From assembly GCA_012519315.1 (NCBI GenBank), contig JAAYQM010000054.1, positions 1 to 50,010 of the forward strand: DNA of 50,010 nucleotides. The letters are read 5' to 3'. Position 1 is the first letter of the stretch. Every line of letters starts with the position of its first letter. Both the position numbers and the translations under genes were made by a program. Under the pieces are notes generated by a model. That model was given only the letters and a program-made list of their open reading frames with translations. It had not been told where the DNA came from and ran no database searches. Source of the stretch: Clostridiales bacterium. GTDB taxonomy: Bacteria; Bacillota; Clostridia; Oscillospirales; CAG-272. Of this stretch, positions 1 through 50,010 are shown one piece after another.

Positions 1-2057
1 ATCGGAGAGGCGGCAATCAGAACATCCGCCCTGCGCTTTAAGGCCTGACAATAGGTAGCTCTCAAAAGGTGCAGCTTTGTCTCCCTTGCCTTCTGCGTTC
101 TGTAATGCAAGAGGCTTGTGGTAAAAGAAACATCGGCCTCGTATAAAAGCCGCAAATCGGCAAATCGATTGCTCACTGCCCCTACCCTGTGCCCCGACTG
201 CTTTAATGTCTCGATCAAGGATAATTTCCCCTGCGAATCAAGACCGGCATATAAATCACATTCAGGGACAGCCTGACAAAGAGAGTCCCTGCCCAGAGCT
301 GCCGAATACACATTTGTATCTATATCCTCTTTTTTTCGGATGCCGCATCCAATGGCAAGACGTGTAAGATCTGCCGCACTCCCGTCGTGAAGCATAATGG
401 TGCGCATCCCCATTCGGCGGCAATATTCAATAAAGTCAAAAGCGCCTTCATTTAAATGCTCCCGCTGCGCAATTAAACCGACAAAGCACATCTCCCTTTG
501 AACCGCACCGATTCGCCGCAGATTATTGTAAATTGTTTTCGAGCGGGCAACGGCATACACCTGACACCCTTCCTCATACAGATCTTTCCCGATCTGTAAA
601 ATTTCCCTTAAAACCGATGCATCTAAGGACTTCTCAATCTTCCAGTCACAATAGGTTGTACAGCGCCCCAGTATCTCGGCAGGTTCTCCCCGGACTATTG
701 CAGTATGCCCTTCCTCATCAGACGTCAACACCGTATCAAACAGGGAGCCATGACCCCGACCGCACCTCTCAAGCAGGGGAAAATCCCCCGCCAGGGCAGA
801 AAGATCGATACGAGCCTCCTCTGCAACAGAAAGAAGAGCCTCCCCGTCCGTAAAATCCCCTGTGTTTTGCGCAAGGCTGCTGCGCCCGTGCAGAGCTCCC
901 GATACCACAAGGGCGTTCTTCAACAAATCAATCCCGCAGGAATTATCCTTTATCCCCCGCCCCAAATCGGGCTGCCTGTACAGCTTTCCGCCTGTATAAA
1001 GGGCGGTTATCTCAAGTCGTGACGGATCATAAATACTGCCGCTGTCTATTATAATGCAATCCAGAAGGCTGAGCTTTTCGATTTTTGAAATGTTTTTTAT
1101 AATTGCTCCGCCGCTGCCCTCTTTAGATATCAGAGCGGCACCTGCCAGCCCGCGGGCAAGGATAATATATCCCAAAGCCCAGAGCAACTCACTCATCGAA
1201 GCAACGGCAAGGCAAAGAGCGGTTAGAAAAACATCAAAGAGCTCCCCGCCTCGTAATGAAAGCACAAGATCGAGCAAGGTGATTACAAAAACCAGGGCAA
1301 TAGCAGCTAAACCCTGAATTCTGCAATACTTCTTCACCTGCCGCAATAGGGGAAACTCACTGTGAGATTCAAGGGGGATCGGACCCTTCTTCATGTAAAT
1401 CCGGGTATCCTCTCCGGTAGCGACAACAATCGCCCGCCCGCTGCCTCCCACTACCGTAGATGAGGCAAAAACCATATTGCTCTGTTCGGACAGCCCCCGA
1501 CGAGCATCAAAGAGGTTTTCTGCATTTTTATGTACGGGCGTGCCTCCTCCGCAGAGATCGGCCTCAACCACCATTAGGTTCTCCGCCGAAACAATCCTTG
1601 CGTCACAGACAACAACATCCCCCTCACGCAGAAAAATAACATCTCCGCATACGATAGAACGGCTGTCTATCAGTACAAGCCGACCCTCCCGCAACACACA
1701 CATCTCAGGAATCGAATAAGTGTAAATCGCAGAAAAAATCTGCTGAGATTTTACATATGTCAGTGCCGTCAGGACAAAATTTATCAACCATACCGAAAGA
1801 ATCACCGCCGCGGTTTGCCGATACTCAAAAATCCAGGCAACCCCAACGGTAAGGAGCAGAAGCAAAGAGGTAAAATCGAATGCGATTTTACCTATATAGC
1901 TGCGTGTTTTCGATTGGGGAATCTGATAAAGAGCGTTTGGTCCATCCTTGCGCAAACGAATACGAGCCGCCTTTCGAGTAAGCCCGACGGCGGCATTCGT
2001 TTTCAATATTTTTTCTATCTCTTCCGGAGTTTTAGTATACCAGGCATCGTTCATCAT
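1..2057 (-). CDS. P-type cation ATPase-like pseudoenzyme (partial, C-terminus off window)
   Basis: The minus strand is open without a stop from an ATG at 2057 (or 2054) to base 1, about 685 codons; I translated it by hand. The fold matches P2-type (Ca2+-like) ATPases: N-terminal cation-ATPase domain, M1/M2 near residues 65-110, actuator domain with GDVIFLREGD, M3/M4 near 245-300, then P and N domains with the nucleotide-domain signature RGEP. Every catalytic motif is altered: TGES reads CGGG (about residues 169-172), PEGL in M4 reads SELL (289-292), DKTGT reads DSGSI (338-342), TGD reads HDG (557-559) and the GDGVND hinge reads SNRFAD (629-634). Ion pumping by the usual phospho-cycle therefore looks impossible. 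The frame is not decayed, so a regulatory or scaffold role is inferred. It starts 9 bases after the ClpE-type gene stop and probably shares its transcript. The last transmembrane helices lie outside the window. Confidence 0.85.
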   Translation of the reverse strand, partial: MMNDAWYTKTPEEIEKILKTNAAVGLTRKAARIRLRKDGPNALYQIPQSKTRSYIGKIAFDFTSLLLLLTVGVAWIFEYRQTAAVILSVWLINFVLTALTYVKSQQIFSAIYTYSIPEMCVLREGRLVLIDSRSIVCGDVIFLREGDVVVCDARIVSAENLMVVEADLCGGGTPVHKNAENLFDARRGLSEQSNMVFASSTVVGGSGRAIVVATGEDTRIYMKKGPIPLESHSEFPLLRQVKKYCRIQGLAAIALVFVITLLDLVLSLRGGELFDVFLTALCLAVASMSELLWALGYIILARGLAGAALISKEGSGGAIIKNISKIEKLSLLDCIIIDSGSIYDPSRLEITALYTGGKLYRQPDLGRGIKDNSCGIDLLKNALVVSGALHGRSSLAQNTGDFTDGEALLSVAEEARIDLSALAGDFPLLERCGRGHGSLFDTVLTSDEEGHTAIVRGEPAEILGRCTTYCDWKIEKSLDASVLREILQIGKDLYEEGCQVYAVARSKTIYNNLRRIGAVQREMCFVGLIAQREHLNEGAFDFIEYCRRMGMRTIMLHDGSAADLTRLAIGCGIRKKEDIDTNVYSAALGRDSLCQAVPECDLYAGLDSQGKLSLIETLKQSGHRVGAVSNRFADLRLLYEADVSFTTSLLHYRTQKARETKLHLLRATYCQALKRRADVLIAASP

Positions 2058-2066
2058 CTTTAATCT

Positions 2067-4325
2067 TTATGCGGTAACTATTTTCAGCGCATTGTCCGAA
2101 ACAAGCAGGGTAAAATCATTAATCGGATTCTCATAACTGGTGATAATGATTTGCGCCAGCTGGTCTTCGACATTAACCTGAATATATCTGCGCATATTCC
2201 TTGCCCCATATTTCACCGAATAAGAGTCGGCGGCAATTTTCGCTGCCGCTTCCGGAGTAAAGCTGAAGGTAATCCCCTTTTCGCTAAGAACCTCGGCAAG
2301 CTGCCTCAGCATCAAAGAGGCAATAGCCTTAAAATCTTCGGTATCAAGTGTTCTGAAGGTGATAATCTCATCGACCCGATTGATAAATTCAGGGCGGAGA
2401 AACTCGCTAAGCGCGCGCTCGGTTTTTTCCTTTTGCTGCAGATCAACGCTTTCGGAAAAGCCGGAAATCGCCGCCCCCTTTTGTGAGCCTGCGTTAGTTG
2501 TCATAACAATGAGAGTGTTCTCAAAATTAACCTGCTTGCCCCTTGCATCGGTAATCTTGCCATCATCAAGAATCTGAAGTAAAATATTCAACACATCGGG
2601 ATGAGCCTTTTCAATTTCGTCAAAAAGAATAACCGAATAGGGACGCCGTCTGATTTTTTCGGTAAGCTGTCCCGCCTCGTCATAGCCGACATAGCCGGGA
2701 GGCGCGCCGATAATGCGTGAGACCGAATGCTTCTCCATAAACTCAGACATATCAAGCCTGATAAGCGTTTCCGGCGAATCAAAGAGATCCTCGGAGAGCA
2801 CCTTTACAAGCTCGGTTTTCCCAACACCTGTGGGACCGGCAAATATAAAGGATACCGGCTTGCGCTTATATGATACGCCGGCACGGTTACGGCGAATAGC
2901 CCGGGCAACAGCGTTAACCGCCTCGTCCTGTCCGATAATACGCTCTTTTAGCCGTTCCTCCAGCCCATTGAGACGTTCAAATTCGTTTTCGTTAATCGAT
3001 GAAGCAGGAATCCCCGTCCAAATCTCAATAACATAGGCGAGATCGGCATGAGTAAGCTCAACCGCCCGTGCTTTCGGCTCAATTTCGGACAAGGTCTGGT
3101 TTATTTGCAGCTCCTTGACCTTGATATCGGCAAGCTGTCGATATTTCAACTCCTGCTCACCGGGGGTAGAATCAGGCATATTGTCGCTGGCCTCTTTTTC
3201 AGCCTTGAGCTGCATTAGCTCGCGGCGGAGACGATAAACCTCGTTTATTTCCTTTGTGGAGAGGGACAAATGCGCAGCCGCCTCATCCAGCAAATCGATC
3301 GCCTTATCGGGCAGGTACCTGTCGGTTATATAACGCTCAGATAAAAGAACTGCCGAGCGAAGCACATTGTCCGGTATGCGGATACCGTGAAAATCCTCAT
3401 AATACTGCTTGATACCCCGCAGCATCTCTATGCATTCGGCAATTGACGGCTCATTCACCATCACAGGCTGGAAGCGACGCTCAAGCGCCGAGTCCTTTTC
3501 GATATATTTGCGGTACTCATTCAAGGTTGTCGCACCGATCACCTGAATCTCCCCGCGAGACAAGGCCGGCTTCATGATGCTGGCGGCATTCATGCTGCCC
3601 TCTGCATCTCCGGCACCTACTATATTATGAACCTCGTCAATGACAAGAATAATATTGCCCGCTTCCTTAACCTCGGAAAGAAGCCCCAGAATCCTTGTCT
3701 CAAATTGACCTCTGAACTGGGTACCCGCCACAAGAGCGGCCAGGTCAACAAGGTAAATTTCCTTGCCCTGCAGCTTATAGGGCACATTGCCTGAGACAAT
3801 CCTCTGAGCTAATGCTTCTGCGATAGCCGTTTTTCCGACGCCGGGCTCACCCAGAAGGCAGGGGTTGTTTTTCTGACGGCGACATAGGATCTGAATAATG
3901 CGCGATAGCTCACGCTCCCGCCCGACAATGCGGTCCAGCTGCCCCTCGGCTGCCATATGTGTAATATTCTTACAATATGTCGATAAGAACTTGCGCTTTG
4001 GCTTCTGTTGCTGCGTTTCCCGCTCGCTCTTCTGCCAGCTTTTTGAGGAGCCCATAAGACCGCTCTCCCGAATCAATTTTGAAAAATCGATAGCCGGGGC
4101 GCCGCCCTCCTCATTATCCTCCTCAGGGGCAGCAAGGATTATACCCATAAAATTTTCCATGTCGGTATTCAACCGGTCAAAATCGGACTCGGTCAATCCC
4201 ATTTTATCAAGTATATCGTTAACGGGCTTTATGCCAAGATCCTTTGCGCATTTCAGACACAAACCCTCATTGCGTGTAATAAACAAAACTGCCACTCTTT
4301 TTTTGCATTTGGCACACATTTGCAT
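2067..4325 (-). CDS. ClpE-type ATP-dependent Clp protease ATPase subunit
   Basis: A 752-residue Hsp100/Clp AAA+ unfoldase that would thread proteins into ClpP. The N-terminus carries a four-cysteine zinc finger (Cys4, Cys7, Cys23, Cys26) in place of the ClpC N-domain, which is the hallmark of ClpE. AAA-1 has Walker A GEPGVGKT at 159-166 and Walker B IILVIDE at 225-231. A helical middle domain follows at about 360-420. AAA-2 has Walker A GPTGVGKT at 497-504 and Walker B VILFDE at 565-570. A ClpP-docking loop is expected near 620; SGF there only loosely fits the usual [LIVMP]-G-[FL]. The protein is slightly longer than typical ClpE because of an acidic, low-complexity stretch at about 65-110. 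A sigma-A-type promoter lies upstream, and the ribosome-binding GGAG sits in a hairpin. The pseudo-P-type ATPase is immediately downstream. ClpC is the alternative name. Confidence 0.93.
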   Translation of the reverse strand: MQMCAKCKKRVAVLFITRNEGLCLKCAKDLGIKPVNDILDKMGLTESDFDRLNTDMENFMGIILAAPEEDNEEGGAPAIDFSKLIRESGLMGSSKSWQKSERETQQQKPKRKFLSTYCKNITHMAAEGQLDRIVGRERELSRIIQILCRRQKNNPCLLGEPGVGKTAIAEALAQRIVSGNVPYKLQGKEIYLVDLAALVAGTQFRGQFETRILGLLSEVKEAGNIILVIDEVHNIVGAGDAEGSMNAASIMKPALSRGEIQVIGATTLNEYRKYIEKDSALERRFQPVMVNEPSIAECIEMLRGIKQYYEDFHGIRIPDNVLRSAVLLSERYITDRYLPDKAIDLLDEAAAHLSLSTKEINEVYRLRRELMQLKAEKEASDNMPDSTPGEQELKYRQLADIKVKELQINQTLSEIEPKARAVELTHADLAYVIEIWTGIPASSINENEFERLNGLEERLKERIIGQDEAVNAVARAIRRNRAGVSYKRKPVSFIFAGPTGVGKTELVKVLSEDLFDSPETLIRLDMSEFMEKHSVSRIIGAPPGYVGYDEAGQLTEKIRRRPYSVILFDEIEKAHPDVLNILLQILDDGKITDARGKQVNFENTLIVMTTNAGSQKGAAISGFSESVDLQQKEKTERALSEFLRPEFINRVDEIITFRTLDTEDFKAIASLMLRQLAEVLSEKGITFSFTPEAAAKIAADSYSVKYGARNMRRYIQVNVEDQLAQIIITSYENPINDFTLLVSDNALKIVTA

Positions 4326-4338
4326 GTGGAAATACTTT

Positions 4339-4358
4339 CTCCGATATCAAAATCGGAG
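4339..4358 (-). promoter_or_regulatory. hairpin over the ribosome-binding region of the ClpE-type gene
   Basis: Seven complementary bases (CTCCGAT / ATCGGAG) close a six-base loop. On the coding strand the 3' arm contains a GGAG that lies 13 bases before the ATG, and another AAAGGAG overlaps the 5' side. The stem could hide a Shine-Dalgarno element; that it responds to heat is only a guess. Confidence 0.4.
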
Positions 4359-4388
4359 TCTCCTTTCAACATAACTGTCCGAGCTTTA

Positions 4389-4417
4389 ATATTAAATTAA
4401 AAATCTATCACTGTCAA
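4389..4417 (-). promoter_or_regulatory. sigma-A promoter of the ClpE-type operon
   Basis: On the minus strand TTGACA (4412-4417) is separated by 17 bases from TAATAT (4389-4394). This gives a leader of about 55-60 bases before the ATG at 4325. Confidence 0.65.
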
Positions 4418-4444
4418 AAAGTCAGGTGCATATAAAGGCCTGAA

Positions 4445-5029
4445 CTAAATTGACTCCTTTTTTTCTACACAAGCATCTAAATCGGTAATCTTCTTCCCTT
4501 TTGCTTTTACATATTCAATATAGTAATTCACCACAGCCATAATCGCAACAGCAATGGTTACAAGACTGATTAATTGAATAGATGTCTTACTCAAATGCTC
4601 ATGAAACAATATAATCACAAAAATCGCCGCATAGAAAACACAAACGGCCATCTTACCCCACCATTTGCTGACCGCAATGACGCTGCGGCGTTTGAAAACA
4701 AAAAGCGCCCCTAACAGCATCAAAAATTCCTTTGCGATATAGATGACGGGCAGCCAGACAGGGATAAGACCTTTTACAGCAAGGCTGATCAAGACAACAC
4801 ACTGCATTAATTTATCGGCAAGGGGATCAAGTATCTTCCCGATATTTGAAGTCCAAGCAAATCGGCGAGCAAGATAACCGTCCAGCACATCGGTCAAGCC
4901 TGCAGTTATAAATATACTTAAGGCTAACAGGAGGTTATTAGGATGGTCCGAAAAAAATGCTGCAACAAATGCCCCAACCATGACTATGCGAAGAGCGGAA
5001 AGAATATTCGGTATGAAATGCAAACTCAT
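4445..5029 (-). CDS. pgsA: CDP-diacylglycerol--glycerol-3-phosphate 3-phosphatidyltransferase
   Basis: Catalyses formation of phosphatidylglycerol phosphate, the committed step to phosphatidylglycerol and cardiolipin, in the cytoplasmic membrane. The CDP-alcohol phosphotransferase signature D-x2-D-G-x2-A-R-x8-G-x3-D-x3-D is complete (Asp47, Asp50, Gly51, Ala54, Arg55, Gly64, Asp68, Asp72), and several hydrophobic helices follow. Length is 194 residues, normal for PgsA. I chose the ATG at 5029 because GGAGG lies seven bases before it; an in-frame ATG at 5050 has no such site. The gene follows the cvpA-like gene on the same strand with a 107-base gap, so it may be in the same transcript. Confidence 0.92.
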   Translation of the reverse strand: MSLHFIPNILSALRIVMVGAFVAAFFSDHPNNLLLALSIFITAGLTDVLDGYLARRFAWTSNIGKILDPLADKLMQCVVLISLAVKGLIPVWLPVIYIAKEFLMLLGALFVFKRRSVIAVSKWWGKMAVCVFYAAIFVIILFHEHLSKTSIQLISLVTIAVAIMAVVNYYIEYVKAKGKKITDLDACVEKKESI

Positions 5030-5136
5030 AATAGCCTCCATGTTTTTCAACTTCGGTGCCGATTGACTTTTCCTTAATTTGTAAATTTTTTGTTAAATTA
5101 ACTTATTCAGAGACTTTATTATATCCTTACACCATT

Positions 5137-5850
5137 TTATTTAAAAAAGATACTTCTCAGAAGGTTGTTTTCATTGAAAAACTTCAGTAATACTGAATTG
5201 TCGAGAATTGCCGAGCCGAAAATATCCGGCTCAATCGCGCTTAATGCGTTAATTCCGAAAACCGCGATTATTGAAAAGAGCCAGGCATAAAGGAGGGCAC
5301 ACACAATGCCGAACAGAACGCCGAGCAGCTTGTTTGCCGTGCGCAGGACGGGCAGCTTGAAGATCAAGTCAACGACTGCACTTACAATCCAAAGTATAAT
5401 CAGCGCACCAAAAAATATACTCGCATATCCCAGCACATTTGATATTGTGCGGGCAACAGGGTCGGCAACAGTTACGGCAAGCTCATCTATCTTCGCCGCA
5501 GTCGCCTCGGTAAAGGAGCCATAGCTAGCCTTTAGCTGCTCAAGGTCCCCCCCGTATCTTTCGATCATTTCGGTAAAGGTTTGATCCCCGAAAACCGCAG
5601 ACATATCCACAGTTTCCTTCCCGACGGGAATAAAGCCGGAGACAAACTGCCTTATCTTTTCCGAGACAGAGGAAATGATAAATTTATCGTAATACCATGC
5701 CGACAGGGACGGCGAATAAGTATTGGCCACAATTATAGCCACAATCAGTGAAACAAAGCTCATCACCGACTTAATAAATCCACGGCGAGCACCCTTGAAT
5801 ATTGTAAATGCTATAATGGCAATAAGCGCTATATCGAAAATAAAGCTCAT
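5137..5850 (-). CDS. CvpA family membrane protein
   Basis: A 237-residue integral membrane protein of the CvpA family (colicin V production/uncharacterised in Firmicutes). The N-terminus has the typical start FDIALIAIIAFTIFKGARRG followed by a second helix (about 25-45). After a soluble loop of about 80 residues come two more helices near 140-165 and 185-210. The biochemical role is not known; CvpA homologues are linked to envelope functions. The ATG at 5850 is preceded by AAGGG at nine bases; a GTG at 5859 would sit on top of that site. It lies between the DUF5711 gene and pgsA on the same strand. Confidence 0.85.
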   Translation of the reverse strand: MSFIFDIALIAIIAFTIFKGARRGFIKSVMSFVSLIVAIIVANTYSPSLSAWYYDKFIISSVSEKIRQFVSGFIPVGKETVDMSAVFGDQTFTEMIERYGGDLEQLKASYGSFTEATAAKIDELAVTVADPVARTISNVLGYASIFFGALIILWIVSAVVDLIFKLPVLRTANKLLGVLFGIVCALLYAWLFSIIAVFGINALSAIEPDIFGSAILDNSVLLKFFNENNLLRSIFFK

Positions 5851-5968
5851 AACAAGCACCCTTATTGATCGCTCTCGCCTATAACGATCAACATCTCCTT
5901 ATTTGAATATTACCGATTCTGTCAAAGTAAAAAGGGGTAGATTTGCCGCATCAGATTAAGCAATATAA

Positions 5969-7213
5969 TCAGGACTCCGGCCTTATTGTTTGTGTCCACC
6001 CTGAATAGCAGAGCAAGAATGTTTTTTCATCGTAGACCAAGAGGCGTTGCGCCCCGCTTTCCACTTTAGTGGTTGATACTGTGCCGTCTGCAGAGGAGAT
6101 CCGAATGACCTCGGTATCGGTAAGCATATAAACATAATCGCCCCAAAATTTGAGATCTACACAATTATCACCAATAATATTATTATATCTTATATTTCCT
6201 TTAGTGTCAAATATAACTGCACTGTTTTCGCCGCCGACAATATTTTTATTAAAGATAGCAACAACGCCCGATTCTCCGATATCAGCACTGATAAGGGACA
6301 TCGAACCATAGTCATATGTAGATACATTCTGCCCCTCATTATCGAAAAACCGAAGGGCGCTGTCCCCCACCGCACAAAAGCCCGAATCACCGAAATAACC
6401 GGCCTTTAGGGGGAACTCTCCCCGGTATTCAACCTTATATTTCTCGGCAGGCTCAAAGGGCGTATAACCGGAAATTTCGGTTACATAGTCCCCCCCGTCG
6501 GCATAAAAGGAGAGAAGGAGAAGCTCGCGTCCGTCCCTTTTCAATGCAAGGTCGATCACATACTTATCCTTTAGATATTTTCCGATAAGATCAAATTTAT
6601 TATTGTAGAGAAAGACGGCGGATCTATGCTCGAGAGTTTGAGTAAGCACCGCAAAGGTTCCGTCATCCGCCATTACCGCCCCGCTAATGGGATAGTCAAG
6701 AGATTGTCTGTACAATTCGGTAAGCAAATTGTAAACGGCAAACTGATATCCGCCAAAATCATAGACAAGCAAATATTTATCCGAGCTAACGAGAACCGGC
6801 TTGCTGCCTAAAAAGGCTTTGGAAAAAAGCTGACGTCCGGACGCCTTATAAACGGTCACCCGGGACTCACCCGCAATGGAAAGGTTGCCCCTGAAAATCG
6901 CAAAGCTGCGGTTCCCGTCGGCATCATATCGAATAGTACCTATAACTTCTCCCGTATCCGACCTTGCCGCCTCATCGAGATCACGCAAAAGATAGCGCAG
7001 ATTGTTGTATGTGATATTGTCTCTGTAAAATGTGACCGTCATTAGTATAAATATGATCAGCAAAAGCAGAGTCAACAATTTCAGCAGCTTAAAACGGACC
7101 GAAACCATGTGATAATACCTGTTGACCGGACTGCTCTCCTGACTCGGCTGAACGGGAAGAGACGGGTCCGGCGGACTTTTCGGGCCGGCTGTCATCAGGT
7201 TTTTTTGACGCAT
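5969..7213 (-). CDS. DUF5711 family protein (membrane-anchored, beta-propeller-like)
   Basis: A 414-residue protein with a proline-rich cytoplasmic N-terminus, one transmembrane segment (about residues 46-64) and a large extracytoplasmic part of repeating beta-strand units such as KYLLVYDFGG and GEVIGTIRYD, consistent with a propeller. This matches DUF5711, a clostridial family without a known function. The ATG at 7213 has a strong GGGAGGGG site six bases upstream, whereas the upstream in-frame ATG at 7267 lacks one. It sits between truA and the cvpA-like gene; the gap to truA is about 125 bases. No enzymatic motif is visible. Confidence 0.8.
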   Translation of the reverse strand: MRQKNLMTAGPKSPPDPSLPVQPSQESSPVNRYYHMVSVRFKLLKLLTLLLLIIFILMTVTFYRDNITYNNLRYLLRDLDEAARSDTGEVIGTIRYDADGNRSFAIFRGNLSIAGESRVTVYKASGRQLFSKAFLGSKPVLVSSDKYLLVYDFGGYQFAVYNLLTELYRQSLDYPISGAVMADDGTFAVLTQTLEHRSAVFLYNNKFDLIGKYLKDKYVIDLALKRDGRELLLLSFYADGGDYVTEISGYTPFEPAEKYKVEYRGEFPLKAGYFGDSGFCAVGDSALRFFDNEGQNVSTYDYGSMSLISADIGESGVVAIFNKNIVGGENSAVIFDTKGNIRYNNIIGDNCVDLKFWGDYVYMLTDTEVIRISSADGTVSTTKVESGAQRLLVYDEKTFLLCYSGWTQTIRPES

Positions 7214-7339
7214 GATCCCCTCCCCGATCGATGTGTTTGATCTGCTTGATGTGTTAAGATTCTGCATCGACCTGTTTTATTTTAATCTGAATTAAGAAAT
7301 GCTTCAAGGATTTCTATATAGACAAAAAGTTAAAATTTT

Positions 7340-8113
7340 TTATACAAATTCTATATTTTTATAAACAACCCTGTTTAAATACAATCCACACGCAGGAGCC
7401 GTAAAGCCTGCCTTTTTTCTATCCTTGCTCTCAGTGATAAGGGGAATCGCCTCAGGAGATATTTTCCCGCGTGAGACGTCAAGCAGGGTTCCTGCAATAA
7501 TGCGGACCATGTTGTATAAAAAGCCGTCTGCCGCGATGCGTATGGTAACGAGATCCCCCGCCCTTTCAACATTACAGTATTTAACCGTTCTTGTGGTGGA
7601 CAGCACCGAGGATCCCTCGGCCATATATGCGCGAAAATCCTGCCTACCCACAAGATACTGCGCCGCCTTGTTCATATCCTTCAAACGATTATCGTCGATT
7701 TTAAACGGGTAGTGGGCAGCCAATTTGTACAAAAAAGGGTCCCGCTCCGACCGGTTCCAGATTTTATAGAGATATTCTTTATATTCGGCATCATAGCGCG
7801 GGTGAAAATCATCCCCTACCGCCATAGAATCCATAACGGCAATATCCTTTGGCAAAAAAACATTCATCGCACGGGCTACCCGCTCTACCGGAATAGCCGG
7901 TATATTCGTCTCGTCATGAGGGCGAAGAGTCGCATAAAAGGCGTTGGCATGAACGCCGCTGTCGGTGCGGCTGCATCCCGTAATATCACAGGGGGTGCAG
8001 TACAGCGCCTGTGCCGCATTGCAGAGCACCGACTGAACGGAGACCCCGTTCTTCTGCACCTGAAATCCGCAATAGGCCGTACCGATAAATCGTATCTTTA
8101 GCAACAGCTTCAT
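7340..8113 (-). CDS. truA: tRNA pseudouridine(38-40) synthase TruA
   Basis: Converts uridines 38, 39 and 40 in the tRNA anticodon arm to pseudouridine. The catalytic motif SRTDSGVHA includes Asp51, and the C-terminal FLYNMVRIIAGTLLDVSRG block is typical of the family. At 257 residues it has normal length. GGAG precedes the ATG by seven bases. It lies directly downstream of ecfT, the usual Firmicutes order ecfA1-ecfA2-ecfT-truA, so co-transcription with the vitamin transporter module is likely. Confidence 0.95.
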   Translation of the reverse strand: MKLLLKIRFIGTAYCGFQVQKNGVSVQSVLCNAAQALYCTPCDITGCSRTDSGVHANAFYATLRPHDETNIPAIPVERVARAMNVFLPKDIAVMDSMAVGDDFHPRYDAEYKEYLYKIWNRSERDPFLYKLAAHYPFKIDDNRLKDMNKAAQYLVGRQDFRAYMAEGSSVLSTTRTVKYCNVERAGDLVTIRIAADGFLYNMVRIIAGTLLDVSRGKISPEAIPLITESKDRKKAGFTAPACGLYLNRVVYKNIEFV

Positions 8114-8165
8114 AACAACTCCACTTGACTTCCTTCTTTTTTCTGACGGTCTGAAAACTCATGTA

Positions 8166-8987
8166 TCAAAGCTTAAAGCCCGGAGCATAAATATTTATCA
8201 AAATAATTGCAGCCAAAAAGAGCAGGAAAATGAAAATCGCAAAAAAATCATTAAGCCCGTAGGTCAAAATCTTCATCCTGGTTCTGCCCTCTCCGCCGCG
8301 GTAGCAACGACATTCCATCGCAACGGCAAGCTCCTCGGCACGCCGATAAGCGGAGACAAAAAGGGGGATTATAATCGGGATGAGCGCCCGCACTCTTGAG
8401 GCGAGGCTCCCCGTTGAAAAGTCGGCGCCCCTAGCCTTTTGCGCGTTCATAATCCGGTCGGTTTCTTCTATTAATGTCGGAATAAACCGCAGAGCAAGGG
8501 ACATCATCATCGCCAAGTCATGCACAGGCACCCCAATCCTCTTTAAAGGGGAAAAAAGGCGCTCGATACCGTCGGTCAGCTGAATAGGTGAGGTTGTGTA
8601 AGTAATAAAAACGCTCGTTCCGGTAATCAACACGATGATGCGAACAAGCACAAGCAGGGCGGTAATTATCCCTTCCTTGTATATTTTTATAAATTTCCAG
8701 TGAAAGAGCAGATCCTCCCCGTTTGTGAGAAAAATATTCAAAATCATGGTAAAAATCATGATATATAAAACGGGCCTGATCCCTCGAATTATGGTTTTAA
8801 AACTGATTTTGCTAATCCCGATAATCATCACAACCGAAAGAAAGAGAGCGGCAAAGCTGAAAATACTCTTCGCACTGAAGGTGATTATGATATAAAAAAC
8901 GGTTAGGATGATCTTCGTTCTCGGATCAAGCCTGTGTATATATGATTCACCGGGAAAGAACTGACCCAGAGTAATATCCTTAAGCAT
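8166..8987 (-). CDS. ecfT: energy-coupling factor transporter transmembrane protein EcfT
   Basis: The shared membrane subunit of group II ECF vitamin/micronutrient importers, which couples substrate-binding S components to the EcfA ATPases. The 273 residues contain several hydrophobic helices and the coupling-helix signature containing ARG (QKARGADF) and a second arginine-rich segment near SYRRAEEL/ECRCYRGG. AGAGGA lies seven bases before the ATG. No S-component gene is present in the window, which suits a general module serving scattered S components. Downstream of ecfA2 by 38 bases. Confidence 0.94.
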   Translation of the reverse strand: MLKDITLGQFFPGESYIHRLDPRTKIILTVFYIIITFSAKSIFSFAALFLSVVMIIGISKISFKTIIRGIRPVLYIMIFTMILNIFLTNGEDLLFHWKFIKIYKEGIITALLVLVRIIVLITGTSVFITYTTSPIQLTDGIERLFSPLKRIGVPVHDLAMMMSLALRFIPTLIEETDRIMNAQKARGADFSTGSLASRVRALIPIIIPLFVSAYRRAEELAVAMECRCYRGGEGRTRMKILTYGLNDFFAIFIFLLFLAAIILINIYAPGFKL

Positions 8988-9025
8988 TCAATGTTCCTCT
9001 ATCCTTATATTAAGATCGGCGCCGA

Positions 9026-9913
9026 TCAGGCGTTGTTAGCGGTCTTGCGCGGGATCCCCTTTTTCTCAAAAAGGGAGACAAGCGCCGACAAAGCGCCCTC
9101 AACCGTATAAATATCCCCCTCAAGCTCGCAGCCCCCACGGCGCAGCGCCTGAGCGATATAGGCGATCTGAGGCACGTCAAGCCCGACAGCCACAAGCTCC
9201 TCCGCTCTTGCAAAGATCTCCGCACAGCTTCCCTGCGCAAAAATCCTGGCACGGTTCATCACGATGATTTCGTCACAGTATTTCGCCATATCCTCCATAC
9301 TGTGACTGACGATAATAACGGCGGCTCCCGTATCCCTCTGATACTGCCGTACACGCCCTAGAATTTCCTTCCGCCCTCGGGGATCAAGACCAGCCGCCGG
9401 CTCGTCAAGTACCAGCACATCGGGGCGCATAGCAATAATGCCGGCGATAGCGACCCTCCGCTTTTGCCCCCCCGAAAGATCAAAGGGGGATTTGTCAAGC
9501 AAGGCTTTGTCAATGCCGACAAAGCTTGCCGCCTCCTCGACCCGCCGCGCAATTTCCTCGTCGGAAAGCTTCATATTTTTTGGACCGAAGGCGATATCCT
9601 TGCCCACCGTTTCATCAAAAAGCTGATATTCGGGATATTGCATCACAAGACCCACTTTAAAGCGAATACTGCTGATCTCTTTAGGATTTTCCCAGATATC
9701 TTTGTTATGCAAAAGAACCTGTCCGGCATGAGGACGCAACAGCCCGTTAAGCATCTGAACAAGGGTGGATTTCCCGGACCCGGTATGACCGATAAGTCCG
9801 GTTATGAACCCCGCCTTTATTTTAACCGATACATCGTCAAGGGCAGTCATTTGAAAAGGGGTTCCGCTGCCATAGACGTAGGTAATATTTTTAAGCTCGA
9901 TAATAGTATCCAA
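9026..9913 (-). CDS. ecfA2: energy-coupling factor transporter ATPase EcfA2
   Basis: Second ATPase of the ECF module. It has Walker A GHTGSGKST, Q-loop MQYPEYQLF, ABC signature LSGGQKRR, Walker B VLVLDEP and the switch histidine in VSHSMEDM. The only in-frame ATG (9991) would overlap ecfA1 by 41 bases and add an atypical 26-residue tail. Family members start just before IIELKNITYVYG, so I place the start at the TTG at 9913; an AAAGG lies about 13 bases upstream, which is long, so the start is uncertain. The upstream neighbour ecfA1 ends at 9951. Confidence 0.9.
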   Translation of the reverse strand: MDTIIELKNITYVYGSGTPFQMTALDDVSVKIKAGFITGLIGHTGSGKSTLVQMLNGLLRPHAGQVLLHNKDIWENPKEISSIRFKVGLVMQYPEYQLFDETVGKDIAFGPKNMKLSDEEIARRVEEAASFVGIDKALLDKSPFDLSGGQKRRVAIAGIIAMRPDVLVLDEPAAGLDPRGRKEILGRVRQYQRDTGAAVIIVSHSMEDMAKYCDEIIVMNRARIFAQGSCAEIFARAEELVAVGLDVPQIAYIAQALRRGGCELEGDIYTVEGALSALVSLFEKKGIPRKTANNA

Positions 9914-9950
9914 ATCAGATCCCGAACCTTTCAAAGTATTGTTGACGATA

Positions 9951-10835
9951 TCATTCTGTCCGCGACAGCTTTGCAAGAATGGCCGCAACACAATCGTCGG
10001 TAGTCAGGATTCCGGGAGCAAATTCATAGCCGAGAGCGTTCAGCCGGAACAAAAGCTCGGTACTCTGAGGCACCTCAAGCCCCGCTTCTCTCAGCTTGTC
10101 CACCTGAGAAAACACCTCCACCGGGGTTCCATCCATATAAATTTCTCCGTCATTTATAACAATCACGCGGTCGGCAAGAACCGCCTCATCCATGTAGTGG
10201 GTGATGTTCAATACGGTAATACCCGCCTCCCGGTTCAGCCGTCCTATAGTTTGCAGCACTTCTTTCCTGCCGACAGGATCAAGCATAGCCGTCGATTCAT
10301 CAAAAATAATACATTCGGGACGCATGGCAATAATGCCCGCAATAGCAACCCGTTGCTTTTGCCCGCCCGACAACCGATGTGGCGCGTGTCGTGCGTAGGC
10401 GGTCATTCCAACCGTCTCGAGAGCCTCCGCCACCCGCTCCCTTATCACTTCAGGAGGGACTCCCAAATTTTCAGGACCGAAGGCAACATCTTCCTCAACA
10501 ACGGTAGCAACCAACTGATTATCGGGATTCTGAAAAACCATCCCGATCTGCCGCCTCACCTCGAACATATCGTCCTCACTCATCTCCGGATCGGTAATAT
10601 CCCGCCCGTTGATATAAATCTTCCCCGATGTGGGCAGAAGGATCATGTTCAGCAACTTGGCAAGGGTGGATTTTCCGGACCCGTTATGTCCGAGCACGGC
10701 AACATAGCTGCCCGCCTCAATCTCAATGGAAGCATTTTTTATAGCGGGAACCTTTTCTTCGCCGTCATTATCATAAGAAAAGCAGAGGTTCTCGGTTTTT
10801 ATAAATATATTAGATATATTTGATATATTTGACAT
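9951..10835 (-). CDS. ecfA1: energy-coupling factor transporter ATPase EcfA1
   Basis: First ATPase of the ECF module; it pairs with EcfA2 under EcfT to power vitamin uptake. It shows Walker A GHNGSGKST, Q-loop FQNPDNQLV, signature LSGGQKQR, Walker B CIIFDES (the usual catalytic Glu is retained) and the switch histidine in ITHYMDEA. The C-terminal extension typical of EcfA is present. AAAGGAA precedes the ATG by about seven bases. The start codes for an unusual short repeat, SNISNISNI, and the corresponding DNA is a small direct repeat. It leads the module with a 67-base gap after the methyltransferase gene. Confidence 0.94.
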   Translation of the reverse strand: MSNISNISNIFIKTENLCFSYDNDGEEKVPAIKNASIEIEAGSYVAVLGHNGSGKSTLAKLLNMILLPTSGKIYINGRDITDPEMSEDDMFEVRRQIGMVFQNPDNQLVATVVEEDVAFGPENLGVPPEVIRERVAEALETVGMTAYARHAPHRLSGGQKQRVAIAGIIAMRPECIIFDESTAMLDPVGRKEVLQTIGRLNREAGITVLNITHYMDEAVLADRVIVINDGEIYMDGTPVEVFSQVDKLREAGLEVPQSTELLFRLNALGYEFAPGILTTDDCVAAILAKLSRTE

Positions 10836-10902
10836 AGCTGATTCCTTTGTTCTATGTTGTTTGCCTACAGCTTGCCCGCAGGGTACATCTCAAAGATTAA
10901 GA

Positions 10903-11766
10903 TCAGGGAAAGGTGCAGCGTACAGAAGCACCACAGGGCAAGAGATGTCCGCCGACCTTAACAGGCAGCGCAAGCTCTCCCGCCTCACATACGCAACGAT
11001 AATTCTCGGAAAGGCGCAGCTCAAGAATGTACCGCATTGCAAGAGGTGAGAGTCCGGTAGTATACGAATTAAGCAGAAAAAAGAGAGGGCGATCGGACAG
11101 GGTTTTGACGGCTAGGGTAATCAGCTCGTCAATATGGCTCTCAAGCTTCCACACCTCGCCGGAGGGACCCCGTCCGTAGGAGGGGGGATCCATAATAATC
11201 CCGTCATATCGATTTCCCCGCCGTATTTCCCGCTCGATAAACTTTTTGCAGTCGTCAACGATATACCGAATCGGCGCATCGGCAAGGTTGCTCAATCGTG
11301 CATTTTCACGTGCAAGGGCAACCATTCCCCGAGCCGCGTCCACATGGCAGACCGACGCCCCGGCAGCCGCTGCCGCAACAGTAGCTCCGCCGGTATATGC
11401 GAAAAGATTTAGCACCTTAATCGGGCGTCCGGCTTCTCTTATCAGAGAGGAAAACCAGTCCCAGTTGCAAGCCTGCTCCGGGAAAAGACCGGTATGCTTA
11501 AATCCCATGGGTTTGATCGAAAATTTCAGGTTGCCGTAAGAAATTGTCCATTGCTCCGGCAGTTTTCTCTTTTTCCACTCTCCGCCCCCTATTTTAGAGC
11601 GCTTATAGATCGCGTCGGCAGATTTCCAGCCGGCATGACGTCGCACACCCTTCCATATAATCTGAGGATCGGGGCGAATAAGGGTATGTTTTCCCCATTT
11701 TTCAAGCCGCTCTCCGTCCGATGTGTCGAGCAGGCTGTAATCCGACCATTTATCACTTATCCACAT
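10903..11766 (-). CDS. class I SAM-dependent methyltransferase, RlmI/RlmK-like
   Basis: A 287-residue Rossmann-fold methyltransferase related to the 23S rRNA (cytosine-C5 or guanine-N7) methyltransferases of the COG1092 type. The S-adenosylmethionine loop is NLFAYTGGATVAAA (about residues 133-146), an acidic residue follows in CHVDAARG, and the catalytic-site motif is MDPPSYGRGPSG near 200. The N-terminal PUA domain of RlmI is missing, as in several Firmicutes homologues. The substrate cannot be told from sequence. It is upstream of ecfA1 on the same strand and 163 bases from the ruvC stop. Confidence 0.82.
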   Translation of the reverse strand: MWISDKWSDYSLLDTSDGERLEKWGKHTLIRPDPQIIWKGVRRHAGWKSADAIYKRSKIGGGEWKKRKLPEQWTISYGNLKFSIKPMGFKHTGLFPEQACNWDWFSSLIREAGRPIKVLNLFAYTGGATVAAAAAGASVCHVDAARGMVALARENARLSNLADAPIRYIVDDCKKFIEREIRRGNRYDGIIMDPPSYGRGPSGEVWKLESHIDELITLAVKTLSDRPLFFLLNSYTTGLSPLAMRYILELRLSENYRCVCEAGELALPVKVGGHLLPCGASVRCTFP

Positions 11767-11929
11767 AACAGCAAATCCGCCTCACAAAAACATTTGTAAT
11801 AATCTGTAAAAACCATGCACCAGCCCCAAAAACCCATCATTTTCTTCAAATCGATCGACTGCACAAAGGCACTGTTTTAAAATCACGCTTGATGGTGGGA
11901 ACATTTTGCGCCAATCTCAGTCAAATATT

Positions 11930-12424
11930 TTACCTGGATGTAAAGGCTAGTCTAGAATTCGCACAATGTCCTCCGCACAGGGCAACGGCGAGGGCATCGG
12001 CGGTATCATCAAATTTCGGCAGATTTTTCAGCCTAAGGAGGGCAGACACCATGGCGATAACCTGTTTTTTGTCTGCTCTGCCGTATCCGACAACCGCCTG
12101 CTTCACCTGCAGAGGGGTATATTCGCTGATATCCAAGCCCTTTTGCCGGGCGCAAAGAAGAATCACACCCCGAGCCTGTGAAACGGCTATAGCCGTTTTT
12201 TGATTAGTATTCCAAAAAAGCTGTTCTATCGCAAGCATATCGGGGGAATATTTATCAATAATTTCATTAAGCTGGCTATATATCATCTCAAGTCGATAGG
12301 ATATCTGCATTTTGGCAGGTGTTTGAATCGCTCCATAATCCAGCGGACAAAAGGAGTTACCCTTCTGCTCAACAACCCCCCAGCCGACAATGGCAATTCC
12401 CGGATCAATTCCGAGGATTCTCAT
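11930..12424 (-). CDS. ruvC: crossover junction endodeoxyribonuclease RuvC
   Basis: Resolves Holliday junctions by symmetric nicking, acting with RuvAB. The four catalytic acids are visible: Asp7 (GIDPG), Glu67 (AIEQLFW), Asp140 and Asp143 (DDTADALA). The length from the ATG at 12424 is 164 residues, normal for RuvC. A TTG at 12460 with AAGGAAGGA just upstream could give 12 extra residues; the ATG was chosen because family members begin MRILGIDPG. Its promoter (minus) is at 12538-12566. ruvA and ruvB are on the divergent transcript 3.5 kb away, not adjacent. Confidence 0.94.
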   Translation of the reverse strand: MRILGIDPGIAIVGWGVVEQKGNSFCPLDYGAIQTPAKMQISYRLEMIYSQLNEIIDKYSPDMLAIEQLFWNTNQKTAIAVSQARGVILLCARQKGLDISEYTPLQVKQAVVGYGRADKKQVIAMVSALLRLKNLPKFDDTADALAVALCGGHCANSRLAFTSR

Positions 12425-12537
12425 ATCAAGCACCGTGATCCGCCGCCATAAAGGCAGCAAATCCTTCCTTGTTTTTTTAAAAAAGAGCGGAGCACCATAA
12501 TGGGCGAAAAAACTCCTAACCCTTTTAATTATGGTTT

Positions 12538-12566
12538 ATTATAGCATAATACAGAAAGATAGTCAA
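12538..12566 (-). promoter_or_regulatory. sigma-A promoter of ruvC
   Basis: On the minus strand TTGACT (12561-12566), a 17-base spacer and a perfect TATAAT (12538-12543). Transcription would begin near 12531, about 105 bases before the ruvC ATG. Confidence 0.7.
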
Positions 12567-12610
12567 AACTTATTTTGTACATTTATATGCGCATTACTTC
12601 CCTTTTTTCG

Positions 12611-12639
12611 TTTACTTTCACTTTTATATATGGTATAAT
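12611..12639 (+). promoter_or_regulatory. sigma-A promoter of the DUF951-yfhO-ruvAB run
   Basis: TTTACT (12611-12616), a 17-base spacer and TATAAT (12634-12639) on the plus strand. The two -35 boxes of this and the ruvC promoter are 44 bases apart, back to back. Confidence 0.7.
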
Positions 12640-12714
12640 CAATTGTTGAAATAGGTATAACCCGAATTTGAAGAAAATAACACACATTTTATAAGTACGA
12701 GCAGGAAAAGCAGG

Positions 12715-12930
12715 ATGAAAATTATAAAAATTTGTGTCGATGACTTACTGGAACTAAAAAAACCGCATCCCTGCGGATCTAAAATCTTCCGTGCCCTGCG
12801 CATCGGGAGTGAGATACGAGTAGTATGTGAGGGCTGCGGCAGAGATATGGTTCTCCCCCGCCCAAAGCTTGAAAAAACAATCCGAAGGGTGATGCCCCGT
12901 TCTATCCCCTCCGACGGCGATAAACCTTAG
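12715..12930 (+). CDS. DUF951 domain-containing protein
   Basis: A 71-residue protein with the conserved DUF951 pattern: acidic/aliphatic start, LKKPHPCGS, an arginine-rich strand, and CEGCGRDMVLPR. Three cysteines (Cys-x-Gly in HPCGS and CxxC in CEGC) suggest a zinc site. The function is unknown, but the gene is widespread in Firmicutes, often near ychF or parB. Start has AAAGCAGG upstream. First gene of the plus-strand run leading to yfhO and ruvAB. Confidence 0.88.
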   Translation: MKIIKICVDDLLELKKPHPCGSKIFRALRIGSEIRVVCEGCGRDMVLPRPKLEKTIRRVMPRSIPSDGDKP

Positions 12931-13012
12931 AATCCCTTAATTTTTATATAATGACATCTACATCAATCAACTCAGTAACAAAAATATTAAATTAAAAGGA
13001 TGGTTAAAAGCG

Positions 13013-15883
13013 ATGCATTCCGATATCTCTAACAATGTTTCAACACATAAAAAAGATAAAATGCCACCCGCAGCCAAAACAAGACTCAGAAAATCCTTCA
13101 ATCTTCGCCGCACCCTTGAGGAAAGCGAATATACCTATCTGGGATGGGCATTTTTTCTCCCCTTCGCTATGATGCTGCTTATATATATAGCTATGCAGGT
13201 CTACCCCTTTGGCCGCAGCTCTGTCCTTGTTCTCGACCTTAACGGACAGTATGTCTACTTTTTCGAAGCGCTGCGCGACTTTGTCTATGGAGAAAACAGC
13301 CTGCTTTATTCCTTCGGACGGGCGCTTGGCGGTGAGTTTATGGGCATTTATGCCTACTATATTGCAAGCCCCCTCTCATATATCGTAGCCCTTTTCCCCA
13401 AAAGCATGATCCTTGAAGCCCTTTTTCTGATGTTCCTCATTAAGTGCGGTCTTTCAGGACTTACCTTCGGCTACTATATCCACAAAACACGCAGAGCGAG
13501 CAAATCGGCAACCATTCTCTTCTCATTAATGTACGCCCTCTCTGCCTATGCAATCATCCAGCAGCACAACACCATGTGGATCGACAACCTTATTCTCCTT
13601 CCCCTCATCACCTACGGACTTGAGCAGCTTATTACCAACAAAAAGTACAAGCTCTTCACCCTCTCCTTGGCCCTTGCCATCTTCAGCAACTTCTATATAG
13701 GCTACATGAGCTGTCTTTATGTGGGCATTTATTTCTTCTACTATTATTTCATGACCAAACGAAGCACCGGAGAGGATACCTTCGTTGATCTGAAAAATTT
13801 TGCAAAGGCGCTTCTCCGCGTCCTTATCTTCTCGGCCATTGCCGTGGGCATGGCGGCGGTTATTCTTTTTTCCACCTATTATTCGCTGCAATTCGGGAAA
13901 ATGGAGTTTTCCACCCCGAACTTCTCCCTTTTCCAAAAATTTGACTTCTTAGACCTGTTTACAAAATTCTTCCCCGGCTCTTATGATACAGTTCGTCCCG
14001 AAGGCTGGCCTTTCGTTTATTGCGGCGTTTTGGCCATCATTCTTCTTCCCATCTATTTTATATCCAAACACATATCAAAACGCGAAAAAATCGCCTCCGG
14101 GATTCTTCTTCTCGTCTTTCTCCTCAGCTTTTCAATTAACACCTTTGATATGATCTGGCACGGATTCCAACGGCCGAATTGGCTCAACTATCGCTACAGC
14201 TATATGCTCTGCTTTTTAATCCTGGTCTTTTCCTTCAGAGTTTTTGAGCGGATTCAGGAAATCAACACAAAGGCGGTATTTGCCGTTTGCGGCATTATAG
14301 GCTCCCTGCTTTTGGTTGTGCAGAAGCTTGATTATAAAAATATGCCCGACCTTGAGGCTATATGGGTTTCCCTCATCTGCATCGTCACCTATGCAATTGC
14401 CATTTCCTGCGCAAAAAAAACCCTGTTCCTTGAAAACACCACAATGATTATAACCGTGCTTGTCTGCCTCGAGATGGTCTGCGCCGGCGTAACCGGACTT
14501 GTGGCTCTTGACAAGGATGTTGTCATTTCCTCTTACTACTCCTACCACGATTTTATGAATAAATTCCAGCCTCTTATCGACCGGGTTAAGGACAGCGACG
14601 ACAGCTTCTATCGAATGGAAAAAACCGAACATCGCAAGGTAAACGATCCCTTTGCTCTCGGTTACAGAGGACTCTCCAACTCCACCTCCACCCTTAACTC
14701 CGATACAATCCTGTTCTTGCAAAATATGGGGCTTTGTTCAAAATCTCACTGGTCCCAATACACCGGCGGCACACCGGTGTCGGACAGCCTTTTTGCCCTG
14801 AAATATCTCATCGCTAACTCAAGTCAGGAAATTCCTCTGTATGAGCCTATCGATTCTGAGGGCAATTATATTGCCTACAAAAATCCGTATGCCCTCCCCC
14901 TTGCCTTCGGCGTCAACGGAAAATACAAGGACGTCCGTTTTGTGGCACCCAAAAACGAGGACGGAACAGAGGATCCGAACTTTGTAAAATATCATTCTCC
15001 CTTTGAGCGAATGAACGCCATCATCACCGCCATGCTCGGCAGTGATGAAAAGGTTCAGCTCTTTGTCCCCATCAACTATGATGACCGCACCTACAACAAC
15101 ATTGATTTCGGCTATGCTTCCGAACACGATAAATACTCCCCCACAAGCGAAAAGGGGTCGGCAAGCGTAAACTATCACTTCACCGCGAAAAACGATTATC
15201 CGATTTACTGCTACTTCCCCTCCCTTTATCCGCGTGAGGTTTCCCTGTCCCTCAACGGTATTTCCATCGGACGTTTCTTCGGCAACGATTCCTTTTGCAT
15301 AAAAAGTCTTGGTTCCTTCAGCGAAGGAGAGAAAATAAACCTGAATCTCAAGCTGGAAAGCGACTCCCTTTATATTAAGAACCAGCAATATTATTTCTAT
15401 TATCTTGACGAAGCTCTCTTTGTCGAGGTGATGGAATCCCTTGCTGAGTGCGGATATGAGATAGAGCGCTTCACCGAGGATCATTTTATCGGAACCATTT
15501 CGGTAAAAGAAGGACGGGAGACAATCTACACCTCCATCCCCTTCGATCAGGGTTGGATCGTTAAGGTAGACGGCAAGATCGTGGACACCTTCGAAGCTCT
15601 GGACGCCCTTCTAGCATTTGACGTTGAACCGGGAGAGCACACCCTTGAGCTACGCTATATGCCCGGTGCTTTTGTCAAGGGGGTCATAACCACACTTGCA
15701 TCCATACTCATTTTCATTCTTATCGTGATTGGGGAATACCTCATCCGCCGTCGCAGAAGCAAGGTCGTAGTTGCTGAGTCAACCGCCCAGCTTGCAGACA
15801 ATCCGGACATCATCCCGGACGCTGAAATTTTCGGCGAGATAATAGCCACCGAAAACAACAGCGATATAGAAAATAACAAGTAA
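13013..15883 (+). CDS. YfhO family polytopic membrane protein
   Basis: A 956-residue protein of the YfhO family. After a cationic N-terminus, about a dozen hydrophobic helices span residues 45-500, including motifs shared by YfhO such as LDLNGQYVYFFE and NYRYSYMLCF. A large extracytoplasmic domain at about 510-890 ends with the GWIVKVDGK/LELRYMPGAFVKG block, followed by one last helix (about 890-915) and an acidic tail. B. subtilis YfhO takes part in glycosylation of lipoteichoic acid; the substrate here is unknown. The gene sits between DUF951 and ruvA (15-base gap to ruvA), so it is presumably co-transcribed. Several long ORFs antisense to it are shadows. Confidence 0.9.
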   Translation: MHSDISNNVSTHKKDKMPPAAKTRLRKSFNLRRTLEESEYTYLGWAFFLPFAMMLLIYIAMQVYPFGRSSVLVLDLNGQYVYFFEALRDFVYGENSLLYSFGRALGGEFMGIYAYYIASPLSYIVALFPKSMILEALFLMFLIKCGLSGLTFGYYIHKTRRASKSATILFSLMYALSAYAIIQQHNTMWIDNLILLPLITYGLEQLITNKKYKLFTLSLALAIFSNFYIGYMSCLYVGIYFFYYYFMTKRSTGEDTFVDLKNFAKALLRVLIFSAIAVGMAAVILFSTYYSLQFGKMEFSTPNFSLFQKFDFLDLFTKFFPGSYDTVRPEGWPFVYCGVLAIILLPIYFISKHISKREKIASGILLLVFLLSFSINTFDMIWHGFQRPNWLNYRYSYMLCFLILVFSFRVFERIQEINTKAVFAVCGIIGSLLLVVQKLDYKNMPDLEAIWVSLICIVTYAIAISCAKKTLFLENTTMIITVLVCLEMVCAGVTGLVALDKDVVISSYYSYHDFMNKFQPLIDRVKDSDDSFYRMEKTEHRKVNDPFALGYRGLSNSTSTLNSDTILFLQNMGLCSKSHWSQYTGGTPVSDSLFALKYLIANSSQEIPLYEPIDSEGNYIAYKNPYALPLAFGVNGKYKDVRFVAPKNEDGTEDPNFVKYHSPFERMNAIITAMLGSDEKVQLFVPINYDDRTYNNIDFGYASEHDKYSPTSEKGSASVNYHFTAKNDYPIYCYFPSLYPREVSLSLNGISIGRFFGNDSFCIKSLGSFSEGEKINLNLKLESDSLYIKNQQYYFYYLDEALFVEVMESLAECGYEIERFTEDHFIGTISVKEGRETIYTSIPFDQGWIVKVDGKIVDTFEALDALLAFDVEPGEHTLELRYMPGAFVKGVITTLASILIFILIVIGEYLIRRRRSKVVVAESTAQLADNPDIIPDAEIFGEIIATENNSDIENNK

Positions 15884-15898
15884 CAAAGGAATATTAAT

Positions 15899-16531
15899 AT
15901 GCTATATCATGTGACAGGAACACTTTGCCACCGGGAACCGGGCATGGCCGTTATCGACTGCGGAGGCGTCGGATATAAATTGACCGTCAGCGACTACACC
16001 GCCGCCGCAATCGATGCGGAAAAAGAGGCAGGAAAAGAATCGAATCCTAAAATACGGCTGTTTACCCACATGGTTGTGCGGGAGGATAGTATCGAGCTGT
16101 TTGGCTTTTTCACTTCCGCCGAGCTGTCGGCTTTTAAAATGCTTACCTCGGTATCAAGCGTCGGTCCCAAGGTTGCCATGTCCCTCCTGTCCACCATGTC
16201 GCCTGAAAACCTTGCCCTTGCTATCTGCACCGAAAATACAAAGCAGCTGTCAAAGGCGCCCGGTATCGGCGCAAAGACAGCCGCCCGTATTGTGCTTGAG
16301 CTGAAGGATAAGATCTCCCGAAACACATCGGGCCTTAATATGCCTGAAAGCCTACCCAGTATTGATACACAGGGGGCTCATCGTGGCAAGCTGACCGAGG
16401 CGCAGGACGCCCTTTCCGTTCTCGGCTATGACAGAACGGAAATCGCCGCCGCTCTCAGGGGCATCGATATTGCCTCCCTTGAGCTTGAGGAGATCATTCG
16501 CACCGCCCTGAAAAAGTTTGTCAAAGACTAG
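15899..16531 (+). CDS. ruvA: Holliday junction branch migration protein RuvA
   Basis: Binds four-way junctions as a tetramer and loads RuvB. The 210 residues contain the N-terminal OB-fold (MLYHVTGTLCHR to about 65), the tandem helix-hairpin-helix region (FKMLTSVSSVGPKVAMSLLS and LSKAPGIGAKTAARIVLELKD) and the C-terminal RuvB-contact domain (from about 160). AAAGGAA lies before the ATG. It lies 15 bases after yfhO and 65 bases before ruvB. Confidence 0.96.
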   Translation: MLYHVTGTLCHREPGMAVIDCGGVGYKLTVSDYTAAAIDAEKEAGKESNPKIRLFTHMVVREDSIELFGFFTSAELSAFKMLTSVSSVGPKVAMSLLSTMSPENLALAICTENTKQLSKAPGIGAKTAARIVLELKDKISRNTSGLNMPESLPSIDTQGAHRGKLTEAQDALSVLGYDRTEIAAALRGIDIASLELEEIIRTALKKFVKD

Positions 16532-16596
16532 ACCCTTTTATGCAAATACAAATAGCAAGAGGTTAACAGATTAATATATAAAGATAGGATAATAAT

Positions 16597-17652
16597 ATGT
16601 ACGATGGCGAGTTCGACTTTGAAAACCGGATAGTATCCTCCAGCCACACCCCGGAGGATCATGAGATTGACAACAGTCTCCGTCCAAAAACGCTGGATGA
16701 CTATATCGGACAAAGCAAAGTAAAGGAAATTCTAAAAATCTATATCGATGCTGTCAAAATCAGAGGGGATACCCTTGATCACGTACTGCTCTACGGACCG
16801 CCCGGTCTCGGAAAAACCACCCTCTCAAACATTATTGCCGCCGAGCTTGGGGTCAACATACGCACAACCTCCGGTCCCGCCATTGAAAAGCAAGGGGATC
16901 TCGCCGCTCTTTTAACCAATCTCAGCGACGGGGATGTGCTCTTCATCGATGAAATCCACCGCCTTTCCCGCGCGATCGAAGAGATTCTCTATCCCGCAAT
17001 GGAGGACTACGCCCTTGATATTATCATTGGCAAGGGACCCTCCGCGCGCAGCATCCGGCTCCCGCTGCCAAACTTTACCCTTATTGGCGCAACAACCCGG
17101 GCAGGACAGCTGACAACCCCTCTCCGCGACCGATTTGGCGTCATTCTTAAGCTTGAGCTTTATACTCCTGAGGAATTGAGCGTCATCGTCAAGCGCAGCG
17201 CCGGCATTTTAAACGTGGGCATAAACGAGGAGGGCGCCTATGAAATCGCCTCCCGCTCCAGAGGCACCCCCCGTATCGCCAACCGCCTGCTTAAGCGCAT
17301 CAGGGATTTTGCAACGGTTAAGGGAGACGGAACCATCACCAACGAAATTGCCCGTATGGCACTGAATATGCTGGAAATCGACGCCCTTGGGCTTGATAAC
17401 ACCGACCGTGGCATGCTTGAAGCTATCATCAACTATTATGACGGCGGACCTGTGGGGCTGGATACCCTTGCCGCCACCGTCGGGGAGGAGGCCATCACCC
17501 TGGAGGACGTCTACGAACCGTATCTTATGCAAATCGGATTCCTCGGCCGTACTCCTCGCGGTCGCTGTGTCACCCGCCTTGCCTACGAGCATCTCGGTAT
17601 AAAGTATCCCGAAAAGAAAAACGACGATCAGATTAATCTTTTTGATGACTAA
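16597..17652 (+). CDS. ruvB: Holliday junction branch migration DNA helicase RuvB
   Basis: AAA+ motor that drives branch migration. It has Walker A GPPGLGKT (residues 67-74), Walker [11 protein letters not shown], sensor motif GATTRAG and the arginine-finger region TPLRDRFG; the C-terminal winged helix ends with [13 protein letters not shown]. Length 351 is normal. The ATG at 16597 follows AGGATA. The gene ends the plus-strand run; a hairpin cluster and a terminator follow. Confidence 0.97.
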
Positions 17653-17710
17653 GTGTATATACGCAATATGTCGCAAATTTTTTAAAACTGCCGAAAATCT
17701 AAACAGCAAA

Positions 17711-17773
17711 GGAAAAACCGGAATGCGTATCCTTTCATATCGCATTCCGCAAAAAAGCAATCCCGGCTTTTCC
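17711..17773. repeat. overlapping inverted repeats downstream of ruvB
   Basis: An inner nine-base inverted repeat CGGAATGCG / CGCATTCCG (17719-17727 and 17741-17749) overlaps an outer imperfect repeat GGAAAAACCGG / CCGGCTTTTCC (17711-17721 and 17763-17773). Both use the same CGG bases, so only one can form fully. It sits directly before the terminator at 17780. Confidence 0.45.
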
Positions 17774-17779
17774 TCTACT

Positions 17780-17811
17780 AAAAAACGCATGGAATCGTCA
17801 TGCGTTTTTTT
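17780..17811. terminator. rho-independent terminator after ruvB
   Basis: AAAAACGCATG and CATGCGTTTTT close a seven-base loop, with a seven-T run on the plus strand. The A-rich left arm would also let it act on the other strand. Confidence 0.85.
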
Positions 17812-17945
17812 GGAACATTCATGAGATTATCACGTCTAATATATTAAATAATGTTCAATAATAACTGTAAGATACACTTCTGATACGTAGAGATGCCATT
17901 TCTCACGCTGCTCGAAAAGCTGTGAGAACAAGAAAGGAAGATTCT

Positions 17946-19190
17946 ATGAAAAGACAAATCCTCTCTCTTATATGTGTAGGTGCGATTCTCCTATCCCTCG
18001 CCGGATGCATGAACCTTCGCGCTTCAGAAAACCTCACCGAGGGGCTTATTGCAAAGCAGGTCGACACAACAGAGGCAAAGACCGGGGAAGGCGCAAGAGA
18101 GGCCTCCGTTTTTGCCATGAAACTCCTCTCCCTTGCCCTCGAATCCGGGGATGAAAATGTGGTTATTTCACCCCTATCCGCTTATTTAGCCCTTGCCATG
18201 GTGGCAAACGGCGCAAAAGGGGACACCCTCTCCGAGTTTACAAAAAGACTCGGCAGCGATCTCAATATCAGCGACATCAATCTCTTTTGCCGTGCGATTA
18301 TTGACAGTCTCACCGAGAATGCAGGGGGCACCACACTCAGCATTGCCGATTCTGTTTGGATGAAGAAAGACGGGTTTGTCCCAAATCAGGATTTCCTTCA
18401 AGCGGCTGTAGATTATTTTGATGCCGAGGCCTTCACATCGGATTTTAGTGATCTAAAGGCTGTCAGCGATGTGAACAAGTGGATCGAAAAGAACACAAAC
18501 GGTCTTATCAAGGAGATGCTCAAGGAAATCTCTCCCGATACCGTTATGCTGCTGATTAACACCTTATATATGAAGGCTCGCTGGAAAACCCCCTTTGAAA
18601 GCGCATATAACTTCAAGGGCCCCTTTACAAAATCGGACGGCACAGAAGTCGAGACCACCTATATGTCCCGTACCGACAGAATGCAATATCTTAAAACCGA
18701 CGCGGCTAAGGGGGTTCTTCTCCCCTATGACGACGAGCGTCTTGGCTTTGTCGCCCTCCTGCCCGAGGACGGAAAAACCACCGCCGATCTCCTTGCCTCC
18801 ATCTCTGACATAAAGGGGCTGATCGACAGCGCGGAAAGCGCCTCAATCCGGCTCAGTCTCCCGATATATAAAATCGAGTACGAATGTACAATGAATGATA
18901 TCCTGAAGTCCGCCGGGATAAAGCTGGCCTTTGACGAACAGAAGGCAGATCTCTCCGGTCTCGGTACGGCAATGGGCAATCTTTATATAGGAGAGGTTCG
19001 GCAAAAGGTTGTCATCGAGGTTAACGAAAAAGGAACAGAGGCCGCTGCCGCAACTGTTATTGACATTCGCACCACCTCCGCGATCCAGAGCGATTTTGCG
19101 CTCACCTTTGATAAGCCCTTTATCTACATGGTGGTGGATCTTGAAAGCGGTATCCCCCTCTTCGTCGGGCAGATGGATAACCCGGCATAA
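17946..19190 (+). CDS. serpin family lipoprotein (predicted inhibitory)
   Basis: A 414-residue serpin anchored outside the cell. Residues 1-21 form a lipoprotein signal peptide with lipobox LAGC (Cys21). The serpin core follows, with NTLYMKARWKTPF (shutter/breach region) and the hinge GTEAAAAT (363-370), whose small residues indicate an inhibitory, loop-inserting serpin. By alignment to alpha-1-antitrypsin the reactive bond would be near Thr377-Ser378; the segment after it is about three residues longer than usual, so this is approximate. Gut clostridial serpins (for example siropins of Eubacterium siraeum) inhibit neutrophil-type elastases; the same role is a guess here. The ATG at 17946 follows AAAGGAAG. 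Flanked by terminators on both sides, so it is a single-gene unit. Confidence 0.93.
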   Translation: MKRQILSLICVGAILLSLAGCMNLRASENLTEGLIAKQVDTTEAKTGEGAREASVFAMKLLSLALESGDENVVISPLSAYLALAMVANGAKGDTLSEFTKRLGSDLNISDINLFCRAIIDSLTENAGGTTLSIADSVWMKKDGFVPNQDFLQAAVDYFDAEAFTSDFSDLKAVSDVNKWIEKNTNGLIKEMLKEISPDTVMLLINTLYMKARWKTPFESAYNFKGPFTKSDGTEVETTYMSRTDRMQYLKTDAAKGVLLPYDDERLGFVALLPEDGKTTADLLASISDIKGLIDSAESASIRLSLPIYKIEYECTMNDILKSAGIKLAFDEQKADLSGLGTAMGNLYIGEVRQKVVIEVNEKGTEAAAATVIDIRTTSAIQSDFALTFDKPFIYMVVDLESGIPLFVGQMDNPA

Positions 19191-19210
19191 CTAAAATAGC
19201 AGTTCAAAAC

Positions 19211-19253
19211 AAAAAAGCAAGGACGACCGTGAAACAGTCGTCCTTGCTTTTTT
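19211..19253. terminator. bidirectional terminator between serpin gene and the 19.3-kb ORF
   Basis: A perfect 17-base stem, 19211-19227 with 19237-19253, closes a nine-base loop. A-run on the left and T-run on the right allow termination in both directions. Confidence 0.9.
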
Positions 19254-19255
19254 GG

Positions 19256-19465
19256 CTATGCCTCGTTGACAATATTCTCAAGCTCGCGTATAAGATCATT
19301 CAAGGTGTAAAGTTGAACATCACGCTCAAGAATCGCATTCTTCAGATCAACTGACAAAGTTTCAAATTGTGGCTTAATTTTAGGATCAATATAAGACATA
19401 TCAATATCCTTTCCAAATAATCCTGCATCCTGCAAATAATAATTGAAGAGGCTAAGTCTCTCCAA
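19256..19465 (-). CDS. small hypothetical protein or gene remnant
   Basis: A 69-codon frame that ends at the serpin terminator. It has no ATG near its 5' end; the listed start is a TTG, and the frame stays open 12 more codons upstream (protein-like sequence ALYRRQFKILERL) to a TAG at 19499-19501. The helical, charged composition looks like real protein. The lack of a proper start and of a clear ribosome-binding site suggests the 3' end of a decayed gene, or a gene with a TTG start. No family recognised. Confidence 0.4.
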   Translation of the reverse strand: MERLSLFNYYLQDAGLFGKDIDMSYIDPKIKPQFETLSVDLKNAILERDVQLYTLNDLIRELENIVNEA

Positions 19466-19576
19466 AATCTTAAATTGTCGCCGATAAAGTGCCTTGTCCT
19501 ATTATTTTTACCGATTTTGCAACGATTATGAGAAGGATTTGAAAATTTTCAGTCTTTTACTTTACAAAATTACGGC

Positions 19577-20608
19577 TTACCTGCCGGGATAATAGACAAG
19601 AGGACCGACATAATAATTAATTGCGGACAAATACGCCTCAAGCTCGGTTAGCTTTGTCTTCTTATCAAAGTTTATCGCCGAGAGGAAAAGTGAATACAGG
19701 CTGTTGAAATTAACTTCTTTTATAAAAGGATGCACAGACACATCGTCGCCAAACTCATTGTCTGCAAACATAGCCTCCATAGCGCCGTCAAAATCGGTTA
19801 TGCCGTCAATAAGTTCAACATCTAGGGCCTGTTTTGCCGTATAAGTGCGACCGTCGGCAAGCATGCGAAGACTTAAGTCCTTAATACCGCGGGCTGACGA
19901 TACGACATCGAGAAAGAGCTTATAATATTCATCGATCTGGCTTTGATAGATGCTTAATTGTGCCTCGGTCAGGGGGCTGAAGATGCTGCCCATCATTTTG
20001 TTGTTATCAGAGGCAAGATCGGTAGCCTTTATACCGGCCTTCTCAAGAAATTCGGAAACATCAATATGAGTGCCGTATGTTACGCCGATCGAGCCGGTTG
20101 TACAGATCGGATTTGCATATATCTTGTCAGCGGCGCAGGCGAGATAGTACCCTCCTGAGGCCGCCATCTCGGCACAATAGGCGTATATCGGACGACCCAG
20201 CTCCTTATATTTTAACAGCGCCCGATAAAGCTCATCGGTGGGATAAAGCTCTCCGCCGGGAGAGTTGATATAAAGCATTAGTCCCTTGTTCATCGGATCA
20301 TCGATCATCTGCTCAACGGTATCCATCAAAAACTGCTGGTCATAGGAGTCGCTTACCAATCCAAAATAACTGCTGTTCCCTGTAATGGTACCCTCAATAT
20401 ACATAACCCCAACATACGGACTGTCTGCGAACCAATCCTTTTCAAAAAAGTTGCTCGATGACATCATTACAATAATCGAAATAATAGGCAAAATGACAAA
20501 GACTAGAATCAACACTCCGACAAGGATCCATGGCCAGATCTTTTTTTTCTTTTGAGGAAAAGCAGGATATTGTCCGGGTATATATGCATTGCTGTTCCCT
20601 GTGTTCAT
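19577..20608 (-). CDS. sppA: signal peptide peptidase SppA
   Basis: Membrane-bound serine protease that digests leftover signal peptides on the outer face of the membrane. A single transmembrane segment spans about residues 25-48 after a cationic KKKK. The S49 domain has the catalytic dyad: Ser151 in MAASGGYY and Lys204 in DNNKMMGS, 53 residues apart as in B. subtilis SppA. INSPGGE and TTGSIGV are also typical. Length 343 matches the Firmicutes short form. GGAG lies about eight bases before the ATG. The gene stands alone on the minus strand. Confidence 0.94.
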   Translation of the reverse strand: MNTGNSNAYIPGQYPAFPQKKKKIWPWILVGVLILVFVILPIISIIVMMSSSNFFEKDWFADSPYVGVMYIEGTITGNSSYFGLVSDSYDQQFLMDTVEQMIDDPMNKGLMLYINSPGGELYPTDELYRALLKYKELGRPIYAYCAEMAASGGYYLACAADKIYANPICTTGSIGVTYGTHIDVSEFLEKAGIKATDLASDNNKMMGSIFSPLTEAQLSIYQSQIDEYYKLFLDVVSSARGIKDLSLRMLADGRTYTAKQALDVELIDGITDFDGAMEAMFADNEFGDDVSVHPFIKEVNFNSLYSLFLSAINFDKKTKLTELEAYLSAINYYVGPLVYYPGR

Positions 20609-20659
20609 AATAACAAGCTCCTATCATAGTTTTTTTATCATATTTCAAAAATATATACT

Positions 20660-20688
20660 ATTTTACATCATTTTGCCGATATTTACAA
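20660..20688 (-). promoter_or_regulatory. possible promoter of sppA
   Basis: On the minus strand TTGTAA (20683-20688), 17 bases, TAAAAT (20660-20665). The -35 box is weak. Confidence 0.35.
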
Positions 20689-20752
20689 CAATTTTTACAA
20701 TTTGATCAAAAAAACTCTCAACACGCAAAAATAATCGACAAGTCACTAAGCA

Positions 20753-20781
20753 TTGATTATTCCACCTGAAAATGCTATAAT
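20753..20781 (+). promoter_or_regulatory. promoter of the GDSL hydrolase gene; main content of the 20609-20922 gap
   Basis: TTGATT (20753-20758), 17 bases, TATAAT (20776-20781). The leader of about 135 bases contains a small stem GCATC / GATGC around 20830-20850. The rest of the 314-base gap holds only the possible sppA promoter and AT-rich sequence. Confidence 0.65.
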
Positions 20782-20922
20782 ATTTTCTGCAATGCGAGGC
20801 GAATATCCGGTTTTTTTCTGTACTGCCAAGCATCTTTTTTTCGATGCGATATAAGAGTATATAAAATCCGGTGGTTAAAAAATCGTATTGACAATTATAT
20901 TTATGTAAAAACGGAGGATTAT

Positions 20923-22071
20923 ATGCAAAACAGTCATTGGGTTTGCGGCTGGGGAGCTTCAACCACACGTATCCCCTACCAGCTGGCCGACAGCTTTGAG
21001 GACACAACTATAAGATATCTGATTTTTCCAACGATCGACGGTGGGAAAATAAGAATCCGGCTTTCAAATTATTTTGGAACCGAAAAAGTGCGAATAAACG
21101 CTGTCTATGCCGCAACCGTGCTGTCCGGCAGCAACATCGATCCTAATGAAAATGTAAAATTGACCTTTGGCGGTCAGAACGAGGCAGTAATTGCCCCCGG
21201 CGAGGAGATTGTCAGCGATCCTGTTGATTTTAATATCTCCCACGGCAAAATGATCGCCGTCAGCCTATACTTCAAAGAAAGAACCTCTCTCACAACAGGA
21301 CATTCCAATAATGGGCCTTATATAAAAAAATATTTCACACGGGGCAATTATGCCGCCGCCCCTGAGTTTCCCCCCGACACCCTGAGCGATTGCCCGTGCT
21401 ATGTTTTTCTAAACGGGCTGGATATATGGGCAAGCGAAGACACCCGGGCAATCATCGCAATCGGCGATTCGATCACCGCCCAACCCTGGCCGGACTGCCT
21501 TGCGCGCCGCCTGCTTTCCCTTGGCATTACCAATCGCGCCGTCATTCGCAAAGGAATCAGCGGAAACAGATTGCTGCGGGAATACAAAACCTATCGTCCG
21601 AGAATGCATCACGGCATATCACTGCTTAGCCGTTTTAAGAGAGACATTCTGCAGCCGGGCGCCGACCGGATTTTTATGCTTATCGGGATTAATGACCTTT
21701 TACATCCCGGTCCAAATCATTATGCGCCTATGTCCGAGCTTCCGAGTGCAGAGGATATGATTGAGGGCTATAAATTCTGTATCGAGACCGCCCGCGGGCA
21801 CAACATGAAAATATATCTGTCCACCATCCTCCCCACCGGGCGCTTTCTTAAGGATGATATGCTGGAGAGGGAAACCCTCCGTACCGAAATAAACGATTGG
21901 ATCCGCTCGACCGATCTTATCGACGGTTTAATTGACTTCGATTCTGCTCTACGCGATGAAAATGATCACCGCAGACTCAAAGCCGAATATGACAGCGGCG
22001 ACCTTTTACATCCCAGCCTTGCCGGTGCCAAGGCAATGGCCAACGCCATACCCGAAGAATACCTGAAATAA
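20923..22071 (+). CDS. SGNH/GDSL hydrolase family protein
   Basis: A 382-residue predicted esterase/lipase. An N-terminal beta domain of about 170 residues precedes the SGNH fold. Block I is AIGDSITA with the nucleophile Ser183, block II is the glycine in GISGNRLL, block III is GINDLLH with the asparagine, and block V is DLLHPS with Asp and His about 360-363. No signal peptide is evident, so it is probably cytoplasmic. GGAGG precedes the ATG. The substrate is unknown; the layout resembles lipases and carbohydrate esterases that act on acylated small molecules. Confidence 0.87.
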   Translation: MQNSHWVCGWGASTTRIPYQLADSFEDTTIRYLIFPTIDGGKIRIRLSNYFGTEKVRINAVYAATVLSGSNIDPNENVKLTFGGQNEAVIAPGEEIVSDPVDFNISHGKMIAVSLYFKERTSLTTGHSNNGPYIKKYFTRGNYAAAPEFPPDTLSDCPCYVFLNGLDIWASEDTRAIIAIGDSITAQPWPDCLARRLLSLGITNRAVIRKGISGNRLLREYKTYRPRMHHGISLLSRFKRDILQPGADRIFMLIGINDLLHPGPNHYAPMSELPSAEDMIEGYKFCIETARGHNMKIYLSTILPTGRFLKDDMLERETLRTEINDWIRSTDLIDGLIDFDSALRDENDHRRLKAEYDSGDLLHPSLAGAKAMANAIPEEYLK

Positions 22072-22100
22072 CGCCTGCCGAATCTGCATCAATCAGCCGA

Positions 22101-22140
22101 AAAAATCGCGCATACACAGTACTGTGTATGCGCGATTTTT
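22101..22140. terminator. 40-base perfect palindrome, bidirectional terminator
   Basis: Positions 22101-22120 are the exact reverse complement of 22121-22140, with AAAAA at one end and TTTTT at the other. It lies between two convergent genes and can serve both. Confidence 0.9.
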
Positions 22141-22161
22141 GCAGTATTTACGGTATCTAAA

Positions 22162-22575
22162 CTAATCTTCCTCACTTGCCTTGCAGCTACAGGAATCGTC
22201 ATCGCACTCGCAATCAAATCTTTCATTGCAGGCAGGGCAGACAAGATTGTCAAAATCAATATCCCCATCAAAGCAAATAGTGTCTCCGCAGGAGGGGCAT
22301 ACCAGCTCAAAGCAGTCGTCATCGCAGCAGCAATCGTAATCGTCATCCTCTTCGTCATCAAGAAGATACTCCTCAACAACGCCGAGGTCCTCGTCGATCT
22401 CTTCGATGTAATCGTTTAAGACCTCGCATTCGTCTTCAAGATCGGCAACAGTAATAGCCATATCCTCGAGAAGAGCAATAATCTCTTTTATCAGCTTTGC
22501 TTCAGGCTTCTGCTCATCGAGATTAAGTCCCTCACAAAGACCCTTAAGATAAGCGGTTTTTTCGGTTAATTTCAT
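22162..22575 (-). CDS. CD1247 N-terminal domain-containing protein with zinc ribbon
   Basis: A 137-residue protein. Residues 1-70 form the helical, acidic domain named after C. difficile CD1247. A strongly acidic linker (about 70-85, DDEEDDDYD) leads to a cysteine-rich part with two CxxC pairs (CPSCGD and CPACNE) that make a rubredoxin-like zinc ribbon, followed by a further Cys/Asp-rich tail. The function is unknown; the family is restricted to Clostridia, which supports the taxonomic call. It lies 89 bases downstream of efp on the same strand. Confidence 0.85.
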   Translation of the reverse strand: MKLTEKTAYLKGLCEGLNLDEQKPEAKLIKEIIALLEDMAITVADLEDECEVLNDYIEEIDEDLGVVEEYLLDDEEDDDYDCCCDDDCFELVCPSCGDTICFDGDIDFDNLVCPACNERFDCECDDDSCSCKASEED

Positions 22576-22664
22576 TTTCTTTCCATTTCCCGGCGGAGTG
22601 TATTTTTTTAAAAAAGGGGAAACGTACCGCCGACACGTTTTTATTATTTGCTGTATATTATTAC

Positions 22665-23222
22665 CTATGCGCGCTCAAGATATTCGCCTGTGCGGGTGTC
22701 GATTCTAAGAACGTCCCCGATATTGATAAAGAGCGGAACCTTAATCGCGGCGCCTGTTTCAAGTGTTGCCGGCTTGGTTGCGCCGGTTGCGGTATCACCC
22801 TTAAAACCGGGCTCTGTATCAACAACCTCAAGTTCAACAAACATAGGAGGCTCGACGGCAAAAACATTACCCTTATAGGAGATGATTTTGCACATCATAT
22901 TTTCCTTTACAAATTTAAAGTTGTCGGACAATTTGTCCTTATCAAGGGGAATCTGCTCAAAGCTTTCCATATCCATGAAGTAATAAAGCTCGCCGTCGTT
23001 GTAAAGATACTGCATATCCCTACGTTCGACATAAGCATTCTCAAACTTTTCGGTAGGGCTGAAAGTTTTTTCAACCATTGCACCCGTAATTACATTTTTA
23101 AGTTTTGTTCTGACAAACGCTGCCCCCTTGCCCGGCTTGACATGCTGAAATTCTACAACCTGCATGACCTGCCCGTCCAGCTCAAAGGTAACACCGTTTT
23201 TAAAATCACCGGCTACAACCAT
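22665..23222 (-). CDS. efp: translation elongation factor P
   Basis: Relieves ribosome stalling at consecutive prolines. The 185 residues cover the KOW-like domain I, and OB domains II and III ending with the conserved [17 protein letters not shown]. The loop PGKGAAF carries Lys32, the residue modified in Firmicutes EF-P. No yaaO/epmA-type modification gene is in the window. The promoter is at 23315-23343; the ribosome-binding site is weak. Confidence 0.96.
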
Positions 23223-23314
23223 ATATACATACCCATTTCTCAGCGACTAAGATATTTCAAAAAAATCCAGCCCATCCGGTCGCTGTCGAACGGCCTTACA
23301 TCAAATACACATCT

Positions 23315-23343
23315 ATTTTATAATAAAATCACGCATTTTGCAA
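23315..23343 (-). promoter_or_regulatory. promoter of efp
   Basis: On the minus strand TTGCAA (23338-23343), 17 bases, TAAAAT (23315-23320), about 90 bases before the ATG. Confidence 0.55.
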
Positions 23344-23450
23344 GAGTTTTTTCATCTTTTTAGAAAAGATAGCAAAATAAAAGATAAAAAGAATATTTTT
23401 CTACGGCGGAGCAAACAAGAAAGGCGATCTTTATATTACTATTATTCCTT

Positions 23451-24998
23451 CTAGGTTGAAATGTATCCCGTCTTAAGACCTGTATCCTCAACTATCACCT
23501 GCCGCAGAGGTTTATAATCATCACCCACCGGCTCAAAGTAATACTCGATCTTCTGTGACTTTATGAACCTTTCACCATCGGCATAATACTGCACGGTGGT
23601 ACATACCTCGTCCCCCCTCATCTCCTCGGACAAAACACGAAAGTGCATTTTATAAGCTCCCATAGGTACCGTCGGGTCCAGATACGGCTTAAAATTATCT
23701 ATCCCGAGAATTTCCTTTGCATATCTAATCATCTCTTCCTCAGTTGGCTCAATATTTAATTTCAGGCTTAACCGGGTATAAATATATCCTGTCAAATGAT
23801 GATTATTTTCATGTTTTTCAAGATCAGGCAAATTCTGCCCCCTCAAAATATTGATAATACCTGCCGTCGGAAACTCATCCCCTCTTTCATATACCTGATT
23901 ATCACGATAATCAAGCAGCAGGTAGTCAAGACCACACTCCAAATAGTACCGATGATAGCCCACGGACAGATCAAGAAGCGGACTGTCCGCCGATTCAACG
24001 GTGAAGGAAAAAATAATATTATCCCCCCTACTTGGACCATAGTGATAATAATTGACAGTATCCACCCACTCTATCTTATAGTCTTTCAAAACAATGGCTT
24101 TATACGGGTCATGAAGCTCCGCCCCCACATAGTACTGCCGCCCGAAGGCTTTGGTATCCCCGGTTACAAATGCGCGAATATAACGGTAGCGTTCATCATA
24201 GCAGCTGATACCGAGCTTTTCCCAATCCCGATAATCGGTGATAATGGTGGTTGTGCGCTCGGGATAGCGGGCTAAAAATTCTTCCACCACCTCATTTAAA
24301 CAAAAGTAGATGCACCCGTTAAGATAGAAGGGGGTAAGGTCATAGCGTCGCTTTATTTCATCATTCGGGCTGCCATTATTTAGGATAAGGGAGGGTAAAA
24401 TTCTTCCTTCTTCTTTGTAATAATGATCAAAATATTTTACATTCAGGGGACGGGCGTAGGGCTTGTTGATTAAACCCTTTGGGATAAAGATACAATTTGG
24501 GTATTCAGGATTTGAGCGATAGATGCTGCCAAATTCGTAATCCTCGATTTTAGGCGCGTTTTCTACCTGCTTATCCAGCATAAATTGAACTGAGTCAATC
24601 GGAACATAGGCACCGCTCTCCACCGGATAGATGCTTGCGTTCATTGTCAGAGACAACTTAAAGGCCTGAACGGCACATTCAAGAACCAGCTCTTCGCTGA
24701 GCTCAAGCCCGTGATTAAGGGTGGCGTAAATCCACGGCGCCAGGCTGTCCTTTATCTGCTCTTCAAAATTTTCTATTTCCTCCCCGTCTTTAGGATATGT
24801 CAGAACAACATTTGCATCCGAAAGAATCGTCGGGTTATTCGACTTTATAGGCGTATTTGTCACAGGTGATGAGGTTGTTTCCGCCTCGGCGGTTGTATAT
24901 GCTGATGTTGTGTCTCTTTCCTCTTCCGACTCACAGGCGGTTAATAAAAACAAGGCAAGCAAGCTAAGAGCCATGACAGATCGGATATGCTTTCTCAT
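23451..24998 (-). CDS. hypothetical lipoprotein
   Basis: A 515-residue predicted lipoprotein of no family I recognise. The signal peptide (residues 1-22) ends with the lipobox LTAC. It is followed by a Thr/Ser-rich linker (about 25-60) and then a long, tyrosine- and acid-rich globular part. The segment INGSP-like ...LTPFYLNGCIYFCLNEVV (kept short here) resembles neither a known binding protein nor a hydrolase. The ATG at 24998 has a run of five G six bases upstream; the in-frame ATG at 25010 overlaps its only AGG. It has its own promoter (25034-25062) and appears to be monocistronic. Confidence 0.75.
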   Translation of the reverse strand: MRKHIRSVMALSLLALFLLTACESEEERDTTSAYTTAEAETTSSPVTNTPIKSNNPTILSDANVVLTYPKDGEEIENFEEQIKDSLAPWIYATLNHGLELSEELVLECAVQAFKLSLTMNASIYPVESGAYVPIDSVQFMLDKQVENAPKIEDYEFGSIYRSNPEYPNCIFIPKGLINKPYARPLNVKYFDHYYKEEGRILPSLILNNGSPNDEIKRRYDLTPFYLNGCIYFCLNEVVEEFLARYPERTTTIITDYRDWEKLGISCYDERYRYIRAFVTGDTKAFGRQYYVGAELHDPYKAIVLKDYKIEWVDTVNYYHYGPSRGDNIIFSFTVESADSPLLDLSVGYHRYYLECGLDYLLLDYRDNQVYERGDEFPTAGIINILRGQNLPDLEKHENNHHLTGYIYTRLSLKLNIEPTEEEMIRYAKEILGIDNFKPYLDPTVPMGAYKMHFRVLSEEMRGDEVCTTVQYYADGERFIKSQKIEYYFEPVGDDYKPLRQVIVEDTGLKTGYIST

Positions 24999-25033
24999 AC
25001 AAACCCCCATCCTAAAAATATAATTACAGATTT

Positions 25034-25062
25034 ATTGTAGAACACAATATATTATTTGTCAA
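25034..25062 (-). promoter_or_regulatory. sigma-A promoter of the hypothetical lipoprotein gene
   Basis: On the minus strand TTGACA (25057-25062), 17 bases, TACAAT (25034-25039); the leader is about 30 bases. Confidence 0.7.
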
Positions 25063-25147
25063 CATATTTTAGACCGCCCTCGTGGGGCAATTACTTTTCC
25101 CTGTTAAGGTGGGAAGCCGCGATTCATGCTCACTCTCCGCAAACAAA

Positions 25148-25177
25148 GCCCCCTAAGACCCACGGGTCCTAGGAGGC
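25148..25177 (-). terminator. terminator of the amino-acid ABC transporter operon
   Basis: An imperfect stem of about 13 pairs, 25148-25160 with 25164-25177 (GCC..CTAAGACC / GGTC.TAGG.GGC), is followed on the minus strand by the T-rich CTTTGTTTG. Confidence 0.7.
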
Positions 25178-25187
25178 TAGAAAATTG

Positions 25188-25973
25188 CTATCGACTTAAA
25201 ACAGTGCTTAAAAAGGCACGGAGACGCTCGGTTTTCGGCGCTTTAAAGAGAATATCGGGAGCACCCTCTTCAGCAATAATGCCGTCATCCATAAAGATAA
25301 CGCGATCGGATACATCATGGGCAAAGCTCATCTCATGGGTAACAATAATCATGGTTATGTGCTCCTTTGCCAGATCGCGAATAACCGAAAGCACCTCTCC
25401 GGTAAGCTCCGGGTCAAGGGCGCTTGTCGGCTCGTCAAAGCAGAGAATCTGCGGATTTAGAGCCAGAGCACGGGCAATAGCCACCCGCTGCTGCTGACCT
25501 CCCGACAACTCACAGGGGTAGTTTTCCAATTTATCAGAAAGCCCCACCCGATCAATAATTGCCCGGGCATCCTCTTCGATCTGAGCGTAAATTTGCTTTT
25601 TGTTTTGCTTAAATCCGGGTCTTGACTTTGCCAGAAGCTTCACAGCAAGTGAGACATTTTCAAGTACATTGTATTGAGGGAACAGATTAAACGATTGAAA
25701 AACAAGCCCCATCATCAATTGATTCTGCCGCTTTTCCTCAAGGGTATGAGGTTTTTCCACGTCAGCGTCAAAGATAGTTTTACCGTTTACAAGGATTCTG
25801 CCCTTCTCTGCCGTCTCAAGAAAGTTGATACAACGGAGCAAGGTGGTTTTTCCGCTGCCCGATGATCCGATAATGGACAAAACCTCTCCCTTGTTCAGTG
25901 AGAAATTGATACCCTTCAGCACCGGAGTCTTTCCGTAACACTTTTCTAATTCTTGAACTTCAAGTATCGGCAT
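25188..25973 (-). CDS. amino acid ABC transporter ATP-binding protein (GlnQ/HisP type)
   Basis: Energises a polar amino-acid importer. Walker A GSSGSGKT (residues 36-43), signature LSGGQQQRVAIARAL, Walker B ILCFDEPTSALDPE and switch VTHEMSFA are those of the PAAT family. Length 261. A longer in-frame ORF reaches 26081 through the permease gene, but the ATG at 25973 has AAAGGAT eight bases upstream and gives the standard start MPILEVQELEKCYG. It starts six bases after the permease stop. Confidence 0.95.
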   Translation of the reverse strand: MPILEVQELEKCYGKTPVLKGINFSLNKGEVLSIIGSSGSGKTTLLRCINFLETAEKGRILVNGKTIFDADVEKPHTLEEKRQNQLMMGLVFQSFNLFPQYNVLENVSLAVKLLAKSRPGFKQNKKQIYAQIEEDARAIIDRVGLSDKLENYPCELSGGQQQRVAIARALALNPQILCFDEPTSALDPELTGEVLSVIRDLAKEHITMIIVTHEMSFAHDVSDRVIFMDDGIIAEEGAPDILFKAPKTERLRAFLSTVLSR

Positions 25974-25978
25974 GGTAA

Positions 25979-26620
25979 TTATCCTTTGTAATAATCTAAT
26001 TTTTTCTCTAAGTAACCAAAGATAAGGGTCAGAACTCCACAGAAGATAAGGTAGAAGACACCGGTATAAAAGAGAGGCCATATGTATCCTATAGTAACAT
26101 AATCCTGCGCGGCACGAATAAGCTCGCCAACGGCAATAATCCTAGCAAGGGATGTATCCTTAACAAGGGTGATTATTTCGTTGCTCATCGGCGGCAGGAT
26201 ACGCTTGATTATCTGGAGCAGAACAACCTTGAAAAAGATCTGAGTCTTAGTCATTCCCAGAACCTGACCGGCCTCATACTGACCTTTTGGGATACTCTCT
26301 ATCCCTCCTCGATAGATCTCAGAAAAATAGGCAGCATAATTTATGACAAAGGCGATCAAAAGGGCTGTCATTCTCGACTTCACCGGCGTGTCGAACAATA
26401 GCCCCGGCACATAAAAGACCGTGATAATCTGAAGCATCAAGGGGGTGCCGCGAATGATCCAGACAAACACCTTTGTCAGCCATCTGAGAGGAGTAAAGCG
26501 CGACATCGAGCCAAAGGATATGATTAACCCCAGCGGAAGAGACATTACCAGAGTTAAAACGAAGATCAGGCAGGTGGTGCTGAATCCCTCAAGAAGACTT
26601 AATGTTACCCGTATAAACAT
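25979..26620 (-). CDS. amino acid ABC transporter permease
   Basis: A 213-residue permease of the HisM/GlnP type. It has about five transmembrane helices, the HisMQ motif region WIIRGTPLMLQI and the EAA loop EAGQVLGMTKTQIFFKVVLLQIIKRILP that contacts the ATPase. It would work as a homodimer since no second permease is present. It sits between the substrate-binding protein gene (gap 195 bases, no terminator run seen; a weak inverted repeat AGCCAAC / GTTGGCT lies in it) and the ATPase gene. Confidence 0.94.
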   Translation of the reverse strand: MFIRVTLSLLEGFSTTCLIFVLTLVMSLPLGLIISFGSMSRFTPLRWLTKVFVWIIRGTPLMLQIITVFYVPGLLFDTPVKSRMTALLIAFVINYAAYFSEIYRGGIESIPKGQYEAGQVLGMTKTQIFFKVVLLQIIKRILPPMSNEIITLVKDTSLARIIAVGELIRAAQDYVTIGYIWPLFYTGVFYLIFCGVLTLIFGYLEKKLDYYKG

Positions 26621-26815
26621 GATTTATTCATCCTCATTGCAAGTGTAATAAAGCTCCCGAAAAGTAAGAGCCAACTGATTCAGCACGAGATGCATTATGC
26701 TGATCATAAACAGTACAAGCAGCCAACCCACAGGATGTCAAAGCAAATCCCACGAGTTGGCTTGCTATCAAATGCTTGTCAATATATGTCGAACTAATTA
26801 TATCTTCCGTTACGC

Positions 26816-27619
26816 TTATTTCAAGCTGTCGGCAAGCTCGTCGGTAAGGTTGTATTTTTCAGCAATTTCAGCAAGTTTGCCGTTATCCGCAAGCTTCTGG
26901 ATTGCGGCATTTACCTTTTCAAGGGTAACCTTGCTGCCCTTTCTGAAGCCGATGGCATACTCCTCAGGGGCAAGCTCAACCCCTTCAACAATCATCAAGT
27001 CCTCATAACTGGTGCCTTCACCGATTGTAGCCTTTGCCATAACATAGTCGATAATTCCGACGTCGCTATTACCCGATGCCACCTCGACGAGAACGGAGGA
27101 CTGATAATCCATGCCGTTGTACTTATTATCCTTAATTACACTGTTCGTCTGGAAGGCCTTCTCGCCTGCCGATTTCACTTCGGCGGCAAAGCTTGCATCC
27201 TTCATATCCTCGATAGTCTTGTAAATGTCGGCATTGGATTTCTTAATGACGGCAACCTGCTTGTTGACAAGGTAAGAAACGGTGAAATCCACCTGCTCTT
27301 TTCTCTCATCATCTACAGTAAAACCGTTCCAGATACAGTCTATGGTTTTATCGTTGAGGTCGAGAATCTTTGCTTCCCAATCAATTTCTTGAAACACGGG
27401 GGTAAGACCAAGCTCTGCGCAAACAGCCTTGGCAAATTCGGTGTCAAAGCCTACAAGCTCGCCGTTTTCCTCATAGTTCATCGGCTGATAGATGGTATAG
27501 CCTATAACCAGCTTTCCCTTTTCCTGAAGGTAGTCCCAATCCTCCTTCTTTGAGCCGCAACCTGCAAACATTGAAAGACAAACAAATATCATCAGTATCG
27601 ATGCAATGATTTTTTTCAT
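26816..27619 (-). CDS. amino acid ABC transporter substrate-binding lipoprotein
   Basis: A 267-residue extracytoplasmic solute-binding protein of family 3. The lipoprotein signal ends with FAGC (Cys21). The mature protein begins with the usual KGKLVIGYT..PMNYEENGELVGFDTEFAKAV arrangement, and the family-3 signature region is complete. The ATG at 27619 follows GGAG at seven bases; the alternative TTG at 27625 is unlikely. The ligand is a polar amino acid, identity not readable from sequence. First gene of the operon, with candidate promoters at 27653-27681 and 27796-27824. Confidence 0.94.
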   Translation of the reverse strand: MKKIIASILMIFVCLSMFAGCGSKKEDWDYLQEKGKLVIGYTIYQPMNYEENGELVGFDTEFAKAVCAELGLTPVFQEIDWEAKILDLNDKTIDCIWNGFTVDDERKEQVDFTVSYLVNKQVAVIKKSNADIYKTIEDMKDASFAAEVKSAGEKAFQTNSVIKDNKYNGMDYQSSVLVEVASGNSDVGIIDYVMAKATIGEGTSYEDLMIVEGVELAPEEYAIGFRKGSKVTLEKVNAAIQKLADNGKLAEIAEKYNLTDELADSLK

Positions 27620-27652
27620 GGTCAATCTCCTTAATTAACTTTTTGTATTAAC

Positions 27653-27681
27653 AGTTTATCACATTAGTAAGCTAAAGTCAA
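27653..27681 (-). promoter_or_regulatory. candidate promoter 1 of the amino-acid ABC operon
   Basis: On the minus strand TTGACT (27676-27681), 17 bases, TAAACT (27653-27658). Confidence 0.45.
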
Positions 27682-27795
27682 GGAAAACTCTGTGAGTTTT
27701 TTAACCAAACAATTCAATGTTATCAGGTTCTTTTTTAGGCAAAATGCATATCACGATGGGACAACCGGTCGATTCGTGCTTGCAAAGCTTCATTT

Positions 27796-27824
27796 ATTAT
27801 ACTAATAAATCACATAAATTGCAA
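27796..27824 (-). promoter_or_regulatory. candidate promoter 2 of the amino-acid ABC operon
   Basis: On the minus strand TTGCAA (27819-27824), 17 bases, a perfect TATAAT (27796-27801). The leader would be about 170 bases. Confidence 0.5.
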
Positions 27825-27885
27825 GAGAATTTCCGGTCAATTTCTTCCACCGTCTCACCGGACACGCTTTTTCGGGAAAAGGGGG

Positions 27886-28740
27886 TTATTCGCTGTTTTT
27901 ATATACGTTTTTATACCTGCCCGGAGTTGTTCCTTTAAATTTGCGAAAGGTTTTGATAAAATAGCTCAAATCATTAAATCCGCAACTGAAAGCCGCATCA
28001 GAAATTGTTCTGTCAGGCTCTGAAAGCATCTCGCACGCCCGCTCTATCCGATAATAATTCAGGTACTCGATAGGGGAGCGCCGGCTCATCTGCCTGAAAA
28101 AGCGGCAGAAATATTTCGGGGACATACCGGCAGCCTCTGCCAGCTCCGCAAGAGAAAGGGGCTCGGCATAGCGGCTCTCAATCAACTTAAGCACTTCTTT
28201 AAACCGGCGGATATGGGGTGTGTCGGCCCAAGCGCTATCCTCATGCTTATATAACCCCCGATCTAAAATCACACCAAAAAGCTGATATAGAACACCAATA
28301 CTAATCAGCCGATATCCCTCCGGCCGGTGCCGCATTCCGTTAAAAAGTAGGGCGGCGCCGTCAAGCAAAGCTTTGTTCTCCTCATCATGGGCATGGAAAA
28401 TCAAAAACTCGCTAATGGTTTTTCCGGTAAGCGCCTTTTTGAATTGAGGATTAAAAAGGGTCTGCATATCAAAAACGATGCACTCATAGATACATTCCTT
28501 AGGATATCCGCCATGCAGCATCCCTCCGGGCATCAGAATCAGATCCCCTTCCCTTGCTGTCAGGGACTTTCCGTTCAGCACCATGTAAAATTCCCCGATT
28601 AAGATTCTGATCAGCTCATACTCAACATGCCAATGATAGGGCATCGCATATCTCGGATGACCGGGCTGCAAATAATGATATTCGCACGGAAAATCAAAGG
28701 TTCCTCTGGGTTTGTTCTCGTGATAATCGCTTATTTTCAT
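27886..28740 (-). CDS. AraC family transcriptional regulator
   Basis: A 284-residue regulator with an N-terminal cupin effector domain (HWHVEYELIRILIGEF and PGGMLHGGYP) and a C-terminal pair of helix-turn-helix motifs: LSLAELAEAAGMSPKYFCRFF and ISDAAFSCGFNDLSYFIKTFRKFKG. Divergent from fucI with a 206-base gap, so it most likely responds to a sugar and controls fucI. GGGAGGGG precedes the ATG. No obvious operator repeats were found in the gap. Confidence 0.92.
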   Translation of the reverse strand: MKISDYHENKPRGTFDFPCEYHYLQPGHPRYAMPYHWHVEYELIRILIGEFYMVLNGKSLTAREGDLILMPGGMLHGGYPKECIYECIVFDMQTLFNPQFKKALTGKTISEFLIFHAHDEENKALLDGAALLFNGMRHRPEGYRLISIGVLYQLFGVILDRGLYKHEDSAWADTPHIRRFKEVLKLIESRYAEPLSLAELAEAAGMSPKYFCRFFRQMSRRSPIEYLNYYRIERACEMLSEPDRTISDAAFSCGFNDLSYFIKTFRKFKGTTPGRYKNVYKNSE

Positions 28741-28946
28741 GCAAGCCCCTCCCTCTCTAATATATTTTCAATATAAATTATCCTAACAAAATGTTATAAT
28801 TATGGCTTTTATACTAAAAAAGTGAATTTCGTTATATACCATGATACAATAAAACAAGAAAAAAAGCAATTGCCAAGCTATAATAAATATAGGATAAAAA
28901 TTTATTATACGGCATAATTAAAACAAAGATATGAAAGGAGATCGTT

Positions 28947-30740
28947 ATGAGTAAAAACAGACTTATTGGTGAATATCCTGTTATAGGCATCCGCCCGACA
29001 ATTGACGGACGCCGGGGCGCTCTCAATGTTCGCGGCTCCCTTGAGGAACAGACCATGGCAATGGCGAAGGCAGCAGCAAAGCTGTTTGAAGAAAACCTTC
29101 GCTACTCCAACGGCGAGCCGGTAAAGGTGGTCATCGCTGATACAACCATCAGTCGTGTCGCCGAGGCGGCTGCCTGTGCCGCAAAATTCAAGAAGGAAAA
29201 TGTCGATATCACATTAACGGTTACCCCCTGCTGGTGTTACGGCTCCGAGACAATGGACATGGATCCCATGACTATAAAAGGGGTATGGGGCTTTAACGGG
29301 ACCGAAAGACCGGGCGCCGTCTACCTTGCGGCAGTGCTTGCCACCCATGCGCAAAAGGGCTTGCCCGCCTTCGGCATATACGGTCATGACGTACAGGATG
29401 CCGACGATACCGAAATTCCCGAGGACGTAAAGGAAAAGCTGCTTCGCTTTGGTCGCGCCGCCGTCGCCGTCGCAACGATGCGCGGAAAATCATATCTGCA
29501 AATCGGTTCGGTCTGCATGGGAATCGGCGGATCGATCATTGATCCGAACTTTATTGAAGAGTATCTCGGCATGAGAGTCGAATCGGTTGACGAGGTTGAG
29601 ATCATCAGAAGAATGACTGAGGAAATTTACGACAAAGATGAATATGAAAAGGCCATTACCTGGACCCGGGCGCGCTGCAAAGAGGGGTTTGACAAAAATC
29701 CGGAATGGCTGCAAAAAACCAGAGAACAAAAAGATGCCGACTGGGAATTTGTCGTTAAGATGATGCTGATCATTAAAGATCTCATGAACGGAAATGACAA
29801 GCTCCCCAAGGGCTGCGAAGAGGAAATGCTGGGGCATAACGCCATCGCGGCAGGCTTTCAGGGGCAGCGGCAATGGACCGACTTCTACCCGAACTGCGAT
29901 TTTCCCGAGTCGATGCTCAATACTTCCTTTGACTGGAACGGCGCCAGAGAGCCATATATTCTTGCCACCGAAAATGATGTACTTAACGGTATCAGCATGC
30001 TTATAATGAAGCTGCTTACCAACCGCGCACAGATCTTTGCCGATGTCCGTACTTACTGGAGCCCTGAGGCCGTCAAAAAAGCCACCGGCTATACCTTAGA
30101 GGGGCGTGCGATGGAGTCGGGCGGAATTATTCATCTGATAAATTCGGGTGCTGCCTGTCTTGATGCCAGCGGTGCCTCACGGGATGACGCAGGAAACGCC
30201 GTCATCAAGCCGTGGTATGAGGTGACCGAGTCGGATATTGATGCTATGCTATCAGCCACAACCTGGAACCCTGCCGACAGCGGCTATTTCCGCGGAGGCG
30301 GCTATTCCTCCCGCTTTGTAACCATGGCCGAAATGCCCTGTACCATGATCCGCATAAACCTGGTAAAGGGTCTCGGTCCGGTTATTCAAATCGCCGAAGG
30401 CTATACGGTAAAGCTCCCTGAGGAGGTTTCAGACAAGCTCTGGAAGAGAACCGACTACACCTGGCCGTGCACATGGTTCGCACCGCGCACCACCGGCAAG
30501 GGCACCTTCAAAACAGCCTATGATGTGATGAACAACTGGGGAGCCAACCACGGTGCCATCAGCTACGGTCACATCGGCGCCGACCTTATCACCCTCTGCT
30601 CGATGCTGAGAATCCCCGTCTGCATGCATAATGTTCCTGAGGAAAAGATTTTCAGACCGGCGGCATGGAACGCCTTCGGTATGGATAAAGAGGGACAGGA
30701 TTACAGAGCCTGCGCCGCCTACGGTCCCCTTTACAAGTAA
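28947..30740 (+). CDS. fucI: L-fucose isomerase
   Basis: Interconverts L-fucose and L-fuculose (many homologues also accept D-arabinose). The manganese ligands are in place by comparison with E. coli FucI: Glu342 in ATENDVLNG, Asp366 in FADVRTYW and the histidine of GANHGAIS near 533. Length 597 is normal. AAAGGAG precedes the ATG by seven bases. No fuculokinase, aldolase or permease gene is next to it, so the pathway must be completed elsewhere. The divergent AraC gene is the probable regulator. Confidence 0.96.
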
Positions 30741-30781
30741 TATTTTCTGACAATTTGATTATCATATTATAAAAAGCACCG

Positions 30782-30821
30782 CCTATCTGCCGACATCAAA
30801 TGACAGCCGCAGATAGGTTTT
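30782..30821 (+). terminator. terminator of fucI
   Basis: CCTATCTGC (30782-30790) pairs with GCAGATAGG (30809-30817), followed by TTTT. Confidence 0.7.
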
Positions 30822-30870
30822 CTGCAAGAGGGATTGACGGTACTAAAAATACCGATGAAAGTGGGAATGC

Positions 30871-31110
30871 ATGGAAAGTTTTGAATGCAGTGACGGATGT
30901 CTGAACGACATTTATAATACTGCTGCTTATACCTGCCATTTGAATATGCAGACTATGCTTTGGGATGGTATCAAGCGTGATCGTCTTGTTTGGGTGGGGG
31001 ATACCCACCCGGAGATATTGGCAATCCGTATACTGTTCGGAAACAACGAATTAGTCTGGCAGAATCGATGAACTTCCTGAAGAAGGGAAAAAATATATCC
31101 GAACTCAACA
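30871..31110 (+). pseudogene. alpha-L-rhamnosidase (GH78) remnant
   Basis: The frame 30871-31071 encodes a piece typical of GH78 rhamnosidases, with a SFECSD..LNDIYNTAAYT start, HLNMQ, and DGIKRDRLVWVGDTHPE, whose acidic residues lie at the active site. The frame then stops at 31069-31071, but the +1 frame continues with a matching SLAESMNFLKKG to about 31100, so a frameshift is present. Upstream, a TGA interrupts the frame at 30856. About 75 of the usual 800 or more residues survive. It marks a decayed hydrolase gene downstream of fucI. Confidence 0.7.
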
Positions 31111-31126
31111 GAACTCTTTATTTAAA

Positions 31127-31168
31127 ACAGAAAAACCTTGTTTTCTTGCGAAAACAAGGTTTTTCTGT
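31127..31168. terminator. bidirectional terminator with 19-base perfect stem
   Basis: 31127-31145 is exactly complementary to 31150-31168 around the loop TTGC. It contains AAAAACC / GGTTTTT and closes the kinase gene from the minus strand. Confidence 0.9.
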
Positions 31169-31186
31169 CATCTTTTTTATTGAGTT

Positions 31187-32116
31187 TTATATTTTCCGAA
31201 CTGAAACCATATCAAATATTTTGGCAATATCCGGCGCATGCGGAGGATTGGTTCCTGGGGTAAGGCAGGCGGCGCTTCCGAATGCTACGGCACTTTTAAG
31301 CTTATCCTTTATGCCAAGACCTGATAGCTCCGCGGATATAAAACCCGCAATGCTGCTGTCACCTGCGCCGATTGTCGATACCGCTTCGATTTCGGGTGGG
31401 ACAGCCAGATACGTCTCTCCTGCTTTGCATAAAAGCATACCCTGCTTTCCGAGGCTCACCAGTACATTTTCTATACCTGATTCTGAAAACTGTTTCGCAC
31501 CTTCGATTATGTCTGAAATGTTTTCGACCTTTTTGCCGAGATACATCTCGATTTCTTCTTCGTTCGGCTTTATCATCCAAGGGCGGATATGAAGCAGATC
31601 GTCTTTAGATAACGAGCGGGAGTCCGCAACAATTCTTGCTTCCAAGTGTTTAATCTTTTCCAGAAAAGCATAAACAGAATGGATCGAAATACCTTTCGGA
31701 AGACTTCCCGTAAAGGTCACAATCGTATTCTTCTCGATTTGCGGAGAAATCTGTTCAAAAACCCCGTCAAGAAGTTTATCTTCGGCGGTAAAACCCGCAA
31801 AGCTGATTCTTGTCTCGCCGCAGTTTTCGGAGTGTACAGTAATATTTTCTCTGATTCTTCCCTCAAGGCGGATTTCCTTATACGCAATTCCGTCCTTGTC
31901 GAGAAAATCGCAGTATTCGCCCGCATTCTGAGATCCCGTAACGATTAAAGCAAGATTCTCGGTTTCCGAGACTTTCAATGCCCGCGAAATGTTTACCCCT
32001 TTTCCTGCGGCATCGATTGAGAGAATTTCGGCAAGACACTCCTTACCGGGATAAAATCCTTTTACAAAGCAATGCCTATCAAAAGCGGTGGAAAGCGTAA
32101 GCGTTATTACTTTCAA
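31187..32116 (-). CDS. PfkB-family hexose-phosphate kinase (1-phosphofructokinase/LacC type)
   Basis: A 309-residue ribokinase-fold kinase. It begins with the LacC/FruK-type ITLTLSTAFDRHCFV, has SIDAAGKGVNISRAL for the sugar pocket, and the catalytic signature GAGDSSIAGF with Asp. The family covers 1-phosphofructokinase and tagatose-6-phosphate kinase; the exact substrate is not readable. The start is a TTG with GAGGAAA about six bases upstream. It follows the dehydrogenase gene by 21 bases on the same strand, so the two probably act in one pathway under the DeoR regulator. Confidence 0.87.
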   Translation of the reverse strand: MKVITLTLSTAFDRHCFVKGFYPGKECLAEILSIDAAGKGVNISRALKVSETENLALIVTGSQNAGEYCDFLDKDGIAYKEIRLEGRIRENITVHSENCGETRISFAGFTAEDKLLDGVFEQISPQIEKNTIVTFTGSLPKGISIHSVYAFLEKIKHLEARIVADSRSLSKDDLLHIRPWMIKPNEEEIEMYLGKKVENISDIIEGAKQFSESGIENVLVSLGKQGMLLCKAGETYLAVPPEIEAVSTIGAGDSSIAGFISAELSGLGIKDKLKSAVAFGSAACLTPGTNPPHAPDIAKIFDMVSVRKI

Positions 32117-32137
32117 AGCTGTTTCCTCACCTGGGTA

Positions 32138-33391
32138 TTATATTTTCGGAGCGTTTTCAAGAAGATATTTCTCAGCTTCCGCACACCACAAACCGCCGTT
32201 TTTCTTCACAATTGCGGCAAGTTCTTTCCACAGCGGATCAGTGTTTCCAAGTGCTTCAAGTTCGTCGATTGCCACAAGCGGAATGTCAAGTGCCGAGTAG
32301 CAGACTTTTTTTGCTCCGCTCGGCTTTTCCATTGCAAATACAGCGTCTTTCAAAGCGGGAAGTCCGAGTATGTGCGAAACAAGTGCCCCGCAGTTTATCT
32401 TACCCTGTTCGATAAGTCTTATTGTATCGACGGTATCTTCGGGTATGCTTCCCGCACTGCCGACAACGTGAATTCCATCATAATGAACGCGATAAAGATT
32501 GAGTGATCCCTGCATATCTTTAACAGCTGGGCCTGCAAAAAAGTTTATGCAGCCGTCCACGCGGCAAATTTTTTCAGCCATAGTGAAGAGTTCCGGTACG
32601 GGTACCATAACAAAAACGTCGTCAAAGCCGCCGTCGGATATTGATATTAGAGTTTTTACAGGGTCGTCATACTCAGAGGTGTTAAGATATGTAAGCTCAC
32701 AGCCCTTTACCTTTGCAGCTTCGGGTGAGCACATTCTTTTCGCGTAATCAAGCCGCTCCTGATTTATGTCGGTGACAACTATCTGAGAAACTCCGGCATA
32801 ACCTATACCAAGCTCAACCGCTCCTATTCCCATAGGCCCGGCTCCGCCGAGAATGGCAAGTCTGCCGCCTTTCTTTGCTCCGTCAGTGCGTATGTAATTT
32901 GTATAATCGGTGTGATAAAACGCTTTGAATCCACGCAGAATGCATCCGAGCGCTTCAACAAGTGAGCCGGAAAAGAAGCTGTCTCCCTCAAAAGGTATAA
33001 GACAACCGCGTTCAAGCACAATTTCCGGTATAATCGCATAAACTGTGTTTCCGCCGATGTACTGATAGGAATATCCCGGGTCGTATCCCGATTCAAGCTT
33101 AAGCGCCGGCTGTATTACCGCACGCTGACCTTCGCGCCACTTTCCTTTGAGATTTTTACCGACGTTTATTATCTCTCCGCACATTTCGTGACCGATAATT
33201 ATAGGTTTTTCGGCTATATCCGGCGGTACTCGCTTGTGAGCGGTGCCCTGTTTTACTGCTTTATATGTGGAAGCGCAGAGAGAATCGCTAATGACTCTCA
33301 TCAGAATCTCGTTTTCGGTAATCTCCGGCAACTCAAAAGTTTCAAGCCTTAAGTCCATAGCGCCGTAAAGTCTTACTGCCGTGGTTTTCAT
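32138..33391 (-). CDS. zinc-dependent medium-chain dehydrogenase, sorbose-1-phosphate reductase-like
   Basis: A 417-residue member of the zinc alcohol dehydrogenase superfamily. Catalytic zinc ligands are Cys39 and His68/Glu69 (GHEMCGE). The four-cysteine structural zinc loop is absent. A Rossmann fold has ILGGAGPMGIGAVELG. The size and missing structural zinc resemble L-sorbose-1-phosphate reductase and related polyol-phosphate dehydrogenases. With a hexose-phosphate kinase downstream and a DeoR regulator divergent, it suggests catabolism of a keto-sugar or polyol taken up elsewhere. Specificity is inferred. Confidence 0.83.
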   Translation of the reverse strand: MKTTAVRLYGAMDLRLETFELPEITENEILMRVISDSLCASTYKAVKQGTAHKRVPPDIAEKPIIIGHEMCGEIINVGKNLKGKWREGQRAVIQPALKLESGYDPGYSYQYIGGNTVYAIIPEIVLERGCLIPFEGDSFFSGSLVEALGCILRGFKAFYHTDYTNYIRTDGAKKGGRLAILGGAGPMGIGAVELGIGYAGVSQIVVTDINQERLDYAKRMCSPEAAKVKGCELTYLNTSEYDDPVKTLISISDGGFDDVFVMVPVPELFTMAEKICRVDGCINFFAGPAVKDMQGSLNLYRVHYDGIHVVGSAGSIPEDTVDTIRLIEQGKINCGALVSHILGLPALKDAVFAMEKPSGAKKVCYSALDIPLVAIDELEALGNTDPLWKELAAIVKKNGGLWCAEAEKYLLENAPKI

Positions 33392-33401
33392 ATTATTCTC
33401 C

Positions 33402-33429
33402 TTGACTAATGTTATATTTCTGATATAAT
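33402..33429 (+). promoter_or_regulatory. candidate promoter of the DeoR gene
   Basis: TTGACT (33402-33407), 16 bases, TATAAT (33424-33429). The leader is about 100 bases and contains two of the three AATCACAA repeats. Confidence 0.55.
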
Positions 33430-33431
33430 TA

Positions 33432-33520
33432 AATCACAATATTCGCAATAAATCAACTACAGCCGCAAATGTTTATAAATAATCACAATATATAGTGAAA
33501 ATAATCAAGAACAATCACAA
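33432..33520. repeat. three AATCACAA direct repeats in the divergent control region
   Basis: AATCACAA occurs at 33432-33439, 33481-33488 and 33513-33520, only between the two divergent genes. Spacing is 49 and 32 bases. Candidate binding sites for the DeoR regulator. Confidence 0.5.
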
Positions 33521-33534
33521 AGGAAAACGAAAGA

Positions 33535-34278
33535 ATGTTTGTTAAGGAGAGACAGAGACTCATACTTGAATATCTTGAGAAACGCCCCGACATAAAGATA
33601 AAAGAACTTGCCGAATTGCTTCACGTAAGTGAGCCGACCATCAGGCGTGATTATACCGAACTTCACAACCGGGGAATTATAACGAAAATTTACGGCGGTG
33701 CAATACTTAATAAGGGAGCACCGGATAAAGAGATACCTTTTTTGCTTCGCGCCAACGAAAAAAGCGTCCCGAAAGCAATTATCGGACGGAAAGCCGCAAA
33801 TCTTGTTTCGGACGGAATGGTGATTATGCTTGACGGCTCCACAAGCGCATATCACATTGTGCCTTATCTTTCTCAGCTCAAGGATCTGATTGTTATAACC
33901 AGCGGCGCGAAGACTGCGGTAGCACTTGCAGAAGCAAATATAAATACTTATTGCACCGGAGGATATATGCTGATTCACTCTTTCTCGTATGTCGGGGAGC
34001 CTGCGGAAAAATTCATACAGGGACTCAATGCCGATATTTTATTCTTCTCCTGCCACGGGCTTGACGAGCGGGGAATGATGAGTGACCCGGCAAAAGATGA
34101 GTCAAACCTCAGAAAAGCAATGTTCAATTCATGTGCAAAAAAATATCTTCTGTGCGACAGCAGTAAATTCGGAAAAACCTATCTTCACAATATTGGAAAT
34201 GTTAAAGATATTGACGGTATAATCAGTGAGAAGGAGTTGCCTGAAAATATCGCAAAGCTTCTTCGGAAAAAGACTTGA
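33535..34278 (+). CDS. DeoR/GlpR family transcriptional regulator
   Basis: A 247-residue repressor. The N-terminal helix-turn-helix is IKELAELLHVSEPTIRRDYTELHNRG, followed by IYGGA, the DeoR hallmark. The C-terminal effector domain is the isomerase-like type that senses a phosphorylated sugar (DGSTSAYHIVPYL, SCHGLDERGMMSDPAKDE, CDSSKFGK). Divergent from the dehydrogenase-kinase pair, which it most likely controls. AAAGG lies before the ATG. Confidence 0.93.
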   Translation: MFVKERQRLILEYLEKRPDIKIKELAELLHVSEPTIRRDYTELHNRGIITKIYGGAILNKGAPDKEIPFLLRANEKSVPKAIIGRKAANLVSDGMVIMLDGSTSAYHIVPYLSQLKDLIVITSGAKTAVALAEANINTYCTGGYMLIHSFSYVGEPAEKFIQGLNADILFFSCHGLDERGMMSDPAKDESNLRKAMFNSCAKKYLLCDSSKFGKTYLHNIGNVKDIDGIISEKELPENIAKLLRKKT

Positions 34279-34332
34279 AATGTACATAATCGAATTCAGT
34301 TTGTTATTAAATATAGTAAATTATTTTGATTG

Positions 34333-34361
34333 TTGAAGTTTATTGTGCGCTATGTTATAAT
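34333..34361 (+). promoter_or_regulatory. promoter of the second GDSL hydrolase
   Basis: TTGAAG (34333-34338), 17 bases, TATAAT (34356-34361), about 38 bases before the ATG. Confidence 0.65.
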
Positions 34362-34398
34362 TTTTATTGAAATTTTTTTACTTTTTTGGAGGGACGCA

Positions 34399-35376
34399 AT
34401 GTTTTTATCTCTCGACTGCGTGCGTGAAATTACTTTCGGAGCGCTTGAAATAACGGTGAGTAACGACGGATTTTTCGTTTTTCATCGCATGACAAAAGAA
34501 CTATACAAAGCTTATCAGAATAATGAAGGATCTTTGCTTAGATGCTATGCAACTTCCGGTGTGAAATTCGATTTTTTTACAGACTTCTCTTACTTAAAAT
34601 TTGATTTCAGAATTAAAGAAGGCTCAAGCCGTAATTTCTATTATTTTGATATTTACACCGACGGCATAATGACGGGGCATTATGGCGAGAGTGACATGTG
34701 GATAAAAAACGGAGAGATAAAAATTGAGCTTCCCGAAGGGCGCCACAGAGTTACTGTTTATTTTCCATGTCTTGCCGCTGCAGAGCTTCGCAATATCAGC
34801 CTTTCCGACGGTTCGGAAATAACTCCGGCTAAAAAAAAGTTGAAAATGCTGTGTGTAGGAGACTCTATAACCCAAGGCTATGATGCCGAGTATCCGTCGC
34901 TCTGTTATGCAAATTTTATTGCAGATGAATTTAACGCAGACATGGTAAATCAGGCGATAGGCGGAGACCGCTTTAACCCTGAACATATAGACGCAAATAT
35001 GAGTTTTTCGCCGGATATTATCACTGTTGCATACGGAACTAATGATTGGTCGGGCGCAACAAGGGAAAATTTTGAGCGGAATCTGACCGGCTATTTTGCA
35101 AAACTTGCGGAACATTTCTCAAAATCAAAAATATTTGTTATTACTCCTATATGGAGAGCTGACGGCAATCGGGTAACAAAACTCGGTACATTTGATGAGG
35201 CATGCGCAATGATCGACGCCGAAGCTTCGAAGTACAAAAATATTACTGTTATTGACGGCACAAAACTTACCCCTAGAGTTAATGCATTTTATTCTGATCT
35301 CCGGCTACATCCGAACGATATGGGATACGCAATATACTCAAAAAATCTAATAGCAGAGCTAAGAAAATATATTTGA
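34399..35376 (+). CDS. SGNH/GDSL hydrolase family protein
   Basis: A 325-residue predicted esterase. The first 145 residues form a beta domain (CE2-like arrangement). The SGNH fold follows with VGDSITQGYD (Ser156), GGDRF, YGTNDWSG (block III) and LRLHPNDMG (His, with its Asp/Asn neighbour). It has no signal peptide. The ATG at 34399 follows GGAGGG; an in-frame ATG at 34330 has none. Its own promoter shows it is not strictly part of the DeoR unit. The two-domain layout fits carbohydrate deacetylases; the substrate is unknown. Confidence 0.85.
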   Translation: MFLSLDCVREITFGALEITVSNDGFFVFHRMTKELYKAYQNNEGSLLRCYATSGVKFDFFTDFSYLKFDFRIKEGSSRNFYYFDIYTDGIMTGHYGESDMWIKNGEIKIELPEGRHRVTVYFPCLAAAELRNISLSDGSEITPAKKKLKMLCVGDSITQGYDAEYPSLCYANFIADEFNADMVNQAIGGDRFNPEHIDANMSFSPDIITVAYGTNDWSGATRENFERNLTGYFAKLAEHFSKSKIFVITPIWRADGNRVTKLGTFDEACAMIDAEASKYKNITVIDGTKLTPRVNAFYSDLRLHPNDMGYAIYSKNLIAELRKYI

Positions 35377-35538
35377 AATATTCATAGTTTGGAGAGCAAA
35401 GACTGATGCTTAAAGTTTAAAGCATAAAGCAAAAATCCAGATTTTTCATAGCAGATAACCGAATCATTTCCTGCGGATTAAAAACACGGGATATCGCGAT
35501 ATACTGTTATATCTGTAAACATATCAATTCTGAAACCA

Positions 35539-35679
35539 ATGTCGTACTACCCAGCAGAAGATAAATATATAGCAGAAGAAACTTACTTTGAAACCGAATC
35601 CGGCAGAAAAAAATTTGAGAAATGGAAAAAAAAGAAAGAAATCACCGAAGCTACAGGTAGTAAATTGACTAAGAAATAA
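35539..35679 (+). CDS. small lysine-rich ORF in a 438-base gap
   Basis: A 46-codon frame starting MSYYPAEDKY and ending in a Lys/Glu-rich tail; the same frame is open upstream for about 15 codons. No ribosome-binding site is visible. It could be a short gene or a remnant. The surrounding gap 35377-35814 also holds the hairpin at 35685 and otherwise nothing I recognise. Confidence 0.25.
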   Translation: MSYYPAEDKYIAEETYFETESGRKKFEKWKKKKEITEATGSKLTKK

Positions 35680-35684
35680 AACAA

Positions 35685-35721
35685 CGAGGCACAATAAACT
35701 CAAACAGTTTACTGTGCCTCG
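35685..35721. terminator. hairpin, probable terminator before the tRNA pair
   Basis: CGAGGCACA and TGTGCCTCG, plus an inner TAAACT / AGTTTA, give a long stem around CAAAC, followed by ATTTAAT. It could end transcription from the tRNA pair on the minus strand. Confidence 0.55.
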
Positions 35722-35814
35722 ATTTAATATTCACAGTCTTCTTGCCACATTTGGCAGATAAAAAACAAATCCGAACGCCTTATCTATGATAAAGTTGTTC
35801 GGATACGTCTTATT

Positions 35815-35889
35815 TGGTGACCCGTAGGGGAATCGAACCCCTGTTACCGCCGTGAAAGGGCGGTGTCTTAACCGCTTGACCAACGGGCC
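35815..35889 (-). tRNA. tRNA-Glu (TTC)
   Basis: On the minus strand a 75-base cloverleaf begins GGCCCGTTGG, has the anticodon TTC in CCCTTTCACGG, a T-arm GGGGTTCGATTCCCC and an encoded CCA. It reads GAA/GAG codons. It lies 23 bases downstream of tRNA-Met on the same strand. Confidence 0.97.
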
Positions 35890-35912
35890 GAATAATGCCG
35901 TAAAAAAACGGC

Positions 35913-35988
35913 TGGTAGCGGAAGTTGGATTTGAACCAACGACCTGTCGGGTATGAACCGAATGCTCTAGCCTCTGAGCTATTCCGCC
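35913..35988 (-). tRNA. tRNA-Met (CAT)
   Basis: On the minus strand a 76-base cloverleaf begins GGCGGAATAGCTC, with anticodon CAT in GGTTCATACCC and encoded ACCA. The acceptor stem has a paired first base, so it is an elongator and not an initiator tRNA. Confidence 0.94.
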
Positions 35989-36247
35989 GCACTCTAAATG
36001 CCTGACCATTATAGCATGATAAACCCTGTTTGTCAATACTATTTTTTTATTTATTAAATTCTTTGACAATTAACCACAAAATATGCCCGTTTCTACCCAC
36101 ACATTTGATCTTATTGTACCAATTGCCCGAAAATGCAATTTTATTAAAATTTCCTGCATATCGATTTTGCAGGATTCTCCGACCCTGCGTTATTAAAGAG
36201 CCATACAAAGCGCGATACACAAAAAGTGAAAAAATTTAATTTTGATA

Positions 36248-36276
36248 TTGTGTTTTCGAGTATAATATAGTATAAT
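36248..36276 (+). promoter_or_regulatory. promoter of asnS; main content of the 35989-36407 gap
   Basis: TTGTGT (36248-36253), 17 bases, TATAAT (36271-36276); a second TATAAT is at 36261. The remaining leader contains only an AT-rich TTAAATTGC / GCAATTTAA inverted repeat (36316-36360). No T-box sequence was found, and nothing else in the 419-base gap. Confidence 0.5.
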
Positions 36277-36407
36277 TATAAACTGAATACCCCAATTTTT
36301 GAAATATTTTATTTTTTAAATTGCAAAAAGGCGTAATTTTATCTTATTTTCGCAATTTAACAATAAAAAATCAAAAAATATAAAAAATCTGACAAAAGGA
36401 GGGCAAT

Positions 36408-37802
36408 ATGGCTCATATTCCGATCAGCAGTCTTTTCCGCGACCCCAATACCTATTCCGGGAAAACTGTCGCGGTCGCCGGTTGGGTACGCTCCATTCGC
36501 GCAAGCAATGCCTTCGGCTTTATCGAGCTTTCGGACGGGAGTATTTTCAGCAATCTGCAGGTGGTTCTCGAAGCAGACGTCCTTGACAACTATAAAGAAA
36601 TCGCCCGGCAAAATGTCGGCTGCGGGCTATCAGTCAAGGGAACGGTTATCCTCACTCCCGATGCGCAGCAGCCTCTTGAGCTTCGGGCAAGCAGCGTTGT
36701 AATCGAAGGAAGATCCACGCCCGACTTCCCCCTTCAAAAGAAAAGGCACAGCTTTGAGTTTCTGCGTACCATTGCGCATCTTCGCCCTCGCACCAACACC
36801 TTCAGCGCCGTCTTTCGCGTGCGTTCGGCGGCCTCCTTTGCCATCCACCGTTTCTTTTATGAACGTGGCTTTATATATGTTCACACCCCGATCATCACCT
36901 CAAGCGACTGTGAAGGTGCGGGAGAGATGTTTCGGGTAACCGTCCTTGACATTAACAATCCCCCAAGGCAGGAGGACGGCACGGTCGATTATTCATGTGA
37001 TTTTTTCGGACAGCAGGCAGGGCTTACCGTCTCCGGTCAGCTTAATGCCGAATGCTTCGCAATGGCATATTCCAAGGTCTACACCTTCGGTCCGACCTTT
37101 CGGGCCGAAAAATCCAACACGACACGTCATGCCGCCGAGTTTTGGATGATAGAGCCTGAGATTGCCTTTGCAGATCTTAATGACGATATGCGGCTGGCCG
37201 AAGAAATGATCAAATATATAGTTGACTTTGTGATGAAGGAATGTCCCCGGGATATCGATTTCTTTAACAAATTTGTCGACAAAAACCTCATCACCCGCCT
37301 TGAAAACCTGGTTTCCAGCGACTTTGCCCGAATCACCTACACCGAGGCGATTTACCTCCTTGTCAAAAGCGGTCAATCCTTTGAATATCCGGCAAGATGG
37401 GGAGCCGATCTCCAGACCGAGCATGAACGCTATCTTTCCGAAAAGGTGTTTGAAAGACCGGTCTTTGTCACCGACTATCCCCGGGATATCAAGGCTTTTT
37501 ATATGCGGCTTAACAACGATCAGAAAACCGTTGCCGCCATGGATCTTCTTGTGCCGGGAGTGGGAGAACTTATCGGCGGATCCCAGCGCGAGGAGAGATA
37601 CGACCTGCTGCTCGACAGCATACGCCGGTTAAACCTGTCCCCCGACGATTATAAATGGTATCTTGACCTGCGCAAATACGGAGGGGTCAAGCACGCCGGA
37701 TTTGGTCTCGGGTTCGAGCGTCTTATTATGTATATCACCGGTATGCAGAATATTCGCGATGTTGCGGCCTTCCCAAGAACTTTTGGATCAGCTGAGTATT
37801 AA
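36408..37802 (+). CDS. asnS: asparaginyl-tRNA synthetase
   Basis: Charges tRNA-Asn. The 464 residues have the N-terminal OB anticodon-binding domain ([24 protein letters not shown]) and a class IIb catalytic core: motif 1 region, motif 2 [21 protein letters not shown] and motif 3 [31 protein letters not shown] is diagnostic for AsnRS over AspRS. AAAGGAGGG precedes the ATG. The aminotransferase gene follows by 42 bases. Confidence 0.97.
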
Positions 37803-37844
37803 AAAACAAAATTACGTGTATATTACTAAGGAGAACTATTAATA

Positions 37845-39128
37845 ATGGGTTACAATAAAAAGAGCAATGCCGAGCTTTTAGCATTAAAGGAGGAGCTTGC
37901 CGCCCAATATGCAGCCTATAAGGCGAGCGGAGCAAAGCTTGATCTCTCAAGAGGAAAACCCGAAACGGGTCAATTGGATATATCAAACGAGCTGCTGACT
38001 AACATGACGGGGGACGGGGATTATATATCGACTGACGGGTTTGACTGCCGCAACTACGGCATTTTAGACGGTCTGCCCGAGATGAAAAGGATCTTTTCCG
38101 ATCTTTTGGGCATCCCTGCCGAGAACATCATCATCGGCGGCAACTCCAGCTTGAATTTAATGTACGACTCCATTGCCCGCTTCATGATTTACGGTGTCCT
38201 TGACCAAACACCATGGGCAAAGCTTGACAAGATTCGCTTTCTCTGTCCATCCCCCGGCTATGACCGGCATTTTGCCATACTTGAGTCAATGGGGATTGAA
38301 ATGATCCCGATTACACTTAACAGCGACGGACCGGATATGGATACCGTTGAGCGACTTGTTTCCTCTGACGAGTCGATAAAGGGCATTTTCTGCGTACCGA
38401 AATACAGTAACCCCACCGGCATTACCTACAGCGACGCAACGGTAACCCGCCTCGCCTCCATGTCCACAAAAGCAAAGGACTTTGTTATTATGTGGGACAA
38501 TGCCTACGCCCTGCACGACCTGTACGAGGAGGGGGACGTCCTTCTGGACATTTTATCCGAATCGGCAAGGTTCGGCAACGAAGACAGAGTTCTTTACTTC
38601 ACCTCAACATCGAAAATCACCCTGCCGGGCGCCGGTATTTCCATGCTTGCATCGGGCAAGCGCATGATTGACAAAATAAAACAGCTTATCGGTGTGCAAA
38701 CAATCGGATATGATAAAATTAATCAGCTAAGACATGTTAAATTCCTGAAAGATGCCGACAATGTACGCCAAATCATGAAAATGCATGCCGCAATCCTGCG
38801 TCCCAAATTCAATTTTGCCCTCAAATCTCTTAAGGAGCAGCTCGACGGGCTCGGCATTGCGGAATGGAGCTATCCCCGGGGCGGCTATTTTATAAGCCTT
38901 GACACCATGGACGGCTGCGCTACCCTTGTTTGGAACCTGGCAAAAGAGGCGGGTGTGACCCTGACTAACGTCGGCGCCACCTTCCCCTACGGCAAGGATC
39001 CCCGGGATCGCAACCTTCGTCTTGCGCCTACTTACCCGTCCTGCGAGGAGCTAAAGCTCATTATGGATATTCTCTGCTGCTGCATCAAGCTTGCATCTGT
39101 GGAAAAACTGCTTGCCAAACAACGTTAA
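37845..39128 (+). CDS. aspartate-type PLP aminotransferase (subgroup Ic)
   Basis: A 427-residue fold-type I aminotransferase of the Asp_aminotransf family first defined for the Corynebacterium aspartate aminotransferase. It binds pyridoxal phosphate with Lys257 in TSTSKITLPGAG and has WDNAYALHDL (Asp218 at the PLP ring nitrogen). Probably interconverts aspartate and oxaloacetate. GGAG precedes the ATG. Just downstream of asnS, so both consume aspartate/asparagine; co-transcription is likely. Confidence 0.92.
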   Translation: MGYNKKSNAELLALKEELAAQYAAYKASGAKLDLSRGKPETGQLDISNELLTNMTGDGDYISTDGFDCRNYGILDGLPEMKRIFSDLLGIPAENIIIGGNSSLNLMYDSIARFMIYGVLDQTPWAKLDKIRFLCPSPGYDRHFAILESMGIEMIPITLNSDGPDMDTVERLVSSDESIKGIFCVPKYSNPTGITYSDATVTRLASMSTKAKDFVIMWDNAYALHDLYEEGDVLLDILSESARFGNEDRVLYFTSTSKITLPGAGISMLASGKRMIDKIKQLIGVQTIGYDKINQLRHVKFLKDADNVRQIMKMHAAILRPKFNFALKSLKEQLDGLGIAEWSYPRGGYFISLDTMDGCATLVWNLAKEAGVTLTNVGATFPYGKDPRDRNLRLAPTYPSCEELKLIMDILCCCIKLASVEKLLAKQR

Positions 39129-39245
39129 TCAATTCCGGCTGTTATCAGTCTTTAGGTAAATTCATTTCAATTTCAGCCCGGCAGCACACACCTCCCAAAA
39201 ATCGGTTGTTTAATTTATCGAAATAATTCGAGAAAGGTTTTGCTT

Positions 39246-39668
39246 ATGAAAAATAGCACCTTACCAAAAGCGGCTGCCATCGGTCTTGTGGTTGCAGTTA
39301 TACATTTTATTCTGTTTTTTATCGGGGTTCGTTTTGTCCTCCAAAATGATATCGACTGGAAGCACATCCTCTCTAATGCCGTACTGTCCCTTATCATTGG
39401 CGCCATTTCCTTCGCCCTCTATTTGCCGCGAATAAAATTCGGCTTTTATATCTTTATCGCCGGAATTGCGGTATCATTTGCCTTCATGTTTTCAATTTTC
39501 AGCGAAAGAGCAGACGGTTGGGCAGACCTTGCCGGACTTATGACCTACTTTTTGATAGACCTTATTGCCCTCATTTGCGCCGTGGCAACTCTAATCATTG
39601 TTTTTATTGTAAAAAAATTGAGAATGAAAAATGATTTCCCCACAGATGAGAGTGCAACCAAGCAATAA
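39246..39668 (+). CDS. hypothetical four-helix membrane protein
   Basis: A 140-residue protein with hydrophobic segments near residues 10-30, 42-60, 65-85 and 95-120, and a charged tail. It matches no family I recognise. The start ATG follows AAAGG at nine bases; a TTG six bases earlier also lies in frame. It ends at the convergent terminator 39710-39755. Confidence 0.7.
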   Translation: MKNSTLPKAAAIGLVVAVIHFILFFIGVRFVLQNDIDWKHILSNAVLSLIIGAISFALYLPRIKFGFYIFIAGIAVSFAFMFSIFSERADGWADLAGLMTYFLIDLIALICAVATLIIVFIVKKLRMKNDFPTDESATKQ

Positions 39669-39709
39669 TCCTGCCAATACCTTAGAATAAAGCCGATCAT
39701 AATAGTAAT

Positions 39710-39755
39710 AAAAAAGCCTTGTCTGTGACCCCGGGGTCACAGACAAGGCTTTTTT
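39710..39755. terminator. 46-base perfect palindrome, bidirectional terminator
   Basis: 39710-39732 is the exact reverse complement of 39733-39755, centre CCCCGGGG, with AAAAAA at one end and TTTTTT at the other. It separates a plus gene and the convergent rsmA. Confidence 0.9.
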
Positions 39756-39766
39756 GCTAAAAATCT

Positions 39767-40648
39767 CTATTTGACAGAGTTTTTCGCAAGATAGAGCGCG
39801 TTGGAAAGGGCGGCAAAATCACCGCTTGACAGCCGCTCGCCCCGAACATCGGGGCGATGACCAAGGGTGGTTATAATCTCACCTATCGCCGCTTTTGTGA
39901 GCATCGGAAACAGATGTGAAATAGCATTTGACAGTGTTTTCCGCCGCTGTCCGAAGGCCGATTTTATTATCTCAAAGAAAAGGGAGGCATCCTTCAGCTC
40001 AAAAGGAGGAGCTTTGAAGCATTCAATGCGAATAACTGTGGAGCCCACCTTTGGAGCAGGCATAAAATTGCCGGCAGAGACTGCAAAAAGGCGTTTCGCC
40101 GTTCCGTAATAATTCAGCACGGCGGTAATAGCCCCATATTCGGGAGAGCCGGCGGAGGCACAAAGGCGGTCGGCTACCTCGGTCTGTATCATAACGGTTA
40201 TATAGTCAAAGGGAATCCCGCTTTCAAGCAATTTCATCAAAATCGGGGTGGTGATATAATATGGAAGATTTGCGCAAACCGAAACCGGTGAAGCTCCGGT
40301 CTCCTTTTCAAGCAAAAGCTTAAGATCGGTTTTCATCACATCCTCATTAACAAGGATAACATTATCGCAATCAGCAAGGGTTTTTTTAAGAACCGGAATA
40401 AGCCCCTTGTCAATTTCAAGGGCGACAACCTTTTTATATCTCGATGCCAGCTCCCTTGTAAGCGAACCTATTCCCGGACCTATCTCCAAAATCACGCTTT
40501 CTCGCTCATCGCAGCAGGACTCCGCAATACGTGCCGGAATCGCAGGATTGATCAAAAAATTCTGCCCGTAATCCTTGCGAAAGGCGATCTGATATTCCTC
40601 CATTAACTGCCTGATAGTGCGAGGGCTGCACAAGTCCATAAGTATCAT
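39767..40648 (-). CDS. rsmA: 16S rRNA (adenine-1518/1519 N6)-dimethyltransferase
   Basis: Dimethylates two adjacent adenines in the 3' hairpin of 16S rRNA. The 293 residues show KDYGQNFL, the SAM loop VILEIGPGIGSLT, and the catalytic NLPYYITTPIL. Length is normal. The ATG at 40648 follows AAGGGGG closely; ATG at 40639 is the alternative. The -35 of its promoter overlaps that of the tRNA-Thr promoter. Confidence 0.96.
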   Translation of the reverse strand: MILMDLCSPRTIRQLMEEYQIAFRKDYGQNFLINPAIPARIAESCCDERESVILEIGPGIGSLTRELASRYKKVVALEIDKGLIPVLKKTLADCDNVILVNEDVMKTDLKLLLEKETGASPVSVCANLPYYITTPILMKLLESGIPFDYITVMIQTEVADRLCASAGSPEYGAITAVLNYYGTAKRLFAVSAGNFMPAPKVGSTVIRIECFKAPPFELKDASLFFEIIKSAFGQRRKTLSNAISHLFPMLTKAAIGEIITTLGHRPDVRGERLSSGDFAALSNALYLAKNSVK

Positions 40649-40671
40649 TTCCCCCTTGACAAATTTAGTCC

Positions 40672-40699
40672 ATCATAGTATAATAACCAGTGTTGACAA
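40672..40699 (-). promoter_or_regulatory. promoter of rsmA
   Basis: On the minus strand TTGTCA (40694-40699), 16 bases, TATGAT (40672-40677). The same bases TTGACA at 40693-40698 read on the plus strand start the tRNA promoter. Confidence 0.6.
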
Positions 40700-40719
40700 C
40701 TTTTATAAGTTGCTATAAT
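40693..40719 (+). promoter_or_regulatory. promoter of tRNA-Thr
   Basis: TTGACA (40693-40698) and TATAAT (40714-40719) at a short 15-base spacing; TAATAG at 40716 gives 17. It is 60 bases before the tRNA. Confidence 0.5.
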
Positions 40720-40778
40720 AGCTTATTATAGCATATGCTCACCCCTTTGACAAGGAAAACAGATTATTACAGAATTAC

Positions 40779-40854
40779 GCTGGAGTAGCTCAGTTGGTAG
40801 AGCAGCTGATTCGTAATCAGCAGGTCGCGTGTTCGAGTCACGTCTTCAGCTCCA
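40779..40854 (+). tRNA. tRNA-Thr (CGT)
   Basis: A 76-base cloverleaf begins GCTGGAGTAGCTC, with anticodon CGT in GATTCGTAATC, a T-arm GTTCGAGTC and encoded CCA. It reads ACG. Confidence 0.97.
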
Positions 40855-40947
40855 AACACCCCGCCTTATTTGTACCGATTGTAAGCTGCACAATAAAAGA
40901 CAGCACAAACAATCACCTCTGCAGATAGTATTCAAGTTTCACACCGA

Positions 40948-40986
40948 CTGACCTCGTTTTTCAAACGGGGTCAGCTTTGTTTTCGA
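40948..40986 (+). terminator. terminator after tRNA-Thr
   Basis: CTGACCTCGTTT pairs with AAACGGGGTCAG around TTC (40948-40974), followed by CTTTGTTTTC. Confidence 0.6.
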
Positions 40987-41074
40987 CACCATATCATCAT
41001 ATTTTTACTTGATTTTCGACATTTGTCGTGATACAATTTAAATAAACTCCTCCATTTTTGAAAGGTGTATTAGT

Positions 41075-42919
41075 ATGAGTGGAATCATAGGTTTTACCGG
41101 ACAAATCGATCACAGAGAAACAATTCTTCGCAAAATGGCCGACCGAATCGTTCACCGCGGGCCTGACGAATACGGCTTTCACATCTGGGGAGAATCCGAC
41201 TCAGATTCAATCGCCCTCGGAGTCAGGATTCACAATGTTTCCTCCTCTCTCTCTGCTGACAACGGACCGGTATATAGCAATGACGGCTCTCTGGTTATTG
41301 TCCTTGACGGTAGAATCTATAATCTTAACGAACTGAAAGACGAACTTGCCTCCCGCAATCACAGCTTTATAACCGGCAGCGATGCCGAGATTATCCTTCA
41401 TGGCTATGAGGAATATGGCAAGGCTATCGCCGGTCGGCTGCGGGGTATGTTCGCCTTTGTGATATGGGACAAGCGCAACAATACTCTCTTCGGCGCACGG
41501 GATCACTTTGGCATGAAGCACTTATATTATACCGTTACCGATAGGGGAAATTTACTTTTCGGATCTGAGATCAAGAGCTTTCTCGAACACCCCGAATTCA
41601 AAAAGCAGGTAAACGAAAACGCATTGAGACCCTACCTTACCCTTCAATATTCGGCAACCGAAGAAACCTTTTTCAAAGGAACATATAAGCTGCCGCCGGC
41701 GCACACCTTCACCTTCCATAATGGAAAACTATACAAGGAACGCTACTGGGACATTGATTTTTCAACCAAAACCACCCTCTCCTATGATGAGTGCGTAGAG
41801 AGACTTGAGGAGCTGGTTCGTGAATCTGTCAAATCCCATGGGCAAAGCGGTTCTACCGTTGCTTCTTTTTTATCGGGGGGAGTCGATTCCAGTTATATTA
41901 CAGCGATACTGAAGCCGCAAGACACTTTTTCGGTAGGTTTTGATGAGGAGCGTTTTGACGAAACGAACGAGGCTAAGGCCTTATCCGAGCATCTGGGAAT
42001 AAGCCACCATATCAGGCATCTCACCGCTGAGCAATGCTTCAGCGCCTTCCCGAAAATTCAGTATCATATGGATGAGCCGCAGTCAAATCCTTCCTCCGTT
42101 CCGCTGTATTTTTTGGCGCAGCTTGCCTCGGAGCAGGTTTCTGTCGTTTTATCCGGCGAAGGCGCGGACGAAATATTCGGCGGCTACGCATGGTATGACG
42201 AGTCCCCTTTAATGCGCAAATACAAGAGATTACCCGGCTCTTTGCGCCGGGTTGCCGCCTCTGTTGCCGAAGCTCTCCCGTATTTTAAGGGTAGAGAGCT
42301 GATAATTCGCAGCAGCGGCGTGCCTGAGAATTATTTTGTCGGACAGGCCTATATCTTTTCGGATAAGGAAGTCCTTCGCATTCTGAAGCCTAAATATCAA
42401 AAGGGGCTTTCGGTAAAGGAGCTTACCGCTCCGATTTATGCAAGGGCACAGGGACTTTGCGAGCTTGAAAAAAAGCAATATTTAGATATCCACCTGTGGG
42501 TTCCCGGCGACATTCTTCTAAAGGCGGACAAAATGTGCATGGCTCACTCTCTCGAGGTTCGGGCACCCTATTTGGACCGACTCATTTTTGAAGCGGGGGC
42601 AACCCTTCCCCCCGCTTACAAGCTGGACGGAACCTACACAAAAGCCATTCTCCGCACAGCGGCTAATAAAACTCTGCCCGACGCATGGGCAACCCGACCG
42701 AAAAAGGGATTCCCCGTCCCTATCCGCAAGTGGCTTGCCGAGGACAAATTCTACAGTATCGTAAAAACTGCCTTTGAATCGGATGTGGCAGACGAATATT
42801 TTGACCGGGCTGCCTTGATAAAGCTGCTTGATGACCATAAGAGCGGAAGGGCAAACAATGCACGCAAAATATGGACGCTCTATACCTTTCTCGTGTGGCA
42901 TATGCAATTTTTCAGCTAA
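41075..42919 (+). CDS. asparagine synthase-like protein with inactivated glutaminase domain
   Basis: A 614-residue AsnB homologue. The C-terminal synthetase domain is intact, with the pyrophosphate loop SGGVDSS (267-273) and the adenylate-forming region. The N-terminal class II glutamine amidotransferase domain is altered at its key points: the catalytic Cys2 is Ser (ATG AGT), and the glutamine-binding NGE is DGR (78-80); Arg51 and Asp103 are kept. It should not hydrolyse glutamine, so it would use free ammonia or do a different amidation or condensation, as beta-lactam synthetase does. GAAAGGTG precedes the ATG, so the start is firm. The ATP-grasp gene follows by 130 bases; Lactococcus AsnH amidates D-Asp in peptidoglycan, which would suit this pair. 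Confidence 0.9.
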   Translation: MSGIIGFTGQIDHRETILRKMADRIVHRGPDEYGFHIWGESDSDSIALGVRIHNVSSSLSADNGPVYSNDGSLVIVLDGRIYNLNELKDELASRNHSFITGSDAEIILHGYEEYGKAIAGRLRGMFAFVIWDKRNNTLFGARDHFGMKHLYYTVTDRGNLLFGSEIKSFLEHPEFKKQVNENALRPYLTLQYSATEETFFKGTYKLPPAHTFTFHNGKLYKERYWDIDFSTKTTLSYDECVERLEELVRESVKSHGQSGSTVASFLSGGVDSSYITAILKPQDTFSVGFDEERFDETNEAKALSEHLGISHHIRHLTAEQCFSAFPKIQYHMDEPQSNPSSVPLYFLAQLASEQVSVVLSGEGADEIFGGYAWYDESPLMRKYKRLPGSLRRVAASVAEALPYFKGRELIIRSSGVPENYFVGQAYIFSDKEVLRILKPKYQKGLSVKELTAPIYARAQGLCELEKKQYLDIHLWVPGDILLKADKMCMAHSLEVRAPYLDRLIFEAGATLPPAYKLDGTYTKAILRTAANKTLPDAWATRPKKGFPVPIRKWLAEDKFYSIVKTAFESDVADEYFDRAALIKLLDDHKSGRANNARKIWTLYTFLVWHMQFFS

Positions 42920-43049
42920 ATCGACAGGCTCTCATAAAAAGCGCCGCACAAAAGCTATAGCCTTCCACCCCTTGCGCTGCCACATATCCAAATCTTCAAA
43001 TCTTCATTACAGAAAAACAGCAAAAACATCAAAAGGACAATAAATCCCA

Positions 43050-44282
43050 ATGAATGAAAACATTATCCCTGTACTTATCGGCGCCGACCTGAATTGCTAC
43101 AACATTGCGCGCGCCTTTCATGAAAGGTACGGCGTTAAATCTTATGCTTTTGGTCGGTACATACTTTCGGCAATCAAATTTTCAAAAATTATAAAATTCA
43201 CCGCCAACCCAAACATCGATGATGAAAAGGTTATGATAGAGGTTCTCCTTGATTTTGCCGCCGCCCATAAAGGCCGCAAACTGATTCTGTTCGGCTGCAC
43301 CGACTATTACGCAACGGCTATTGCCCGATGCCGGGATCAGCTTACCGACTACATCATTCCTTATCCCGACGCAACTCTTCAGCCCATGATGCTGGGAAAA
43401 TCCGAATTTTACAATCTTTGCGACAAATACGGCATTCCCTATCCGGCAACCGTTATATTGCATGAGGCGGTTGACGAGGGGGCTCTGTCCGAAGAAGCTC
43501 TTGGATTTCCCTATCCTATCATTATCAAGCCCTCGTCAAGCATTGAATATTGGAAATACACCTTTGACGGAATGAAAAAGATATACAGCGCAAAGAATCC
43601 GGCAGAAGCCGTGCAAATTATAAATAGAATCTATAAGCACGGCTACTCCGAACCGATGATATTACAGGAGATGATCACCGGCGGCGATTCCTATATGCGG
43701 GTATTAACCACTTTTTCCGACCAAAGGGGAAAGGTGCGCGCCGTCTGCCTCGGTCATACCTTGCTTGAGGAGCACACCCCAAAGGGGCTTGGCAATCATT
43801 CTGCGATTATCACCGAATCCGCATCAGAGTTTCCTCTCACCGATAAAATCATTAAGATGCTTGAGGATCTCGGCTATACCGGTTATGCAAACTTTGATAT
43901 TAAGCTTAATGCCGGCTCGACCGACGACTACCGCGTATTTGAGATAAATATGCGGCAGGGGCGAAGCAACTACTATCTTACCGCGGCCGGACTAAATGTT
44001 GCCGCTCTCGCCACCGAAATCTATGACGACGAGGGGGAGGATATCCACATATGTGACAGGGAAATCTTCTGGCATCACGTGCCAAAATCGATAGTCTATA
44101 AATACACCGAGGACAGTGAGCTTATCCGCAAGGCTCGCACCCTTGCCAAAAGCAAGAGCAGCCGTTCCTCCCTATGGTATCGATATGATTTTCAACTCAA
44201 TCCGTTGCGGTTTTTATGTGTTATTGAGCATTTAAGACGCCAGCATAAGAAATACAAAACCTATTATCCTAAAAAAAGCTAG
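43050..44282 (+). CDS. ATP-grasp carboxylate-amine ligase, D-aspartate ligase-like
   Basis: A 410-residue ATP-grasp enzyme that resembles the D-aspartate ligases (AslFm type), which add D-Asp to the lysine side chain of the peptidoglycan stem. Features are the start VPVLIGADLNCYNIARAFHE, the ATP-grasp lysine in YPIIIKPSSSIEYW, MILQEMITGGDS, and the magnesium site NFDIKLN..VFEINMRQGRSNYY. No signal or membrane helix, as expected for a cytoplasmic enzyme acting on precursors. Upstream is the amidation-defective asparagine synthase-like gene. The substrate is inferred from family, and other carboxylate-amine ligations are possible. Confidence 0.85.
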   Translation: MNENIIPVLIGADLNCYNIARAFHERYGVKSYAFGRYILSAIKFSKIIKFTANPNIDDEKVMIEVLLDFAAAHKGRKLILFGCTDYYATAIARCRDQLTDYIIPYPDATLQPMMLGKSEFYNLCDKYGIPYPATVILHEAVDEGALSEEALGFPYPIIIKPSSSIEYWKYTFDGMKKIYSAKNPAEAVQIINRIYKHGYSEPMILQEMITGGDSYMRVLTTFSDQRGKVRAVCLGHTLLEEHTPKGLGNHSAIITESASEFPLTDKIIKMLEDLGYTGYANFDIKLNAGSTDDYRVFEINMRQGRSNYYLTAAGLNVAALATEIYDDEGEDIHICDREIFWHHVPKSIVYKYTEDSELIRKARTLAKSKSSRSSLWYRYDFQLNPLRFLCVIEHLRRQHKKYKTYYPKKS

Positions 44283-44288
44283 AAAAAA

Positions 44289-44330
44289 CCAACGTTCTCA
44301 AGGACTGAGTTTGGTCCTTGAGAACGCTGG
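44289..44330. terminator. hairpin after the ATP-grasp gene
   Basis: A 13-base perfect stem, 44293-44305 with 44314-44326, extended by CCA / TGG. The left side has AAAAAA, so it suits the minus strand gene better than the plus strand, which lacks a T-run. Confidence 0.6.
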
Positions 44331-44354
44331 CTTAATATTCAAGGAATAATGCTT

Positions 44355-44687
44355 TTACAAACCGGTTTTTTCACCTAAATCAGAGGGCTGCTCTTCCTCC
44401 TTCTTTTCCGATTCCGGTATGTCCGGCAAATCGGACACAGCAATTTTCTGGACTTTGACCTCTTTCGACACCTTTTGGAAGATGCCGAAAACACCCAGCC
44501 CGGCAAAAAGAAGTCCCATCAGAATATTTTGAATAAAGGACGCAACATATTCGCTGTTTTCCTTAAAACTCAGATAAATCAAGAAAGGAATGTCGATCAG
44601 CTCAGCCCCGTATCCTTCACCGCCGAGAATAAGAATATACAATATTTGCTCTCGCTTTTTGTATAAAAAGCAATGTTTTGTCTGCAC
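44355..44687 (-). CDS. hypothetical protein with one or two membrane segments
   Basis: A 110-residue frame with a possible weak helix at about 15-25 and a clear transmembrane segment near 50-70 (SFIQNILMGLLFAGLGVFGIF), then a charged cytoplasmic tail. The start is a GTG after two stops with AAGGA about 12 bases upstream. The first 20 residues look poorly protein-like, so the true N-terminus may have been lost or shifted. No family recognised. Confidence 0.5.
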   Translation of the reverse strand: MQTKHCFLYKKREQILYILILGGEGYGAELIDIPFLIYLSFKENSEYVASFIQNILMGLLFAGLGVFGIFQKVSKEVKVQKIAVSDLPDIPESEKKEEEQPSDLGEKTGL

Positions 44688-44739
44688 CCCCGCTTATTAT
44701 CCTTGCCATACTCCCACCCCGAAGCATATTAAAGCCGTA

Positions 44740-44779
44740 AAACACAGCCATGAGGTATACTTTTCTCATGGCTGTGTTT
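44740..44779. terminator. terminator of the GntR-ABC operon
   Basis: AAACACAGCCATGAG and CTCATGGCTGTGTTT (44740-44754 and 44765-44779) form a 15-base perfect stem; on the minus strand it continues with TTTTA. Confidence 0.8.
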
Positions 44780-44796
44780 GTTTGATTCAAGGATTA

Positions 44797-46992
44797 TTAA
44801 TAATAACTTTCCGTATAATAATACTCTTCAAGTCGATATATAGCGGGAGGAAGATCATCGTCGTCAAAATCCTTCAAAGTCACGGTTACGGCATAACCGA
44901 CATAATCCTTATATTTCTCTCCATAGTCATTGACTTCTTCTTGTTCCACATGAATATTAATAATCGCATAGTTGTCATCAAATTCCATAGGGGCGTCAAC
45001 CATGTAGTCAAGCAAAAATTGTGCAACTTCCTGATAGGACTCCTCACTCATATAGCTATAGGGCGATCCATATTGAATATGCTGTTTGGTTTCAGAGTCA
45101 TAGCGGAACAAGGTAACTCCCAGGGCTGTTTTTGCGTCTTTGTTGTTTGCCAAGATGTCCTTAACAATTTGAACATTACCCTTCTGATACTCATATAAGG
45201 CCTTGCAAAAGAGAGTATAGGATTCGGGCATGAGAGATTGTATAATCGGAATGCGAACATGGTATGTTTTAGAACCTACCCGCGTTTGAACACCGACCTG
45301 TGCTCTCAAAGCGTCCCTTTCGCTAGCCATATTGACCTTTTGATACCATTCTACAAAGTCAGCAGTTTTAAGCTCCTCTTTCATTTTCGCATAGATCTCG
45401 GCAGCTTTTTTCCCGTCGATATGGGCGGCATCGGTTTGTACATAAACGGTGTTCGCTATCTCCTCAGGGAGAGTCATCCAAAGCTTTTTGTAGTCCTCGT
45501 TGTCCTCGATTGCCTTTAAAATAGTGTCCCATTTACTCAACGGAACAAAAATCGAGCGATATTTCTCCCCGCGGGCTGTCTTTATTTTAAATGTGGAAAA
45601 ATTATATCCTTCACCATCTCCTTTAGACGGCGAATTATAAATGTAATAATAATCCCTTGGTCTTGCCTTAAAGGTATCAACACAATCGGCAAGGCTGTCC
45701 GCCACAATAGAAATGACTTCCTTTTCCTTCAGCTCAACAGAGGAATTCTGCATCCTCGCATAGTCCGAAAAGGATAACACACCCCATCCTCCGTAATATC
45801 CTCCGTAAAAATTATCCGATACAAGATAAACACTTTTAACAGAAGACGCCGAGGGCAGATAATTAAGCTGGGATGCATGAATGGCAGCCATCGCCCCGTA
45901 GAGCCCGAAGTTCAGCGCGGCAACAATGGCAAGGGCGGGAATGGCGCGAAGCAGGTTTTTCCACCTCTTTGTGGTGATAATCTCATAGGTAAAGTACATT
46001 ACAAGAGCGATAATATAGAGAACCACATAGCCGAATACTTCCTGATACCGGTCATAGCGTGAGGCGAACATTACCGCAATAATGATCGAGCAAATGGTCA
46101 TGGTAACAGTGATGCGATATACCGCCTGCAAAAAGCGGTTGGGCGCCGAACGAGACGCGCTCTCGCTTTTCCTGTAGTAGAACAAAACAGCCGCCAAAAC
46201 AAGGTAGATCAAAGCTAAGATGCCCGTGTAAACCATAGCCTTAGTTCCGGTTAGCATCTGAGGGACATCGACTTCCTGACCGCCAAACATCATAGTAAAG
46301 ATACCAAACACCGTGCCGGTCACCGCATTGTATTCATTGGACAAGAGGGGGAGCAGATGACCGCTTGGCACCATGGGAAGCACACTCAAAATGGAGGAAT
46401 TGACAATGGTTATAACAAAGCGCGGGAGGAAAATAATAAGTCCGGAAAGGACGACATTGGTAAAAGCCGTTCCCGAAAGGGTCATGGCAATGGCCACCGA
46501 GGCTATCGCCAGCACACTTGCGACAAAGCTGTTGATCGCAAGCATAAACAGGGGCCCATAAAGCAGGGTAAAGTACTTCATCAAAATCAAATGAGCGATA
46601 ACCGACAAAAGGGTTGTTCCCACAATTATAAAGATCACCCATGCCAGAATCGAGCAGATAAAGCTGATGTAAAGGCACAATCTTGTATGGGGAATAGAGT
46701 GATAGAAGTCGGAGGTGTTTCTTTTATTTAAAAACCCGAACAAAAGCAAGGTCATGGTAGGCGCAAAAATGCAAAACATCGTCACAAGCAGCGGATGAGC
46801 GGAAAAGGCATTAACACTCTGAATCATATATTCATCATAGGAATATCCCGGAGCGGAAACGATGGTAATCACCTTGCCAATCGGGATCAGGATGGCCTCA
46901 AGCCCTAAAATAACAAATGCAAGAATGGCGACAATACGCAGCTGCTTGATTCCCTCGCGAAACAATCCAAAACTGAAAATTTTCTTATTCAT
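44797..46992 (-). CDS. ABC transporter permease with large extracellular domain
   Basis: A 731-residue membrane protein. About eight or more helices occupy residues 20-370 (first near 22-42). The rest, about 390-731, is a soluble acidic domain of the DUF6449 kind. It partners the ATPase gene upstream (gap of 13 bases). Such GntR(YtrA)-ATPase-permease operons in Firmicutes respond to cell-wall antibiotics or envelope stress; the cargo here is unknown. The start at 46992 follows AAGGAGAG; an in-frame ATG at 47064 lies inside the ATPase gene and lacks a site. Confidence 0.83.
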   Translation of the reverse strand: MNKKIFSFGLFREGIKQLRIVAILAFVILGLEAILIPIGKVITIVSAPGYSYDEYMIQSVNAFSAHPLLVTMFCIFAPTMTLLLFGFLNKRNTSDFYHSIPHTRLCLYISFICSILAWVIFIIVGTTLLSVIAHLILMKYFTLLYGPLFMLAINSFVASVLAIASVAIAMTLSGTAFTNVVLSGLIIFLPRFVITIVNSSILSVLPMVPSGHLLPLLSNEYNAVTGTVFGIFTMMFGGQEVDVPQMLTGTKAMVYTGILALIYLVLAAVLFYYRKSESASRSAPNRFLQAVYRITVTMTICSIIIAVMFASRYDRYQEVFGYVVLYIIALVMYFTYEIITTKRWKNLLRAIPALAIVAALNFGLYGAMAAIHASQLNYLPSASSVKSVYLVSDNFYGGYYGGWGVLSFSDYARMQNSSVELKEKEVISIVADSLADCVDTFKARPRDYYYIYNSPSKGDGEGYNFSTFKIKTARGEKYRSIFVPLSKWDTILKAIEDNEDYKKLWMTLPEEIANTVYVQTDAAHIDGKKAAEIYAKMKEELKTADFVEWYQKVNMASERDALRAQVGVQTRVGSKTYHVRIPIIQSLMPESYTLFCKALYEYQKGNVQIVKDILANNKDAKTALGVTLFRYDSETKQHIQYGSPYSYMSEESYQEVAQFLLDYMVDAPMEFDDNYAIINIHVEQEEVNDYGEKYKDYVGYAVTVTLKDFDDDDLPPAIYRLEEYYYTESYY

Positions 46993-47005
46993 GACAAGTC
47001 TCTCC

Positions 47006-47899
47006 TTATTCAAGATTGAAGGAATAGCCGAGTGCTTCCATCTCATAAGTAAATACTTCTTCAAGAGAAAGGGGTAAAACGTCCAATATACTCGGATTCA
47101 ATTCCTTTAGCTTTGCAACGGTCTCTTCCCTGCTTCCTCGTACAATCATATTAGAAACAGAGCCGTGCTTTACAAAATGCAGTATGTCGATCCCCTCGAA
47201 GCGGGAACGGTCATATTCATCCTGAAAAGCTATTTGTATCTTAAACTGGGCTGTTTTAAGGTGCTGAATATCGCTCTCCAACACAAGGCCACCCTTGTGA
47301 AGCAGCGCAAGCTGATCGCAGGTATCCTCCAGCTCCCGCAACGAATGAGAGGTAATGATAGCCGATGCCTTCCTCTCCATAACGTCTTGGCAGATAAGAT
47401 TTTTCACATAGTTTCGAATAACGGGGTCAAGTCCGTCAAAGGTCTCATCAAAAAAGATGTAATCGGGCTTTGAGGAGATAGCTAAAATCGTAGCCGCCTG
47501 CCGGCGCATACCCTTCGAAAAAGTATTAGTCGACTTTTTAGGGTCAAGACCAAAAACCTCGGTCAGCTCCCTATATCGCTGACGGTCAAAGGAGGGAAAA
47601 ATATCCTCATACATATCCGCCATGCGATTCATAGTGGCATTGTTCAAAAAGTACAGCTCATCGGGCACATAGGCAATGCGGCGTTTAATTTCGGGGTTAT
47701 CCCAAACCGTCTCGCCGTCTATGGTAACCGAGCTGCCGTCCGCGCGGTAGACCCCTGCTATTATGCGCAAAAACGTCGATTTTCCCGCGCCGTTTGATCC
47801 CACCATGCCGTAAATACAACCGTCGGCAATAGTGCACGTGATATTCTCAAGCGCGGTAAACTCTTCAAACTTTTTTGTTAGGTTTTGTGCTTTAATCAT
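47006..47899 (-). CDS. ABC transporter ATP-binding protein (YtrB-like)
   Basis: A 297-residue ATPase with Walker A GSNGAGKST, signature FSKGMRRQAATILA, Walker B YIFFDETFDGLDP and switch TSHSLRELED. The signature FSKGM replaces the common LSGGQ, as usual for YtrB/BcrA-type exporters. A longer reading from an ATG at 47929 overlaps the GntR gene; I prefer the ATG at 47899 with GAGAGG 11 bases upstream. Second gene of the GntR operon. Confidence 0.93.
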   Translation of the reverse strand: MIKAQNLTKKFEEFTALENITCTIADGCIYGMVGSNGAGKSTFLRIIAGVYRADGSSVTIDGETVWDNPEIKRRIAYVPDELYFLNNATMNRMADMYEDIFPSFDRQRYRELTEVFGLDPKKSTNTFSKGMRRQAATILAISSKPDYIFFDETFDGLDPVIRNYVKNLICQDVMERKASAIITSHSLRELEDTCDQLALLHKGGLVLESDIQHLKTAQFKIQIAFQDEYDRSRFEGIDILHFVKHGSVSNMIVRGSREETVAKLKELNPSILDVLPLSLEEVFTYEMEALGYSFNLE

Positions 47900-47918
47900 A
47901 AATTCTGCAACCTCTCTT

Positions 47919-48293
47919 TCATCTGTCATGCTTTGTATAAGCCTTGTTTACACGCTGTAGTATTTCTTCCTTTGGAATGCCTGCCAATGCCATGTCTGCC
48001 AGAACCGCGCTAAGCTCGTCAAGCTTATCATATTTTGCTGCGGACACGATATCAAGGGCGTTCTCACAAACAAAATACCCCTTTCCCGGAACCGAATATA
48101 TGATCCCCTGTGTATCAAGCTCGGAATATGCCTTGAGTATGGTATTAGGATTGATTGATAGCTGCAAAGATAGACTCCTGACAGAAGGTATTTGTTCCCC
48201 TGGCGCAATGGTGCCGTTGAGTATAAACTTCTCAAGTTGTTCCTTAATCTGTTCATACATGGGTGTTCGCGACATTGCATCGATCTGAAACAT
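47919..48293 (-). CDS. GntR family transcriptional regulator, YtrA subfamily
   Basis: A 124-residue repressor. It has the winged helix-turn-helix (PMYEQIKEQLEKFILNG, PSVRSLSLQLSINPNTILKAYSELDTQGII) and the very short C-terminal dimer domain of YtrA-type regulators. GGGAGGTG precedes the ATG. It heads the operon with the two ABC genes, so it probably represses them and itself through the palindrome at 48314-48334. Confidence 0.93.
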   Translation of the reverse strand: MFQIDAMSRTPMYEQIKEQLEKFILNGTIAPGEQIPSVRSLSLQLSINPNTILKAYSELDTQGIIYSVPGKGYFVCENALDIVSAAKYDKLDELSAVLADMALAGIPKEEILQRVNKAYTKHDR

Positions 48294-48313
48294 AGCACAC
48301 CTCCCGTATTAAC

Positions 48314-48334
48314 TGTTATATGTCTCATATAACA
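48314..48334. promoter_or_regulatory. GntR operator palindrome
   Basis: TGTTATATG and CATATAACA are perfect inverted repeats around TCT. The site spans about the transcription start of the gntR promoter, a typical place for an autorepressor. Confidence 0.65.
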
Positions 48335-48339
48335 CCTAT

Positions 48340-48368
48340 ATCATACCAAACACTATAGCGGTTGTCAA
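48340..48368 (-). promoter_or_regulatory. sigma-A promoter of the GntR-ABC operon
   Basis: On the minus strand TTGACA (48363-48368), 17 bases, TATGAT (48340-48345). Confidence 0.7.
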
Positions 48369-48451
48369 TATGCTTTTTAAAAAAATTTTATATTTTTTGA
48401 GAAAAGCAATATAATTTTCATTTTAATATATTATTGCCCTAAAAATTTAAT

Positions 48452-48583
48452 ATGTTACTTGGAGTTTTAGGCCGACACCCTGCAAAACAGATTGGAGAGG
48501 ATCCTCTGTCAGATATATATGAATATATTGAACAAACTTTGCATCTACCTTTTAGTAATATTTTTTTGGGTTTTTTTACCTGA
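48452..48583 (+). other. unexplained 43-codon frame within the 421-base gntR-nrdD gap
   Basis: An ATG-started frame without a ribosome-binding site reads MLLGVLGRHPAKQIGEDP and then a helical DIYEYIEQT stretch. It looks more protein-like than its AT-rich surroundings, so it may be a short gene or remnant. The other contents of the gap are the two promoters and the NrdR-like boxes. Confidence 0.2.
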
Positions 48584-48619
48584 TTCGTACATTATGCATA
48601 AAAAAGTGTTCAAGTATTT

Positions 48620-48667
48620 TATCAATATATTGTTGTCTAAAAGATTGACATATACTACATAATGTGG
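48620..48667. promoter_or_regulatory. pair of candidate NrdR boxes
   Basis: Two 16-base sites, 48620-48635 and 48652-48667, match the NrdR-box pattern (acaCwATATATwGtgt) at about 11 and 12 positions. They are 32 bases apart, three helical turns, as expected for NrdR. The second covers the spacer of the nrdD promoter, suited to repression. Confidence 0.5.
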
Positions 48668-48673
48668 TATCAT
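48645..48673 (+). promoter_or_regulatory. sigma-A promoter of nrdD
   Basis: TTGACA (48645-48650), 17 bases, TATCAT (48668-48673). The start of transcription would be about 35 bases before the ATG. Confidence 0.75.
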
Positions 48674-48714
48674 GATTTACACAAGGAAACAAACAACAAG
48701 GAGCGCTTTTTAAA

Positions 48715-50010
48715 ATGATCACCACAATAATTAAGAGAGACGGGCGTGAAGTTCCGTTCAATCTCGAAAAAATCAGCACCGCCATATATAAAGCACTCGA
48801 AGCTTCCGGCAATCCGGATCAGGTTCTTGCCTTTTCCCTTGCCGTCAAGACCGCCGAGCGAGTCGAGGACAAACTGACATCAACAGGCACCCCCCCGACC
48901 GTTGAAGAGATACAAAATACTGTGGAAAGAGTCCTGATTGAAGCCGAGCTGGTGGAGACCGCAAAGGCATATATTCTCTATCGTGCTGAGCGCACCCGCG
49001 CCCGGGAGATGAATAACCGCCTGATGAAAACCTATGAGGAAATAACCAACCGGGCATCGATTGAGAGCGATCTTAAGAGAGACAACGCAAACATCGACGG
49101 GGACACCGCCATGGGAACCATGCTCAAATATGGCTCTGAGGGTGCAAAAATCTTTAACGAGATATACATCCTCAAGCCGGATCATGCAGAAGCCCACAAG
49201 GCCGGAGATATTCACATCCACGATTTCGACTTTTACACCTTGACCACCACCTGCTGCCAAATCGACCTGCAAAAGCTCTTCCATAACGGATTTTCCACCG
49301 GGCACGGGTTTTTACGCGAGCCCAACGACATCTCCAGCTATTCTGCCCTTGCCTGCATTGCCATTCAGTCCAACCAGAACGACCAGCACGGTGGGCAAAG
49401 CATCCCAAACTTTGATTATTCCATGGCAGACGGCGTGCGCAAGACCTACGCCCGCCGCTATAAAGAGAATCTTATAAAGGCTTTGGAAGTACACCTTTTC
49501 GGAAAAGAGACGGCATCCGATGTTGCCGGTCTTATCAATACCACAGCCGCAAATATCGCTGCCGAATGTAATCTTATCCCCGTTCTTGCAGACGATAACG
49601 ATTACAAAGCGGAAGAGCTCCGCCGCCTGTCTGCGTTTTTTGACAAAAACATAATTGCCGAGTGCCAAAAGCTGGCATCAAGCTACGCCTATAAAGAGAC
49701 GGACAGGGCAACCTATCAATCGATGGAGGCCCTCATTCACAACCTTAACACCATGCACAGCCGTGCAGGCGCTCAGGTTCCCTTCAGCTCCATAAACTAC
49801 GGAACGGACACCTCTCCCGAGGGCAGGATGGTCATGAAAAACATCCTTCTCGCTACGGAGGCCGGGCTTGGCTATGGCGAAACGGCTATTTTCCCTATCC
49901 AAATCTTCAAGGTCAAGGCAGGTATAAACTACAACAAGAGCGATCCTAACTACGATCTCTTCAAGCTGGCTTGTCGGGTCAGCGCACACCGCCTTTTCCC
50001 CAACTTCTCC
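48715..50010 (+). CDS. nrdD: anaerobic ribonucleoside-triphosphate reductase (partial, 3' end off window)
   Basis: Makes deoxynucleotides from ribonucleoside triphosphates using a glycyl radical, oxygen-sensitive. 432 codons are visible. Residues 1-90 are the ATP-cone (VIKRDGREVPFNLEKI-like start) for allosteric control. The catalytic domain follows with KAGDIHIHDFDFY, CCQIDLQKLF, and the substrate-site region GGQSIPNFDY. The glycyl radical loop lies off the window, and nrdG is not visible. AAGGAG is 12 bases before the ATG. Controlled by the promoter with NrdR-like boxes; indicates an anaerobic organism. Confidence 0.95.
   Translation, partial: MITTIIKRDGREVPFNLEKISTAIYKALEASGNPDQVLAFSLAVKTAERVEDKLTSTGTPPTVEEIQNTVERVLIEAELVETAKAYILYRAERTRAREMNNRLMKTYEEITNRASIESDLKRDNANIDGDTAMGTMLKYGSEGAKIFNEIYILKPDHAEAHKAGDIHIHDFDFYTLTTTCCQIDLQKLFHNGFSTGHGFLREPNDISSYSALACIAIQSNQNDQHGGQSIPNFDYSMADGVRKTYARRYKENLIKALEVHLFGKETASDVAGLINTTAANIAAECNLIPVLADDNDYKAEELRRLSAFFDKNIIAECQKLASSYAYKETDRATYQSMEALIHNLNTMHSRAGAQVPFSSINYGTDTSPEGRMVMKNILLATEAGLGYGETAIFPIQIFKVKAGINYNKSDPNYDLFKLACRVSAHRLFPNFS

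Follow-up and report, generated by a model that had tools for sequence, protein, structure and literature searches.

P2A-type Ca2+-ATPases, such as Listeria LMCA1, SPCA1 and SERCA, have the domain order, N-terminal domain, A/P/N fold and C-terminal membrane domain in common with the bacterial proteins described here. In contrast to these pumps, the bacterial family lacks the catalytic motifs, carries Arg or Lys in place of the M5 Glu, has lost the M4 Pro and stands in fixed linkage to clpE. The nearest precedent for such a pseudo-ATPase is human TMEM94, also called ERMA. The first-pass annotation of this DNA knew of no described P-type ATPase with all motifs lost, but TMEM94 shows this kind of loss (PMC12134183, PMC13322241). 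According to the first study, TMEM94 has no TGES and no ATPase activity was found; no nucleotide was seen in the maps, yet micromolar AMPPCP binding was measured (PMC12134183). In the second, GDGVND is replaced by GSSANL and DKTGT by DKQGI, and Mg2+ transport is defended (PMC13322241). The likeness to the bacterial family lies in a P-type-like fold, the absence of TGES and the replacement of GDGVND, whereas TMEM94 is a eukaryotic ER protein that retains DK (DKQGI) and the M4 prolines and has no known AAA+ partner. The bacterial proteins are nearer to P2A pumps, have lost the Asp in most members and are linked to clpE. TMEM94 was not among the best 60 PDB matches.

The second gene of the locus resembles ClpE of Firmicutes in its four-cysteine N-terminal motif, two AAA+ modules and GF loop, but belongs to a subtype with its own conserved residues and with a membrane-protein gene behind it. 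Derlin is a membrane protein that is related to an enzyme and catalytically dead. Its pairing with p97 in ERAD retrotranslocation (PMC10575581) offers a functional analogy only, namely a dead enzyme-like membrane protein together with an AAA+ unfoldase, and the folds are unrelated. The open-access literature searched, which leaves out most subscription journals, yielded no family of catalytically dead P-type ATPases from bacteria, and papers naming both ClpE and P-type ATPases showed no connection between them in titles or abstracts.

The clpE/pseudo-ATPase locus

The window, a stretch of 50,010 nucleotides, opens with a 685-residue frame that is a homologue of P2A-type (Ca2+-pump-like) ATPases (Table 1). 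The gene had been called intact, which is right for the open frame but not for the gene, because base 1 of the window is the end of contig G000:C21 and the gene is cut there by the assembly. The 3' end, whose recovery had been recommended, was largely found: the last 211 codons lie at the start of another contig of the same genome (G000:C8:2-637), without overlap between the two pieces and with about 20-25 codons absent between them. A Pfam profile search, also recommended, matched E1-E2_ATPase and Cation_ATPase_N, whereas the catalytic hydrolase domain and the nucleotide domain were only weakly recognisable. The best NCBIfam match of the window protein was the PMR1-type Ca2+ ATPase, far under its cut-off.

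Table 1. Positions of the features of the locus within the window.
Feature	Position	Strand	Remark
P2A-type pseudo-ATPase, first 685 codons	3..2057	-	ATG start, open frame runs off the window
SNRFAD replacing GDGVND, residues 629-634	156..173	-	motif alignment
HDG replacing TGD, residues 557-559	381..389	-	motif alignment
DSGSI replacing DKTGT, residues 338-342	1032..1046	-	motif alignment
E1-E2_ATPase region (A domain and M3-M4), residues 118-307	1137..1706	-	Pfam E=4e-26
SELL replacing PEGL in M4, residues 289-292	1182..1193	-	motif alignment
CGGG replacing TGES, residues 169-172	1542..1553	-	motif alignment
Cation_ATPase_N domain, residues 6-71	1845..2042	-	Pfam E=5e-8
9-base spacer, clpE stop to pseudo-ATPase start	2058..2066	-	
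clpE-type AAA+ unfoldase, 752 aa, both Walker A motifs intact	2067..4325	-	
Gly-Phe (residues 622-623) of presumed ClpP-binding loop	2457..2462	-	invariant in 17 ClpE
ClpE N-terminal four-cysteine motif, C4, C7, C23, C26	4248..4316	-	invariant in 17 ClpE
Promoter-like site TTGACA-17-TAATAT before clpE	4389..4417	-	weak evidence
CDP-alcohol phosphatidyltransferase, CvpA-like, DUF5711, TruA-type pseudouridine synthase	4445..8113	-	same direction, upstream

The spacing of 9 bases that the first-pass annotation gave between the two genes was reproduced. The upstream gene meets the criteria for ClpE, an N-terminal CX2C...CX2C motif and two AAA+ modules. We take its Gly-Phe pair to be the ClpP loop, and the window's genome contains a clpP gene, plus one other large ClpE relative. 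Binding of ClpP by the window ClpE is presumed from the invariant GF loop and the presence of clpP, without binding data. Neither a CtsR box nor a CIRCE box was found in front of the window clpE.

Four further P-type ATPases are encoded in the window's genome, all with canonical motifs, and one of them is P2-type. They lend some weight to the idea that the pseudo-ATPase regulates a working P-type pump or acts as its decoy subunit, for example via mixed dimers, and pseudoenzymes often regulate active relatives. However, it is the sole Cation_ATPase_C match in seven g26/g34 genomes, four of them at least 92% complete, and the gene to which it is linked is clpE and not one for a pump. We consider this role quite unlikely. 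The regulation of a real pump, as earlier suggested, is disfavoured for a P2-type pump because the pseudo-ATPase is the only P2-type ATPase in the g26 and g34 genomes, although P1-type pumps are not excluded as targets.

Catalytic motifs, ion site and fold

The five altered motifs of the window copy align as they had first been read (Table 1). Every catalytic motif had been described as replaced; all are indeed altered, but D338, the acceptor Asp within DSGSI, is still present, as is E290, the ion-ligand Glu of M4, and the helix-breaking Pro of M4 is lost. The motif loss is beyond chance, because it is common to dozens of orthologues, and close pairs of these are under strong purifying selection. 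In an alignment of 73 family rows, one of which is a fragment of a canonical pump, none carries the full catalytic set, and the top scorer is the canonical-pump fragment. The phospho-acceptor position is Pro in 44 rows and Asp in 5, and the Glu of TGES, the Gly of TGD and the Asp of GDGVND are mostly absent. Canonical pumps have 190 invariant columns; type-A members have lost 109 of these and have 56 columns conserved to at least 80% (41 in common with canonical pumps and 15 new). The DDN before M5 has become GG in the family, and the new conserved residues include G702, G703, Tyr727, Arg735 and Gly759 (L120 numbering). A conserved Arg at the KGA position of the N domain is kept. In terms of the P-type ATPase superfamily, the fold criterion is met by the P-type fold and the domains E1-E2_ATPase and Cation_ATPase_N, and the enzyme criteria are not, with the phosphorylation motif DKTGT absent and TGES, TGD and GDGxND absent as well. 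A DKTG string in L087 was rejected as a catalytic site, being located at residue 656, away from that site.

The cation site of P2A pumps (M4 PEGL, M5 N..E, M6 N..TD) is not met either. The M4 Glu is kept in 61 rows and the M6 Asp in 65, and the others are replaced: the M5 position equivalent to Glu771 is Arg in 56 rows and Lys in 8, and the M6 Asn has become Gly. The C8 end of the window gene reads MMQLLRLF (Q..R) in M5 and SGLIFDY (G..D) in M6. Across the family the basic residue of M5 occurs together with the Asp of M6, and five sequences with an M6 Asn are all without the basic residue; these form a single lineage in the tree, so that they represent one event, not five. The natural reading, which remains an inference, is an internal salt bridge from M5 Arg or Lys to M6 Asp in place of a bound cation. 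A metal sensor had been among the roles proposed earlier, but Arg or Lys occupies the position of a ligand Glu, which disfavours sensing through the old ion site.

The same site bears on whether the protein still transports something in a non-standard way, the claim made for human ERMA. The conserved M4 Glu and M6 Asp are compatible with it, and one paper reports Mg2+ uptake for ERMA, which lacks TGES and GDGVND (PMC13322241). However, according to the same paper ERMA requires its Asp, D427 (PMC13322241), where most bacterial members have Pro; the M5 Arg or Lys beside the acidic pair probably stands in for the cation, the M4 Pro is lost in the family, and the ERMA claim is itself disputed in PMC12134183. 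Given the acceptor-site Pro of most members and the basic ion-site residue, a residual transporter is unlikely.

AlphaFold2 models, built from an alignment of family members only, reached pLDDT 84.5 and pTM 0.83 for a full-length member and pLDDT 82.7 and pTM 0.76 for the window protein. Foldseek gave the highest TM scores for nucleotide-free E1 states of SERCA and Na,K-ATPase, with E2 states mostly lower (the full-length member had TM 0.77 to SERCA with phospholamban, and the window protein TM 0.72 to several E1 states). An E1-like conformation is only weakly supported by these predicted models, because no canonical control was run under AlphaFold and E1 may be the AlphaFold default. Among the best 60 PDB matches, the closest solved sequences are LMCA1 (4e-140) and SPCA1 (1e-121), and these matches meet the criterion for a P2A origin, a position within or next to P2A. 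The tree separates a clade of 57 members from one of 23 canonical P2 pumps, the former beside, not inside, the P2 rows used; the branches are long and call for caution.

Distribution, linkage to clpE and selection

Searching relatives with the window protein revealed many genera with a clpE 58-66% identical to that of the window, followed by an altered-motif homologue, typically of 900-1100 residues, and the frames of 99 distinct members are mostly of about 900 codons. A first profile built from 17 pseudo-ATPases (threshold E<=1e-140) matched at least 149 of the 395 genomes in the window's family, spread over 41 of its 71 genera. These counts are minimum values, because some divergent members (L089, L090, L102 and L115, 179-375 bits) score beneath canonical pumps. 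Many genera of the window's family have no high-scoring copy. When this profile was run on 346 genomes from the whole order, the top-scoring canonical pump reached about 454 bits, and among the matches listed, all above about 495 bits belong to the window's family. The named carrier records, labelled Clostridia or Oscillospiraceae, are all metagenome bins, and most of these come from gut samples of animals.

A second, more distant type, likewise behind clpE, was found in another family, and a second profile matched 31 genomes, all there. L184, L188 and L189 are genuine members from this second family. In a class-wide search of 343 genomes with this profile, the strong matches examined were all canonical pumps; L181 and L183, which had appeared as motif-free matches in other families, were rejected as longest-ORF artefacts whose true frames are canonical. 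Sequences of the second type (L103, L106, L142, L149, L158 and L184) have no basic residue in M5, Asn in M6 and another sequence, such as MCAKGQAFP, at the DKTGT region; they also follow clpE.

Several individual members deserve mention. Genome G011 has two clpE/pseudo-ATPase pairs (L046 on C75 and L053 on C123) with pseudo-ATPases about 70% identical, and duplication and mixed strains could not be told apart. Some members (L099, L114, L118, L038 and L039) have roughly 100-300 extra C-terminal residues; no convincing Pfam domain was found in the C-terminal extensions. In L120, a canonical P2 ATPase at 15257-18043 lies tail to tail with the pseudo-ATPase gene.

The clpE gene lies directly upstream on the same strand in 96 of the 99 distinct members, with a median gap of 30 bases, and the remaining three lie so near the edge of a contig that little or no sequence is left upstream. 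When only members found without the use of clpE are counted, 68 of 71 are directly behind it, and the other three are again at contig ends. The linkage is kept across two bacterial families, as had been proposed for checking. Gene order upstream of clpE is largely conserved in relatives, and the genes 5' of it (CvpA-like, DUF5711, TruA, CbiQ/ABC) are conserved with or without the pseudo-ATPase; genes downstream of the pseudo-ATPase vary. In families without a pseudo-ATPase, clpE is often the last of the gene run. The CDP-alcohol phosphatidyltransferase gene before clpE (window 4445-5050) is matched in just some relatives. Judged by profile score, the ClpE subtype appears to track the presence of the partner (at least 1233 bits in 39 ClpE with it, at most 1216 bits in 24 without), but this may reflect only ancestry, because the sequences behind the profile were themselves partner-bearing ClpE. 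At L097 12317, the gene behind a partner-type ClpE (1354 bits) encodes an Mrp-like ATPase, and the pseudo-ATPase is missing, apparently through loss; ClpE can therefore do without the pseudo-ATPase.

Selection was estimated by NG86 in six pairs of close orthologues with dS <1. The dN/dS of the pseudo-ATPase was 0.042, 0.042, 0.052, 0.047, 0.089 and 0.115, and that of clpE in the same pairs 0.022-0.058; more distant pairs also gave values <0.2, with dS near saturation. The genomes searched held no second species of the window's genus, so the evidence for purifying selection rests on orthologues and not on the window copy. Within this scope, the values, far under 1, bear out the proposal that selection maintains the protein. 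The altered motifs, too, proved to be conserved, no orthologue in the two families having the canonical set. Recent decay of a lone copy is rejected by these orthologues and the low dN/dS.

A functionless decaying or hitch-hiking paralogue, in the operon by chance, could account for the low identity between genera, the shortened members (such as L115, 698 aa) and the losses in some lineages. Against it stand the dN/dS of 0.04-0.12 in close pairs, the mostly ~900-codon frames in 99 members and the new conserved residues. For the family as a whole this explanation is refuted and hardly deserves any weight; it is possible still for single degraded copies.

Possible roles of the pseudo-ATPase

Taken together, these results suggest that a P-type pump fold has been kept under strong selection and re-used for something other than pumping. 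The non-pumping protein of the first-pass annotation is supported by the altered motifs, the clpE linkage and dN/dS far below 1, with the absence of pumping itself inferred from sequence. We give about an even chance to the reading that the pseudo-ATPase is a non-pumping P2A descendant serving ClpE as its partner in the membrane, be it as anchor, adaptor or portal. A descendant of a P2A-type Ca2+-ATPase would have kept the pump fold, lost the phosphorylation chemistry and rebuilt the cation site. As a constitutive membrane partner, it would place ClpE (and ClpP) at the membrane and present or admit membrane-protein substrates, and ClpE would supply the ATP-driven force. The partnership is inferred from gene order alone, without interaction, expression or activity data, and genes of a conserved operon can stay in order even if their products never touch; physical contact and the adaptor or portal role are, like the absence of pumping, inferred. 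The pseudo-ATPases evolve far more quickly than ClpE (about 24-31% identity to the window protein, compared with 60-67% for ClpE), so a varied interface or a variable substrate fits better than a fixed scaffold.

The main rival to the membrane-partner reading is a sensor that responds to a signal in the membrane or the cytosol (lipid, ion, nucleotide or voltage), controls ClpE activity and does not deliver substrates. The same clpE linkage serves it equally, and weak nucleotide binding is conceivable since the N domain keeps the conserved Arg at the KGA position. However, the comparison of conserved columns found no conserved ligand site apart from the structural core, and ClpE has its own four-cysteine N-terminal domain, so we hold the sensor possible but doubtful. 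Equally tentative is a more specific form of the membrane-partner reading, in which, by analogy, the dead P-type ATPase would be the portal of a bacterial membrane-protein extraction device and ClpE(P) would pull substrates out. If this were true, the pair would be an analogue of Derlin-p97 built from unrelated parts.

If the membrane-partner reading is true, a widespread, selected, dead P-type ATPase tied to an AAA+ unfoldase would mean that the pump fold is reusable as a membrane scaffold. It would also set a bacterial case beside the dispute over TMEM94, and offer a way into membrane-protein quality control of uncultured gut Clostridia that can be tested.
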